Shown here: in pieces, positions 1 through 64,000 of the stretch
Position numbering within the stretch: position 1 is the first letter of the stretch
Layout: every line of letters starts with the position of its first letter
Origin: Bolinopsis microptera
Taxonomy: Eukaryota > Ctenophora > Tentaculata > Lobata > Bolinopsidae
Direction: 5' to 3'
NCBI RefSeq assembly: GCF_026151205.1
Contig: NC_087081.1
Location: 9,357,246-9,421,245, forward strand
DNA: 64,000 bases
Made by a program: the position numbers and the translations under genes
The notes under the pieces: generated by a model
Databases searched by the model: none
Told to the model about the DNA's origin: nothing
Seen by the model: the letters and a program-made list of their open reading frames with translations, nothing else

Positions 1-338
1 CCCCTACCGTTACTCTGGTTGACATTTTATAATTACGATAAAACACGTCGTGAAAAATCATGAAAGCCACGGCCCTCATAGTTATGAACAAAAAATATGG
101 TTAAATTGCTCAAATCAGGGCCGTTGAATTGACAATTTATAAAAGTTTCAATTTAGCTGCAATCGAAACTGCAGCAGTTTGAATGCGAAGTCTCAAGTTA
201 TGTTATTACAATTAATAACATAAACCGACTTGGGTCAAAGAAACGGCGCATACCAGAGTTATGATCTTGGTTACTATGCGAAGACTTAATCAACTATAAG
301 CAAAGCTATAAAAATAGAGTAAAAGTACATTAAAATAC
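1..338. other. unannotated AT-rich stretch
   Basis: No convincing exon, repeat or RNA gene seen on either strand; sequence is AT-rich with frequent stops in all frames. Confidence 0.5.
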
Positions 339-967
339 TACCTTACTCGGGATTATTACGACGGGTTTATTAACGACCGGTTAAAATATGGTTCGGGAAA
401 AATATGGCGAAATTGCTCAAAACCCACCACATTTTCCCGGTCGCCATTTTACCGGTGTCCAACCTTTCAATTTTAGATTCAAAAATTTTGTCTCAGATGT
501 AAATTTCCTTATTAGAGATAAGCAAGTTTAGAAATTTTCGCATTGCTAAAACTTGTGAAACAAGTCGAATTATCAATAATTGTTGAAAGTAGACAGAAAT
601 AATGACTGTTTCTTTTACTTTGAGTCCTATTTCATCATGTAGAGATAGTCAATACCTAAGAAATTAAAAATTGGCCTATTTAAATCAACTTTGACAATAA
701 GGATATATGACAAGAATTGGGCAAAAAGGTGAATTTTTTGCAATTTTAGTCAAATGAAGTCGAAAAACCTACAACAAGTGTCCCAATAGTCTTCTTTAGT
801 GAATATAAGACAACGATTAAAATATGAGCACCCATACCCCTTGGGAACCCTAAAAGCTGAGACGGCGGGTTTATTAACGACCGGTGAAAATGTGGTTCGG
901 GAAAAATATGGCGAAATTACCCTAAACCCGCCACTTTATCCCGGTCATAATAATCCCGAGTAAGGTA
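339..967. mobile_element. MITE with TA target duplication and internal direct repeat
   Basis: The ends at 341 and 965 are inverted repeats starting CCTTACTCGGGATTATTA (about 26 bp, two mismatches), and each is bordered by TA, as expected for Tc1/mariner-type or similar TA-targeting transposons. There is no transposase ORF, so it is non-autonomous. Inside, a block of roughly 80-90 bp at 361-450 is repeated in direct orientation at 863-945, the second copy running into the right inverted repeat. This suggests two copies fused or an internal duplication. Superfamily is inferred from the TA duplication only. Confidence 0.75.
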
Positions 968-1234
968 TACTGATATAAAGCCAGGGCGTGATTCATTTAC
1001 TAGATAGGATGCAATTCCCTCTCGGTCTGCAATATAGATCTGGATCAACTCCGCTGTGGATCTGCAATATAATATATATCCGGTATTTTAATTTTCTACC
1101 ACTCTCTTTTCTTCAGACCAGGATACCGATAAGAAGTGCGTTGCATACTGACAAAAAATCAATAACACCAGCGTCACCAAAGTCGACAGAGACAGATTAT
1201 AATAGATTTAGTATATAATCCATTAATTTCGATC

Positions 1235-2332
1235 GAATTACTGGCAAGTTTCCATAAACGATATTTTATGATCGTCGCCGATAATCGCTTATTGAGCGCT
1301 TTTTCGGCGCTTTTTTTTTTTAAAACCGTTTACAATCGCTTTTTTTACGATTATAAACGGTTCAAAAAAAATCGCTTATAATCGACTATAATTGGTGTCA
1401 TAATTCAAAAAAGCGCTTTTTTGAATTTAAAAGCGCTTATAAGCGCTTTTAAGCGCTTACTAGCGTCGCTGAGCGATTTGAAAGCGGTTTTCCAGTAGGA
1501 TTGGCGCCAAAAACGGGTGGATAAGCGGTTGGCCGGATAAGCGATTCGTAGGCGCTTTTTTGAACCATTTATAAGCGATTATAAGCGCTTATAATTGGGG
1601 TGCAATTTAGCTGTTTGTAAAGCGTAAATAAAGCGCTTATAAGCGCTTTTAAAATTGAGTCAGGAAAACGCTATATTACATCTTATAACCGCTTATAATC
1701 GATTATAAGCGTTTTTTTAGAAATCGCTTATTACGGCTAATTCATCGCTATTTCACCGCTTTTACCGCTTTTCCTATCATCCATGGCCAGGTGAGCAGGA
1801 ATTAAAAAGCGCTTATAAGCGCTTTTTCGATGCTGCCCCTAGCCTGGTCGGAACAGGGTAGTGCCCGGAATTTAAAAGCGCTTATAAGCGATTTCTCAAT
1901 TCCCCTTAACCTGGTTGGAACTTTCATGTGCTTTTCTGAGCAACCTGGGGTGCACCGGCAGAGTCAGGATTTAAAAGCGCATATAGGCGCTTATGATCGC
2001 TTTTCTACCACTTTTCCTATCACCCATGGCATGGGTTGGCAAGAATTATAAAGCGCTTATAAGCGTTTTTCAATGCTGCCCCTTAGCTGGTCGGAACGGG
2101 GGAGTGCCCGGAATTTAAAAGCGCTTATAAGCGCTTTTAAATTCAAAAAAGCGCTTTTTTGAATTATGACACCAATTATAGTCGATTATAAGCGATTTTT
2201 TTTGAACCGTTTATAATCGTAAAAAAAGCGATTGTAAACGGTTTTTTAAAAAAAAAGCGCCGAAAAAGCGCTCAATAAGCGATTATCGGCGACGATCATA
2301 AAATATCGTTTATGGAAACTTGCCGAATTACT
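1235..2332. mobile_element. 1.08-kb foldback DNA element, 8-bp TSD
   Basis: The element proper is 1243-2324. Its ends are long inverted repeats of about 195 bp (1243-1437 against 2130-2324) beginning GGCAAGTTTCCATAAACG. It is flanked by a perfect 8-bp direct repeat GAATTACT (1235-1242 and 2325-2332). The interior is packed with the palindrome AAGCGCTTATAAGCGCTT and variants. No coding sequence. The 8-bp duplication fits hAT, P or Merlin-type transposition; the terminal bases are not the usual hAT CAG start, so the family is open. The long arms would form a strong hairpin. Confidence 0.9.
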
Positions 2333-2683
2333 GGCATTACATATAGGTAATATATACGTTACTATACGTTACTGATTATCCTTCTATAACTGTGCCAACA
2401 ATGTTTTTATTTATTTCTCTTATCACCCTGATTATGTACGATAAGCGAAAAGACATGAGTGCAATTGACACTTTTATTTGTATCTTACGGCTTAGAAGAA
2501 ATGAACCCGAATTCTCAAATTGCGAGTAGACTGTAGTATAGAGTTAGTAGTATAGAGCTCTTTATCATGAGCAGTAGACAACGTTCGTGTTTTACGATAA
2601 TGCCGTTTGACTACAATTATCATAATATCACGTCCGCTTTGTTACTAAGTTGTCAAGCTAACTTAATTACAATATAAATTATA
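2333..2683. other. unannotated spacer
   Basis: AT-rich spacer between two mobile elements; nothing coding recognised. Confidence 0.4.
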
Positions 2684-2713
2684 TCTAACTAATAATCCCA
2701 GAATGTGTGTTTT

Positions 2714-2745
<32 letters not shown>

Positions 2746-3301
2746 AATTTCCGAGCGGCTTAATCAAGAAAACGGTAAGAGTTGCGGGACTGATTTTTTC
2801 GGTAAAGTGCCGACAAAACTCTGACGAAGTTAAATGATAAAGGTTTTTTAAATCGGTCGTTGGTAAGTGGTTTAATTGATGATTTTGTACCACAAATGTT
2901 ACATAAAATGGCTTGAGCACAACGGTAAGAGTTACGGGGCTCGCATATGTAGCTGCATAATTAGTGTAATTGAGTTACCCGTGCAAGATTCGCTGTCTAT
3001 ACTATAATCTTATTAGGGGAGGGGGCACTGTTTGGACTGCAGAGAGAGAGTTCATACTTTCATACGACAATGTTATGCGTGTTCACAAATATGATAGGCG
3101 GGTGTGGTGTTAAGGGTTAATTTCTATTGATTATTGTTTAAGATACTATTACTATTGTTTAAGATACCATCGGATGACGGATACGTGAGGGCACTCCGAA
3201 TAGAATTGCTCACCTAATGCGGGTTTTGACTCAACGGGTAAATTATCCTACCCTTTTTAACTGCGGCAGTGAAATCCCGGCCGAAGGCCGGGTTACACTA
3301 G
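2684..3301 (+). mobile_element. non-autonomous Helitron (618 bp)
   Basis: The 3' end has the Helitron signature: a perfect 7-bp stem CCCGGCC-GAA-GGCCGGG at 3276-3292, five bases, then CTAG at 3298-3301, followed by host T. The 5' end candidate is TCTAACTAATAATCC at 2684, preceded by host A, matching the A|T insertion preference and 5'-TC start. Just inside the 5' end is a (TCTG)7 run at 2713-2740, common in animal Helitron-like elements. No Rep/helicase coding, so it would be mobilised in trans. The 3' end is firm; the 5' end is an inference from motif and position. Confidence 0.8.
2713..2740. repeat. (TCTG)7 microsatellite
   Basis: Seven perfect tetranucleotide units lying near the 5' end of the Helitron; a minus-strand ORF reading through here is an artefact. 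Confidence 0.95.
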
Positions 3302-3302
3302 T

Positions 3303-3737
3303 AATATAATATTACTAATAATGCATCAGCTACATATTCGAACAGTGGTCAAAACAACCTCGGTAATACTTTTCTTTCTTTATATAGTATGCGTGATGTT
3401 TTTCTCGAAAAGACGTCACTGTAGGTGATGTTCAATATCTGGTCAATCCTGCTCTTTGGACTATGTTCACGTAGGTTGACGTAGGGCGAGAAACAGTTTT
3501 TAGGCTGGTCAGGAATGTACTACGTACTGGCCCAGGAATGTACGTACTAAGAGGGCTTTACAGCTCCGTCAAAATGCAAGGTTCCCCAAAAATCAATTTA
3601 CAAACGTTCCACTTTGGAAGTGGAACAAGATGGCGTTAAAATCATGGAAATCTATAATAAATTAAAAAGTGCTAGACCATTAAATGTTTTAAATGTTCTA
3701 TCGATATAACCTGTGAAAGAAAGTACCTATTTCTTTT
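3303..3737. other. unannotated spacer
   Basis: No ORF, RNA gene or repeat recognised between the Helitron and the following dispersed repeat. Confidence 0.4.
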
Positions 3738-4690
3738 AAGGGGGCCGGGGAAGGGTATTTTTTTGTGAAACTTTATTTCGAGATATCAGTTGACCAACAA
3801 ACTAGGACCAGTGACCGAACTTTTGAGGGGGTCCCGGACCCCAACCGCCAAACGGTGCCCGCGGTCCGGGGGAGCCAAGCCCATATTTGGTCCAAATTAG
3901 CAAAATATCCTGAACATGCCCAAAACCCAGGTTTAAGGTAGCGGCCAGGTAGCGTAGTCGGTTAATTGCATCGGCTTTGTAATCGTGAGGTTGCGAGTTC
4001 GAATCCCACTGCCTGCCTAGTCGTGGGGTGAGCGTCGTTGACGCTCTGCTAAGGATCCCGAGTGGTCTATGTAGCCCAACGGTTCACTCAGCCGAATGCT
4101 CGAGAAATCGGGTGTGAGGGTTAAATGAGGAGCTGTGCTTGATCAACACAGCGAAGCCTCGGGCGAAGAAAGTGTGGCATAGTGCCTTAACCGTCGCTGG
4201 CCTTAGGAACGATCCTTCGGCTTCTTGTAAAGCTCTTCCTTGAAAGTGCTGGTTTACATTGTAATGCAGGTAATGCCGAAGTAAAATAACAAAGGTGGTC
4301 GACTCATTCGATGGCCTTGTTGCGTCGCAACGAATCCTCGTAAGATAAGATAAGATAAGATAAGATAACTTGTAGCTAGTGGTCTCCTTAAATCGTATAT
4401 GAAATTTAATCAAGATTAGACAAAAATGACTGAGTTATGAGCCAAAAACCATATGCCCATATTTGGGCATACGCATCAAATTTGGTAGATTTCGTCCCAT
4501 AAATTGGTCAAATATTAATATTTTTGAATGAGACTTACTTTATATGAAAGGTAAGACTAAGTGTGAACTACATATTCTCTGTAAGTAATAGCTTTATATC
4601 TGTTTAAATGTGGATTTTAAGGCGAAAATACCCCAAAAAATGAACAAAATTGCCCGTATCTTCGTTCGCGATATATTATATATATAACGC
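3738..4690. repeat. dispersed repeat A, copy 1 (split by SINE)
   Basis: This block matches the reverse complement of 22433-22955 over most of its length, including shared stretches such as TTGACCAACAAACTAGGACC and a region with two paired ATATGGGC/GCCCATAT motifs. The match is interrupted only by the SINE at about 3938-4368. No coding capacity or clear terminal repeats, so the class is unknown; it is probably a non-autonomous transposable element. Confidence 0.75.
3938..4368 (+). mobile_element. tRNA-derived SINE with (AAGAT)n tail
   Basis: The head has a near-perfect pol III A box TAGCGTAGTCGG at 3950-3961 and B box GAGTTCGAATCC at 3995-4006, spaced as in a tRNA; the anticodon-loop equivalent TTTGTAA would read TGT. 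About 300 bp of unrelated body follows, then an (AAGAT)n tail at 4340-4368. It interrupts dispersed repeat A, whose empty-site version lies at 22690-22770. The acceptor stem does not pair well, so this is a retroposon and not a working tRNA. Confidence 0.8.
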
Positions 4691-4817
4691 TATAAGTATA
4701 AGTAAGACAAAATATTGAGAATAAATGAAATTCAAATCATAATTACAGAGCGCTAAAAGAAAATAGAAACACTTTCATCAAACACGTTTAACGTAAACAT
4801 GTATAACGGAAATCTTT

Positions 4818-4926
4818 AATAAATAAATTCTACACGAATAAATTTATCTTAAATAATTAAATTCTACACGAATAAATTTATCTTAGATAAATAAATTCTA
4901 CACTAATAAATTTATATCAAATAAAT
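4818..4926. repeat. three ~41-bp tandem repeats
   Basis: Three diverged copies of a unit containing AATTCTACACGAATAAATTT in tandem; AT-rich minisatellite in the spacer after repeat A. Confidence 0.8.
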
Positions 4927-5268
4927 TAATCAGTCATACTCATCATCACTGCAGACGTTGCAACCATATTCAAAAGAATCCATCACAAATCACAATCAAT
5001 ATCACATTAACCTTAAGAATAATAAGATTCATGGATCTGATTTCTATGAAATGGTGACTCAAATTTTTAATGAATATCCTTAAATAGTGTAAATAAGACT
5101 ACACGTCCGGGATTTTAAAACAAAAACTACCCCTTGACTCCATAATTCCTACTATACCATTATCACATACTTTCTTGGAGCCAACAAGTTTAATCCAACC
5201 AAATATAAATATCATATAAGTTATAATTGTATATCATAGCATGATATTCTTAAATGTAACGTTTTTCT
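4927..5268. other. spacer / probable 3' UTR side of minus-strand gene
   Basis: AT-rich, directly downstream (minus strand) of the stop codon of the 22-exon gene. It may hold its 3' UTR; no other feature seen. Confidence 0.35.
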
Positions 5269-8200
5269 CTAGAGTTTGGTTTTTCTGCAAGTTAAACAAG
5301 ATCCGTTCCCGAACGAGGAGAGACTGGAGTAACATCTCCTGTCCTCGTCCTCTTCGCCGTCTAGTAATCTGTACGGCAGTTCTTCTGATCGTGCTAACTC
5401 TGTCAAAACATCAAATTTTAATTATAGGCTGAATTACCTGGTAAACTTAGCTACGGGATTTTATACACTCAACTGCATTTTTTTAATCGTTATTAAATAA
5501 AAATCTCCCAACGACGTCATTGAAAATTGGGAAATACAAAGATTAAGTATAGTAGGGTATTTATGTAACCCTTGTGCCTTAACCGTGCCTTAACCGTGCC
5601 TTAACTGTGCTTTAACCGTGCCTTAACCGTGCGTTAACCGTGCTTTGCCACATTACTGAATTGCCGCCAAATCACCATATTCCCATAATTATCATATCAC
5701 ATGTGCTGGCTAGCAAGCCAAACGATCAGTAATTAATTATAATCCCCTAATTAGCTAATTACATGAATAGTTAACCTGTAATTACCAGATGGGCTGCTGT
5801 GAGATCGGCAAGAGTCGGCGGACTTACACCTCCTACGATCTGGGTACCGCTCTGAGTCTACACACAGACAATCTACTTCTAGTTTCCTGTGGTCACAAAT
5901 TATTCAATGAAATTTACTGCTGTTGAAGTTGAAGAACATAAAAACATTAATATAGATATCCTGGATCATCTGTGTGTCATTCTTATTGCTCATTCTCGTG
6001 TGAGTGAGGACATCTTCTCTGACAAAAAAACATGAAAAAGGAAATTAAATTAGTAACTTGATATTATGGAACCTTAATAAATAATACTACCATTTGTAGT
6101 TTTATAATTTATATCAAGCAAAAAGAGAAAATATTTGAGTGCATTTTGAGTTTTTTCTTTTTTAAAAATTTTAATTAATATTATTTGTCATATTTCTGAC
6201 GAATGTATGAGTTAAATCTACCTGATATTTGGTGCAGCACACTTCTAATTATATTGAAATAATACGATTTATAATTATATTATCTAATCCAAGTGAGACA
6301 TTTTCATTTGGAATATAATATCTTAAGATCTTAAAATAAATTTAACTTTGGAATATACTATACTATCTTAAATTTATTATTTAACTTGCCTTTGGAATAT
6401 ACTATACTATCTTAAATTTTACTTACCTTTGGAATATACTATACTGTCTTAAATTGAACTTACCTTTGGAATATACAAATTAGTTATCTTAAATTTAACT
6501 TACCTTTGGAATATAATATAATATGTTAAATTTAACTTACCTTTGGAATATAATATAATATGTTAAATTTAACTTACCTTTGGAATATACTATACTATCT
6601 TAAATTTAACTTACCTTTGCAATATACTTTAATATGTTAAATTTAACTTACCTTTGGAATATACTATACTTTCTTAAATTTAACTTACCTTTGGAATATA
6701 CTATACTATCTTAAATTTAACTTACCTTTGTAATATACTATACTATCTTAATTTAACTTACCTTTGGAATGTACTATACTATCTTAAATTTAACTTACCT
6801 TTGGAATATACTTTAATATGTTAAATTTAACTTACCTTTGGAATATACTATACTTTCTTAAATTTAACTTACCTTTGGAATATACTATACTATCTTAAAT
6901 TTAACTTACCTTTGTAATATACTATACTATCTTAATTTAACTTACCTTTGGAATGTACTATACTATCTTAAATTTAACTTACCTTTGGAATATACTATAC
7001 TATTTTAAATTTAACTTACCTTTGGAATGTACTATACTATCTTAAATTTAACTTACCTTTGCTGATCACCGCACTCTACCACTATCTTAGGAATGGGGAT
7101 GATAATGTAGTCCTCGTTGGAAGATTCCGACTTTTCAGAGTCTCTTCTGACTTGTTGTAGAATGCTGAATAAAAAACTTATATATATAAAGTCACAAAAT
7201 GTTTCTGAGTTTCAAGGTTCCAGCCCAACAAACCCGTGTGGGTATAAGCAAATACATCTTTTACATTAACAAAATAACAAAATCAAAAATCAAAAATAAA
7301 AGATACAACTAACCTCTCCAAACTCTCACATGACCCTGTCATCTGAGCTAGGTACAACTTGCACTCGCTCTCTGAGTTAAATGATACCATCTGAAACGAG
7401 GAGTGAATATTTAAGGGGAATTATTACAACTAATAACTATGTGTACAGTTGGAGATTTGACTAAAAAGTAGTATAGTAGTATGTCTGCTACACTATCAAT
7501 AATACAGTTGTTTAAACATTACATATTCTCCAGATACTATCTACTAAGAAACCACCACTAAGCTATCAGGAGGTTTTCTGAAATATTTAAACAGATCCGA
7601 CCCTAAGTAAACAAAACTAACCTCTTCTGCAGGTCTTCTGTTAATGTAAGCTACTATGTTTCTGTTGCTATGGAGACGGCCCCTATCAAATGTTAGTTCT
7701 CTTTTGTCTATCTCGATACCACCTTCTCTGAGAGATAAGATAAGTCACATGTATTGTTAGTTGTTAGTTGTTACTAGTGCAACTTTGAAACGCATAGTAG
7801 TTCTTGGATAGGCAGATTACAAAATGTTTTGGCCTTATAGTCAAATTACAGGAAACTTATTTTAACATAGAGATAAGGTTGAATAAAAGGAAACGGAGCT
7901 CATTTCAAGGAAATTTGAAATAAGTAGAAAGAGCTGAATCGATAAAATGGTTAATTAGAAGCGGATAATTATTTGGTGTAATACAGTATCTGCTGGAGAT
8001 GAATCGTATCCTCGTTTTCTTCTCCTTCCTCCACGCTTCTACGAGCTTCCTTATCAGGCACTAAAGACCGCATAAGATGGGAGCTGCTCTGTATTAGCTT
8101 CCTGACCTGATATCAGGAGATTTCATTAGTTTGACCTATTCTCAAACACAAGGAAATAACTTATATGCTAAGTTAAGGACAGAACTAAAAACGACACTAC

Positions 8201-8727
8201 TAGTGAATTAACCGACCTCTGTAAAATCGCTGACATCATCTTCCTCTCCCGTCACGTGGTCACTGGTCACGTGGACACTGCTGAACAATACCTCACACAA
8301 CAGCTGCTGTGTGGACTGGATTGCTACCTGGGGATTAGTCACTGTGAGCTCATCTGTCATTAGTTATTGATATGTTTAATTCTGTTCAGTCTGCTGGAGT
8401 TATGACGAGACTTAATAGTTATTCAGCTGAATAAGAAATAAAAACGTTGCAATTTACCCTGACCAAACTGCTGCGATATAGAATGACTTCACCGTTCAAC
8501 TTAAATATGAAAATTATCCTAAAAACTAAACGAGTCGGACATAGGGTTTAAGAGACAGGAACGCACGAACATAACACGATATTAAGTTTTGATGCTCAGT
8601 TAATTTTCGTAGAACTTACCCCGGTCGAGCTGAGAATAACAAGTTGCAGCATAGTTTCACTAAACGGAGATATCATCGCAAGCACGAATTTTATTGTCTC
8701 CAAGATTAAATCAATCACGTGTACTCC
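5269..8727 (-). CDS. C-terminal exons (14-22) of the membrane-protein gene
   Basis: Nine small exons. The first holds a hydrophobic segment VIDLILETIKFVLAMI; the rest are polar and acidic, likely a cytoplasmic tail, ending CLTCRKTKL with TAG at 5269-5271. Phases agree across all junctions. Donor calls at 7985 (ACT|GTATTA), 5946 (AAT|GTTTTT) and 5830 (GAG|GTGTAA) are weak, so the last two or three exons may be alternatively arranged. Exon 19 is followed immediately by the 37-bp donor-containing minisatellite. Confidence 0.65.
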
Positions 8728-11700
8728 CTGGAGATATTAACTTAACATATTAATTTTATAAAATAAACATTTAAGATGCTGAGTAGTTTGATCGTTTTTT
8801 GGTATAGACACCAAAAAAAATCGACCAATAAATGTAAAAAATATGTCAACAATGTAATGTTAAGCTCAAGAATAATCATCTTCTAAAACTATAATAGACT
8901 TTTCGTATCACTTGTTTTAAACAATCTCCCTCCAGCTATAAAAGATATGCGAAAAACAAGATTTGCAACTGAAAATAAAACACAAAATATGCGGAATTAT
9001 TATTGGAATTTAAAGAAATTCCAATAAAAATCTGCGAATACCAACATACATGAGTTGTTCTGAGTGGAGACTTGGCCACCTCGCAGTCTATTCTAATCAG
9101 AACAGACGGTATTGACAAAAGTTTGGAAACACATAGTAAGCGTAATATAGTCTCGTCTTGTAGTGGCCAATACTTCGTCCTGGGAATCAGAATGTTAGTT
9201 AAGCTCGGATTGAAGCTTTTCTGCAGTTTCCTTGACCGAAATGTTACAGTTTTGACTTTTTGAGCGGTGAACAAACAATGAGGTCAGTGTGAGTGACACA
9301 TGTCACCATCGAGGTACTGTATGCTGCATGACCATCTAGCAAGGTCACTGAGGATGGCACAAGACACCATTGAGGTACTCCAAGTTCTATTCCCAAAGAA
9401 AGCTTTGATAAACAGAAAATCATCGGAATATAAAAAGAGATTTTGGAAAGTTTTTTATAAGGGGCTTTTCTGCCGTCTCCTTGACCGAAATTTCGCGGTT
9501 TTTACTGGAATTTTGACCAGTGACCAATCAGTGAGGTCGGTGATAGTGATACAAGTCGCCATCAAGGTACTGGAAGCAGTATATCGGGAGAAAACTTTGA
9601 TGCAATGAAAATTTTGAATATGTCCAACCGGTAGGACATATTTTTTAAATATTGTTAGGATCTCCAGGAAATGTTTATTTAACTTAATAGTACATTGTTT
9701 TCTTAACGCTAACATAATTTAATTGTTTAGCTTTTAAACTTTTACTTACTTGCTTGTCATTAATTCACAGTTGATGAACAGGAGTGGTGCGATAACACTT
9801 GAAACAGTTAGTATCATCATTGTTGCGATTTTCTTCCATAATTTTATCTAAAAATAGTCATTGTATTCGAATTCATGGATAGTGTTACAATTCATGCTGA
9901 TCATATAACAGCAAAATAGAATAAACTATCGAAGATCATAAATTCAAAATGGGTACACGGCAGAATTTAACATCGAGAAGAATAGTTATACTCACAGGGA
10001 AAGCTTTTGAGATTTGGTCTACGACCCGAAGGGATGCAGTGAAGAAACCTATGCTGAGAACTAGTAAAACTGCTGCAACCACATGACCACCCCTCATATC
10101 GTCTTCTGCAAAAGATAACACCGGATTATCAAAGTAACTAAACAGTACTTTAACAGCACCTAAAGCATTTAAAACTTATCTCACTGTCTTTCAAAACATT
10201 CAAATATTGACTCTAACACTTCAACAATATCAAATATATTAGAACTTTAGTAAAAGCAGCAGCTTACCTAGTAGGGTAAAAGAGGCAAGAAACACCATGT
10301 CGGTTAACAGAGAAGCCATGGTGAGGAAGTTTCTATCCGTAACAACCAGCATGTGTAGAGCTATTCCCATCAAACAACAGTAACTCAGCAGGATGGAGAG
10401 AGCGATCGGGATGATAATCAGATGTAGCTCTGATCCCTATAAAATGTGGTCTTAATTAATTAATTAATTAATTATTGTTTACGTGATTGAGATTTAATAG
10501 CTGCCGATATTTTATGACAACTAGACTAATTGTTTAAAAGATAGAATTCAGACACTGTAAGATAAAATCTGTGAACTCACAAAAACACGACGACCATGAT
10601 GCCTGATAGCATCAAACTGTGAAACCAAAAGTTGCTGTAACCGCTCAAGTTCTGCTAAATTCCCTGTTGAGATCCATTCTCTGGTCGCTCTTGCAATATC
10701 ACAACCTGGTAAAGATTGGGCGTGTGGAAAGTAAATAGAATATTCCAGATGTTATTCCGCTCGCAAAAGAATCCACACATAAAATAAAACATTTAAAAGT
10801 ACACACCTCTCATAGTTTTCTTAGAAACATCTCCTTCATCGGCTTTGATGGAGACTTCGTCACATTCAGCTGATCTCTGAACCAGAACCTTATCGACTGT
10901 ATCACTCAGAAATATTTTATCAGATTCCTCAACATGTTCATCCTTATCACTTTCAACTGTTTCTAGTACGATAGCCGCATTTTCCAGTTTAATCTCAAGT
11001 TCTACACTTGATTCTCCTAAGACTTCTGGACCATCTGATGCCTTTTGTTCCAAATTTTCTATGGAATTTTCTTCAGCATAAACTAACTTTTCAATCTTGG
11101 CATCCTTTTCTTCTGCAACTTCCGCAGAGTCTGAATCATTAGATGTCACCTCTTTTACAGCTACCTGCACATCTTCTTCTGTAGAGTCAAGACCATCTTC
11201 TGATACATCTTCAAATATTTGTGCAATGTTTTCTTCTGCAATATCTTCTGTAGGAGCATCTGCTATCACTGATCCTTCGATCATATTTTCATAATCTTCC
11301 GCAACCTCTGTTGAGAAGGAATCATCAGATCCAACTTCTATGTCCTTTTCTTCTTCGACCTCTCTGTAGACGGTCTCGCTCGATGGTATAACCACAGCGT
11401 CATTTTTGAAGTCTTCATTCACCGGGATGTAAGGGTCAAATATTTTATTATTTTCGCTGATTTCCTCAGTGATCTTTTGCAAGATAGGATGATCGGAGCT
11501 CCTTGTAGGTGGTGAATGTTGTGGAGTGGATGGCAACGGATGATTCTCAAGAACACGATCTTTTTCAGTTGAATCTATTTCGCTTAACTCCTTGCTCTCT
11601 TCTTTTACTACATCGGCCATTGAATTCAAGTTGTTTTCGGGTAGATAATTTTGTTCATCAGTAGTATCATCAATTTCGTCTTTCACTGGCAAAGTTTCTT

Positions 11701-14700
11701 TTTCATTTCCGTTTTCGTCCATCGTAGATTTAAGATATTCTGCTGTCTTCACTACCACTGAAGAAGACATTTCGTCCAGCTCAACCTCTGGTTCGTCTTC
11801 TGAGACCAAACTTTCATTAGATTCACCACTTTGGTCCTCCTCCAAGTTTACTTCAACTTCTGTTTCTTCTCTGGTTTCGCCAGTAATCTCTTCATGTACC
11901 GTAGCGTCATATACTGTAGAATCAGATTCGGAGGTTGGTAATTCCATCTCCAAGACATCAACATCATCCTTCAAAGCGTCTTCTTTTTCCTTCAATTCGT
12001 CTTCTTTTTCCTCCAGAGTCGCGTCCTTTTGATGATCCCCAATCTCCTCATCATTATCATGGTTCACAACCGTTATCTCGTCTTCCAACCCCGATTCAGA
12101 GCTATCAACTATCTCAGCTTGTGACTCCTCTGTAAATTCCTCCTTCACCCTCGTGCCCTCTGCTCCTCCCATCTCCTCCTCCCATCTCCTCCTCAACTTA
12201 TCAAAAGTAGGTAAATAGCCGCTAAAAAAAAAGCCATCCTCATCATGATGCTCCTGCTGCTCGGTGATAAGTTGGTCCTGTTGAATAGACTCCGATTGGC
12301 ACCTGAGGAACTTGGGATTACGGTTTGAGAGAGAATGTATCAGCAAAGACCACCCCAACAGCCATACAGTAGCGTAACGTTGCCTGTTGGGGCCCCCCCC
12401 CCCCCCCCCCCGGTGAAAATGCGCCCCCTTATTGGCGCCCCTCCCCCTTTTGGCGCACCTCCCTAAAATTGAATAAATTAGATGATTTTAGAGGATAAGC
12501 CGGTAAAATCTCTAAAAAAGTGTGTTTCTAGAGCAAAACGCGCAGTTTTGCTAGTACCTTAGTTAAGTTTTTCCAAATTGTCCCACATTCAAACAACGAT
12601 ATGGCGCCCCCTAAGGCCCCCCCCCCCCGCACAGCGGGGTCGGCGGGGCCCTTAGCTTCGTTACGCCATATCAAGCAAGAAATAGAGCTTAACCAGCGGG
12701 ATTGCAAAGCAAGAATAATGGAACTGAAAAGAAGGAAACCAGCAGTTCAAACTTAAAAACAGAGTTTTATTCTCATCAAATTTGTCAAATCCACCAAAAA
12801 GTCTCGCAGTACCTGTCAAGAGCGCAAACAAGAGGGGAGTCTCTGGAAGCTTTACCCAGTATTCCACACTGGTGGAGATCAGAGATCAGCTCTTGTTCAC
12901 TGCAAGGTAGACACTCTCTGCTTCCGTTACGAGGTTGGTAAGTGAACTCTGGGCATTGGACACAGTCCCACCCTCCTGGTACCGGCTGTTCGGATGATAA
13001 TATCAGTTTTATAGTGGTGCTTCTTACGTAGAGTTTACTAATCTTGGCGAACAAACAGTTCAAAAACCAATATTCTTATGGTCTGATTGACTAAGAATCA
13101 TCGTCCCCAACAACAACGGCATTTTTGTAATAATAATAATTTGAATGACAGAATGTAAGTAATACTAATAGTAATATTCATTAATTGATAATATTTTGAC
13201 GGTTTTACCTGGTGGAATCCTGCCGGACAGATATCACAGACTGCAGCTCCAAAAGCAGGTTGGTATGATCCAGCAGGGCAGTCCACACAATCGCTGCTTC
13301 CTTTACTTGGCTGCGAGGGTTTGCATCATGATTATTGATGACGGTAATTGAGTATTTGGCCATTCAGAGGACGTTATACGCTGGTGTACGCATGCCATTT
13401 GGCATATTGTTATACACCGCAGCTACTGTAGTATGCGAATGAGTCAGCAACTAGCATGTTTGCTGGCTAATTTGCATGTTTCAGTAAGTCTACATAAATT
13501 AGGGTTAATGATTATTGAAATAAGCCTGTTTTGATTTGCCGTACCATCCACGAGATCAGCCTTAGCTGATAGATTACACTAATTACAAGGATCACCTGGT
13601 AATTACACTAATTACAAGGATAACCTGGTAATAACATTAATTACCTGATATTGACCGGGATGACAGAGTGAGCAGGATCGTGCTTCTTTAACTTTACTAG
13701 AACCAGCATCACACGGTCTACATCTGTGTACAGAGCTCCCTGAAGATAATCGGGGTTGGGTTGTGTTGTAAAGTTGTAGCCCTGTTGAAGTGTAAAATGG
13801 GATTTAAGATTTGAGTGGCCGATGGTTCATGGTGGGAAGATAATGGATTGAGATGCGAAACTTGGGTAAAATAAAATTAGCAGATGGAAGACAGACGCTG
13901 AAGGAAAATGAGTTGAAAATGAGGGGGGGGGGGAGAGAGAAATAGTGAAGGCGGGAAAGTGGGTACCAGTAAAGAGGGGGGAGAGAAATAGTAAAGGCGG
14001 GAAAGTGGGTACCAGTAAAGAGGGGGGGAGAGAAATAGTAAAGGCGGGAAAGTGGTTATCAGTAAAGAGGGGGGGTGAGAGAAATAGTAAAGGCGGGAAA
14101 GTGGGTACCAGTAAAGAGGGGGGGGGGGGGAGAGAAATAGTAAAGGCGGGAAAGTGGGTACCAGTAAAGAGGGAACTGCAAAAACAGCAAAGGATATTTT
14201 AGTGGGAACTAGGTAGCGCTGGTCTCTAAACCCTACCTGTGACAAGACGATAAGCTATGTTGGATGTAAGTGTTACAATCTGCCAAAAAGGAGACAGTTT
14301 TTTACCACGTAGAGTGTTCAGCTCGTATCCTGAAACAAGTTTTAAGTTTTACAGCTGGTGATAATAGTAACTTCATCCAGGTTAATTGCACGATGAGAAT
14401 CAAAGACAAAGAGATTGTCGATCAAATCGGAAAACCTCATTCAACGAAAATATTGTAACTAATTTCTCAAAATATTTTCCTTAAATACCTTTCAAACTCC
14501 TTAAATACTCCTTAAAATACTCCTTAAATACTCCTTAAATACCTTGAGTGCACTGTCCCCGGTGATTGGGAAATGTTTTCTTAAAGTTCCTGATGTGGTC
14601 CACACCCAACGCTTTCCCATCTTGAGTCGTTACCACTGTAGAAAGTTAATTAGCAATTATAATTAGGTTGTTAGTCGTATCATTAGTAATTAGTTAGCAA

Positions 14701-17158
14701 TTAAAATTAGGTTGTTAGTCGTATCATTAGCAATTAGTTAACAATTATAATTGAGTTGTTAGTCGTATCATTAGCAATTAGTTAGCAATTCTAATTAGGT
14801 TGTTAGTCGTAACTCATATCATTAGCAATTAGTTAGCAATTATAATTAAGTTGTTAGTCTTATCATTTAAATTTGATACGACCAGAAGAGTAACTGGTCA
14901 GTTCATGGATAATCATATGATTGGTCGCTGTAAGGTTTACAAATATACTGCAGTGTCCAGTCACTTGGCTGTATAATAAATAGCTTTATTCCAGGCAGTA
15001 ATTAGTACGCTGTAAAGTCTCTAACTGAAGATATAACTTGATCCAATATATGACGTGCATGAAAACAACCGAAACGTGCCTTATTTTAACTGTACTTGTT
15101 TTCCAGATCAGATTGGAGACTCAAGGAACTGCTTACCATTTATCCAGAGAATTCCGTTGATCAAAAAGAGGAATGTGATAAACGCAAGAATTAGATCATC
15201 AAAAGAAATCTGAAAATTAAAAATTGTCATTAAATTCATATTCATGTAATTTTGGCAAATGATCTACAGCTCACGATTCATCCAATTCTGATAAATATAT
15301 AATTTGTTTACTGTTAGAAAATAACATGTTCTCTAAAAACTAACCTTGCGTTTGCCGACAGCTGGGTTACCATTCCTACAAATAGCAAGGAGTCGACCGT
15401 ACATGTTGTCATACAGTTTCCTACATCGAACAGAGAGTACAGGGGAGACTCCAACTACAAACGAGGTCACCTAGGTGGAGGGGGAGGGGGTTAATTAATT
15501 AAGTAGAACTGTTAGGGCTATAAAGGACATAATATAATATTCATATTGGGGACTAGTGACATTTAATAGTCAGATATTGGTAATCTGTTAAGGCGATACT
15601 GCGGACTGGTGATTGACAAGCGTTATTATAACGCGCCTATAATGCCGCCAACGCAGAGAAATGGGTGCCGCCAAATACCACCATCATATAAGCTAAAATA
15701 GCTACTAAAGTAGCATTACTTTTACTAAAATCAATAGCAACACTGCAAAATCTCTGTAGTCACCTATATAAATAACGCTCGATCAGTGGAGACCAGGAAT
15801 CGGATAAAATCAAAGCTTCACACACGCGAAAAGCAAACCAGGCCTATCTGAATACAACGATCAGCTGTACATCAACATAATTGCCAGAAAAGCTAACGAT
15901 ATCTATGCTAATTCAACAGAAGTGTACATTGATACCACACAGTTGGTCAGGCGGGCGGATCACTGGGCAGCTTCATTAATAAAGGTGGAAATTGAGTGGT
16001 GCCGTAGGTTACGTTAAGGTACCCCAAGGGGCTGCTAACAGCTGTATAAAGGGAAACTGAGGAAAACACCAAGCTTATAACATCTTAACATGGCCAATGT
16101 ACTGCATGGACATTATGGAATACATTGTAAGTAAAATGTAGCCTACTTTATATTAGCCCTGAGGTTATAGCCAAGAGGATTCCAGACGGACCCCCTGATC
16201 CCTACCTTGTCATGCAATTGGTACTGTGCTTATTAAACCTGCGTGAGTACGACGTCGTACTACTTTAATTAAATGTACGGTTCATGCACAGTGCACTGTA
16301 TTAGTATGTATAACGACACTAGTACTATAAGTATATTGCGAAATTGTGGCAGTATTATACTGCTATCGTGAAATTGTGCGGTAACCAATATGGGTCGGTA
16401 AATGAGTTGAGCCAATCATCAGTCATATGCTCAGATAGTACAACATGTACTATATACTTATAAAGGTACTCTCGCAAGCAAAGGGTAGGACTCAATTTCA
16501 AAATCGGATCCAGGCTTCTATAGAGTATGTAGACATCTACGGCATGACAATAATGATTGCTTTTAATAGTTGTATCGGTGAAATTGGTCTCAACACTCAG
16601 CCCTAGTAGCTGGCCCTGAGATTCCTAATTCCAATGCCTCCGACAGCGAACTATAAAACGTTTCGAGAATAGTATGTCCAGAATGAAACGAGAAAAACAT
16701 TCAGTTCTATGATAAATTTAAATAACGCTCAATCCGATTGCAACATTGGTTTTGATCCTAACAAACAGTCGCCTTACGTTATGTTGGTAGAAACGATGCC
16801 GATTTAGTAAACATACAACAGAACTATGATGATTATATCAGCTTAGCGATAACAAGAGCAGATTCAAGGACGATAATTACATAATTAACAACTTTAATTA
16901 CATAATTAACAACTTTAATTACGCAATTGACCAGCGTTATTGGTCCACTAATCTCAGCACGAACGTGGCGGCAAATAATCACAAGCGATTTGCAGTTGGA
17001 TTAGCATACCTGCAATTTATAAACAATTATAATTGCCATGATAATTTTGTTTATACCGTGCTATTAACAGTAAAATAATGCGATAATGTTGAACTCACAA
17101 GAGCGTTTGCTATCCTCCGAAACTTAACACGGTTGATAACATCCACTTCTCCCAACAT
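5269..17158 (-). CDS. 22-exon multi-pass membrane protein with ephrin-receptor-like repeats
   Basis: Exon model by splice consensus and phase: 17158-17099, 15470-15345, 15209-15137, 14635-14543, 13781-13645, 13310-13209, 12985-12856, 12302-10807, 10705-10581, 10436-10268, 10105-9996, 9847-9750, 9179-9080, 8727-8620, 8327-8217, 8106-7985, 7727-7622, 7390-7314, 7164-7057, 6018-5946, 5857-5830, 5399-5269. The start ATG has an in-frame TAG directly upstream. Predicted length is about 1,227 residues. Order: cytoplasmic N-terminus, membrane helix at about 67-86, cysteine-rich ephrin-receptor-like repeats 118-240, an acidic Asp/Glu/Ser-rich segment about 270-739, four clear membrane helices 785-905, possibly more near 945-965, then a charged cytoplasmic tail. 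Everything is in phase except one missing base at the nine-T run in exon 8. Weakest calls: donors of exons 15, 20 and 21. The architecture suggests a cell-surface receptor or channel, but I do not recognise a named family. Confidence 0.8.
5569..5645. repeat. ~11-bp tandem repeat (CCTTAACCGTG)n
   Basis: Seven copies with small variations, inside the last intron of the membrane-protein gene. Confidence 0.9.
6310..7056. repeat. 37-bp minisatellite carrying splice-donor copies
   Basis: About 18 tandem units of 37 bp. On the minus (transcribed) strand each unit contains AAAGGTAAGTTAAATTTAA, which is the same junction sequence as the authentic donor of exon 19 (CAAAG|GTAAGTTAAATTTAAG at 7057). The array therefore begins at the exon edge and repeats the 5' splice site through the intron. 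Some neighbouring pairs share variants (TTTAATATG against TATACTATC), showing recent block duplication. Confidence 0.95.
9080..10705 (-). CDS. membrane-helix exons (9-13) of the same gene
   Basis: Five exons (10705-10581, 10436-10268, 10105-9996, 9847-9750, 9179-9080). After an amphipathic segment ending HHGRRVF come four hydrophobic helices: LIIIPIALSILLSYCCLMGI, ASLLTDMVFLASFTLL, HVVAAVLLVLSIGFFTASL and TMMILTVSSVIAPLLFI. Exon 13 was found by asking for a phase 2-to-0 exon between 9750 and 8727; it is the only candidate I saw and its donor GAG|GTGGCC is weak. The helices plus the N-terminal anchor make a protein of at least five passes. Confidence 0.75.
9206..9606. repeat. dispersed repeat B, copy 1
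   Basis: Two tandem half-units, each with CCTTGACCGAAATxTxxCxGTTTT, then a GACCAATCAGTGAGGTC-like block, then AAGTCGCCATCxAGGTACTG. The same repeat occurs at 19085-19365 and 21098-21378, downstream of the duplicated two-exon genes. It lies in intron 12 of the membrane-protein gene. Class unknown. Confidence 0.7.
10453..10476. repeat. (TTAA)n microsatellite
   Basis: Short TTAA tetranucleotide run in the intron next to exon 10. Confidence 0.9.
10807..12302 (-). CDS. large acidic exon (8) with an internal frame break
   Basis: Exon 8 runs from an acceptor CCTCAG at 12303 to a donor AGAG|GTGTGT at 10807. Its main frame codes about 480 residues very rich in Glu, Asp, Ser and Val and is certainly coding: it stays open over 1.5 kb in an AT-rich region and ends in the phase that the next exon needs. 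The frame entered from exon 7 is a different one: it reads three NxS/T sites and a short hydrophobic stretch AFFLAAIYLLLI, then stops at TGA near 12187. A one-base gain in the nine-T run at 12224-12232, or -1 slippage there, joins the two frames. Confidence 0.75.
12367..12668. mobile_element. hAT-type MITE, copy 1 (degraded right end)
   Basis: Matches the complete copy at 52514-52802 almost throughout, starting CAGTAGCGTAACGTTGCC and ending CGTTACGCCA. The outermost CTG of the right end and a clean 8-bp duplication are missing, so the end is eroded. It fills more than half of the intron between exons 7 and 8. Two poly-C runs (12391-12410 and 12618-12630) may be length-uncertain in the assembly. 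Confidence 0.85.
12856..13781 (-). CDS. cysteine-rich ectodomain exons (5-7) of the membrane-protein gene
   Basis: Three exons (13781-13645, 13310-13209, 12985-12856) encode cysteine pairs in the GCC2/GCC3 (ephrin-receptor-like) pattern, for example CRPCDAGSSK, CSLCHPGQYQ, CVDCPAGSYQP, CDICPAGFHQ and CVQCPEFTYQP. Splice phases 1, 0, 0 and 1 match their neighbours. Such repeats occur in extracellular parts of receptors; here they lie after the first membrane helix and so would face outside if the N-terminus is cytoplasmic. Confidence 0.85.
13566..13644. repeat. ~33-bp tandem repeat starting at exon 5 donor
   Basis: On the minus strand the exon 5 junction CAG|GTAATTA is followed by two more units, each containing ATTACCAGGT (CAG|GTTATC and CAG|GTGATC). 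Small array of two to three units that again duplicates the donor. Confidence 0.8.
13929..14172. repeat. 44-bp GA-rich minisatellite
   Basis: Five to six units containing AAAGGCGGGAAAGTGGGTAC and a G-run of variable length, in intron 4. ORFs on both strands here are produced by the repeat. Confidence 0.95.
14462..14542. repeat. 12-bp tandem repeat starting at exon 4 donor
   Basis: Minus strand: exon 4 ends CTCAAG|GTATTTAAGGAG and the 12-13-bp unit GTATTTAAGGA recurs about five times directly after it. Each unit restores AAGG(AG)TATTT, resembling the donor. Confidence 0.85.
14641..14870. repeat. ~43-bp minisatellite abutting exon 4 acceptor
   Basis: Five units of GTTAGCAATTATAATTAGG plus GTTGTTAGTCGTATCATTA, beginning within ten bases of the exon 4 acceptor (14636) and extending into intron 3. 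Confidence 0.9.
15471..17098. other. intron 1 of the membrane-protein gene
   Basis: A 1.6-kb intron without further exons that I could recognise; a short 22-bp tandem (TAATTACATAATTAACAACT) occurs at about 16875-16925. Confidence 0.5.
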
Positions 17159-17299
17159 CTATTCCGTGATCTTCACCACAAAATACGCTGCACTAATATA
17201 TCTACCTATAATACGGCCAGGTCGGGTGTAGCAAACAAACCAAGCAGCTCGTTAACTATAACAGCTCTAATAGCAGGCTACTCTCCCTGCCGATCCAGG

Positions 17300-17338
17300 C
17301 TGGAAGCCAGAGAGAGAGAGAGAGGGAGAGAGAGAGAG
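17300..17338. repeat. (GA)n run
   Basis: Short, imperfect GA microsatellite upstream of the membrane-protein gene's first exon. Confidence 0.9.
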
Positions 17339-17462
17339 TACGTGTAATGACTGGCGAGACGAATTAAGAAAGAGAGTACGCAGAGAGCTTGCCTCGTGTG
17401 TAATGTTTAGTTATATACCTACTAGGAAATCACTATCTGCACTGTCTCCCCCATTAGCCTCG

Positions 17463-17486
17463 CGTGTGTGTGTGTGTGTGTGTGGG
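17463..17486. repeat. (GT)n microsatellite
   Basis: Pure GT dinucleotide run. Confidence 0.95.
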
Positions 17487-17536
17487 GGTGTGTTCTTATC
17501 TTATCTACACAGTGAGTGCGTTATCAGTACACGAGC

Positions 17537-17537
<1 letters not shown>

Positions 17538-17600
<63 letters not shown>
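17538..17600. repeat. (CT)31 microsatellite
   Basis: About 63 bp of pure CT. Together with the GT and GA runs it makes a simple-sequence-rich zone just upstream of the minus-strand gene. Confidence 0.97.
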
Positions 17601-17603
<3 letters not shown>

Positions 17604-17944
17604 TACACACGGGTGTGTGTCGTGTGTCATCAGTCATGTGTGGGATAATTAAGTCATCATTGTAACTGAGGAAATGGTTGATCTGTTTTCCTGCAAACTA
17701 ATATCTCGACATATAGATCTCCTTGTGCAATGTGCGACTGAATGGTTGCAGGTGCACTTATTCATTGTCATTTGCTAGAATCGAGAGATTATAACCGACT
17801 AACACTTTAAAAGTTTACACTTTCTGGGGGAGGGAAATGACTCTGCAGTCTGCAGAGTCCTTATTAACAAAGCAATTGAAGCAGATTTTTACAGATTCTT
17901 ACTTATGCTCGATTGTAAAATGTAGATGGCATATATTAAACAAA

Positions 17945-18480
17945 AGTTGTAATGCCTCTCAAGTCAAAATCTTGAGCAGTTTTGAACAAAGTTACCTCTA
18001 TAAAGTTTGACGCTCTAACTTCACGAGCTATATTGTTGCTATAAATGAGCTTCAGGCAATTTGAATTACAGCCCAAATCGTTTGGAAACTATTAAATTTA
18101 ACCAACCTTTCTATTGACCGCAAGATACGACATTAAATTATGTACTAATATTAAAAAAAACTTTCGCCGCTACTCAATCTTGATTCTTGAGCACTAGAGC
18201 TGCAGTTTTAACAGTTTTTCCCTGACCTCATGAGTTTCAGGGCAATCAAAATTCACAGCCTAAATCGTTTGGGAACCATGACGCGATCGTTAAATCGACC
18301 GCACTATAAGACTATACGAGAATAGAATAGTTTACTTGATCAAAAGTTTTACCGCCACTCAATCTTTAGCAGTTTTTACAATGTTTTAACAATGTTACCT
18401 CCAACTTCATGAGCTTCAGGGCAATCACACCCCAAATAGTCTGGAAATAATTAACCACCCGTTCAATCGACCGCAAGTTA
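17945..18480. repeat. three diverged ~182-bp tandem repeats upstream of gene copy 1
   Basis: Three units marked by GAGCTTCAGGGCAATC-like blocks at about 18047, 18229 and 18411, each followed by a CCCAAATCGTTTGGAAAxxAT block and a GACCGCAAGxTACGA block. The last unit runs into the TATA box of the two-exon gene, so its promoter sits at the end of the array. Confidence 0.75.
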
Positions 18481-18486
18481 CGAGAA

Positions 18487-18494
18487 TATAAAAG
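18487..18494 (+). promoter_or_regulatory. TATA box of two-exon gene copy 1
   Basis: TATAAAAG 41-48 bases upstream of the ATG at 18535, leaving a short 5' UTR of about 15-20 bases if transcription starts about 30 bases downstream. Confidence 0.7.
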
Positions 18495-18534
18495 CATGGG
18501 GTTTTCTTAGAAGTTAGAAGTTTCATTAGTAAAA

Positions 18535-19082
18535 ATGAGGCTCGATCAATTTGTCGAACCCGTTGATATTCTTTCTGTTGGTCCACGTCCTCTTTTGATA
18601 AAGGATGTATTCAGTAATTTAGCATATCATATGAAAAAAGCATCTGCCGAAGGAACTCAATGGAAAGTCACTGATATTTATCGAGCTGTTGCTGTAGATA
18701 TTTTGACATTTGTTGGTGTTGTTCTTTCAGACCTTCAGCCCGCCGAATTAAAACGACGCAAAGTCTACATCGTTGAGTGAGTTTTTAATTTGCTGTTTTT
18801 AAATTGATTTCGCTTATAGTTATAATAGAGTGATAGGGATTTGTCTGACACATTTAATCAATTTTGTCTTCAAATTAATGTTTTGTATGATTTTAACCGT
18901 ATAAATACTTAAACAATCGCCCAAATGAGTAACCTGAAGAACCACCTTCCAGTCGGTTGAAGCGTATCGATGGGAAACGACGAAAATTGACGCCAAAGAA
19001 CAAACAGAAGATTAAGGATGACTTTAACAAGGCCCTACTCGAAGAGTTTCAGATCTTCCCGAAGGGACAGGGGCCAGTTTGA
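18535..19082 (+). CDS. two-exon gene for a 123-residue basic protein, copy 1
   Basis: Exon 1 is 18535-18776, ending GTTGA|GTGAGT; exon 2 is 18953-19082 after the acceptor CCTTCCAG, with stop TGA at 19080-19082. The intron is 176 bp. Exon 2 continues the frame and adds a basic segment (RLKRIDGKRRKLTPKNKQK) and an acidic-amphipathic end (DDFNKALLEEF). The conserved frame, phase and TATA box argue for a real gene. No signal peptide or membrane helix. I do not recognise the family; the basic centre would suit a nuclear or nucleic-acid-binding protein, which is inference. A possible AATAAA lies at 19448. An unspliced reading would give 81 residues. Confidence 0.75.
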
Positions 19083-19084
19083 TT

Positions 19085-19365
19085 CCTTTTCCGAAATTTC
19101 ACAGTTTTTACTGAATATTTGACTAGTGATCAATCAGTGAGGTCAGTGACTGACACAAGTCGCCGTCGTGGATGGCACAAGACACGGTTGAATATTAAGG
19201 TACTGAAAGTTAGTTTACCAAAGAAATATTTGATAAGCGGAAAATCGTCGGAACAGAAGGAGTCATTTGGATGATTTTTGGATGAATGCTTTTCTGTCGA
19301 AATTTCACAGTTTAGACTTTTGACTGCATATTTGACCGGTGACCAATCAGTGGCTAATTTTGAAT
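19085..19365. repeat. dispersed repeat B, copy 2
   Basis: Starts right after the stop codon of gene copy 1 with CCGAAATTTCACAGTTTTTACTG; shares the GACCAATCAGTG and AAGTCGCCxTC blocks with 9206-9606. Confidence 0.7.
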
Positions 19366-19770
19366 ACTTTAAATTCTCAATTGAACTTTTTAAATCTTTT
19401 GTTTCACTTCCTTTGTTAAATGTTAAGTAGAGAATGCAAGTACATCTAATAAAACAAGAACTGTGAAATGAGATAATAAAAATTTATTAAAAACCATTAA
19501 ACATAATCAAGAAAGCTCAATAAAAAAGTCAAAACAAAATGTAGTAAAATTCTTTGCGTAAAAGAATCAATATCCAGCTTTATTGAAAATAACCGGCAAA
19601 TTTGAAGTAAGGTTCCAAAGAAATAAAGGAAGCATCGATCAAATTAATGCCTAAATAGGACCAGTTACAAATCACAGCATTGATTTTATTTTTATCGCTG
19701 CCTTTTTGCAGGAGTATAATTTCGGCGTACAGAGCCTGTCCCGAGTTAAATAACTTACTGATTTAAGTAA

Positions 19771-20125
19771 GCAGCAAACATCAGACCTCTCACCCTCTCA
19801 AACTGCTCCAGAAAATTACTGTCAATGATTACCCTAAAACGTATCCAAGGCAAGCTAGATCAGTACACCGGTCCTACACAAAGTGCTTACAAGAGAGGTA
19901 GAAGTTGTGGCGATATAATTTGGTCTCAACGTATGCTAACCTCAGTGGTACTTAGAAAGCATTGGAGCTACCACAGAATGAGTATAGACATGTCAAGTGC
20001 CTTTGACACATCAGCAGAGAAACAGTACTCAATGTTCTTGAAGATGCTGGCTGTACAGTGATGAAATTAGGATGGTACGGTCCTACTATCAAACACAGTG
20101 TTGAAAGTAAAAGTCAATAATACTG
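19771..20125 (+). pseudogene. LINE reverse-transcriptase fragment
   Basis: Translation gives NIRPLTLSNCSRKLLS, then YTGPTQSAYKRGRSC and MSIDMSSAFDT, which correspond to the RT fingers/palm with the first catalytic Asp (D in DMSSAFD). After about 20050 a frameshift leads into DEIRMVRSYY and KVKVNNT. Only about 115 residues remain, with no ends or tail visible. It lies exactly between the two copies of the duplicated gene region. Confidence 0.75.
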
Positions 20126-20139
20126 TATCAATTTGATTC

Positions 20140-20436
20140 CCAAAGCAACATAAATTTAACAACTTTCTATTGACGCAAGATACGACATAATATGGTAATA
20201 TATTAAAAAACTTTGCTTACCATCATTATTCTGAGCACTAGAGCTGCAGTTGTTAACAGTTTCCTGACCTCATAGTTCAGGGCAATCAAAATTCACAGCC
20301 AAATCGTTGGAACCATGACGCGATCGTAATCGACGCACTATAACTATACGAGAAGAATTTTCTTGATCAAAAGTTACGCCACTAATCTTTAGAGTATTAC
20401 ATGTTTACAATGTTACCCCAACTTCTGAGCTTGGCA
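20140..20436. repeat. deletion-riddled copy of the upstream array
   Basis: Aligns to 18095-18423 but with dozens of one- or few-base deletions, mostly within short homopolymers (TTTGGG to TTGG, GACCGC to GACGC, TTTTTCCC to TTTCC), then becomes identical abruptly at about 20437. The pattern looks like unpolished long-read sequence. Confidence 0.7.
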
Positions 20437-20499
20437 ATCACACCCCAAATAGTCTGGAAATAATTAACCACCCGTTCAATCGACCGCAAGTTACGAGAA

Positions 20500-20507
20500 T
20501 ATAAAAG
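20500..20507 (+). promoter_or_regulatory. TATA box of two-exon gene copy 2
   Basis: TATAAAAG, the exact counterpart of 18487-18494 at an offset of 2,013 bases. Confidence 0.65.
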
Positions 20508-20547
20508 CATGGGGTTTTCTTAGAAGTTAGAAGTTTCATTAGTAAAA

Positions 20548-21095
20548 ATGAGGCTCGATCAATTTGTCGAACCCGTTGATATTCTTTCTGTTGGTCCACG
20601 TCCTCTTTTGATAAAGGATGTATTCAGTAATTTAGCATATCATATGAAAAAAGCATCTGCCGAAGGAACTCAATGGAAAGTCACTGATATTTATCGAGCT
20701 GTTGCTGTAGATATTTTGACATTTGTTGGTGTTGTTCTTTCAGACCTTCAGCCCGCCGAATTAAAACGACGCAAAGTCTACATCGTTGAGTGAGTTTTTA
20801 ATTTGCTGTTTTTAAATTGATTTCGCTTATAGTTATAATAGAGTGATAGGGATTTGTCTGACACATTTAATCAATTTTGTCTTCAAATTAATGTTTTGTA
20901 TGATTTTAACCGTATAAATACTTAAACAATCGCCCAAATGAGTAACCTGAAGAACCACCTTCCAGTCGGTTGAAGCGTATCGATGGGAAACGACGAAAAT
21001 TGACGCCAAAGAACAAACAGAAGATTAAGGATGACTTTAACAAGGCCCTACTCGAAGAGTTTCAGATCTTCCCGAAGGGACAGGGGCCAGTTTGA
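20548..21095 (+). CDS. two-exon gene, copy 2
   Basis: Exon 1 20548-20789, exon 2 20966-21095. I saw no difference from copy 1 across both exons and the intron; the offset is a constant 2,013 bases from about 20437 to 21760, with one substitution at 21599 and one lost T near 21765 outside the coding part. Either a very recent tandem duplication, or two haplotypes placed in series by the assembler. Protein description as for copy 1. Confidence 0.65.
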
Positions 21096-21097
21096 TT

Positions 21098-21378
21098 CCT
21101 TTTCCGAAATTTCACAGTTTTTACTGAATATTTGACTAGTGATCAATCAGTGAGGTCAGTGACTGACACAAGTCGCCGTCGTGGATGGCACAAGACACGG
21201 TTGAATATTAAGGTACTGAAAGTTAGTTTACCAAAGAAATATTTGATAAGCGGAAAATCGTCGGAACAGAAGGAGTCATTTGGATGATTTTTGGATGAAT
21301 GCTTTTCTGTCGAAATTTCACAGTTTAGACTTTTGACTGCATATTTGACCGGTGACCAATCAGTGGCTAATTTTGAAT
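21098..21378. repeat. dispersed repeat B, copy 3
   Basis: Identical to the copy at 19085-19365 as part of the 2-kb duplication. Confidence 0.7.
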
Positions 21379-21784
21379 ACTTTAAATTCTCAATTGAACT
21401 TTTTAAATCTTTTGTTTCACTTCCTTTGTTAAATGTTAAGTAGAGAATGCAAGTACATCTAATAAAACAAGAACTGTGAAATGAGATAATAAAAATTTAT
21501 TAAAAACCATTAAACATAATCAAGAAAGCTCAATAAAAAAGTCAAAACAAAATGTAGTAAAATTCTTTGCGTAAAAGAATCAATATCCAGCTTTATTGAA
21601 CATAACCGGCAAATTTGAAGTAAGGTTCCAAAGAAATAAAGGAAGCATCGATCAAATTAATGCCTAAATAGGACCAGTTACAAATCACAGCATTGATTTT
21701 ATTTTTATCGCTGCCTTTTTGCAGGAGTATAATTTCGGCGTACAGAGCCTGTCCCGAGTTAAATAACTACTGATTTAAGTAATA

Positions 21785-22432
21785 AAATGTCGCAGAACAA
21801 TCCGCCAATACCCAGAAACACCAAAACTGTAAAAAACCAAATCGTGAACAGAGAGAAATTGTAACTACAGCTGACGAGGAGGTTTGTATTGGGTTGAGTA
21901 TGCCTGATGCCAGTTTCTGGGTTTAGTACTTCATTTCAGTAGGATGAAGATCATAAGTGGCTACCAAGATATGATCTGGCTTTTCGAGTCGTAAGAAGTT
22001 GAGTAAAAGGATCTCCCAGCATCTCAGTCAAAACAACACCGATAAACGAGATATAATCCCCCAGATTCAGTCAAAATACTAATAGCTCCGATAACATGGT
22101 GCGATGGCTGGTTTTTTTTCGGAATGACATAATATTTTATAATACATGAACTGTAATATGCTAACGAGCATGGAAACTAGGTTAATTTAAATTTGGAAAC
22201 CTCTTGGTTTGAAAAACCTCATTATTTCACGGTGACACCCATGACAGCAGTGGCCATAAATATCTGGATCGGAGATCAGAGTGAGAGAGCACTTCTGGTA
22301 TTAATATTAATGGTCCACTTCCTCCTACTCATTCGTATATCCTCCCTTTTACATGCCACACAGTTCCTGTCCCGTACTCCACATGTCACGTGGCTCACAA
22401 ATGCCCGCCAAATTTTTTTAAAGGCCTAACTC
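21785..22432. other. unannotated spacer
   Basis: Contains a short plus-strand reading MSQNNPPIPRNTKTV (21788 on) and a 78-codon ORF at 22193-22429, neither with splice or similarity support that I can give. Confidence 0.35.
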
Positions 22433-22955
22433 AAAATTCTGAGATACGGGCGATTTTGTTCATTTTTTGCGATTATTTTAACACAGAATCCACAGTTAGG
22501 TACCTAGATATTGAGCTGACAATCATAGAGAATGTGTAGTTTAGGCGTACCTTTCATATAAAGTTGGTTTCATTAAACAATATTGATATTTGACTAATTT
22601 ATGGGCCAAAATCGATCAAATTAGGTGCGTATACCCAAATATGGGCATATAGTTTTTAGCTCATAACTCAGTCATTTTTTGTCCAATCTTAATGAGATTT
22701 CATATACGAGTTTAGGGGATCACTAGCTACAAGTAGAGCACCTAAATCTGGGTTTTGAGCATGATCAGGGTATCTGGCTAAATTGGGCCTAATTTGGACC
22801 AAATATGGGCGTGGCTGCCCCGCAGCCACCGTTTGGCGGTTGGGGTCCGGGACCACCTCAAAATTTCAGTCACCGGTCCTAGTTTGTTGGTCAACTGGTA
22901 TCTTGAAACCAAGTTTTATAAAAAAATTAAGTTGAACCCCCCTTAAGATGACATG
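22433..22955. repeat. dispersed repeat A, copy 2 (inverted, without SINE)
   Basis: Reverse complement of 3738-4690 and uninterrupted where that copy carries its SINE (22725-22765 is the empty site). Shows repeat A predates the SINE insertion. Confidence 0.75.
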
Positions 22956-25140
22956 AGGCCAGAATTGCCGGACACCAGGCAATTCCTAAGACCTAAGTAC
23001 ATGATTATAAGCCTTTTTTACATTTTAGGAAACGATCGCCCAAGTAAAAGGGAGATTTATTTAATAAGATGTCAATGCACATGTGTTCTTGAGGATGCTG
23101 CAACATTTTCAGCAAGCTCCGATATTGTATCGAATTGTGTAAACAAGTTTGCCAGTATTGGAACTGGAACTTCCAGTCTGGAAGGAGATGATTTACGACA
23201 TAAATGGAATTTTGTTGGTGCAGGCCTGCATTTGAATGATTAAGGAGACCTCACCAAGTGCGGGTAAGTAAAATCTTCACTGCAAAGCACAGCTCGACAT
23301 GTCTCGTGTGCAATGTGGGGTCCTGTTAAACTGCGTGCGTGTCACGTAACAAAAACTATACTTTCAGTCATTACAATTCATGAATACTGCACACTTGCGC
23401 TTATGATCTTTAAACCTTTGGTTCGCTTCATATCAGTTTTTACTTCACACAATACATGTAAATGTAATAGGCTACGCAGTGTATAAATGTGATACGTTAG
23501 CATAACACTGACGTTTGTTGAAGGAACTTGAAATAATGAAATGCCATGGGATATGCAGTATGCTCCTTCATAAACTGAGACATGACGGAGATCACAGTCT
23601 CCATCTAGTAAGGTATAATTCCGCCCTTATATAATTTGCAGCGGGCGAGATTGACATTTGAAGTGCTACAACTTACCTGTTAATTCGCTTTTATTCAACC
23701 TCTTCCTCGATATTTGACAGATTTGTATTAATATCTATCTGCCCAGTGCAAATGGTGCCTGCGTTATGGCGCCGATCTTTACCAGTTTTAATCAGAAATC
23801 TCAATTTTTCGTGCATTAACAGTGTGCGCAACATGTCCGCTTTTAATCGTTTGTGGCACGAGCGTTTGATGCAGGATTCATGCGATATTTAAAGCTTTAT
23901 AAATATATCTAAATAAGTCACAACTTCAACTCACAACTGTAAACTGGTTTGCCAATTATATTAAGCACCGAGCAGTATCGCGTTTGTCAATAAGAATTGT
24001 CATTTGAAAGCTCTTTGTGATAAACAGATGCTTTCATTTCGCATCGAAGCATGCTCTTAAAATTGTTCATTGTAGAAAACGTTTGTTTTCGATCAATCTT
24101 ATTAGTATTACTTGCAATCAGCAATGCTTGATTATATTCATAAATATACAAATAATTTTTTATTCTAAGATTGGCTAAAATATTGTCGGCTAAAATGTGG
24201 CCACAGATTAACAATTTCACACAATAAATATTAGCTGTGCTGATCATAATATTTTGAGCTCTCACATTTTAAATGAAATCGCTTAAATAAACATTGCAGG
24301 AGTTTATCACATAAAAACGCTCTCATAACAAAATGAATGCCAAAAATGACCGAATGTTTTGTTCGAATAACAGAAAAGATCAGCGGTTTATGATAATATA
24401 ATGCTAGTGCTGCCAATCAATTCAAGAAATTGTAACCTGTTTTAGTTTTTCGTATTTTTTCTGATCCATTTATTTAGTATTCGATTTAGTTTATCTATAA
24501 TCTTTAATTTCGGTGTTAATCTTATATTCGGAGGGTAGCTCGGTTTCTGATTCACTTATTGTATCGACGTCACTTTCTGTGCTTGCGTCTTCGGTATCCT
24601 GAAGTAATGCATTATCAGTTGAACAATTGTTGAACAAATGTCGAAGCTAGTTTTGACATTAGGCCGGGCCATAAATAAAATGGTCATTGTCAAAGCTATG
24701 AAGGTTGATTTGTCATTGTAATTCATGTCCCAATTTTTAGAGAATGTTTCGGTAACCCACTTTCAAACTTTATCCCAACCGTTTTTCTGTCTGAGGTCAA
24801 ATTAATATGGGCCAAAATATTTATTTGTTATTTAAAACTCAAAAGATATTAACTCACAATTTGTCGAATTATTTTTCTGGGATGGTAAGATTAAACACTG
24901 CTGAACACACTCTTAATTTCAATTTATTATTATTATCAAAATTTAACCCTACATTTCAAATATCTTGAACAGAAAAAGCTTTTTTCCAAAAAATCACTTA
25001 TTTGAACCCGCTAAATTTCTTTATTTGTGTTTTATCAAACTATTTAAGTTATTCCCAAATTCAAAACTGGCAGGTTTGAGATTTAATGCAGTTTCCATTT
25101 GCAGTGATGATCCAGATGTCTCAATTGAGACAGGTCCCAT
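22956..25140. other. long spacer, no confident gene
   Basis: An open 96-codon frame at 22953-23243 includes CQCTCVLEDAATFSASSD and could be a partial exon, but no splice partner was found. The rest is AT-rich with no recognisable ORF, RNA gene or repeat. Confidence 0.35.
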
Positions 25141-25149
25141 AATCCACAG

Positions 25150-25385
25150 ATATGATACCTCACTTACCTCCGTATAATACACAGATATAATATCTCACTT
25201 ACCTCCGTATAATCCACAGATATAACATCTCACTTACCTCCGTCCCATAATCCACAGATATAATATCTCACTTACCTCCATATAATCCACAACTATATTA
25301 TCTCACTTACCTCCGTATAATCCACAACTATATTATCTCACTTACCTCCGTATAATCCACAACTATATTATCTCACTTACCTCCG
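25150..25385. repeat. 35-bp minisatellite carrying splice-donor copies
   Basis: Seven units of about 35 bp. On the minus strand each contains CGGAGGTAAGTGAGATA, and the unit at 25376-25386 is the 3' edge of the last exon of the lysine-rich gene (TGACGGAG|GTAAGTGAG). A second gene therefore shows the same donor-anchored array as the membrane-protein gene. Confidence 0.93.
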
Positions 25386-27201
25386 TCATCGACTCATTGT
25401 GAGGCGAGTAATACTAATTTTACGGGTCCTCTGAGACACCTTTTACTCTTTTAGTGATTGCTACCAGTACCACTTTGACGCAATGAAGCTTGTAATTGTG
25501 TTTTATGATTTAAATTCTACAAACGTACTACAAGGGTAATGGACAATCGCGATGGAATGGCTTTCAGAATGTCTAGAGGTTTATGACGTCATAGCTAGAA
25601 CAAAAACGTCAAAGCTACGACATTGTCGACAATGTTAAGAGAAAATGAGGTCATGTCTGATAAAGGCATGGTCTCCAGGATCGTACGTAATGTAGATTCT
25701 TTAACCACTACAGGGTTTAGAAGTTAACTGATAAAAGCGATTTAAACTTTCAAGGAACAATATATGAACTAACTTCATATGAAGGATTGAGATTTTACAT
25801 TTGACGTTTGATTTTGTTGTTATGTTGTTCATAATTATTGGCTAAGTATTTGTGCATATGCTGGGTTTACTGGATCAGTCTCTTAAAATACAAATACATC
25901 TTCCGATTTTACTGACATTAATTTTGGCTTTCAACTCAATTAGAATTATATTGTTTCACATAAAATTCGGGGTGACCGAATTAACAACTCGATAACTTAT
26001 AAAATTAGGATTAATATTAGGAGCGATTTCGCTCAAAAGAATAGAACTCAACCGCCACTCATCATAAAATTAACTATAAACAGTGCATTGAATTTCTCTC
26101 ACCGCTATGGGTACCAACTTCATGGTACCATCAGGATTTGGCAGCAACACTGCTAGCGTACTAACGTTTAGACCCTCTGGAATCTCCACTAAAACCTGAA
26201 ATGGTCGTGGGTTTGAGGCCTACTCATGCCGTCAACTGCATTTATGGCTATTATCAATGATGTATCATAAGAGCATAAGGGAGGATGCAGATTGCAGTTT
26301 GCGAAAATAAACAACTGCACTCTGCAGTGTGGCCTGCCGTTGGTGTATGGAACTAATTATAAGAAAATGACATACCTGGTGAAAAGGGTAATAGTGAATT
26401 TATATACCAGGAATTAAATAAGTAAGTGCATATTATATACTTAATTATTTCATATTATGTACTTAGTTTTCAGAGCATATATTGTTATTAGTCTCACTTC
26501 TTCTTCAGATGGGGAATCAATAGCTTCCTGGTGACTTTTCTTCTTCCTGCTTGGTCGGACCTTCTCCCGCTTTTTCTCCTCCTGCTCAATGTTTTTATCT
26601 GTTTGTTCTTCATCTTTTCTTTTGACTTTATCTTTGTCCTTATCTTTATCTGAAAATTTGTATATAGCATCACCCATCACCTTCATCAGTTTTGAATTTC
26701 TAAGTAAATTTCATGCAAATAGTGTTTTGGACAAAACTTATTTTAACGGATTTTTAATCTCCGTTGGTTTAGTAACAATATCTGCTAAAGTAGTTCAAGG
26801 CTGGCGACTGTAATTGCGGTGTTCAATCAAGTTAATGGAACACAACGATCCATTTACAACTTGATGATGTCTAGAGCCATGAATGCAAGTGAACTATAAC
26901 TTTGAAAATTGTTACCTATCTTTAACTCTGTAACACGTTCAATGTTAATAGGCATGCTGTCAACTATGGAATTAATCGAATACCTTTTTTAACTACTTTA
27001 GCATCTCTTTTAGATTTTGATTTTCTGTGCTGCTTTGAGCTATCCGCATAATCGGCCCCTACAATTACTTCTTTTTTGCTTTTCTTCCCTTTACCAGGCA
27101 ATTCTTTTTTACTACTTTCATTGGACACCTCTTTTGTAGCTATCTCATCTTTGGACCCATTCTTACTGCGTCTTGGCGTTTTGTTTTTGTCTTTGGTCTC
27201 C
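25386..27201 (-). CDS. lysine-rich protein, last four coding exons
   Basis: Exons by phase: 27201-26984, 26649-26498, 26195-26103, 25430-25386 (stop TGA 25386-25388). The first two encode a highly charged, low-complexity Lys/Glu/Asp/Ser tract (for example KKKSHQEAIDSPSEEE), the third a hydrophobic folded-looking stretch VLVEIPEGLNVSTLAVLLP, and the last RTRKISITRLTMSR. Phases are 2, 1, 0, 0. The 5' exon(s) lie above 27201 and I could not find them. The composition suits a nuclear or RNA-associated protein; no family recognised. The GAG|GTAAGT after the stop implies that splicing continues in the 3' UTR. Confidence 0.7.
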
Positions 27202-27694
27202 CTGGTAATAGAATAGAATAATCGCAATTCATTTAATATGAACCTAGATATTGATAATTATTCAAACTGAGCTGCTTATTGAGCATATGCAGGCCTTAAG
27301 CCATAAGCCTTTATAAGTTTATATAACATGCTAAATACTACTTATTATTTGTATAACATTCTTAACCCTGATAAAGGTGAGGTATATCAGTATAAGTATA
27401 GTGGGGCAAAACATTACTTTAATAACTGCAAGGCCAATAAATTTGGTGTCCTTTTACACAATATGATTCCAAAGATGTTTATACGAGTGCTTTGCTCCAA
27501 ATATGCCATGTGGTCATCAGACAATTAATCAGGTGGATTGTTTGAAAATGGAACCTTGAGCTGTCAAAGACCCTATAGCTAGACTGTACGTAATACGTAA
27601 GGTAAAAGTATTTGGTGCAGTCTCTGTACTGTCCTAGCTAGACGACTCTTTATACACAGTGATCCGCCGTGTTTGATTTCAGATGGACGGCATT
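27202..27694. other. spacer, may hold 5' exons of lysine-rich gene
   Basis: No clear minus-strand exon of the required phase (leaving two bases) recognised; plus-strand ORF at 27328-27528 has no support. Confidence 0.3.
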
Positions 27695-27985
27695 TTCACT
27701 AATTAAAACCTAACTAATTAGCACCTAACTAATTAACAACTAACTAATTAACAACTCACTAATTTAAATTAACCACTAACTTATTAAAACCCAACTTATT
27801 TAAATTAAGACCTAACTAATTAAAACTTAACTAATTAACACCTTACTAATTAACACCTAACTAATTAACACCTAACTAATTTAAATTAAGACCTAACTAA
27901 TTAAAACCTAACTAATTAACCCCTAACTTATTAACACCTACATTAATAATTAACACCTAACTAATTAGCACTTTACCAATTAACG
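27695..27985. repeat. ~14-bp tandem repeat (TAACTAATTAACACC)n
   Basis: About 20 imperfect units of CTAACTAATTAACAC with AAAACCTAACTAATT variants. Confidence 0.9.
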
Positions 27986-29159
27986 CATTGCCCATTTATA
28001 GCTGTCTAAAAAGATATTGTGCTATATAATTTAGCGATATGATACAGGTTCAAGATAAATAAATTAACTATTTCCCCGATAGTTAGCTAAATCCTCAAAT
28101 AGCTTCTGATAGCAAAGCATCATTCAAGCATATTATTATTGCCAATATTGGTATCTAACACATACCGATTGTACTTATTGGTACCAAGAATTACAACCAT
28201 TTGGATTATAACTGAGGATATAATCATAAATTCATTGCTTATTTGCTTATCTTAATGGCTTCGAATATTGAATTTGACAGCTGCATTTGGGATTTATATA
28301 GCTCAAATCTAACTCTATAAAAGCCAACATAGTTAAATGGTCCCCAAGAAGAAATTGATCTTTAATCTAAGTGGCTGTCACGTTATAAACTTGATAATGT
28401 CCATAATATATGTTATATAAACCTGGAGTTTGCTTGGTCGTTATTGACGGTGGTCGTGATCTTTGAGGGTTGTTTATCTTTACGGTCAGAGGGAATGATC
28501 GTTGTTACAGCCATCTCATCTAGATGCTGTGATATTTAAAGTTTTGAACGTTGTGTTTCTCGGAGTTGTTCTTTAAAAGTATTAAAATTATTGCGTTGGT
28601 CATTCCGACAAACTAATCAAAAAGTAATTCCCTTTTGTTTGTATTTATATATAGTTAACTAATTGAAATGCAGATGGTGATGGTTTTACGGTTTCGCTTG
28701 CAGAACACAGGCGAAACCGCTAAGCAATTGAAAGAATCTCTTTCGATATTTACCATGTTCAATCAATGTACCGTTAGGTAGTAAGACAACATTTTTAATC
28801 AACCTAATTAGCATGATCGAGTTTTTGTTGCAACTAAGAAAATATAAAAAATGAAACGCTTACGATTTAAAGAAAATATGAACTTTTAAAAAACAAACTT
28901 TTTAAAATCTGTTATAATGTACGAGTACATGTAAACTAGAATCAAAATGGCATATTGGCATATCGTCTGCCATAACAGCAGCTAGAAAGCCCGGAGACTA
29001 TAAATATATATCACGTTATATATGCAGACAAAATGTGCAAACCTACGAAAGCCAATGAGGGAGGACCACTCTTTATGTATCACCGATTCTTGTTGCTATA
29101 CAGTATACAGTTGACATAATAGTTATGATTCGATAAAGATATTGCGGCTACTCTGAAGC
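27986..29159. other. upstream region of the 626-residue gene
   Basis: AT-rich; contains TATATATC at about 29006 but no defined promoter or upstream exon that I can support. Confidence 0.35.
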
Positions 29160-31040
29160 ATGAGGTATCCAGGTCCTGATGAAGATTCGGAGAGCAACAG
29201 TCTCTGGGATATCCATACAGAGAACGAGAATGGCACGGACCATGTGCATATTTTTGATGATTCCACTATCTCCGAGTACTCTCCCACTGCTTCACAAGAC
29301 GAGGATCAGATGATGGGATCACGTGATCAATACCCTGCCAGGCCGACAACTCCAGAACCTCAACATAGATCTCGACAGAGAAGCTTGAACCGTCCTTTAC
29401 GGTTTGGATCGGTGATTGCAGAGAATATTCCCGGCCCAAGTTATCATCTTCAGGGAGGACCTTTAAGAAGAAGAGAAAGGACAAGTTATAGCCACCATCA
29501 TGACAACCATCCGACTCCAACAAACTCCAACAACAACATCCCCAGCGACTCCTCCTCTTCGTTCGAGTATTTTGTCCCCATGATATCTATAAACGTGCCT
29601 TCGCGACAAAATCAGCGTCTCTCAAGAGCTAGGAGGAACTCTGCTAGGGTAGGTAGCAACAGCTCATTATCTAGAAACATTGATCAGTCAGAGGCAGTGT
29701 CGAGACCTCTTTATATACATCGGCCACAATCACCCTCCCGCATACCAGCTCCTATGTATCATAATCCTTTGTTCAGAAATACAGTGAGCAATGGGTCGAG
29801 TACAGCGGACACTGGAGATGGTGATTATCAGCAAACTAGATCAAACACTACCCAAGATGTGGCGCGACCGAGACCAAGTGCACTTGTAAGCCACTTTCAA
29901 ACCGCTACCCCAAACACTGCTTTCTCCCCTAACTTTCAAAGCGTTTTGATTTCATCACCAAATTCCAGCTATCTGAGCCACAGCAATTCAGCAGTTGCAC
30001 GGTTTATCCAACCACCAAGTATACCCACACAACTAACAGATTCTTCAACCCAAACAGAATCTCGTGTGTTAAATAACCAACAAACTGACCCTCTACCAGA
30101 AGACTCTCTGATAAGAGCCTTCTCAGATGATGAATTAGCATTCGATAACTTTATTCAGCTTACTGAACCATCCTTAATTAATTGTGATAATGGCGCTTTA
30201 GGAGCATCATCACAACTCAGTGCTTCTTATACAAACCAGATATCATCATCTCGTAATCTTATATCGAACAGGGAGCAGTCAAGGTGCGATTCAGTGGAGA
30301 ATTATTCAACTACATCAGTTCAATCAACTAGTGGTTTATCCATGAAGTCAAGAAGAATAGCCTCAAAACAACCCCGTGGTTCTCCACCGGACTACTCAGA
30401 TGATAGCGATACATCCACAGCCCAAAAAGTTAATGAATCACCTGGTGATAAAAGAAAAGAGGACTCACTCAAGTACGAATCACAGGGTGATGAAATGGTA
30501 ATAGAAAACTCCTCACACGAGCACGAATCATCCGGTGATAGAAGCATGATAACAATAGTTGGAGAGACTCCCGGTCCATCAGGCCTCTGTAAAGAAAGCT
30601 TCAAATCAGCAGAACTTAAGGCAGAGCTGGTATTAGATAATAGCGCCGTTCTTAAAAATGGCAAATGTAGAATAACGTTTGAAGATCTTCATTATAATGA
30701 TTTGGCAAACCTCCTTAATCAAAACGTTTCTATTAAAATAGAAGAAGGAAATTTAGTGTTACTGACTGTAACCAGTTTAAACAGTTGGAGTGGTGAAGAA
30801 GGTTTGCACCCTAAACCTATATATAAGAAGATCAGTAGATATATAGGTGGGCAGGTTATACAAACAGAGCGTAGGAAGAAGGTTACATTTTCTGATAAAT
30901 TAGTGGACGAGAGAGAGTTCTGGGAGATGGAAGAGTCAGTGTCCTCAAGTGGGTGGGAGGAGTTGCTCCGAGGTGAGGAGGATGGTGAGGAGGAGGAGGA
31001 GGATATTTTAAGTGGGCTGGAGGAGTTTGAGGAGGATTAG
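29160..31040 (+). CDS. disordered 626-residue protein, single long exon
   Basis: ATG at 29160 with an in-frame TGA at 29154 just upstream; stop TAG 31038-31040. The first 480 residues are Ser/Pro/Asn/Arg-rich and look intrinsically disordered, with SSLSRN, PPDYSDDSD and similar phospho-acceptor-like stretches. A compact part at about 495-575 (CRITFEDLHYNDLANLLNQN) looks folded. At 571-579 RRKKVTFSD fits the RVxF docking motif for protein phosphatase 1, followed by a Glu-rich tail DGEEEEEDILSGLEEFEED. Intact and intronless over 1.9 kb, so likely functional. PP1 binding is inference from a short motif; I do not recognise the family. Confidence 0.75.
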   Translation: MRYPGPDEDSESNSLWDIHTENENGTDHVHIFDDSTISEYSPTASQDEDQMMGSRDQYPARPTTPEPQHRSRQRSLNRPLRFGSVIAENIPGPSYHLQGGPLRRRERTSYSHHHDNHPTPTNSNNNIPSDSSSSFEYFVPMISINVPSRQNQRLSRARRNSARVGSNSSLSRNIDQSEAVSRPLYIHRPQSPSRIPAPMYHNPLFRNTVSNGSSTADTGDGDYQQTRSNTTQDVARPRPSALVSHFQTATPNTAFSPNFQSVLISSPNSSYLSHSNSAVARFIQPPSIPTQLTDSSTQTESRVLNNQQTDPLPEDSLIRAFSDDELAFDNFIQLTEPSLINCDNGALGASSQLSASYTNQISSSRNLISNREQSRCDSVENYSTTSVQSTSGLSMKSRRIASKQPRGSPPDYSDDSDTSTAQKVNESPGDKRKEDSLKYESQGDEMVIENSSHEHESSGDRSMITIVGETPGPSGLCKESFKSAELKAELVLDNSAVLKNGKCRITFEDLHYNDLANLLNQNVSIKIEEGNLVLLTVTSLNSWSGEEGLHPKPIYKKISRYIGGQVIQTERRKKVTFSDKLVDEREFWEMEESVSSSGWEELLRGEEDGEEEEEDILSGLEEFEED

Positions 31041-32313
31041 ATAGGTCACCTCCCAGCTGAAGATGTTGATATATGTTACGTGAAAGCTTCTGTAAAACAT
31101 ATTCCTGTATCATTTACATGGCTTGGAAGCTCCTCTAGGTAGTTCACTCCTTCAAGAAATGAATAATTGTCGTGTGAAATACTCTCACAGGCAATTATGG
31201 TTTATGACAAATGCACTGCAAAAGAGAACGTCAAATCTTGCTTTTAAATGAAGCGCTTCTTTCAAGTTTCAATGATTTTGAATTTCAACCAATTTGTCTA
31301 ATTTGTCTAATTTAAATCTAGTTTAAAACTATGCACCTGCAATATGAACCACTTATGAGTTTGAGAAGCTATTTTAACAGCTTTTTGTAGGGTTACATAC
31401 TCACGATTACATTACAAACACGCCAAACGGAAGCATATATTTGATATTTCAGGTTTAGATTATTTTGTTGTATACTGAGTAAAAGGCTTAGTCCTAGGTC
31501 CATACTGTAATCCCAGGGAAAACAATCTGGTCTGTGGAGATACTGTCTCTTTTCTATTATACGGTATTCCTACACAATCATACAATAATTGATTGGTGTT
31601 TTCGATCATGATAAAATCAATAGTAATCATATCACCGTAGATTTTCGAAATAAAATATGAATCAATTTTCTGGTTTTAAAAACGTGCCAGAATCATGGAC
31701 AAGATTTTACGGAACATTTCGGAAATCTAAGTAAGAATCTAGTCCCGTATCTCTAATCGATCATCCTTTCTCGGTCACGTGACACTAATCTGACATCATG
31801 TCATCATGTGTTTATAGAATCTAACTCTAACAACCTGCGTCATTTTGTTGTCCACGAAGTAGCTGATGCACAACGATGCTTTAACATTCCGTATGTTTTG
31901 CAAACACGCCTAAAACACGCATGATTAAACCATTTTAGGACCGGCTTTATGGTGGTTTCCAATTTTGACGTTTCCTTCAAGTTGGCATGAATTCTAATTA
32001 ATTCGATTTATTGGGTTATGAAATTGTTTAACTGCACGGTAATGTCCGGCAAAATTGCTTTGGTAATACTTTTTTACCAAGTCCGTTTTACGCCTGGTAG
32101 GCCCATCCACATAACATATAATTTGATATACATATTGATATACTCCTTTCCTGCATCATGCAGGGTTCACAGTTAATTGTCTTTAGAGTTTGTCCTAACT
32201 TCGTTCAGTAACATAAACAAATAGCTTGTTCTGGTCACAAAATACAAATATACACCAGTTTTAGAAGATCAACCAATTTAAAGCGATTATCGTGACCAGA
32301 AAATAAGGATGAT
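31041..32313. other. downstream spacer
   Basis: Probably includes the 3' UTR of the 626-residue gene; otherwise no recognised feature. Confidence 0.35.
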
Positions 32314-32697
32314 AGGGATGATGATTAATCACTCTACACTCGACTGTCACGTGACTTTTTCAACCCGTTCTCTAGCTGGTTCTGAACGACTTTTCGAAAC
32401 CCTAACCCTCTAATCTGATCCCAACCCTAACCCTAACCCTATCCTTAACAAAAACATATGCTGAAACCCTAACCCTAACGAGAAATTAGACTAACTTCCT
32501 TATACGGTCATATCACGTGATCGAGACAGTTTTTCGCCAATATCTCGTCAGGGGAGCATTTTAACCCTATGTCATGGGGGGTGATTCGGAATCAGCGTCC
32601 GAAAATACATCGATTGAAGTTGGTTACAACCGTCGGGGGCCCTTTTAGAACAATCTCGAAGATCGACTGTAGAGTGATTTAGCACGCTCGGGATGAT
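32306..32697. mobile_element. MITE with internal telomere-like repeats, copy 1
   Basis: Element about 32314-32689, flanked by near-identical octamers AGGATGAT and GGGATGAT. Sub-terminal inverted repeats ATCACTCTACAxTCGA lie at 32329 and near 32665. It contains several CCCTAA units (32400-32480). A second copy with the same ends lies at 52508-56836, split by two further insertions. No coding sequence. Confidence 0.8.
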
Positions 32698-33159
32698 AGC
32701 GTTATTCTACATATTGCTCTTCCTCCTTTCCGAGTATTCGATTAATTTCTGAGTATTTGACTTACTAATAAAACAAATATTTAATAAAACAAATATTTAT
32801 TTTTACGGCACAATCAAACAATATCAATAATAAATAAATCAGGGGAGGTTTGAAGAGGTTTCAAGTGCCGAAGGCCACTGCTTATCTTTAGGATTTGAGA
32901 GTGACCTGTGCTTGAAACCCCCTCAACCATCCACTACGTCAATACCTATACTTATTATACAAATATAGAAAAATATAATTATCTAAGCTAAAATTGCTTA
33001 TTGGTCTAGTTTGGTGACATAGGAGAGCCCAGTTGAGTTTTAGTTTAGGTTTATGTTTGAAATCATAGTTTGAAAGGTTAGCCATGTTTCATGGCAGAGA
33101 GAGATATCATGTGTGCAGAGCCGTACCGGATGTAGAATTTGAGATATAATACAGATTAG

Positions 33160-34782
33160 TTACCATATATTAGGGTCACCTCGATTTTGGAGGGATAGCA
33201 AGTGCTTTTTAAGGTTAGATTTAATAATACCTGACGAGGCTGATAAGTCTGAATTTTTGGAAGAACCCGGGATTATTATCCCATCTACATTAGCATCACA
33301 TATTTCGAATACATAGGGGATGAGATCATTCCATATTTTCGTAGAGGTGTACAAAAAGTTCTGTTGGGAGATATCTAATCTCAGTAATGGGACAATCAGA
33401 CGAAGTTTTTCATTTCTAGGACAGAGCTTGAAAAGATCTTTAATCGACTGGGGGACATCAAATTTAAGAATTTTGAATAGCTCCATAAATGTATGGTACA
33501 TGTGCAGATTCTCCAGGTTCATAATTTTCTGCTCAGTGAATAGCGGTTTAGTGTGTTCAAGACAGTAGTTCTTGCTAGCCATATGTTCGTTATAAGTTCT
33601 TGAACGTGCACAGGTTAAGTAGTATTCTTTATGATCAAAATTGGGAATGTTACCAAATAGCAGTCTTATACATCGTTTTTGAATTGCAAAGATTTTATTC
33701 AGCTTATGTTTAGGGATCCCACCCCAGCAACTTATACAATAGCTAAGATGTGACATAAAAAGAGCATTGTATAGTTTCAAATATTCAGATTTGGGAATGA
33801 ATTTGCAAATTCTCTTAATCGATACAATACTGGAGTTCAGCTTTAAAGATAAATGATTAAGATGTGGTTCCCAACATAGCTGTTCGTCTATTATCACCCC
33901 AAGAAACTTTGTACATTGAACTTTTTCTAGCTTTTTGCCATCTATTGAAATCGTTAGATTCCTGTTAAAGGGCCGTGTTCTAGCACAGGTCTGTGTTGCT
34001 CTTGACAAACCTGGCTGAAAATGCATAAAACAACTTTTCCCTGCATTTATATGTAACTTGTTAGACTCCATATAGTTACTGACTTGTTTCATTACATGAT
34101 TAGCTTTTTCAAAAGCTTCCTGTGCTGAACGACCTATCACAAAAATATTTGTATCATCAGCAAACAGGACGAATTCAGCCAAACTTGAGGAGCTCACAAT
34201 ATCATTAATATAAATCAGAAATAGTAGAGGTCCTAACACTGACCCCTGGGGTACACCATACTCAACTGAACACTTGTCCGATTTTTCAGTTTGAAAAGAA
34301 GTTACTTGGCTACGGTTTGTTAGATAGCTAGCAAGCGTTTTTAGTGCAGTACCTCTTACTCCATAGTGTTCAAGTTTATGCAGGAGTTTATCGTGCTCAA
34401 TTGTGTCAAATGCCTTACTTAGATCAATAAATATTCCAATTACATGATTTTTCTGTTCAATCTCATTAAGTATTTTATTGACAGAATAGTTTACGGCATG
34501 AGATGTTGAGTGTTGTTTTCTAAAACCAAATTGTCGATCATAAATCACGTTCATAGCACTGAGGTAACTATATAACCTATTATAAATTATTTTTTCAAGT
34601 ATTTTGCCAAATATCGGTAATGTAGAAACAGGTCGATAGTTATCAAGGCATCGTGAGTCTCCTTTTTTATAAATTGGTGTAATAGAGCCCGTTTTAAGCT
34701 TGTTTGGAAAGACCCCATTGTCCAAGAACCAATTAAAGAATCTAGAGATATGACCAGACAGATAATTTACACTCTTTTTCAA
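33160..34782 (-). CDS. LINE reverse transcriptase (540 residues)
   Basis: RT motifs in order: YRPVSTLPIFGKILE, QFGFRKQHST, DLSKAFDTI (about residue 118), GVPQGSVLGPLLF, and the catalytic FADDTN at about 205, then KFLGVIID and a C-terminal thumb/tail typical of CR1/jockey-type LINEs. Reverse-transcribes its own RNA at a nicked target. The frame is open through all motifs to the stop, so the RT domain itself is intact, but it lacks an N-terminus: residues upstream lie in another frame (34839-35117). Confidence 0.9.
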   Translation of the reverse strand: MKKSVNYLSGHISRFFNWFLDNGVFPNKLKTGSITPIYKKGDSRCLDNYRPVSTLPIFGKILEKIIYNRLYSYLSAMNVIYDRQFGFRKQHSTSHAVNYSVNKILNEIEQKNHVIGIFIDLSKAFDTIEHDKLLHKLEHYGVRGTALKTLASYLTNRSQVTSFQTEKSDKCSVEYGVPQGSVLGPLLFLIYINDIVSSSSLAEFVLFADDTNIFVIGRSAQEAFEKANHVMKQVSNYMESNKLHINAGKSCFMHFQPGLSRATQTCARTRPFNRNLTISIDGKKLEKVQCTKFLGVIIDEQLCWEPHLNHLSLKLNSSIVSIKRICKFIPKSEYLKLYNALFMSHLSYCISCWGGIPKHKLNKIFAIQKRCIRLLFGNIPNFDHKEYYLTCARSRTYNEHMASKNYCLEHTKPLFTEQKIMNLENLHMYHTFMELFKILKFDVPQSIKDLFKLCPRNEKLRLIVPLLRLDISQQNFLYTSTKIWNDLIPYVFEICDANVDGIIIPGSSKNSDLSASSGIIKSNLKKHLLSLQNRGDPNIW

Positions 34783-34838
34783 GACTTTAACAGAGATATC
34801 ACTTGCCTTCCCATTTTCAAGGCTACCAATAATTTTAC

Positions 34839-35235
34839 TTATCTCTTCCTCGTCACAGGGGCTGAGAAAAAAAGAGAGTTCACTATTCTTTCTCTGCCCT
34901 TGAGGTATTGTTTAAACTTCGTTTTATTGAAATTGCCATCAGTTACCGTACGAGATGGTACAGAAGATTGAACTTTCGAATTAAGATTACGAGCAATAGA
35001 CGAGAAGTAGATGTTAAATCCGTTGGCAATCTCACGGCGTTCAGTTACAATTCTACCATCAATTAAGAATGATGCTTTTATATCTTTTTTAGATTTACCC
35101 CTGAGTTCGTTAATCAATTCCCAGGTTTTTTTAATATTTCCTTTAGCAAGTTCAAATTTTTTCCCATAGTGGGCTTTTTTTCGCAGATTTTATAGCTTTG
35201 TTTAAGATAGAACGATACTCCTTATACTTAAGATA
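34839..35235 (-). pseudogene. upstream part of the same LINE ORF, frameshifted
   Basis: Encodes WELINELRGKSKKD and the pre-RT linker (EIANGFNIYFSSIA) of the same LINE. A frameshift near 34800-34840 separates it from the RT frame and another near 35165 separates it from an upstream KEYRSILNKAIKSAKK reading. The endonuclease domain is absent. Confidence 0.75.
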
Positions 35236-36267
35236 TAAAGATTACTAGCATTTGGCTAACTAGCATTTAAATATTCGGCAGCATTTATTTCGACCATTTA
35301 TCGATATTGGAGAACGGTTATGTTAATATGGGAGCTGTCTTATAATTATATTGTAATAATCTACAAAACTGGAGAATTCAAACTATTATCAGAAAGCTTT
35401 CTTATATTCCGTTCAAATAAAGTCCGAAAAGGTAGTAAATTTAGATACATTAAATGAATGCCTTCGAACGTTCATTTTAATGTCCGTTCCCGTAAGGTGC
35501 AGTTTATATCTCCGCCAAAAGCATCACATTTTAGCATTAATGCGCGTAGTTTTCTCAACTATTTTCACAGTCGCGCCTTCCTGAAGTTACATTAAACAGC
35601 CACTTTTGCTTCCTAACATACCAGTTTATAGGAAGCAAAATATTATATATAAGTAAAGTGCAAGAAACCGAATTCGAACTTGGCACATTAATAGCATGGC
35701 CGAGACGATATTGTACATGGGCGATATTTAGTAGAGAATAAACCGGTACCTACGGTGTACCGGTACCGGTATACCTACGGGGTGATATTAGTACAATTTG
35801 GTTAGAACACCTCCTCCCGTATTATTGAGAATAAATTTACTTTTCCATACAATTGTGCACTTCAGTCGTATAGTAAACCGGCAGTAAAGCATGAAATGCT
35901 TTAATGATAAAAGATTCGTTTGTTATATAATAATGCTTTTTTTGAGTCGAGAAATACAAAATATGATGTTACAAAACACAACTTTAAAGAACGATCAAAA
36001 TTCTTACAAAGTTTTATTATAAAACTCTGTGACTGTTAAAAAGTATTAGGTAAATGATTCTTTTAATTCTGCCTTAATGGTCTGTAGCTTTTTCTCCTGT
36101 TTCCCATTTTGAGGAAGTCAGCCCTCTTCTTAGAAATTGTGCAGTAGAGTGTCGACAGGTCTGAGAACTCCAACGAATAAGGCATGATATCTTCTTCTAC
36201 AGTCTTTTCAAAAACTTGTTGACATTCTGAGTTATATTATTGTCATAACAACGAATAAAATTTATTA
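35236..36267. other. left flank of satellite
   Basis: Holds one arm (35499-35522) of a perfect 24-bp inverted repeat that recurs at 40099-40122, and a CCGTTCAAATAAAGTCCG block resembling the ends of the element at 42777-43612. No ORF. Confidence 0.5.
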
Positions 36268-38780
36268 GAGTTGAGCTATTCCTAGTCCTTGCTATGACAG
36301 TATTAAAACTACAATAGTTGTCACGAGATGTTTGATCTAGTGGCTAGAGTTGAGCTATTCCTAGTCCTTGTTATGACAGTATTAAAACTACAATAATTGT
36401 CACGAGATGTTTGATCTAGTGGCTAGAGTTGAGCTATTCCTAGTCCTTGCTATGAAAGTATTAAAACTACAATAGTTGTCACGAGAATCGAGATGTTTGA
36501 TCTAGTTATTAGAGTTGAGCTATTCCTAGTCCTTGTTATGACAGTATTAAAACTACAATAGTTGTCACGAGATGTTTGATCTAGTGGCTAGAGTTGAGCT
36601 ATTCCTAGTCCTTGCTATGACAGTATTAAAACTACAATAGTTGTCACGAGATGTTTGATCTAGTGGCTAGAGTTGAGCTATTCCTAGTCCTTATTGCTAT
36701 GACAGTATTAAAACTGTAATAATTGTCACGAGATGTTTGATCTAGTTATTAGAGTTGAGCTATTCCTAGTCCTTGTTATGACAGTATTAAAACTACAATA
36801 GTTGTCACGAGATGTTTGATCTAGTTATTAGAGTTGAGCTATTCCTAGTCCTTGTTATGACAGTATTAAAACTACAATAGTTGTCACGAGATGTTAGATC
36901 TAGTAGCTAGAGTTGAGCTATTCCTAGTCCTTGCTATGACAGTATTAAAACTACAATAATTGTCACGAGATGTTTGATCTAGTGGCTAGAGTTGAGCTAT
37001 TCCTAGTCCTTGCTATGACAGTATTAAAACTACAATAGTTGTCACGAGATGTTTGATCTAGTTATTAGAGTTGAGCTATTCCTAGTTCTTGCTATGACAG
37101 TATTAAAACTACAATAGTTGTCACGAGATGTTTGATCTAGTGGCTAGAGTTGAGCTATTCCTAGTCCTTGTTATGACAGTATTAAAACTACAATAGTTGT
37201 CACGAGATGTTTGATCTAGTTATTAGAGTTGAGCTATTCCTAGTCCTTGCTATGACAGTATTAAAACTACAATAGTTGTCACGAGATGTTTGATCTAGTG
37301 GCTAGAGTTGAGCTATTCCTAGTCCTATTGCTATGACAGTATTAAAACTGTAATAATTGTCACGAGATGTTTGATCTAGTTATTAGAGTTGAGCTATTCC
37401 TAGTCCTTGTTATGACAGTATTAAAACTACAATAGTTGTCACGAGATGTTTGATCTAGTTATTAGAGTTGAGCTATTCCTAGTCCTTGTTATGACAGTAT
37501 TAAAACTACAATAGTTGTCACGAGATGTTTGATCTAGTGGCTAGAGTTGAGCTATTCCTAGTTCTTGCTAGGACAGTATTAAAACTACAATAATTGTCAC
37601 GAGATGTTTGATCTAGTTATTAGAGTTGAGCTATTCCTAGTCCTTGTTATGACAGTATTAAAACTGTAATAATTGTCACGAGATGTTTGATCTAGTTATT
37701 AGAGTTGAGCTATTCCTAGTCCTTGCTATGACAGTATTAAAACTACAATAATTGTCACGAGATGTTTGATCTAGTGGCTAGAGTTGAGCTATTCCTAGTC
37801 CTTGCTATGACAGTATTAAAACTACAATAGTTGTCACGAGATGTTTGATCTAGTTATTAGAGTTGAGCTATTCCTAGTTCTTGCTATGACAGTATTAAAA
37901 CTACAATAGTTGTCACGAGATGTTTGATCTAGTGGCTAGAGTTGAGCTATTCCTAGTCCTTGTTATGACAGTATTAAAACTACAATAGTTGTCACGAGAT
38001 GTTTGATCTAGTTATTAGAGTTGAGCTATTCCTAGTCCTTGCTATGACAGTATTAAAACTACAATAGTTGTCACGAGATGTTTGATCTAGTGGCTAGAGT
38101 TGAGCTATTCCTAGTCCTTGCTATGACAGTATTAAAACTGTAATAATTGTCACGAGATGTTTGATCTAGTTATTAGAGTTGAGCTATTCCTAGTCCTTGT
38201 TATGACAGTATTAAAACTACAATAGTTGTCACGAGATGTTTGATCTAGTTATTAGAGTTGAGCTATTCCTAGTCCTTGTTATGACAGTATTAAAACTACA
38301 ATAGTTGTCACGAGATGTTTGATCTAGTGGCTAGAGTTGAGCTATTCCTAGTCCTTGCTATGACAGTATTAAAACTACAATAATTGTCACGAGATGTTTG
38401 ATCTAGTTATTAGAGTTGAGCTATTCCTAGTCCTTGTTATGACAGTATTAAAACTGTAATAATTGTCACGAGATGTTTGATCTAGTTATTAGAGTTGAGC
38501 TATTCCTAGTCCTTGCTATGACAGTATTAAAACTACAATAATTGTCACGAGATGTTTGATCTAGTTATTAGAGTTGAGCTATTCCTAGTCCTTGCTATGA
38601 CAGTATTAAAACTACAATAGTTGTCACGAGATGTTTGATCTAGTTATTAGAGTTGAGCTATTCCTAGTCCTTGTTATGACAGTATTAAAACTACAATAGT
38701 TGTCACGAGATGTTTGATCTAGTTATTAGAGTTGAGCTATTCCTAGTCCTTGTTATGACAGTATTAAAACCGCAATAGTT
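36268..38780 (+). repeat. 79-bp satellite, forward block (~32 units)
   Basis: Unit of 79 bp, containing GAGTTGAGCTATTCCTAGTC and TTGTCACGAGATGTTTGATC. Two end variants (CTAGTGGCTA and CTAGTTATTA) alternate. The rare variant CTGTAATAATTGTC recurs at 37349 and 38139, and at 37664 and 38454: exactly 790 bases, or ten units, giving a higher-order repeat. Confidence 0.97.
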
Positions 38781-39668
38781 CAAACATCTCGTGACAACTA
38801 TTGTAGTTTTAATACTGTCATAGCAAGGACTAGGAATAGCTCAACTCTAGCCACTAGATCAAACATCTCGTGACAACTATTGTAGTTTTAATACTGTCAT
38901 AGCAAGGACTAGGAATAGCTCAACTCTAATAACTAGATCAAACATCTCGTGACAATTATTGTAGTTTTAATACTGTCATAACAAGGACTAGGAATAGCTC
39001 AACTCTAGCCACTAGATCAAACATCTCGTGACAACTATTGTAGTTTTAATACTGTCATAGCAAGGACTAGGAATAGCTCAACTCTAGCCACTAGATCAAA
39101 CATCTCGTGACAACTATTGTAGTTTTAATACTGTCATAGCAAGGACTAGGAATAGCTCAACTCTAGCCACTAGATCAAACATCTCGTGACAATTATTGTA
39201 GTTTTAATACTGTCATAGCAAGGACTAGGAATAGCTCAACTCTAGCCACTAGATCAAACATCTCGTGACAATTATTACAGTTTTAATACTGTCATAACAA
39301 GGACTAGAATTAGCTCAACTCTAATAACTAGATCAAACATCTCGTGACAACTATTGTAGTTTTAATACTGTCATAACAAGGACTAGGAATAGCTCAACTC
39401 TAGCCACTAGATCAAACATCTCGTGACAACTATTGTAGTTTTAATACTGTCATAGCAAGGACTAGGAATAGCTCAACTCTAATAACTAGATCAAACATCT
39501 CGTGACAACTATTGTAGTTTTAATACTGTCATAGCAAGGACTAGGAATAGCTCAACTCTAATAACTAGATCAAACATCTCGTGACAATTATTACAGTTTT
39601 AATACTGTCATAACAAGGACTAGAATTAGCTCAACTCTAATAACTAGATCAAACATCTCGTGACAATC
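38781..39668 (-). repeat. 79-bp satellite, inverted block (~11 units)
   Basis: Same unit in reverse complement, starting at a switch point in mid-unit (38781). The two arms face each other with only about 15 bases of loop, giving potential hairpin arms of nearly 900 bp. Confidence 0.97.
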
Positions 39669-39682
39669 ATTATAATTTTCAT

Positions 39683-39930
39683 ACACAACTGATCGTACAG
39701 TTTAAAATGGAACAAAATAAGACAGAATAATTGATCAAATGTTAAAAAATAAGCTGATTTAGGAGAAGCAAATATTAGTTAAACTAATCTCTGTCACATA
39801 AAATACTGAAAATAAAGTTCACAACTGTGAACTCAAATGTATATAAAACACACTCACAATTAATCGTACAGTTTAAAATGGAACAAAATAAGACAGAATA
39901 ATTGATCAAATGTTTAAAAAATAAGCTGTT
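39683..39930. repeat. two ~72-bp direct repeats
   Basis: TCGTACAGTTTAAAATGGAA and the following 50 bases occur at about 39691 and 39863, about 172 bases apart, just outside the satellite. Confidence 0.85.
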
Positions 39931-41840
39931 AAAAAATAAAGGTATCATATCAGACGAGTAGCTTAAATGCGGGGCGAAGGTCTCAATTGAAGGAATAATG
40001 CTGGAGGGCGCGGCTTAGCAACCATCCAATGCGCAACGATCCAATGCGAAAATTTAAAATCACATTTGGATATAATGCGCGTGAGTGCTTACAAATTTGC
40101 TTTTGGCGGAGATATAAACTGCGCCTTCCCGTAATATCCGGTCAAATAACGTCCAATAAGGTACTATATATTGTGATAGTTTAAATCACAATATATTAAA
40201 ATATATAATTTTAAATATTATATAAGACGGTGTCCATAACATAATCGTATTTTATTAGTAAATTAAAATTAAAGTGCTTAATTTTTAATCTAGGCGGTGC
40301 ACGATTGACGATAAAAATAAACTTGCTCGGATTTTCAAATTTTTTGTACCATCGTTTTCTAGAGACTGTGAGAATTTTCACAGTAGCAAATTTATCATAC
40401 CTTTTTGGAATGATCAGTGAATTTCGTCTAGGTGCCATATTTGATGGTGCGCGGCTTTTGGAGCAAAATTAGGTGTAAAAGTCGCGTAATTTGACGAAAT
40501 TCGTTGATTTTTGTCGTATTATTCTGTCATATCTTCGGTTTCTGAACATAAATCATGCTGAAAATTTGTCAGAACCTTCCAATCATACTTAACTACCGAA
40601 CCTAATTTAATTTAGTTGGGAGAGATTGGCCTTGATTAAGAGGTCTAAAAATAACAAAATAGGTATAAATTCGTTGATAACTCAAATTCTGAGCATCGAA
40701 ATTGCTCAAACTAAATTAGGTTCAGTAGAACATAAGTGTTTACGTAAGTTGACCAAATTTCAACAAAATTGTTATATGGGAAGTATAATAACTTTTCGAT
40801 TGTTTCCAAAATAATGTGCTGGCCGAAATAAGAGCAAAAAACCATTCAATGGTCAGCGCGCGCGTCTTATTGTCGATGGCGCACTGCCTATTTAATCCAA
40901 ATAGTAGTTAAATTTGGATTTATATAAACTCTTTTCGTTGGTTTCAATTTCAAGCAGTCAAGTATTGTTATCGAGATCATGACTCGGATCTCGAGTTAAT
41001 CTCAAAATGAAATCAGTTCACTTGACAAATTTGATCACCTTTAATCACTTGGCTGCTTAGCCTTAACCTCTTCCTCGGTCGATCTGCTAAGGAGCAAGCA
41101 AGCGCAAAATTATATTCTGTGCAACGTGAATAATGGCATGTTTAGCATGTTGAGTTGGCTTTATTCGGAGACTTCTCTTAGTCTTATCAAATGTGTTCTG
41201 GCAGTTTATAATGTGGTTGTTTTAAATGTTTGCCCGGTTAACTGTGCTTCTCTTACAACCAGTACTGTACTGCATTCATTACCTGAAAAATGGCTTGACC
41301 GTTTGTTAAGCTGTCATAACAGCAGCGTCAAATGAATGTTAAGTATCTTTGTCACGTGCCAGAATTAATGTCGGTCACCTTCCGAATATTAATAATTGAA
41401 TACTGTAGTTTATACAAAGGCAACCAAGTTTCTTTCTCCTGTGTGTTGATTTTTTATTTCATTGCGATGGGTTTCAAAGTCCGTAAACTAAAAGTTCATA
41501 TTAATCCAAAAAATAAATAATTGCGATTAATAAGTAATTACGATTATGGATTAAATAATTAAATAATTTAATCTTTTTAAATTTTCCTTTCTGCCTGTAT
41601 TTTTTAAACTTTTTATGGTAATACAAACTTTTTGCTTTACCAGAATGAGGTGGGGGTTAAAAATGTGTCCCAATATGGAAATGTCAGAGCTAATTTTGCC
41701 TATCACCCGGTACTGCCCACAGTCACATGGTATAACTGTATAACATGTGGCTGCACCTAATTTAGTCAGGTACCAATAATGATATATCCTGTTTTGAATT
41801 TACAAACAAATGGTGAAATACTCGTGGTCGTACTCTCGTA
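39931..41840. other. spacer, no confident gene
   Basis: Several short ORFs (40211-41520) on both strands without recognisable similarity or splice partners. I see nothing I can support here beyond the inverted-repeat arm at 40099-40122. Confidence 0.35.
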
Positions 41841-41841
41841 G

Positions 41842-42045
41842 ATACGAGATTACCAAGTTTAAATCCCACCTTTGCTAGTTTAAATCCCACCTTTGCTAGT
41901 TTGAATCCCACCTTCGCTAGTTTGAATCCCACCTTTGCAAGTTTAAATCCCACCTTTGCTAGTTTGAATCCCACCTTCGCTAGTTTGAATCCCACCTTTG
42001 CAAGTTTAAATCCCACCTTTGCTAATTTAAATCTCACCTTGAAAT
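41842..42045. repeat. 21-bp minisatellite
   Basis: About nine units of TAGTTTAAATCCCACCTTTGC. Being a multiple of three it yields an artefactual heptapeptide ORF (FKLAKVG)n on the minus strand. Confidence 0.95.
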
Positions 42046-42072
42046 TTCTACTCGATACCACTTCGTCTCCAT

Positions 42073-42431
<359 letters not shown>

Positions 42432-42776
42432 CGCCAGGACTCCCAAAGTATATACGAAATCATAAAATAATAAATATCAATGCAATCTACAGACCCCTGG
42501 AGTCTTGAAGCTGTCGCTACCTGACTCAGAGAAAACCCGTTGTGGGTTTTAAACGAGTACATGAAATTTAGTTTACAACATTTTTAGTCAAAAGTTTGAC
42601 TAAATTTATGGTAGACTAAATTTGTCGTTCTTAAGGTATATGTTATGAATATTATTATTATTATTATCATTGCGAGACTAAAAAACCAGACTGAGAATAT
42701 TGATTAACTTTCCATTCGAAAGAGTTAGATTCTGAATCACCCATAGTAGATAATTCGTTAGTATTATTTGATACAT

Positions 42777-43612
42777 TATCGGACCTTATTTGGACGGACA
42801 TTACTTGAACGGACATAATTATGAACGGACATTGATATGAACGCTAGAAGGCAATCAAAACCATCAAAAATCCGAATTTTTTTTCATCTTTTTTTTAACG
42901 TTTTTTAAATTTTAGCAAATGATTATACATAACAGTAAGCTTATCTGCGCTGTGCAGATAACTGATAAGGTACCTACAGGACTAGATTAGATACCGTCGG
43001 TCACATAACTAGGGAGATATCCCGGTTTGTCTTATAGTTATACTTTATCGAGATGGGCGGTATATGGTAGAAGGTATCGTAGCTGACAAAAGCCACCGAA
43101 GGTCGCCTATACCAAGTGGGGGGCTAGAGATAAAGCTTAAGCTGTACTTTATGCATTCAAGTATCTCTCTAGTAGAGCAGTTGGGATCATTCATTGCCCG
43201 GTACGACTACGAGTTGGACAGACAACCAGTTGTAAAATAAAATGTGGAGGTAGAAGACTGAAGAAGCCGAAGATCAACTTCAAGATAGTGATACTGATCA
43301 TGCAATAATGTGATATTTACAATTCAGATTGTTAAAATTTTATAATACCTTGTTTTTATTAGTTCAACGATATAGTTTAGTTTAATGTAATGATAGCTAT
43401 TGAAATTGACGGAAATTAAAAAGGTGTCATATTCTGGACAAAAAGTTCAAAATGTAAAAAATTTTGGAAAAAATCCAACGGACTTTAACTTGGACGGACA
43501 TTAATGATTAATTGAACGGACTTTATTTGAACGGACATTAAGATGAACGCTAGGGCCTCCAAGCGTTACTTGAAGTAATGTCCGTCCAAATAAGGTCTGA
43601 TAAGGTAGTTGA
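42777..43612. mobile_element. ~830-bp MITE with inverted ends
   Basis: Left end GACCTTATTTGGACGGACAT at about 42782 is matched by its complement at 43587-43606, with about 35 bp of inverted similarity in total. Sub-terminal TTGAACGGACxTTATTTGAACGG motifs repeat near both ends. No transposase; target duplication not resolved. Confidence 0.75.
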
Positions 43613-43945
43613 TACTATACAGTATACTATTACTATGCTATAATTGATAATATTAATACTGACGGTCTTTTAGAAGTAGAGGTATTTCTTGATCCTCTTC
43701 TGCACAATAAAATCAATTTCCTAATTAAAAAGAATTGCGCCCGTTTGTTCGGCTGTCAGCGGACGCTAGATTTCCATCCACTTGCAACATAACAGCTGTC
43801 CAAATTTGATCATACCTTGGCCTTCAATTAATTTTTTGTTTCTTGTGTCACGTGAATTGGCTTAATTGACTAGCTGAATAGTTACAAAACCGAAATAAAA
43901 GTTGATCGTGGTACTTCAGCCCAGTGGCAGTATTCAGTTCAGACA
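43613..43945. other. spacer
   Basis: No feature recognised. Confidence 0.3.
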
Positions 43946-44361
43946 CTTGACAGGCTTGAGGCTGAGCGCGGCCCAGTAATACTCAGTAGGTCAGACAATG
44001 CAAATAGAAACAGAGTTTACCGAACCAGCTTAATGTAATTGTTAATTAGCTCAAGTTTGGAGGTGCTGCGAGTTTACAGTTGTCTGTTATGGATGTTATT
44101 GTTAAAGGAGTAAAATATTTGTGCATCGAAGATCAACATGATGTTGTCCCAACACAGAGCGCGTAAAAGTAATTTAATTAATTTTACTGATAAGCCGCGC
44201 GGCTGTATTCTGAATTATCGCGTGTAGTTTTGAATGTTGGTTCTCCGCAAACGTTTAAATCGAAGCTGTCATAGCAACGCGCAATTCTAGACCTGAGAAA
44301 ATTGATACACTATAATATAATCTAGGTTCCGGTTTACTGGGCCGCGCTCAGCCTGTCATAA
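43946..44361. mobile_element. small inverted-repeat element (~415 bp)
   Basis: A perfect 20-bp inverted pair (43960-43979 and 44334-44353, GGCTGAGCGCGGCCCAGTAA) embedded in longer imperfect similarity including GACAGGC. GC-rich ends in an AT-rich setting. Probably a MITE; target duplication not identified. Confidence 0.6.
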
Positions 44362-45045
44362 TTCCGCCGAATCTCTATTTTATATGTTTATAAACATGAT
44401 AGCCTCAGGTCCCCAGGTAAGGTTCCGGTGAAATGGATAAATAAGGAAGAGAACATATTATTATCATATTCATGTTGTGCTTAAAACTGGTCCCTCTGTT
44501 TCACTTTCAAATTAGTGGTTATACAAGATTGAGTGATGTTTTGTAGTCATACTTCAATGATACCAATTATTAGAATTCAAATCTCAATGTTCAGTCCGTT
44601 AAATAGTTCAGTAAGATGAAGTGTTCATTCCATTTGCATTGTCTTGCTAGGTTAGTGTAAAGTAGTAGATTTGGAGATCTGTGAAGTAGGAAGTAATTTC
44701 ACTCAATCATGAATCAGCAGCCGATGGTGTGCGTTATGTTTTGAATTGGTGTTGACAAAATTGTGTTCACAGCTGCTCTGAAATCAGTTAATTATTCAAT
44801 TAGTTGGTCATGTGATCGAAAGATTATAACACTAATATAGGTTCAAATAAGGTAGGTATATTATATTACTTCGGAATCATAGGGTGACAGAGAAAAATGG
44901 AGAATCTTTCCAATAACTATTAACACTACTAGAACGATAATGTTTAATTGACGAACCATTTCATTGATTGTGATATGATAGAGTCAAGGAGGGCTGATTC
45001 GATTTCGAGGATGACCTTTTTTTCTATAAGTGAGCCTATAATGGC
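44362..45045. other. spacer upstream of the nested LINE
   Basis: No ORF or repeat recognised. Confidence 0.3.
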
Positions 45046-45148
45046 ATGTAAGGAACTGCTTCCTTATCATATACACATAATTATAGAGTTATAGGGGAGT
45101 GGTCTATATTGCAAACCCACCTACAACGTTCGTTACTGCTATCGTTTT

Positions 45149-46334
45149 TTGTTTAAGTTGCTTTTTTCATTCATTGGACAGTACTCTCCTTTGAATGAAA
45201 TGCTGGAATCGTGCCAGGTTTCAGACACAGCGATTCGAATACATCAACGGACTCCGTATTTACCATCTCCAATAAAAAGTGAGCACGATGAAATACCAGC
45301 AGAATGTACGGAGTTTAAAGAACAAATGGACAGTTGCTATGAGGAAATTGTACATTGGAAAAAGAATATTTTTGAGCCCCCAACATGTAAGATAGGGAGG
45401 GAATTTGTAAAGGAATTATCTACGTGGCTTGAACATTTTAATATAGGATCAGTTTATCAGTGTTCATCAATCAAAACATTTATTATCCTTCCTGCTCTGC
45501 TTCTGCAAAAGCCATCCGCAAAAAGTAAAAAAGCTGAACATAAAGTCTTGTTGAAAAAACGGTTAGAATTATGGAGGCAGGGGAATATTTCTGCACTTAT
45601 GAGGGAAGCAAGAACTATACAACGACAACTAGCGAGGAGCTCTCGGAAGCAAGAAAAGGATTGTGCGAGAACATTTGCCAACCTCATGTTTGAAGGGAAA
45701 GTCAGCTCTGCGGTGCGCATGTTGTGTGATAACGATAATAAAGGAATACTAGAAATGTCTACAGAGACTATGGACCAGCTATTGAAGAAGCATCCAGAAC
45801 CAATGCCTATAGTGGAGAATAGTTTACTTTTTGGACCAATTGAAGAAATAGAAGAATCGTTGTTTTATAATATAGATGAAACAATGGTAATTAGGGCGGC
45901 AAAATTTACTAACGGGTCTGCTGGACCATCACAAACTGATGCTGATTTTTTTAGATTCATTTTGACGCATAAGAATTTTAAAGACGAAGGAAAGAAACTG
46001 AGAGATGAGATTGCTAAGTTTGCAAGGTTGATCGCATCAAAACCGTATAATCCTGATCTGCTAGACTCTTACGTTAACAGTAGACTCATACCGCTTAACA
46101 AGTGCCCAGGGGTGAGGCCAATAGGAATTGGGGAGACCTTAGGCCTTAGACGAATAGTGGGAAAATATTTGAGTTGGGAATTGAAAACAGCCATCCAAGT
46201 TGCTGCTGGACCACTGCAGGTTTGTACAGGACTGAAAAGTGGATCGGAAGCTGCAGTGCATTACATGCGGGAGCAATTCGAAACAGAATCTGCGGAAGCG
46301 GTGATTTTAGTTGACGCCAGTAACGCTTTTAATT
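45149..46334 (+). pseudogene. outer LINE ORF, N-terminal part
   Basis: Encodes the N-terminal 395 residues: a basic, helical domain (KKAEHKVLLKKRLELWRQGN) then the start of RT, with RPIGIGETLGLRRIVGK and catalytic-motif-A-like ILVDASNAFN, where the second copy interrupts it. The annotated frame then runs a few codons into the inserted copy and stops. First good Met may be 45197. Interrupted, hence inactive. Confidence 0.88.
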
Positions 46335-46377
46335 TTGATTTAAATGCTTTTTTTCATTCATTGGACAGTACTCTCCT

Positions 46378-47205
46378 TTGAATGAAATGCTGGAATCGTG
46401 CCAGGTTTCAGACACAGCGATTCGAATACATCAACGGACTCCGTATTTACCATCTCCAATAAAAAGTGAGCATGATGACATACCAGCAGAATGTACGGAG
46501 TTTAAAGAACAAATTGACAGTTGCTATGAGGAAATTGTACATTGGAAAAAGAATATTTTTGAGCCCCCAACATGTAAGATAGGGAGGGAATTTGTAAAGG
46601 AATTATCTACGTGGCTTGAACATTTTAATATAGGATCAGTTTATCAGTGTTCATCAATCAAAACATTTATTATCCTTCCTGCTCTGCTTCTGCAAAAGCC
46701 ATCCGCAAAAAGTAAAAAAGCTGAACATAAAGTCTTGTTGAAAAAACGGTTAGAATTATGGAGGCAGGGGAATATTTCTGCACTTATGAGGGAAGCAAGA
46801 ACTATACAACGACAACTAGCGAGGAGCTCTCGGAAGCAAGAAAAGGATTGTGCGAGAACATTTGCCAACCTCATGTTTGAAGGGAAAGTCAGCTCTGCGG
46901 TGCGCATGTTGTGTGATAACGATAATAAAGGAATACTAGAAATGTCTACAGAGACTATGGACCAGCTATTGAAGAAGCATCCAGAACCAATGCCTATAGT
47001 GGAGAATAGTTTACTTTTTGGACCGATCGAAGAAATAGAAGAATCGTTGTTTTATAATATAGACGAGACAATGGTATTTAGGGCGGCAAAATTTACTAAC
47101 GGTTCTGCTGGACCATCACAAACTGATGCTGAATTTTTTAGATTCATTTTGACGCATAAGAATTTTAAAGAAGAGGGAAAGAAACTAGAGATACATGATT
47201 GCTAA
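46378..47205 (+). pseudogene. inner LINE ORF, N-terminal part, frameshifted
   Basis: Matches the outer copy's N-terminus almost residue for residue until GKKLEIHDC, where small indels at about 47185-47195 (CTAGAGATACATG against CTGAGAGATGAG) shift the frame. Confidence 0.85.
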
Positions 47206-49267
47206 GTTTGCAAGGTTGATCGCATCAAAACCGTATAATCCTGATCTGTTGGACTCCTACGTTAACAGTAGACTCATCCCGCTTAACAAGTGCCCAGGGG
47301 TGAGGCCAATAGGAATAGGGGAAACGTTTAGACGAATAGTGGGAAAATGTTTGAGTTGGGAATTGAAAACAGCCATCCAAGTTGCTGCTGGACCACTGCA
47401 GGTTTGTACAGGACTGAAAAGTGGATCGGAAGCTGCAGTACATTACATGCGGGAGCAATTCGAAACAGAATCTGCAGAAGCAGTGATTTTAGTTGACGCC
47501 AGTAACGCTTTTAATTCTGTTAACAGACAAGCTCTCTTACATAACGTGAGAGTACTATGCCCGGAGTTGAGCATGATTGCAATCAACATGTACCGGAAAC
47601 CATGCCGGCTATTTGTTGGGGGAGCTGAAATCCCAAGTCGGGAGGGTACAACCCAAGGCGATAACCTGGCAATGTCGCTCTTTGCCATTGCAACTCTACC
47701 AGTACTACGGAAATTAGAAGATCACGAAAAAGTGGCACAAGTATGGTTAGCAGATGACGCCACAGGAGTGGGTACTCTTCACGCACTTTTAGGATGGTGG
47801 AAAGATATCATTGAAGAAGGACTTAAGTATGGCTACTTCGTGAACCAGGAGAAATCTTGCTTAATCCTGAAAAATCCTGAACATTTACATACAGCTCAGG
47901 AAATATTTTCCGATTGCAATATAGATATCAGAATAGATGGTCAAAGGCATTTAGGAGCTGTGCTGGGGACGCCTGAATTCAAGGATACCTACATTAACAA
48001 CCTTGTAGTTGAGTGGAGTGATATGCTAAAAAAGTTAGTACAGTTTGCCAAATCACAGCCTCAGGCAGCCTACGCTTGTTTTACGCACGGTGTCCGCCAC
48101 AAATTTACATATTTTATGAGGACACTAGATATCAGCTCTTATATGGGCCCTCTTGACAAAATAATCACTCATGAGCTTATTCCAACTATATTTGGTTGTC
48201 CAGTATCTCCTATACACCGAGAACTTATGTCATTACCATTAAAGAACGGAGGTATGGGAATGCCACAATTGGAGTATCGAGCGAAAAGAGAACATGCAGC
48301 ATCGCTTTTGGTAACCCGGGGACTGGTAAATTCCATGAAAGGAAAATCTCTTGCTGCAACTGACACGGAATCGAGAGATGAGCTTCAAGATATGTTAAAA
48401 CAGCGTGTTTTGGAATATAAAGAACAACAAGAGGAGATACTTAAAAAGGTTGACAAGAAGACTGCAAGGGTTTTGGAGCAGATTAGCGAACCAGGGAGCT
48501 CAAATTGGCTCTCATGTCTACCACTAAGAAAACATGGTTTCGTTCTAAATAAATCTGAATTTAGGGATTCTATCAGATTGCGGTACAACTTAGATCTGGA
48601 TCGTTTACCTTCACACTGTCCATGTGGAAAAACGTTTGATGTGAACCATTCTCTAAATTGCCATCTTGGTGGCTACATCATTATCAGACACAACGAGATT
48701 AGGGATTTTTTAGCTGGCTTGCTGAACACTGTTTGCTCGGACGTGGAAGTTGAACCTCAGCTACAAGAACTAGAAGGAGAGCAGTTCACGAGGTCATCAA
48801 CACTTACGGGTGACCAGGCAAGACCCGATATTAGAGCTCGTGGTTTCTATAGGCCGGGCCAAGTGGCTTTTTTCGATGTTAAGGTAATTAATCCCAATTC
48901 TAATTCCTACCTTCAACATTCGACAAAGAAGACTATGGAGAATGCCGAGAAACAGAAATCACGATGCTACAACGAGAGAATACTTAATGTAGAGCACGGA
49001 TCATTCGCTCCATTAATTTATTCAGTAACGGGTGGCATGGGACCTCAAGCCAGGACATTTGAGAAACTGCTTTGCAACAAACTTGCTTATAAGAAGAAGC
49101 AGAATTACAACGATATTATAAATTATTATCGGTGTAAATTATCATTTTTAATTAGGAAATTAATTTTATTGTGTATTAGAGGATCAAGAAATACCTCAAA
49201 CAAAACTTACGAATTATCTAACATGGATGATTTAGAATTTAACTCTTTCGAATCGAAAGTCAACTAA
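47195..49267 (+). CDS. LINE RT plus C-terminal endonuclease-like domain (inner copy)
   Basis: 690 residues. RT palm: motif A ILVDASNAFNSVNR, motif B REGTTQGDNLAMSLFAI, motif C VWLADDATGVG. After the thumb comes a Cys/His knuckle CPCGKTFDVNHSLNCH, then GGYIIIRHNEIRDFLAGL and a PD-(D/E)xK-like signature RPDIRARG...VAFFDVKV near residues 548-568. An RT followed by a zinc knuckle and a restriction-like nuclease is the layout of R2/R4/NeSL/HERO-type LINEs; assignment to one clade is not possible by eye. No rDNA target is seen: the insertion is into another LINE. Separated from its N-terminus by a frameshift. Confidence 0.85.
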   Translation: MIAKFARLIASKPYNPDLLDSYVNSRLIPLNKCPGVRPIGIGETFRRIVGKCLSWELKTAIQVAAGPLQVCTGLKSGSEAAVHYMREQFETESAEAVILVDASNAFNSVNRQALLHNVRVLCPELSMIAINMYRKPCRLFVGGAEIPSREGTTQGDNLAMSLFAIATLPVLRKLEDHEKVAQVWLADDATGVGTLHALLGWWKDIIEEGLKYGYFVNQEKSCLILKNPEHLHTAQEIFSDCNIDIRIDGQRHLGAVLGTPEFKDTYINNLVVEWSDMLKKLVQFAKSQPQAAYACFTHGVRHKFTYFMRTLDISSYMGPLDKIITHELIPTIFGCPVSPIHRELMSLPLKNGGMGMPQLEYRAKREHAASLLVTRGLVNSMKGKSLAATDTESRDELQDMLKQRVLEYKEQQEEILKKVDKKTARVLEQISEPGSSNWLSCLPLRKHGFVLNKSEFRDSIRLRYNLDLDRLPSHCPCGKTFDVNHSLNCHLGGYIIIRHNEIRDFLAGLLNTVCSDVEVEPQLQELEGEQFTRSSTLTGDQARPDIRARGFYRPGQVAFFDVKVINPNSNSYLQHSTKKTMENAEKQKSRCYNERILNVEHGSFAPLIYSVTGGMGPQARTFEKLLCNKLAYKKKQNYNDIINYYRCKLSFLIRKLILLCIRGSRNTSNKTYELSNMDDLEFNSFESKVN

Positions 49268-49380
49268 TTTTTTTCAGTCCCATGGACTGGGTTTTATTTT
49301 TGCAATGATGATGTTCATAATATATAACCTGTAATACTATTCTGTATATATCTAATTTCGTTTTCCAAAAAATTTTAATT

Positions 49381-51131
49381 CTGTTAACAGACAAGCTCTC
49401 TTACACAACGTGAGAGTACTATGCCCGGAGTTAAGCTTGATTGCAATCAACATGTACCGGAAACCTTGCCGGCTATTTGTTGGGGGAGCTGAAATCCCAA
49501 GTCGGGAGGGTACAACCCAGGGCGATAACCTGGCAATGTCGCTCTTTGCCATTGCAACTTTACCAGTACTACGGAAATTAGAAGATCACGAAAAAGTGGC
49601 ACAAGTATGGTTAGCAGATGACGCCACAGGAGTGGGTACTCTTCACGCACTTTTAGGCTGGTGGAAAGATATCATTGAAGAAGGACTTAAGTATAGCTAC
49701 TTCGTCAACCAGGAGAAATCTTGCTTAATCCTGAAAAATCCTGAACATTTACATTCAGCTCAGGAAATATTTTCCGAATGCAATATAGATATCAGAATAG
49801 ATGGTCAAAGACATTTAGGAGCTGTGCTGGGGACTCCTGAATTCAAGGATACCTACATTAACAACCTTGTAGTTGAGTGGAGTGATATGCTAAAAAAGTT
49901 AGTACAGTTTGCCAAATCACAGCCTCAGGCAGCCTACGCTTGTTTTACGCATGGTGTCCGCCACAAATTTACATATTTTATGAGGACACTAGATATCAGC
50001 TCTTATATGGGCCCTCTTGACAAAATAATTACTCATGAGCTTATTCCAACTATATTTGGCTGTCTAGTATCTCCTATACACCGAGAGCTTATGTCATTAC
50101 CATTAAAGAACGGAGGTATGGGAATGCCACAGTTGGAGTATCTAGCGAAAAGAGAACATGCTGCATCGCTTTTGGTAACCCGGGGACTGGTCAATTCTAT
50201 GAAAGGCAAATCTCTTGCTGCAACTGACACGGAATTGACAGAAGAGCTCCAAGACATGTTAAAACAGCGTGTTTTGGAATATAAAGAACAACAAGAGGAG
50301 ATACTTAAAAAGGTTGATAAGAAGACTGCAAGGGTTTTGGAGCAGATTAGCGAACCAGGGAGCTCAAATTGGCTCTCATGTTTACCACTTAGAAAACATG
50401 GTTTCGTTCTAAATAAATCTGAATTCAGGGATTCTATCAGATTGCGGTACAACTTAGATCTGGATCGTTTGCCATCACAATGTCCATGCGGAAAAAAGTT
50501 TGATGTGAACCATTCGCTAAATTGCCATCTTGGTGGCTACATCATTATCAGACACAATGAAATTAGGGATTTTTTAGCTGGCTTGCTGAACACTGTTTGC
50601 TCGGACGTGGAAGTTGAACCTCAGCTTCAAGAACTAGAAGGAGAGCAGTTCAAGAGGTCCTCAACACTAACGGGTGACCAGGCAAGACCCGATATTAGAG
50701 CTCGTGGTTTCTATAGGCCGGGCCAAGTGGCTTTTTTCGATGTTAAGGTAATTAATCCCAATTCTAATTCCTACCTTCAACATTCGACAAAGAAGACTAT
50801 GGAGAATGCCGAGAAACAGAAATCACGATGCTACAACGAGAGAATACTTAATGTAGAGCACGGATCATTCGCTCCATTAATTTATTCAGTAACGGGTGGC
50901 ATGGGACCTCAAGCCAGGACATTTGAGAAACTGCTTTGCAACAAACTTGCTTATAAGAAGAAGCAGAATTACAACGATATTATAAATTATTATCGGTGTA
51001 AATTATCATTTTTAATTAGGAAATTAATTTTATTGTGTATTAGAGGATCAAGAAATACCTCAAACAAAACTTACGAATTATCTAACATGGATGATTTAGA
51101 ATTTAACTCTTTCGAATCGAAAGTCAACTAA
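49381..51131 (+). pseudogene. outer LINE ORF, C-terminal part
   Basis: Continuation of the outer copy from SVNRQALLHN to the stop. Contains WLADDATGVG, the CPCGKKFDVNHSLNCH knuckle (about 50484-50540) and RPDIRARG/FFDVKV (about 50685-50745). The frame is otherwise intact; the only lesion is the inner insertion. Confidence 0.88.
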
Positions 51132-51254
51132 TTTTTTTCAGTCCCATGGACTGGGTTTTATTTTTGCAATGATGATGTTCATAATATATAACCTGTAATA
51201 CTATTCTGTATATATCTAATTTCGTTTTCCAAAAAAAAAAAATGTAAGGAACTG

Positions 51255-51597
51255 TTGACAGTTTTGAATGTGCGAAGACTGGAAAACAGCAAGCAACTGA
51301 TCTGAAAAGAAAATATTAGGTTGTGATTGTCCCGTTCGTAATATACATCAACATTATATGTACATTAAATCAAAAGTGGTGAAGTAATCTTGAATGAAAG
51401 CGTGAGAAACCTTAGCATAATGTGCATAGTAATTTTATTATCTTATTGGAAAAAGTATAAAAACACCTTCCCTTATAGTTATAATATGTCATGTAGAGAA
51501 TGAGGTGAGGTAATTAGCCTGAGAACAGTTGATGGTGAGGTATTTAAACCTACCTATCTCGTTAAAAATAACTTTTTTTATAATATAATTTTGTTTC
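51255..51597. other. spacer
   Basis: Short AT-rich host stretch between two copies of the same LINE family; nothing recognised. Confidence 0.3.
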
Positions 51598-52125
51598 AGT
51601 TGCTTTTTTCATTCATTGGACAGTACTCTCCTTTGAATTAAATGCTGGAATCGTGCCAGGTTTCAGACACATGTCGAATACATCAACGGACTCCGTATTT
51701 ACCATCTCCAATAAAAAGTGAGCATGATGAAATACCAGCAGAATGTAAAAAAACCAAGGAATTATCTACGTGGCTTGAACATTTTAATATAGGATCAGTT
51801 TATCAGTGTTCATCAATCAAAACATTTATTGTCCTTCCTGCTTTGCTTCTGCAAAAGCCATCCGCAAAAAGTAAAAAAGCTGAACATAAAGTCTTGTTGA
51901 AAAAACGGTTAGAATTATGGAGGCAGGGGAATATTTCTGCACTTACGAGGGAAGCGAGAACTATACAACGACAACTAGCAAGGAGCTCTCGGAAGCAAGA
52001 AAAGGATTGTGCGAGAACATTTGCCAACCTCATGTTTGAAGGGAAAGTCAGCTCTGCGGTGCGCATGTTGTGTGATAACGATAATAAAGGAATACTAGAA
52101 ATGTCTACAGAGACTATAGATTTAG
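51598..52125 (+). pseudogene. degraded N-terminal fragment of the same LINE family
   Basis: Starts at the family's shared 5' block (TTGCTTTTTTCATTCATTGG) but Met is changed (AATTAAATG), a stretch encoding about 30 residues is deleted near 51745, and it ends at ILEMSTETI, where unrelated repeat sequence begins. Confidence 0.85.
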
Positions 52126-52500
52126 ACTATGGATTTAAAGAATCGAAACTGTTTGGACTCGCAACAACTTGTCGTGCAGTGCGCGTTTTTAATATCGAAA
52201 CTCTTTTAAGAGAATCGAAACTGTTGACTCGCAGCAAGTTGTTGCGCGCATTTTTGTAATATCGAAACTCTTTTAGGAGAAACGAAACTGTTTTGACTCG
52301 GATCGCAGCAGTTTGTCGCGCGCATTTAAAAAAAATCATCGAAACTCTTTTAAGAGAATCGAAACTCTTTTAAAAAAATCGAATCCTTTTTGACTCGCAG
52401 AAACGCACGCATTTTTGTTATTACGAAACTTTTATAAGTTATAATATAACGAAACTTTTAAATATATAAAAGGAGAAACGAAATAATTTTAAACTTAAAG
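52126..52500. repeat. ~68-bp tandem repeats (ATCGAAACTCTTTTA units)
   Basis: Several diverged units of ATCGAAACTCTTTTAGGAG, a GACTCGCAGCAAGTTGTTG-like block, then GCGCGCATTTTT. The same array recurs at 57094-57328, in both cases placed after ACAGAGACTAT of the LINE. Confidence 0.8.
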
Positions 52501-52505
52501 CAATA

Positions 52506-52810
52506 TGTTGGATCAGTGGCGTAACGTTGCCTGTTGGCGCCCCCCTGCCGAAAAAAGCGCCCCCCTGTTGGCGCCCCCTCCCCTTTTGGTGCCCCTCTCT
52601 AAAATTGAACAAATTAGGTGATTTTAGAGAATACGCCGGTAAAATCTCTAAAAAAGTGTGTATCTAGAGCAAAACGCGCAGTTTTGCTAGTACTTTAGTT
52701 AAGTTTTCGAAATTGTCCCACATTCAAACGACGATTTGGCGCCCCCCTAAGACGGCGCCCCCCTGCACAGCGGGGTCAGCAGGGCCTTTCGTTACGCCAC
52801 TGTGTTGGAT
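52506..52810. mobile_element. hAT-type MITE, complete copy
   Basis: 289 bp (52514-52802) with inverted ends CAGTGGCGTAACG...CGTTACGCCACTG and a perfect 8-bp target duplication TGTTGGAT on both sides. CAGTGGCGTAAC ends plus an 8-bp duplication are typical of hAT MITEs. No transposase, so mobilised in trans. Confidence 0.95.
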
Positions 52811-53001
52811 GATGATTAATCACTCTACACTCGACTGTCTACGTGACTTTTTTAACACTTCCTCCAGGTGGCTCTGAATGACTATTCGAAACCCTAATCC
52901 TCTAATCTGATCCCAACCCTAACCCTAACCCAATCCCTAACTGAAGCATATGCTGAAACACTAACCCTAACGAGAAATTAGACTAATTACTTCCTTATAT
53001 G

Positions 53002-56000
53002 GTCATATTGTAGGTTTACAACGGCCTACCAGGCCGACGCGCGCCGAGTTGGACTCGTCGACGGTCCTGGAACAGATATTTTACGAGTTACATACATGTT
53101 ACATGGTAAGGTCTCCTCCTAGTCGTTGGAGTGGCCTGCATCACACACATCGCGTTGGCGGCGTAACATATGTCTCCACTGTACTCGGTTGGTAGCCAAA
53201 GCTTCTGTTGTGTCGTTGTCGATGTTTTCAACACCTGTAAACTTAGCAGCATCTTCGAGTACGCAGGACTTCCAGTTCTTACGGGGTCTGCCCCTTGACC
53301 TCTTTCCATAGTTTGGCTTCCAGTTCAACAGAAACCTCGGTAGTCTAGAGTCTGGCATTCTAACTACATGTCCATACCAACGTAGCCTGGCAGCACTGAT
53401 GAAAGTCTCAACTGACTTGATGCCAGCCCTCCTAAGAACTTCGTCGTTGGTTACATGAAAGAACCATTTAATCCTAAGGATCCTTCTCAAGGAGGTTTGA
53501 TGGAAAACCTCGAAACGTTTCATCTGCTTTTTGGTGGTGTTCCAGACTTCAGCTCCATACAACAAGATGGTGAGGACAGCAGCCCTATAGATCCTGATCT
53601 TGGTTGGAGTCTTTATAGTTCTGCTATTCCAAATGTTCCAGAGCTGATGAAAGGCGCCATTAGCCTTCTGGATACGGACATCCAGGTCTCTGTTGATTGT
53701 CCCATCCCCACTAATAGTTGCACCCAGGTAGACAAAGTTGCTAACCTGCTCGACGGGTTCACCCTCAACCGACAGCTCAATACAATCATCCTTGATGAAA
53801 GGTCGCTGGGAGGCGCACTTGCTTACAGCCATGCATTGGGTCTTCTTTGCATTTATTCTGAGCCCAGCGTAGGAGCTGTAATGAACTAATAGATCAGTTG
53901 ATTCCTGTAGGCCTTCCCCTGAGTTGTCCATAATAGCCATGTCATCAGCATAATCGGTGTCCAGAATGACCTTTTCCTCGACCGTCTTCATCTCTTTCTG
54001 CAGCACTGCGCCTTGACTGATGGTCTTGTTGGTCTCAGCCAGAAATGCAGAAAAGTTTAGGCAGAAATTAAAGACAGGAGGTGCTTGAATGTCACCCTGA
54101 CCTGTGCCTGAGTTAACATCAAACCAGTCTGTCAGCTCCCCATTAACCCTCACGGCACTCATGGTACCCCCAAAAAATGACTGAAATATTCTGACATATT
54201 TTTCAGGCAGCCCATAGTGTCTCATACTGCACCAAATAAAGTCCCTTCTGATAGAATCGAACGCTGCCTTGAAATCCACAAAATTAATGTAAAGAGGAAT
54301 GTTAAACTCAAGACAGTTATGAATAATAGTTCGGAGAGAATAAATCTGATCAATACATGAGCGGTTCTGTCTAAATCCGCACTGATTCTCCCTGAGGAGA
54401 CACTCCATACCAGCATGTAACCGCTTAAGAAGAATCATCTGAAAAAGCTTGGATGCTGTAGACCTTAAGGTGATCCCTCTGTTGTTCCCGCAGACTGAAG
54501 TGTCTCCTTTCTTCCCAATAACAATGATCACACCCTTTAACCAATCTTCAGGAACAGTCTCTTCTTCCCACACTTTCTTGAATAGACACTCTAGTTGATC
54601 AACTAGAGCACTCGCACCATACTTCAGTTGCTCGTTAGTTATCCCGTCCACTCCTGGGCTTTTGTTATTCTTAAGCTTTGTCAGGGAATAACTAATCTCG
54701 TCTCTGGTGGGTGGTCCATCCGAACAAGAGAGAGAGTTAAAGTGGGGTTGGGGTGGTACTGTATCAAGGTCGGCAAGGTTGACACTTGATGATGGGGGGT
54801 TCAGAAGTTCAGTAAAGTGCTCCTTCCACCTATCCCTCTGCTGTTGGGGATCCGTGATCTTCCTACCGTCCTTGTCCCGGACACAAGATGCTTGAGGCTT
54901 CTTGTTCTTACCAGAGATCTTCTTGATCTTTGCCCATACCTCACGCTGCTGACCTTTGCTCGCTGCTTCCTCAAGATCAGTAGCTACTCTAACTGCCCAG
55001 TTATTGTCGTCTAGCTTGCTGCTTTTCTTGACTAACTTATTAAGTTTAGAATACTCTGACCTGTTAGTGTCCGAGTTTGGGTCTTTGCGCTTAAACTGTG
55101 CCCGCTGAGTCAATAAATCCTTGGTCTTCGGTGACAGGTGTTGCTCCTTTGCCTTCCGGGGTCTTTTGCCTAGTACCTCCAGTGAGACATCAGTGACGGT
55201 CTGACTGAGATTACGCCACATATCCTCGAGGTCGACCTCACTATCCAGACTTGCAAATCGGTTTTGAAGAGCCACATTGTACTCTAAAACCGTAGTACTA
55301 TCCCTCAGGCGCTCAATGGCAGGCACATTGGGCCTGTTGGCGTTGATCTTTGTCACTGACTGAAGTTTGATTTTCAGCAGTCCTAGAACCAGATAATGAT
55401 CGGAGCCGATGTCTGCCCCGCGACATACCCTAACATCAAAAAGTGACTGACGAAACCGCTTTCCAATGCAGATATGATCTATCTGATTGACGGTGAGCCC
55501 GTTGGGGGACCGCCATGTTCCCTTGTGAATGTTCTTGTGCTCGAAGAGAGTTCCCCCGATGACAAGCTGGTTCGTCGCACAGAAATCCACAAGTCTTGTC
55601 CCGTTGTCATTTGATGAGCTATGGAGTGATTCCCCACCGATGACCGCTTCACTTCCATATCTGCCTGATGTTACTTTTGCATTAAAATCGCCGAGCAGTA
55701 ACTTGATATCGTGACGAGGTAGCCCATCAAATGTATCTGTGAGTGTCCTATAAAACTTATCTTTCTCACTCTCCTCTGCACCCTCAGTTGGAGCATAGGC
55801 CACAACAACAGAGATGTTGATTTGCTTACTATGCAGCCTAGCAGTTAAAACCCGCTCCGATGTGGGAGTGAACGATATCAGGGAGTTTCTGATTCGTTTT
55901 GAAAGACTGAGACCGACTCCCTGTCTCTTGATCCCGTCGACTCTACCGGAATGGATGAGTAGACTGCCATTGTCCAGTAGAGTGGTGCCAGATCCAGGCA

Positions 56001-56660
56001 TGTGAGTCTCGGTGATCCCCAAAAGATCCAATCTGTACTGATCAATGTTTTTACTAAGTTGGTAGAGCTGTGTAGATGAGCTGACAAGAGATAGAACGTT
56101 CCATGTTCCAAAACGTAAAAACTGTTTGCAATAATTTACTGGATTGGATTTGTTGGAAGCAGGGTCAACATGGATGATCTGTTGACTAATAAATCTGGTC
56201 GGATGACGAGTACCCCCTCTTCTCATCAGGCGACTGGGGTCCCGTAGGCTTTGCCCAGCCTCCGTCATGCTGGAACCATCCGTCCTTGAATTGGAAGTAG
56301 CACTCCGTCCATTTGATGTGTGTGTTGTTTCAGTAGCGTTGTTATTTGAGGTGGAAGGGATGCTGGCCCTTCGCACCCGATGAACTGCATGCAGTCCTAA
56401 CGAGACAGATGTCCCGGTTATATTTTTCGACCTGTACTGGTCTAGAGCCGCAGTGTTCTGTTACCGTTCACCTGTTTTAACTGGAATCACCCAGAACAGG
56501 CTACTAAGCTTAACAGTGGCACCTCGAGAAGGGTGTGGCTCTTCACCACGCACTACGGATCTTGGGCTCGGAGAGGTTGTGTAAGACACTTCACGAGCCC
56601 CTGGAGTTTGGAAAACCCCTTAACCTTTAATTTTTACGAGTATCACCCGTTAAGTCATAT
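53002..56660 (-). mobile_element. full-length RTE-like LINE
   Basis: Insert 53009-56653 (about 3.65 kb), bordered by GTCATAT (53002-53008 and 56654-56660), splitting the MITE exactly where the intact MITE reads GGTCATATCACG. Contains one long ORF on the minus strand, a 5' region of about 280 bp and a 3' tail of about 110 bp. The second copy of this family at 62.1 kb ends earlier, at TACATACATG. Confidence 0.9.
53119..56376 (-). CDS. LINE ORF: APE endonuclease + reverse transcriptase (1,085 residues)
   Basis: Intact. Residues 1-85 are Ser/Asn/Thr-rich; 90-340 hold the APE-type endonuclease (FGTWNVLS, LLGITETHMPG, LLLGDFNAKV near 226, QIDHICIGKRFR, and catalytic GSDHYLV near 324). A helical linker follows. 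RT: NNKSPGVDGITNEQLK, NNRGITLRSTASKLF, CGFRQNRSCIDQI, motif A FKAAFDSI near 700, motif B SGTGQGDIQAPP, motif C TDYADDMAI near 809. The C-terminus has LRWYGHVVRMPDSRLP and a basic RSRGRPRKNWKS. A single ORF with APE and RT and this tail fits RTE/Rex-type LINEs. No stop or frameshift seen, so it is potentially active. Confidence 0.93.
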   Translation of the reverse strand: MRRASIPSTSNNNATETTHTSNGRSATSNSRTDGSSMTEAGQSLRDPSRLMRRGGTRHPTRFISQQIIHVDPASNKSNPVNYCKQFLRFGTWNVLSLVSSSTQLYQLSKNIDQYRLDLLGITETHMPGSGTTLLDNGSLLIHSGRVDGIKRQGVGLSLSKRIRNSLISFTPTSERVLTARLHSKQINISVVVAYAPTEGAEESEKDKFYRTLTDTFDGLPRHDIKLLLGDFNAKVTSGRYGSEAVIGGESLHSSSNDNGTRLVDFCATNQLVIGGTLFEHKNIHKGTWRSPNGLTVNQIDHICIGKRFRQSLFDVRVCRGADIGSDHYLVLGLLKIKLQSVTKINANRPNVPAIERLRDSTTVLEYNVALQNRFASLDSEVDLEDMWRNLSQTVTDVSLEVLGKRPRKAKEQHLSPKTKDLLTQRAQFKRKDPNSDTNRSEYSKLNKLVKKSSKLDDNNWAVRVATDLEEAASKGQQREVWAKIKKISGKNKKPQASCVRDKDGRKITDPQQQRDRWKEHFTELLNPPSSSVNLADLDTVPPQPHFNSLSCSDGPPTRDEISYSLTKLKNNKSPGVDGITNEQLKYGASALVDQLECLFKKVWEEETVPEDWLKGVIIVIGKKGDTSVCGNNRGITLRSTASKLFQMILLKRLHAGMECLLRENQCGFRQNRSCIDQIYSLRTIIHNCLEFNIPLYINFVDFKAAFDSIRRDFIWCSMRHYGLPEKYVRIFQSFFGGTMSAVRVNGELTDWFDVNSGTGQGDIQAPPVFNFCLNFSAFLAETNKTISQGAVLQKEMKTVEEKVILDTDYADDMAIMDNSGEGLQESTDLLVHYSSYAGLRINAKKTQCMAVSKCASQRPFIKDDCIELSVEGEPVEQVSNFVYLGATISGDGTINRDLDVRIQKANGAFHQLWNIWNSRTIKTPTKIRIYRAAVLTILLYGAEVWNTTKKQMKRFEVFHQTSLRRILRIKWFFHVTNDEVLRRAGIKSVETFISAARLRWYGHVVRMPDSRLPRFLLNWKPNYGKRSRGRPRKNWKSCVLEDAAKFTGVENIDNDTTEALATNRVQWRHMLRRQRDVCDAGHSND

Positions 56661-56946
56661 CACGTGATCGAGACAGTTTTTCGCCGACATCTCGCTAGGG
56701 GAGCATTTTAGCCCTATGTCATGTGTGGTGATTCGGAATCAGCGTTCGAAAATATATCGAACCAGGTAGATTTTAACTGTCAGGGGCCCTTATAGAAAAA
56801 TCTCGAATATCGACTGTAGAGTGATTTAGCACGCTCGCAATATGTTTCCTCGCGAAGAATTGTTTATTGTTCATGTGCGGATTTTAAGCAAATATTTTAC
56901 CGTCAAACTGCTTCAAAACCCTTGAAGTCTTTTTATTAACCTTTTC

Positions 56947-57720
56947 GACAACTAACGAGGAGCTCTCGGAAGCAAGAAAAGGATGTGCGAGAACATTTGC
57001 CAGCCTCATTTTTGAAGGGAAAGTCAGCTCTGCGGTGCGCATGTTGTGTGATAACGATAATAAAGGAATACTAGAAATGTCTACAGAGACTATATATTTA
57101 GACTATGGATTTAGAGAATCGAAACTGTTTGGACTCGCAACAACTTGTCGTGCAGTGCGCGTTTTTAATATCGAAACTCTTTTAGGAGAATCGAAACTGT
57201 TGTTTCGCAGCAAGTTGTTGCGCGCATTTTTGTAATATCGAAACTCTTTTATGAGAAACGAAACCGTTTTGACTCGCAGCAGTTTGTCGCGCGCATTTTA
57301 AAAAAATCATCGAAACTCTTTTAAGTTTAACGATAATAATGGAATACTAGAAATGTCTACAGAGACTATTGACCAGCTATTGAAGCTAGCATCCAGAACC
57401 AATGCCTATACTTATAGTGGAGAATAGTTTATTTTTTGGACCGATCGAACAAATAGAAGAATCGTTGTTTTATAATATAGATGAGACAATGGTATTTAGG
57501 GCGGCAAAATTTACTAACGGGTCTGCTGGACCATCACAAATTGATGCTGATTTTTTTAAATTCATTTTGACGCATAAGAATTTTAAAGAAGAAGGAAAGA
57601 AACTAAGAGATACATGATTGCTAATTTTGCAAGGTTGATCGCATCAAAACCGTATAATCCTGATCTGTTGGACTCCTGTACGTTAACAGTAGACTCATTC
57701 CGTTTAACTGCGTGGTTACT
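56947..57720 (+). pseudogene. degraded continuation of the 51.6-kb LINE fragment
   Basis: Resumes LINE N-terminal coding sequence (RGALGSKKRMCEN-type reading, then SAVRMLCDNDN), is interrupted by the 68-bp-unit repeat at 57094-57328, then continues through IVENSLFFGPIEQIEESLFY to RLIASKPYNPDLLDS near 57670, where similarity fades. Multiple frame breaks. Confidence 0.8.
57053..57369. repeat. 235-bp insertion flanked by a 41-bp direct duplication
   Basis: LINE sequence AACGATAATA...ACAGAGACTAT occurs at 57053-57093 and again at 57329-57369 (one or two mismatches), bracketing the 68-bp-unit repeat at 57094-57328. Confidence 0.85.
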
Positions 57721-58426
57721 GACTGCTTGTTGAACACTGCGATGGTGAGAGGCCAATTAACGAAAAGAAGAATTAGAGGATCCTAATTCATCGTTAGCTA
57801 CGACTCTACGACGGTAGTGCATACTCAGTAATCGTACAGTACTTATCTTTAAGTAAAGAATCTGCAGCCATGCTGTGGTACTGGTTGGAGTTGCACTGTC
57901 CGACTGTGTCTGCTGTCTCGTTGGGATGTCTCAATCTGAGGTTGCGGTCAACAAGAGATGGGGATGGTCAGCATATACAAGTTTTATCGTACAACTTCGG
58001 CAGTGCATATGAGGTGAGTTGTACTTATCTGGAGATAAAGATTCTGCAGCCAGCGTTGACCATGCTTTGTAAGACTAAGATTATGTCAGAGAAAGAATTT
58101 TATTTACGTTGAGAGTTCCAGCTCCGAAAAGAATGATTTCTTGCAATCCTCAGGTAAACTATTTTTGATTTTTGCTTTTATTTCAGTTGTATGACTTACG
58201 CCAGTACGATCATACTCCAAATTGAAATACGTTTTAATTGAATGTTTCTGTTTTCTGAAAGTTATTTTTCGGTTTCTCAACAAAAGATGAAAATCAGCCA
58301 ACTTAAAAAAGCCTCTGTTTTTACTTTTGTGGATGTCTGTTCTAAGTTTTACAAGCTAACAATATACCAAGCTAATGGCACCAACCCACTTTTCCTGTAA
58401 ATAATATTCTATCAGTCGCTTTTAGA
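57721..58426. other. spacer with a short direct repeat
   Basis: A roughly 35-bp block (GTACTTATCT...GATTCTGCAGCC) occurs at about 57838 and 58020. No gene recognised; the ORF at 57870-58112 is unsupported. Confidence 0.4.
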
Positions 58427-59059
58427 GTCAATCTCACTGAGTCTGACTCTACCGTCATTAAAGCAGCAAGTGGGCAGGAGATAGAGCAAGTAGATGACTT
58501 TGTCTACCTTGGAAGCAGAATAATGAGTGCGGAGAAGGACTTTGATGTTAGGAAAGCAAAGGCATGGGGGGCCTGTCATCAGTTAAAGACAACCTGGAAG
58601 TCTGGAATGCGCAGGGACTTAAAGATCCGTGTCTTTCGAGCAACGGTTGAGCCCGTACTCCTGTACGGCTCTGAAGCTTGGACGATAAGCCAATCCATGA
58701 CTAAGCGGATCAATGGATGCTACACTAGAATGCTCCGGATGGCCTTGAACATACGTTGGCCACAAATCATCAACAACAGTGATTTATACGGCAACATCCC
58801 CAAGCCATCAGCGATGATAGCCTCCAGAAGAATGAGACTGGCTGGACATGTAGCCAGGCATGACGACCTTCTGGCAAACCAACTTCTGTTCTGGGACCCT
58901 CAGCATGGATACAGGAGACCGGGGAGGCCCCACCTTACGTTTCTGGACATGCTAAAGAAGGACACCAGCCTTTCCTGTGTTGAAGAGATAAGATCTGTTA
59001 TGCTTGACCGCGACGTGTGGCGAGGAATTGTAGTTGCTCGGACCAAGAAGCCGACTTAA
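58427..59059 (+). pseudogene. C-terminal fragment of another LINE ORF
   Basis: Begins in frame before its first ATG with QEIEQVDDFVYLGSRI, then RVFRATVEPVLLYGSEAW, RRMRLAGHVARHDD and HGYRRPGRPHLTFLDML, the post-RT region of craniofacial-development-protein-2-like/RTE- or CR1-type LINE ORFs. The RT core is absent: a typical 5' truncation. Related in layout to, but clearly different from, the LINE at 53-56 kb. Confidence 0.85.
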
Positions 59060-59083
59060 GTCAGTAAGTCAGTAAGTCAGTCG
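59056..59083. repeat. (AAGTCAGT)n LINE tail
   Basis: Three and a half octamer units directly after the stop codon of the LINE fragment, acting as its 3' tail instead of poly(A). Confidence 0.85.
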
Positions 59084-62000
59084 CTGTTCGCCAAAGCTCA
59101 AACGTTTCATTCAATTTCTTTCAGTTTCATCGCAATAACCAATGGCACTCTTTAGTCTTCATGTGAGCATTTTGTCAAGCAAAGATCAAAAAGCATGTGT
59201 CTTTCTTCTGCCGTTAAAAAAGCACGTGACTTCCTTACACTGTTCACATTTTCCGAGTCTCTTATGCAACCAAGGAGTTTTATAAACGGGCCATGACAAT
59301 GAATTAAAAAAGGCTTTCTCCCTTACCAGCCCAAGAACGTCGTGGATTCTTAAAAGCTGGTTTAAATAAAAACCTTTTGTGAACTCCACAGCTCTAGGGG
59401 GCCGGTTACAATGAAATAATGAAATTGTTTCTTTAGATGAAAACGTGACCCTCTAACACGTGACCCTCCTCCTACAATCAAATTGGGTTCTCAGCCGCGT
59501 TAAATTCAATAACAGTTATTTGTAACAACGTAAATGAATATTGGATGACTGTAATGAAAACCACGACTTACCATTTTGAAAGAATAGATCGTTAAATCTT
59601 CATCTTCATTTGCTTGATTGCTTGTAGCGATATCGTGCTAACAAGCAACCCCACATTTATTGATATCAAAAGTGCTCGTCACCAGTAAACGATGATATAT
59701 TCCTTGCAACGGATGTGCCTTTCTTTTCCTTTTGTTTGAATTTAATACTGTGAAAATAATTATCTCTATTGTGAACTACCATAGGACCATGGACCTCACA
59801 AGAGGAGATAGTATTTTAACTCACTTACTGCAGTAATGGTAAGGTCATTTTTTATCGGTTTTCGAACAAACGTGCACACAGAAAATAATAACCTGGTATA
59901 ATAAGTTTTCTTGGGGGTTTGACAATATGTGTGCACACTACGAATTCTTGCAAGTGGACAGAAGAATTTGTTAAACCATGGAGCTGATCAACCCTCATTT
60001 AGCTAACTTTAGCTCTTTTGTCCACACTTAGGGCTAGACAATCCTTTGATGCAGTATATAAGTCTGGGCCTATTGTAAACTTGTAAGGAAGCTAGTATAA
60101 TCTCAAAATGGGAAAACGTTTTACCATAAGCTGCCCGGTATCCGATGTTGTTACATTACTTTCATGCAATGACTGTGGTTCCCGGAACAGTTTACTTAAT
60201 TTATTTGGTTATTTTATTTTATTTTTTTCTAGGTCAGCTTCATGTTACCATTTTGCATAATGCTTATTAACTCTCAACTCAGCGGTTACTTTTTATTTTT
60301 CATTCCTATTACTGATTATTCGATTAATTTAAATTTGTCCAATATTATACTTACTGTAATATTGACGTACAATTGCAATTGCGGGATTCTCCAATTGTTG
60401 CATCAAGGTGTGGTCTACTTCATCCAGCTCAATTATAAATAAACAAAATATTTCGATAATTTCTCACATGAAAACCTGCAAAAAGACGTGATTATGCTAA
60501 ACCTTGTATTATAGATGTTCAGCCAAATTAGTTAATAAACGGTTGCGTTTAAAATGCAAATGTTTACTGCGACTGTAATTTTAAAGATATTCGTTATTAA
60601 AGTTTCAATTTTGTACAATTTGTTGTATATCAGAGCTTATCAAGATGGTTATGTAAATATATGTATTATAGGTATTGGTGCTCATCTATAAAACCAGACA
60701 TGACGTGGTGACTGGTGGCTTAATTTGAGTTTTACTTTATAGCTTTATGAACAATTGTTCAGAAAGTAAGACTCAAATGCAGTCGTGATCAGAGCCAAAC
60801 AAAATTAAACTCAGGTTTGTTTGGGAGAAAAGTTTGAGCAACATTTCGCATCTTCTCAGAGCCTTTGAGGAAACTAAAAAACAAAAATATCGTCAGCACT
60901 AAATAAACCTAACATTATTTTCTTTGTTATAAAAGAGCATAATATGGAGTCATGTCTAGAAAGCAATCTTTAAAGTGGTAGGCAGTCAAGTTATAGCTTT
61001 ATAGGTCTTTAAATCATTAAACACCATACATGAAGCATACAGTGTCTCAAAATGAAGGATTTGTCAAAATTTATAAAGCTTTTTAAGTGCGTTATCACGA
61101 GTAACAAATGCATGCAGAGCTCTAACCTTCTGTCATCAATCCAGCTCAAAAAGCCGTTTCAGGCTTTCAGTATCATGTGTAACTGTATCTTCAATTCTTA
61201 AAGTTTCCATTTGTTTTCGTAAGCCAGTTATATAAAGATTCCTGGGTAATATGAAATTTGTAAAAACCTTCAATTTGACGACAAAGAATACATTATGAAA
61301 ATATTTCTTTGGAGTTTCGATGATTATGTTTCATAAAATGAACAAATCGCTTTCGTCTGCGAAATTCCAAAGAAATATTTACAAATTTATGCCTTAAATT
61401 ATGTATAATGAGATCGAAATTTATAATATTCCATCGACACGAGCTTTCAACCACCTGATAGAGTCATGCAATCATGATTATAAATGTGTATTTCGAAGTA
61501 TTTGATGTTGCTTTAAAAGTTAAACTGTGTAAAGTAGTTAAATATGTTTAATTTGAGTCTCCCAATCGGCTCATATCTTAACGTACTAGGGCATTTAATT
61601 TAACACTTTAAAGAATATATATTGAAATTTTGCTATTAAAAATTCGGTTTCTTCGGGCAGGAAATCATTTAACAACGTTTTTGATCCTTAATCGAACCAT
61701 TATACCAGATATATTAATCAAATTTAATTGTCTAGCATCCTATTCCGCACCTTGGGAGATGAGATAGCGTTTTAAAAACCATAACTCTGCAGGGTCGCAT
61801 TTTAACCCATGGAATCTGCAGCATCAACAAATCAACAATATAACTACCTAACTACAACTTGTGTGGTCTAAAGGCCGTTCTAAATCTAAGGCCAAATAAA
61901 ACTTTAACTACAATATTTTCATTGCAAACATTTTCATTGCAAAATTGTGTTTGAGGCATGACTGATAGTAATCGACGGTTAACTTGATCTGAGAGAGTCA

Positions 62001-62097
62001 AACTCAGGATTTTCATCAAATCGTTAATTTGTAAGCTACTCAATATTATATAAAAAAATCAATGCACTTTTCCCGAAAAATTTATGTTTAAAGGTCA
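59084..62097. other. 3-kb spacer, no confident gene
   Basis: AT-rich; ORFs of 60-70 codons on both strands (59186-59389, 60242-60442, 61852-62043) have no recognisable motifs. I see no repeat, RNA gene or splice-supported exon. Confidence 0.4.
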
Positions 62098-64000
62098 TAC
62101 ATACATGTTACATGGTAAGGTCTCCTCCTAGTCGTTGGAGTGGCCTGCATCACACACATCGCGTTGGCGGCGTAACATATGTCTCCACTGTACTCGGTTG
62201 GTAGCCAAAGCTTCTGTTGTGTCGTTGTCGATGTTTTCAACACCTGTAAACTTAGCAGCATCTTCGAGTACGCAGGACTTCCAGTTCTTACGGGGTCTGC
62301 CCCTTGACCTCTTTCCATAGTTTGGCTTCCAGTTCAACAGAAACCTCGGTAGTCTAGAGTCTGGCATTCTAACTACATGTCCATACCAACGTAGCCTGGC
62401 AGCACTGATGAAAGTCTCAACTGACTTGATGCCAGCCCTCCTAAGAACTTCGTCGTTGGTTACATGAAAGAACCATTTAATCCTAAGGATCCTTCTCAAG
62501 GAGGTTTGATGGAAAACCTCGAAACGTTTCATCTGCTTTTTGGTGGTGTTCCAGACTTCAGCTCCATACAACAAGATGGTGAGGACAGCAGCCCTATAGA
62601 TCCTGATCTTGGTTGGAGTCTTTATAGTTCTGCTATTCCAAATGTTCCAGAGCTGATGAAAGGCGCCATTAGCCTTCTGGATACGGACATCCAGGTCTCT
62701 GTTGATTGTCCCATCCCCACTAATAGTTGCACCCAGGTAGACAAAGTTGCTAACCTGCTCGACGGGTTCACCCTCAACCGACAGCTCAATACAATCATCC
62801 TTGATGAAAGGTCGCTGGGAGGCGCACTTGCTTACAGCCATGCATTGGGTCTTCTTTGCATTTATTCTGAGCCCAGCGTAGGAGCTGTAATGAACTAATA
62901 GATCAGTTGATTCCTGTAGGCCTTCCCCTGAGTTGTCCATAATAGCCATGTCATCAGCATAATCGGTGTCCAGAATGACCTTTTCCTCGACCGTCTTCAT
63001 CTCTTTCTGCAGCACTGCGCCTTGACTGATGATCTTGTTGGTCTCAGCCAGAAATGCAGAAAAGTTTAGGCAGAAATTAAAGACAGGAGGTGCTTGAATG
63101 TCACCCTGACCTGTGCCTGAGTTAACATCAAACCAGTCTGTCAGCTCCCCATTAACCCTCACGGCACTCATGGTACCCCCAAAAAATGACTGAAATATTC
63201 TGACATATTTTTCAGGCAGCCCATAGTGTCTCATACTGCACCAAATAAAGTCCCTTCAGATAGAATCGAACGCTGCCTTGAAATCCACAAAATTAATGTA
63301 AAGAGGAATGTTAAACTCAAGACAGTTATGAATAATAGTTCGGAGAGAATAAATCTGATCAATACATGAGCGGTTCTGTCTAAATCCGCACTGATTCTCC
63401 CTGAGGAGACACTCCATACCAGCATGTAACCGCTTAAGAAGAATCATCTGAAAAAGCTTGGATGCTGTAGACCTTAAGGTGATCCCTCTGTTGTTCCCGC
63501 AGACTGAAGTGTCTCCTTTCTTCCCAATAACAATGATCACACCCTTTAACCAATCTTCAGGAACAGTCTCTTCTTCCCACACTTTCTTGAATAGACACTC
63601 TAGTTGATCAACTAGAGCACTCGCACCATACTTCAGTTGCTCGTTAGTTATCCCGTCCACTCCTGGGCTTTTGTTGTTCTTAAGCTTTGTCAGGGAATAA
63701 CTAATCTCGTCTCTGGTGGGTGGTCCATCCGAACAAGAGAGAGAGTTAAAGTGGGGTCGGGGTGGTACTGTATCAAGGTCGGCAAGGTTGACACTTGATG
63801 ATGGGGGGTTCAAAAGTTCAGTAAAGTGCTCCTTCCACCTATCCCTCTGCTGTTGGGGATCCGTGATCTTCCTACCGTCCTTGTCCCGGACACAAGATGC
63901 TTGAGGCTTCTTGTTCTTACCAGAGATCTTCTTGATCTTTGCCCATACCTCACGCTGCTGACCTTTGCTCGCTGCTTCCTCAAGATCAGTAGCTACTCTA
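62098..64000 (-). mobile_element. second copy of the RTE-like LINE, cut by window end
   Basis: Starts (3' end) at TACATACATGTTACATGG and runs nearly identical to 53089-54990 up to the window edge. Lacks the extra 80 bases of 3' sequence seen in copy 1. Confidence 0.93.
62128..64000 (-). pseudogene. RTE-like LINE ORF, partial, with one nonsense codon
   Basis: Same ORF as 53119-56376 from the linker before RT to the C-terminus. In RT motif A the codon after FKAAFDSI is TGA (63253-63255) instead of AGA, which would truncate the protein before the catalytic YADD. Other differences are few. Its N-terminal half lies beyond the window. Confidence 0.92.

Follow-up and report, generated by a model that had tools for sequence, protein, structure and literature searches.

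A 37-bp minisatellite of splice-donor copies at a predicted exon edge in the ctenophore Bolinopsis microptera

Introduction

In a 64,000-nucleotide stretch of the Bolinopsis microptera genome (hereafter the window; positions are counted from its first letter), a 37-bp tandem repeat begins at the predicted 3' end of a coding exon and carries copies of that exon's splice donor far into the intron. The locus raises the question of whether such repeated donors serve splicing or are a repeat that the gene tolerates, and whether 5' splice sites are favoured starting points for minisatellites in this animal. Our analysis favours a repeat that the gene tolerates as the most likely reading, over a novel device of splicing.

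Results

Exons and intron around the array

The host gene lies on the minus strand, and the array is framed by the following features (a slash marks a splice junction).

7314..7390, minus strand: probable upstream coding exon; donor GAG/GTTAGT; frame runs on into 7164-7057; low gene-finder coding score
7057..7164, minus strand: probable coding exon; unit 1 starts with its final five bases, CAAAG; reads ILQQVRRDSEKSESSNEDYIIIPIPKIVVECGDQQ(R)
6019..7056, minus strand: predicted phase-2 intron of 1038 nt that holds the 37-bp array; based on donor and acceptor scores and TACTAAT at 6055
about 6352..7061, minus strand: 19-unit minisatellite, last unit degenerate; consensus CAAAGGTAAGTTAAATTTAAGATAGTATAGTATATTC
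5904..6018, minus strand: probable next exon, coding part (R)EDVLTHTRMSNKNDTQMIQDIYINVFMFFNFNSSKFH and stop; frame carried on from 7164-7057; splice-site scores

The three frames upstream of 7057 are open for 155, 9 and 19 nt, and there is a single acceptor; together these give the exon 7164-7057 with the 3' end GATCAGCAAAG/GTAAGT. The open frame is unbroken from 7390-7314 through 7164-7057 to 6018-5904. A sequence-only reading of this DNA had placed a GTAAGT donor at the exon edge, and by its score this donor is strong: AAG/GTAAGT at 7057 scores 8.39, a value reached by 48 of 39,583 GT sites (0.12%), the array's own copies included. The acceptor at 6019 scores 7.08, a value that places it among the highest 0.25% of AG sites. 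All donor and acceptor scores here were computed with generic animal weight tables. An ab initio gene-finder, trained on the sampled sequence and with coding scores too weak for a genome-wide donor set, picked 7390-7314 (coding score 0.1) and 7164-7057 (2.2) and did not pick 6018-5904. It picked the donors at 13645 and 14543 too, but the former in a different frame. Alternatively, 7164-7057 could be a terminal exon that ends at the in-frame TAA within GTAAGT, with no splicing at 7057. Judged from the sequence, this is less likely than splicing, because a strong acceptor, a branch-point match and an open frame all lie downstream.

Pfam was searched with seven proteins, of which two ORF products matched Ephrin_rec_like (PF07699) and five had no match; the joined 99 residues that take in 6018-5904 gave no Pfam match. 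One joined stretch resembles TNFR_ELAPOR1_6th, below the curated cut-off, and on this weak match the host gene may be linked to ELAPOR1. Elsewhere in the window, identical ORF translations occur about 2 kb apart at 18511-18780 and 20524-20793, and likewise at 19130-19483 and 21143-21496, pointing to a local duplication of roughly 2 kb.

The 37-bp array starts across the predicted donor

Using TRF, the main array was called at 6379-7061 with period 37, 18.4 copies and a score of 1136, together with a 184-bp higher-order period. Counted by hand from 7061 on the minus strand, it has 19 units, spaced by 37 bp throughout the 18 gaps except for 36 twice and 40 once. CAAAG is intact in all 19 units and GTAAGT in 18, in agreement with the roughly 18 donor copies at 37-bp spacing that had been claimed for this intron. 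The claim that the exon boundary is itself the first unit also holds for the exon as predicted from its open frame and acceptor: unit 1 runs from exon position -5 to intron position +32 and so takes in the CAAAG exon end at 7057. The exonic match to the unit is thus five bases long, the AG among them being donor consensus.

Searching the whole genome (264.65 Mb, 232 contigs) with the main array, using a DNA search tool that skips simple repeats and common words, returned five matches, namely its own locus and four at 66-69% identity. With no second high-identity copy genome-wide, the array probably grew in place. An introner or other mobile intron element would have copies at many places, whereas this search, skipping common words, gave one high-identity match genome-wide, which tells strongly, if not conclusively, against such an element. 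RNA folding of the 201-nt piece 6900-7100 was at shuffle level (z 0.10), and no Rfam family was found within the 64-kb window.

Later donors would lead to a stop

At 7057, two exon bases and the G of the intron would form a codon that is followed directly by TAA. Translation through donors 2, 3, 4 and 18 ends in all four cases in CGDQQR followed by a stop, which lies 33, 70, 107 and 626 nt before the junction, respectively. As the stop lies before unit 2, the remaining later donors run into the same stop. By the general rules of nonsense-mediated decay in animals, transcripts from donors 3 and beyond would be likely targets.

The array could also be read as a substrate for recursive or dual-specific splicing, in which each AAAG/GTAAGT would serve first as an acceptor and then as a regenerated donor, so that the intron is removed stepwise. 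AG/GT is a dual-specific motif, and a tandem array of such sites is reported to be spliced in human UBC (PMC10809524). We nevertheless regard stepwise removal as very improbable, as the eight AGs scored, out of 18 sites and with the exon edge included, reach -1.9 to 3.4 as acceptors, against 7.1 at 6019.

Smaller arrays in the window and a second gene

Three smaller arrays in the window had also been described as anchored at donors.

13573..13644, minus strand: 29-bp array, 2.5 copies (TRF), starts at intron +1; upstream exon 13739-13645
14478..14542, minus strand: 11-bp array, 6 copies (TRF), starts at intron +1 of probable exon 14635-14543
about 25139..25386, minus strand: 35-bp array of CGGAGGTAAGTGAG units (TRF), no coding exon seen ahead

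This description stands for the array at 13644, whose donor is supported by a domain, and probably for that at 14542; ahead of the 25-kb array no coding exon was seen. Exon 13739-13645 matches Ephrin_rec_like with an E value of 0.02 alone and 1.1e-13 joined to the next exon (the next ORF alone, 1.7e-8); in the register of the array that follows, the later copies have CTT ahead of GTAATT, not the exon end. Exon 14635-14543 is 93 nt long within an open frame of 103 nt, with one acceptor (5.3) and a donor scoring 4.1. Upstream of the 25-kb array, the frames are open for 33, 13 and 5 nt, and no acceptor scores above the cut-off; a non-coding exon may lie there. The array itself (25384-25139) carries GGAGGTAAGT in 7 of 7 units, and 0 of 10 columns vary in its donor block, compared with 9 of 25 elsewhere (p 0.036).

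Other repeats in the window were noted in passing. On the minus strand, a 44-bp, 4.9-copy array at 14646-14867 repeats the branch-point-like CTAAC and ACTAAC, and some 10 bases separate its end from a possible acceptor, CTACAG/TGGTAACG; splice-signal repeats may therefore sit at intron 3' ends too. Also on the minus strand, a pyrimidine-rich array with a 47-bp period (13927-14193) is followed, some 29 bases on, by a possible acceptor. A 79-bp satellite at 36262-39684 consists of two blocks in opposite orientation that meet at about 38778 (31.7 and 11.5 copies by TRF), forming a large inverted satellite. A further array, at 41856-42040, has GCAAAGGTGGGATTTAAACTA-like units of 21 bp; it lies beside a long CT/GA tract, starts with the donor-like AAG/GTGAGA and has one frame open throughout.

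A second credible case was found outside the window, at locus L014, where a 55-bp array (5215-5572; 6.5 copies by TRF) follows exon 1 of a homeobox-type gene. The exon ahead of it reads MIATAHPFSITNILEGDSL and onward; its FSITNIL resembles an engrailed-homology motif, and a homeodomain-like WFQNRRAKCKK lies on the same strand at about 7625. The 37 residues of the exon gave no Pfam match. The first unit has AAG/GTAATT, and in the four later copies read (of TRF's 6.5 in total) the G at -1 or +1 is changed.

Unit variation and growth of the main array

Comparing the 19 units of the main array, we found that units 1, 3 and 8 are identical and that two blocks of five units differ at 1 position in 184.

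6804..6987, minus strand: units 3-7, one of the two five-unit blocks of the 184-bp duplication
6620..6803, minus strand: units 8-12, the other of the two five-unit blocks

With a difference of 1 in 184, the five-unit block was probably copied recently. Unit distance to unit 1 grows away from the exon (Spearman 0.58, p 0.009), as does distance to the consensus (0.45, p 0.053). Inner units are alike, the last unit on the intron side is divergent, and the edge unit on the exon side equals units 3 and 8. With units 8-12 left out, 1 of 11 columns varies in CAAAGGTAAGT compared with 15 of 26 elsewhere (Fisher p 0.010); by block, the first 11 columns contain 1 variable column, the next nine 3 and the last 17 contain 12. 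Without the last unit, 0 of 11 columns vary in the donor block.

This pattern would be expected if a selected first unit were copied again and again, and selection on all units would give the same. The latter would apply if the array were a functional ladder of donors, its extra U1 sites being selected as decoys, as an aid to exon definition, or against premature cleavage and polyadenylation in an A+T-rich intron. There are 18 strong donors on the sense strand, and in both the main and the 25-kb array no part varies less than the donor block; this low variability counts somewhat for function and would be compatible with decoy, exon-definition or polyadenylation-shield roles, but does not require them. 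On the other side, the donors are changed in the L014 copies read, the polyadenylation-type signals of intron 6019-7056 come to one AATAAA and three ATTAAA, later donors would yield a stop, and lancelet minisatellites of similar build are reported to leave regular splicing alone. We therefore consider a functional ladder improbable.

The array is best read, and probably correctly so, as a tolerated minisatellite of the lancelet 'mirage' type, derived from a duplicated 5' splice-site segment and enlarged through unequal exchange or slippage. Seen directly in the sequence are its anatomy, the open frame, two inner units identical to the edge unit, and the 184-bp block copy. Further points in favour of this reading are the abundance of minisatellites in the genome, the matching anatomy of lancelet mirages and the second credible case at L014. 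The proposed course of events would begin with the tandem duplication of a short segment that reaches from exon -5 to intron +32, across the 5' splice site, from which the array would expand through slippage or unequal exchange. It would be tolerated, since the first donor would still set the same exon and mRNA. The selected first unit would then act as a master that is copied repeatedly, while the copies decay away from the exon, which is the simplest account of why the donor motif is kept in later units. On this reading, the first donor would be the one in use, the number of units would differ among individuals, and the array would be close to neutral.

Several observations speak against this reading. 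With an exonic match of five bases, the array may have originated inside the intron and abut the exon by coincidence. The 25-kb array keeps its donor block with no visible exon as master, which fits selection or chance, and the changed donor G in later L014 copies indicates that copies are not always kept. Exon 6018-5904, moreover, is predicted from open frame and splice-site scores and was passed over by the gene-finder.

Are donors favoured as array edges?

The sequence-only reading had proposed a general process that places arrays at donors. Donor motifs at array edges were counted in 28 pieces, each 10 kb long and taken from beyond the window: 20 from the window's chromosome, C10 (two within 30 kb of the window), and three plus five from C1, C2 and C11. 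The genome is minisatellite-rich, with 250 arrays of period 9 or more in the 280 kb sampled. Left out of the array counts were periods under 9, overlapping TRF rows and five loci (L001-L005) fetched by similarity to the main array. The window was left out of the permuted-motif edge test and of the repeat-finder-free count, counted apart in the C10, 60-array and acceptor tests, and included in one further array count.

With an edge width of 8 bp, chosen after the window had been seen, thresholds of 4, 5 and 6 gave 37, 20 and 10 donor motifs at the 5' edges of arrays, compared with 22.0, 8.9 and 3.8 expected, a 1.7- to 2.6-fold enrichment in the 280 kb. At 3' edges there were 19, 8 and 3. At no threshold did any of 150 rate-matched permuted motifs match the 5'-edge ratio; the 5'-minus-3' difference was reached by 0, 1 and 3 of them. 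The 60 arrays from the other chromosomes alone show a weak excess (7 vs 5.5, 5 vs 2.7 and 4 vs 1.1). Poisson p values were not relied on, as they are low for some permuted motifs too (among the 60 arrays, one reached 4.2e-5). For acceptors beyond the 3' edges of arrays the rise is mild at most, 8 vs 3.6 in one bin. The edge donor recurs one period on in 12 of 37 cases at 5' edges and in 4 of 19 at 3' edges, suggesting that many edge donors belong to arrays that start beside the donor, not across it.

The enrichment bears on chance abutment, by which the main array would be an intron-born minisatellite whose edge happens to fall at the donor, the five-base match being in part donor consensus. 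Against it are the 5'-edge excess unmatched by permuted motifs, and three coincidences in the host gene where 0.23 would be expected, a post hoc figure that assumes 20 donors. In its favour, a count that uses no repeat finder gave no clear asymmetry between donors in first and last units (32:35, 22:15 and 11:5 at three thresholds), and at the strictest threshold, 7, the C10 sample has no 5'-edge excess (1 vs 1.4 expected).

Genome-wide motif counts bear on both sides. We counted each motif occurring three times with gaps of 12-42, a count in which matches overlap and a few long arrays dominate. The donor motif AGGTAAGT has 1380 matches, above six of seven controls, which tells against chance abutment; the one-base donor mutant AGGTAACT exceeds it with 2560, which tells for it. 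The other controls include AGATGAGT (182, its reverse 373) and TAGGAAGT (203, its reverse 192). Distinct C1 arrays counted by eye number 5 for AGGTAAGT (two share a unit), 6 for AGGTAACT, 3 for AGATGAGT and 1 for TAGGAAGT. As the mutant lies above the donor motif and the C1 arrays are few, a genome-wide excess of donor-bearing arrays does not follow. Weighing these results, we think it unlikely that the main array abuts its exon by chance.

A hundredfold excess of donor arrays, suggested by the 1380 matches against 12 for the reversed motif, is not relied on, because the other controls behave differently towards their own reverses: AGGTAACT gives 2560 vs 1, AGATGAGT 182 vs 373 and TAGGAAGT 203 vs 192. 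Counts of donor-bearing repeats thus depend strongly on the control motif chosen.

That donors are favoured as minisatellite edges in this genome is therefore suggestive, on mixed results: the proposal of a general process is supported by the edge test, gains little from the repeat-finder-free count, and has mixed support from the motif counts. The stronger proposition, that 5' splice sites in this animal would be preferred minisatellite starts, with the selected first donor as a master that supplies the intron with new functional donors and with introns lengthening from their 5' ends under its cover, is doubtful; it would, as part of the same doubtful reading, have the extra donors retained in the main array and weakened or lost in L014. 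The edge test gives a first tally of array starts near donors in this genome. Should the enrichment be borne out in an annotated genome, it would link intron lengthening to a specific, testable mutational route.

Discussion

Comparison with known systems

The main array is a clear many-unit example of a repeat kind already described, the 'mirage' minisatellites of lancelets. Mirages are described in Adh3 and the globins BflGb6/BflGb9, and also in TnC and PGBD5 (PMC3902484), with unit lengths of 10-72 bp in Adh3 and 150-160 bp in the globins; many units carry AG/GT, and RT-PCR is reported to show that regular splicing continues. The main array is like them in three respects. The tandem unit spans an exon-intron boundary, although the exonic match is short here and the exon is predicted from sequence; its 37 bp fall within the described range; and a splice signal is present in many units, here GTAAGT in 18 of 19. 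Unlike the mirages, the main array has an exonic part of five bases, an edge unit that is the same as inner units, and 19 units, compared with 6 and 3 in the two BflGb6 haplotypes. Homogenisation of mirages is described as acting within the cluster with the boundaries excluded; here inner units are alike and the last unit is divergent, but the exon-side edge unit equals units 3 and 8. The 1-in-184 block copy, seen in one assembly, hints at recent change in the main array.

A human case is IFI6, in which a minisatellite lies at a donor and its units are able to serve as donors (Turri et al. 1995, as cited in PMC4526556). Two downstream units are reported there to be used, giving three mRNAs, whereas in the main array the use of later donors would give a stop. 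In the Rogers model of intron gain, a tandem duplication likewise carries splice signals, but the main array locus has no new intron; an existing intron is lengthened instead. Rogers and Bendich 2025 (PMC11782384) report that every one of 213 introns has direct repeats, 4-30 bp long. Like the start of our array, these are at or near intron-exon borders; they are presented as direct repeats left by intron insertion, whereas ours is a tandem array inside an intron. The ctenophore array thus adds a many-unit minisatellite spanning a splice site to the known examples.
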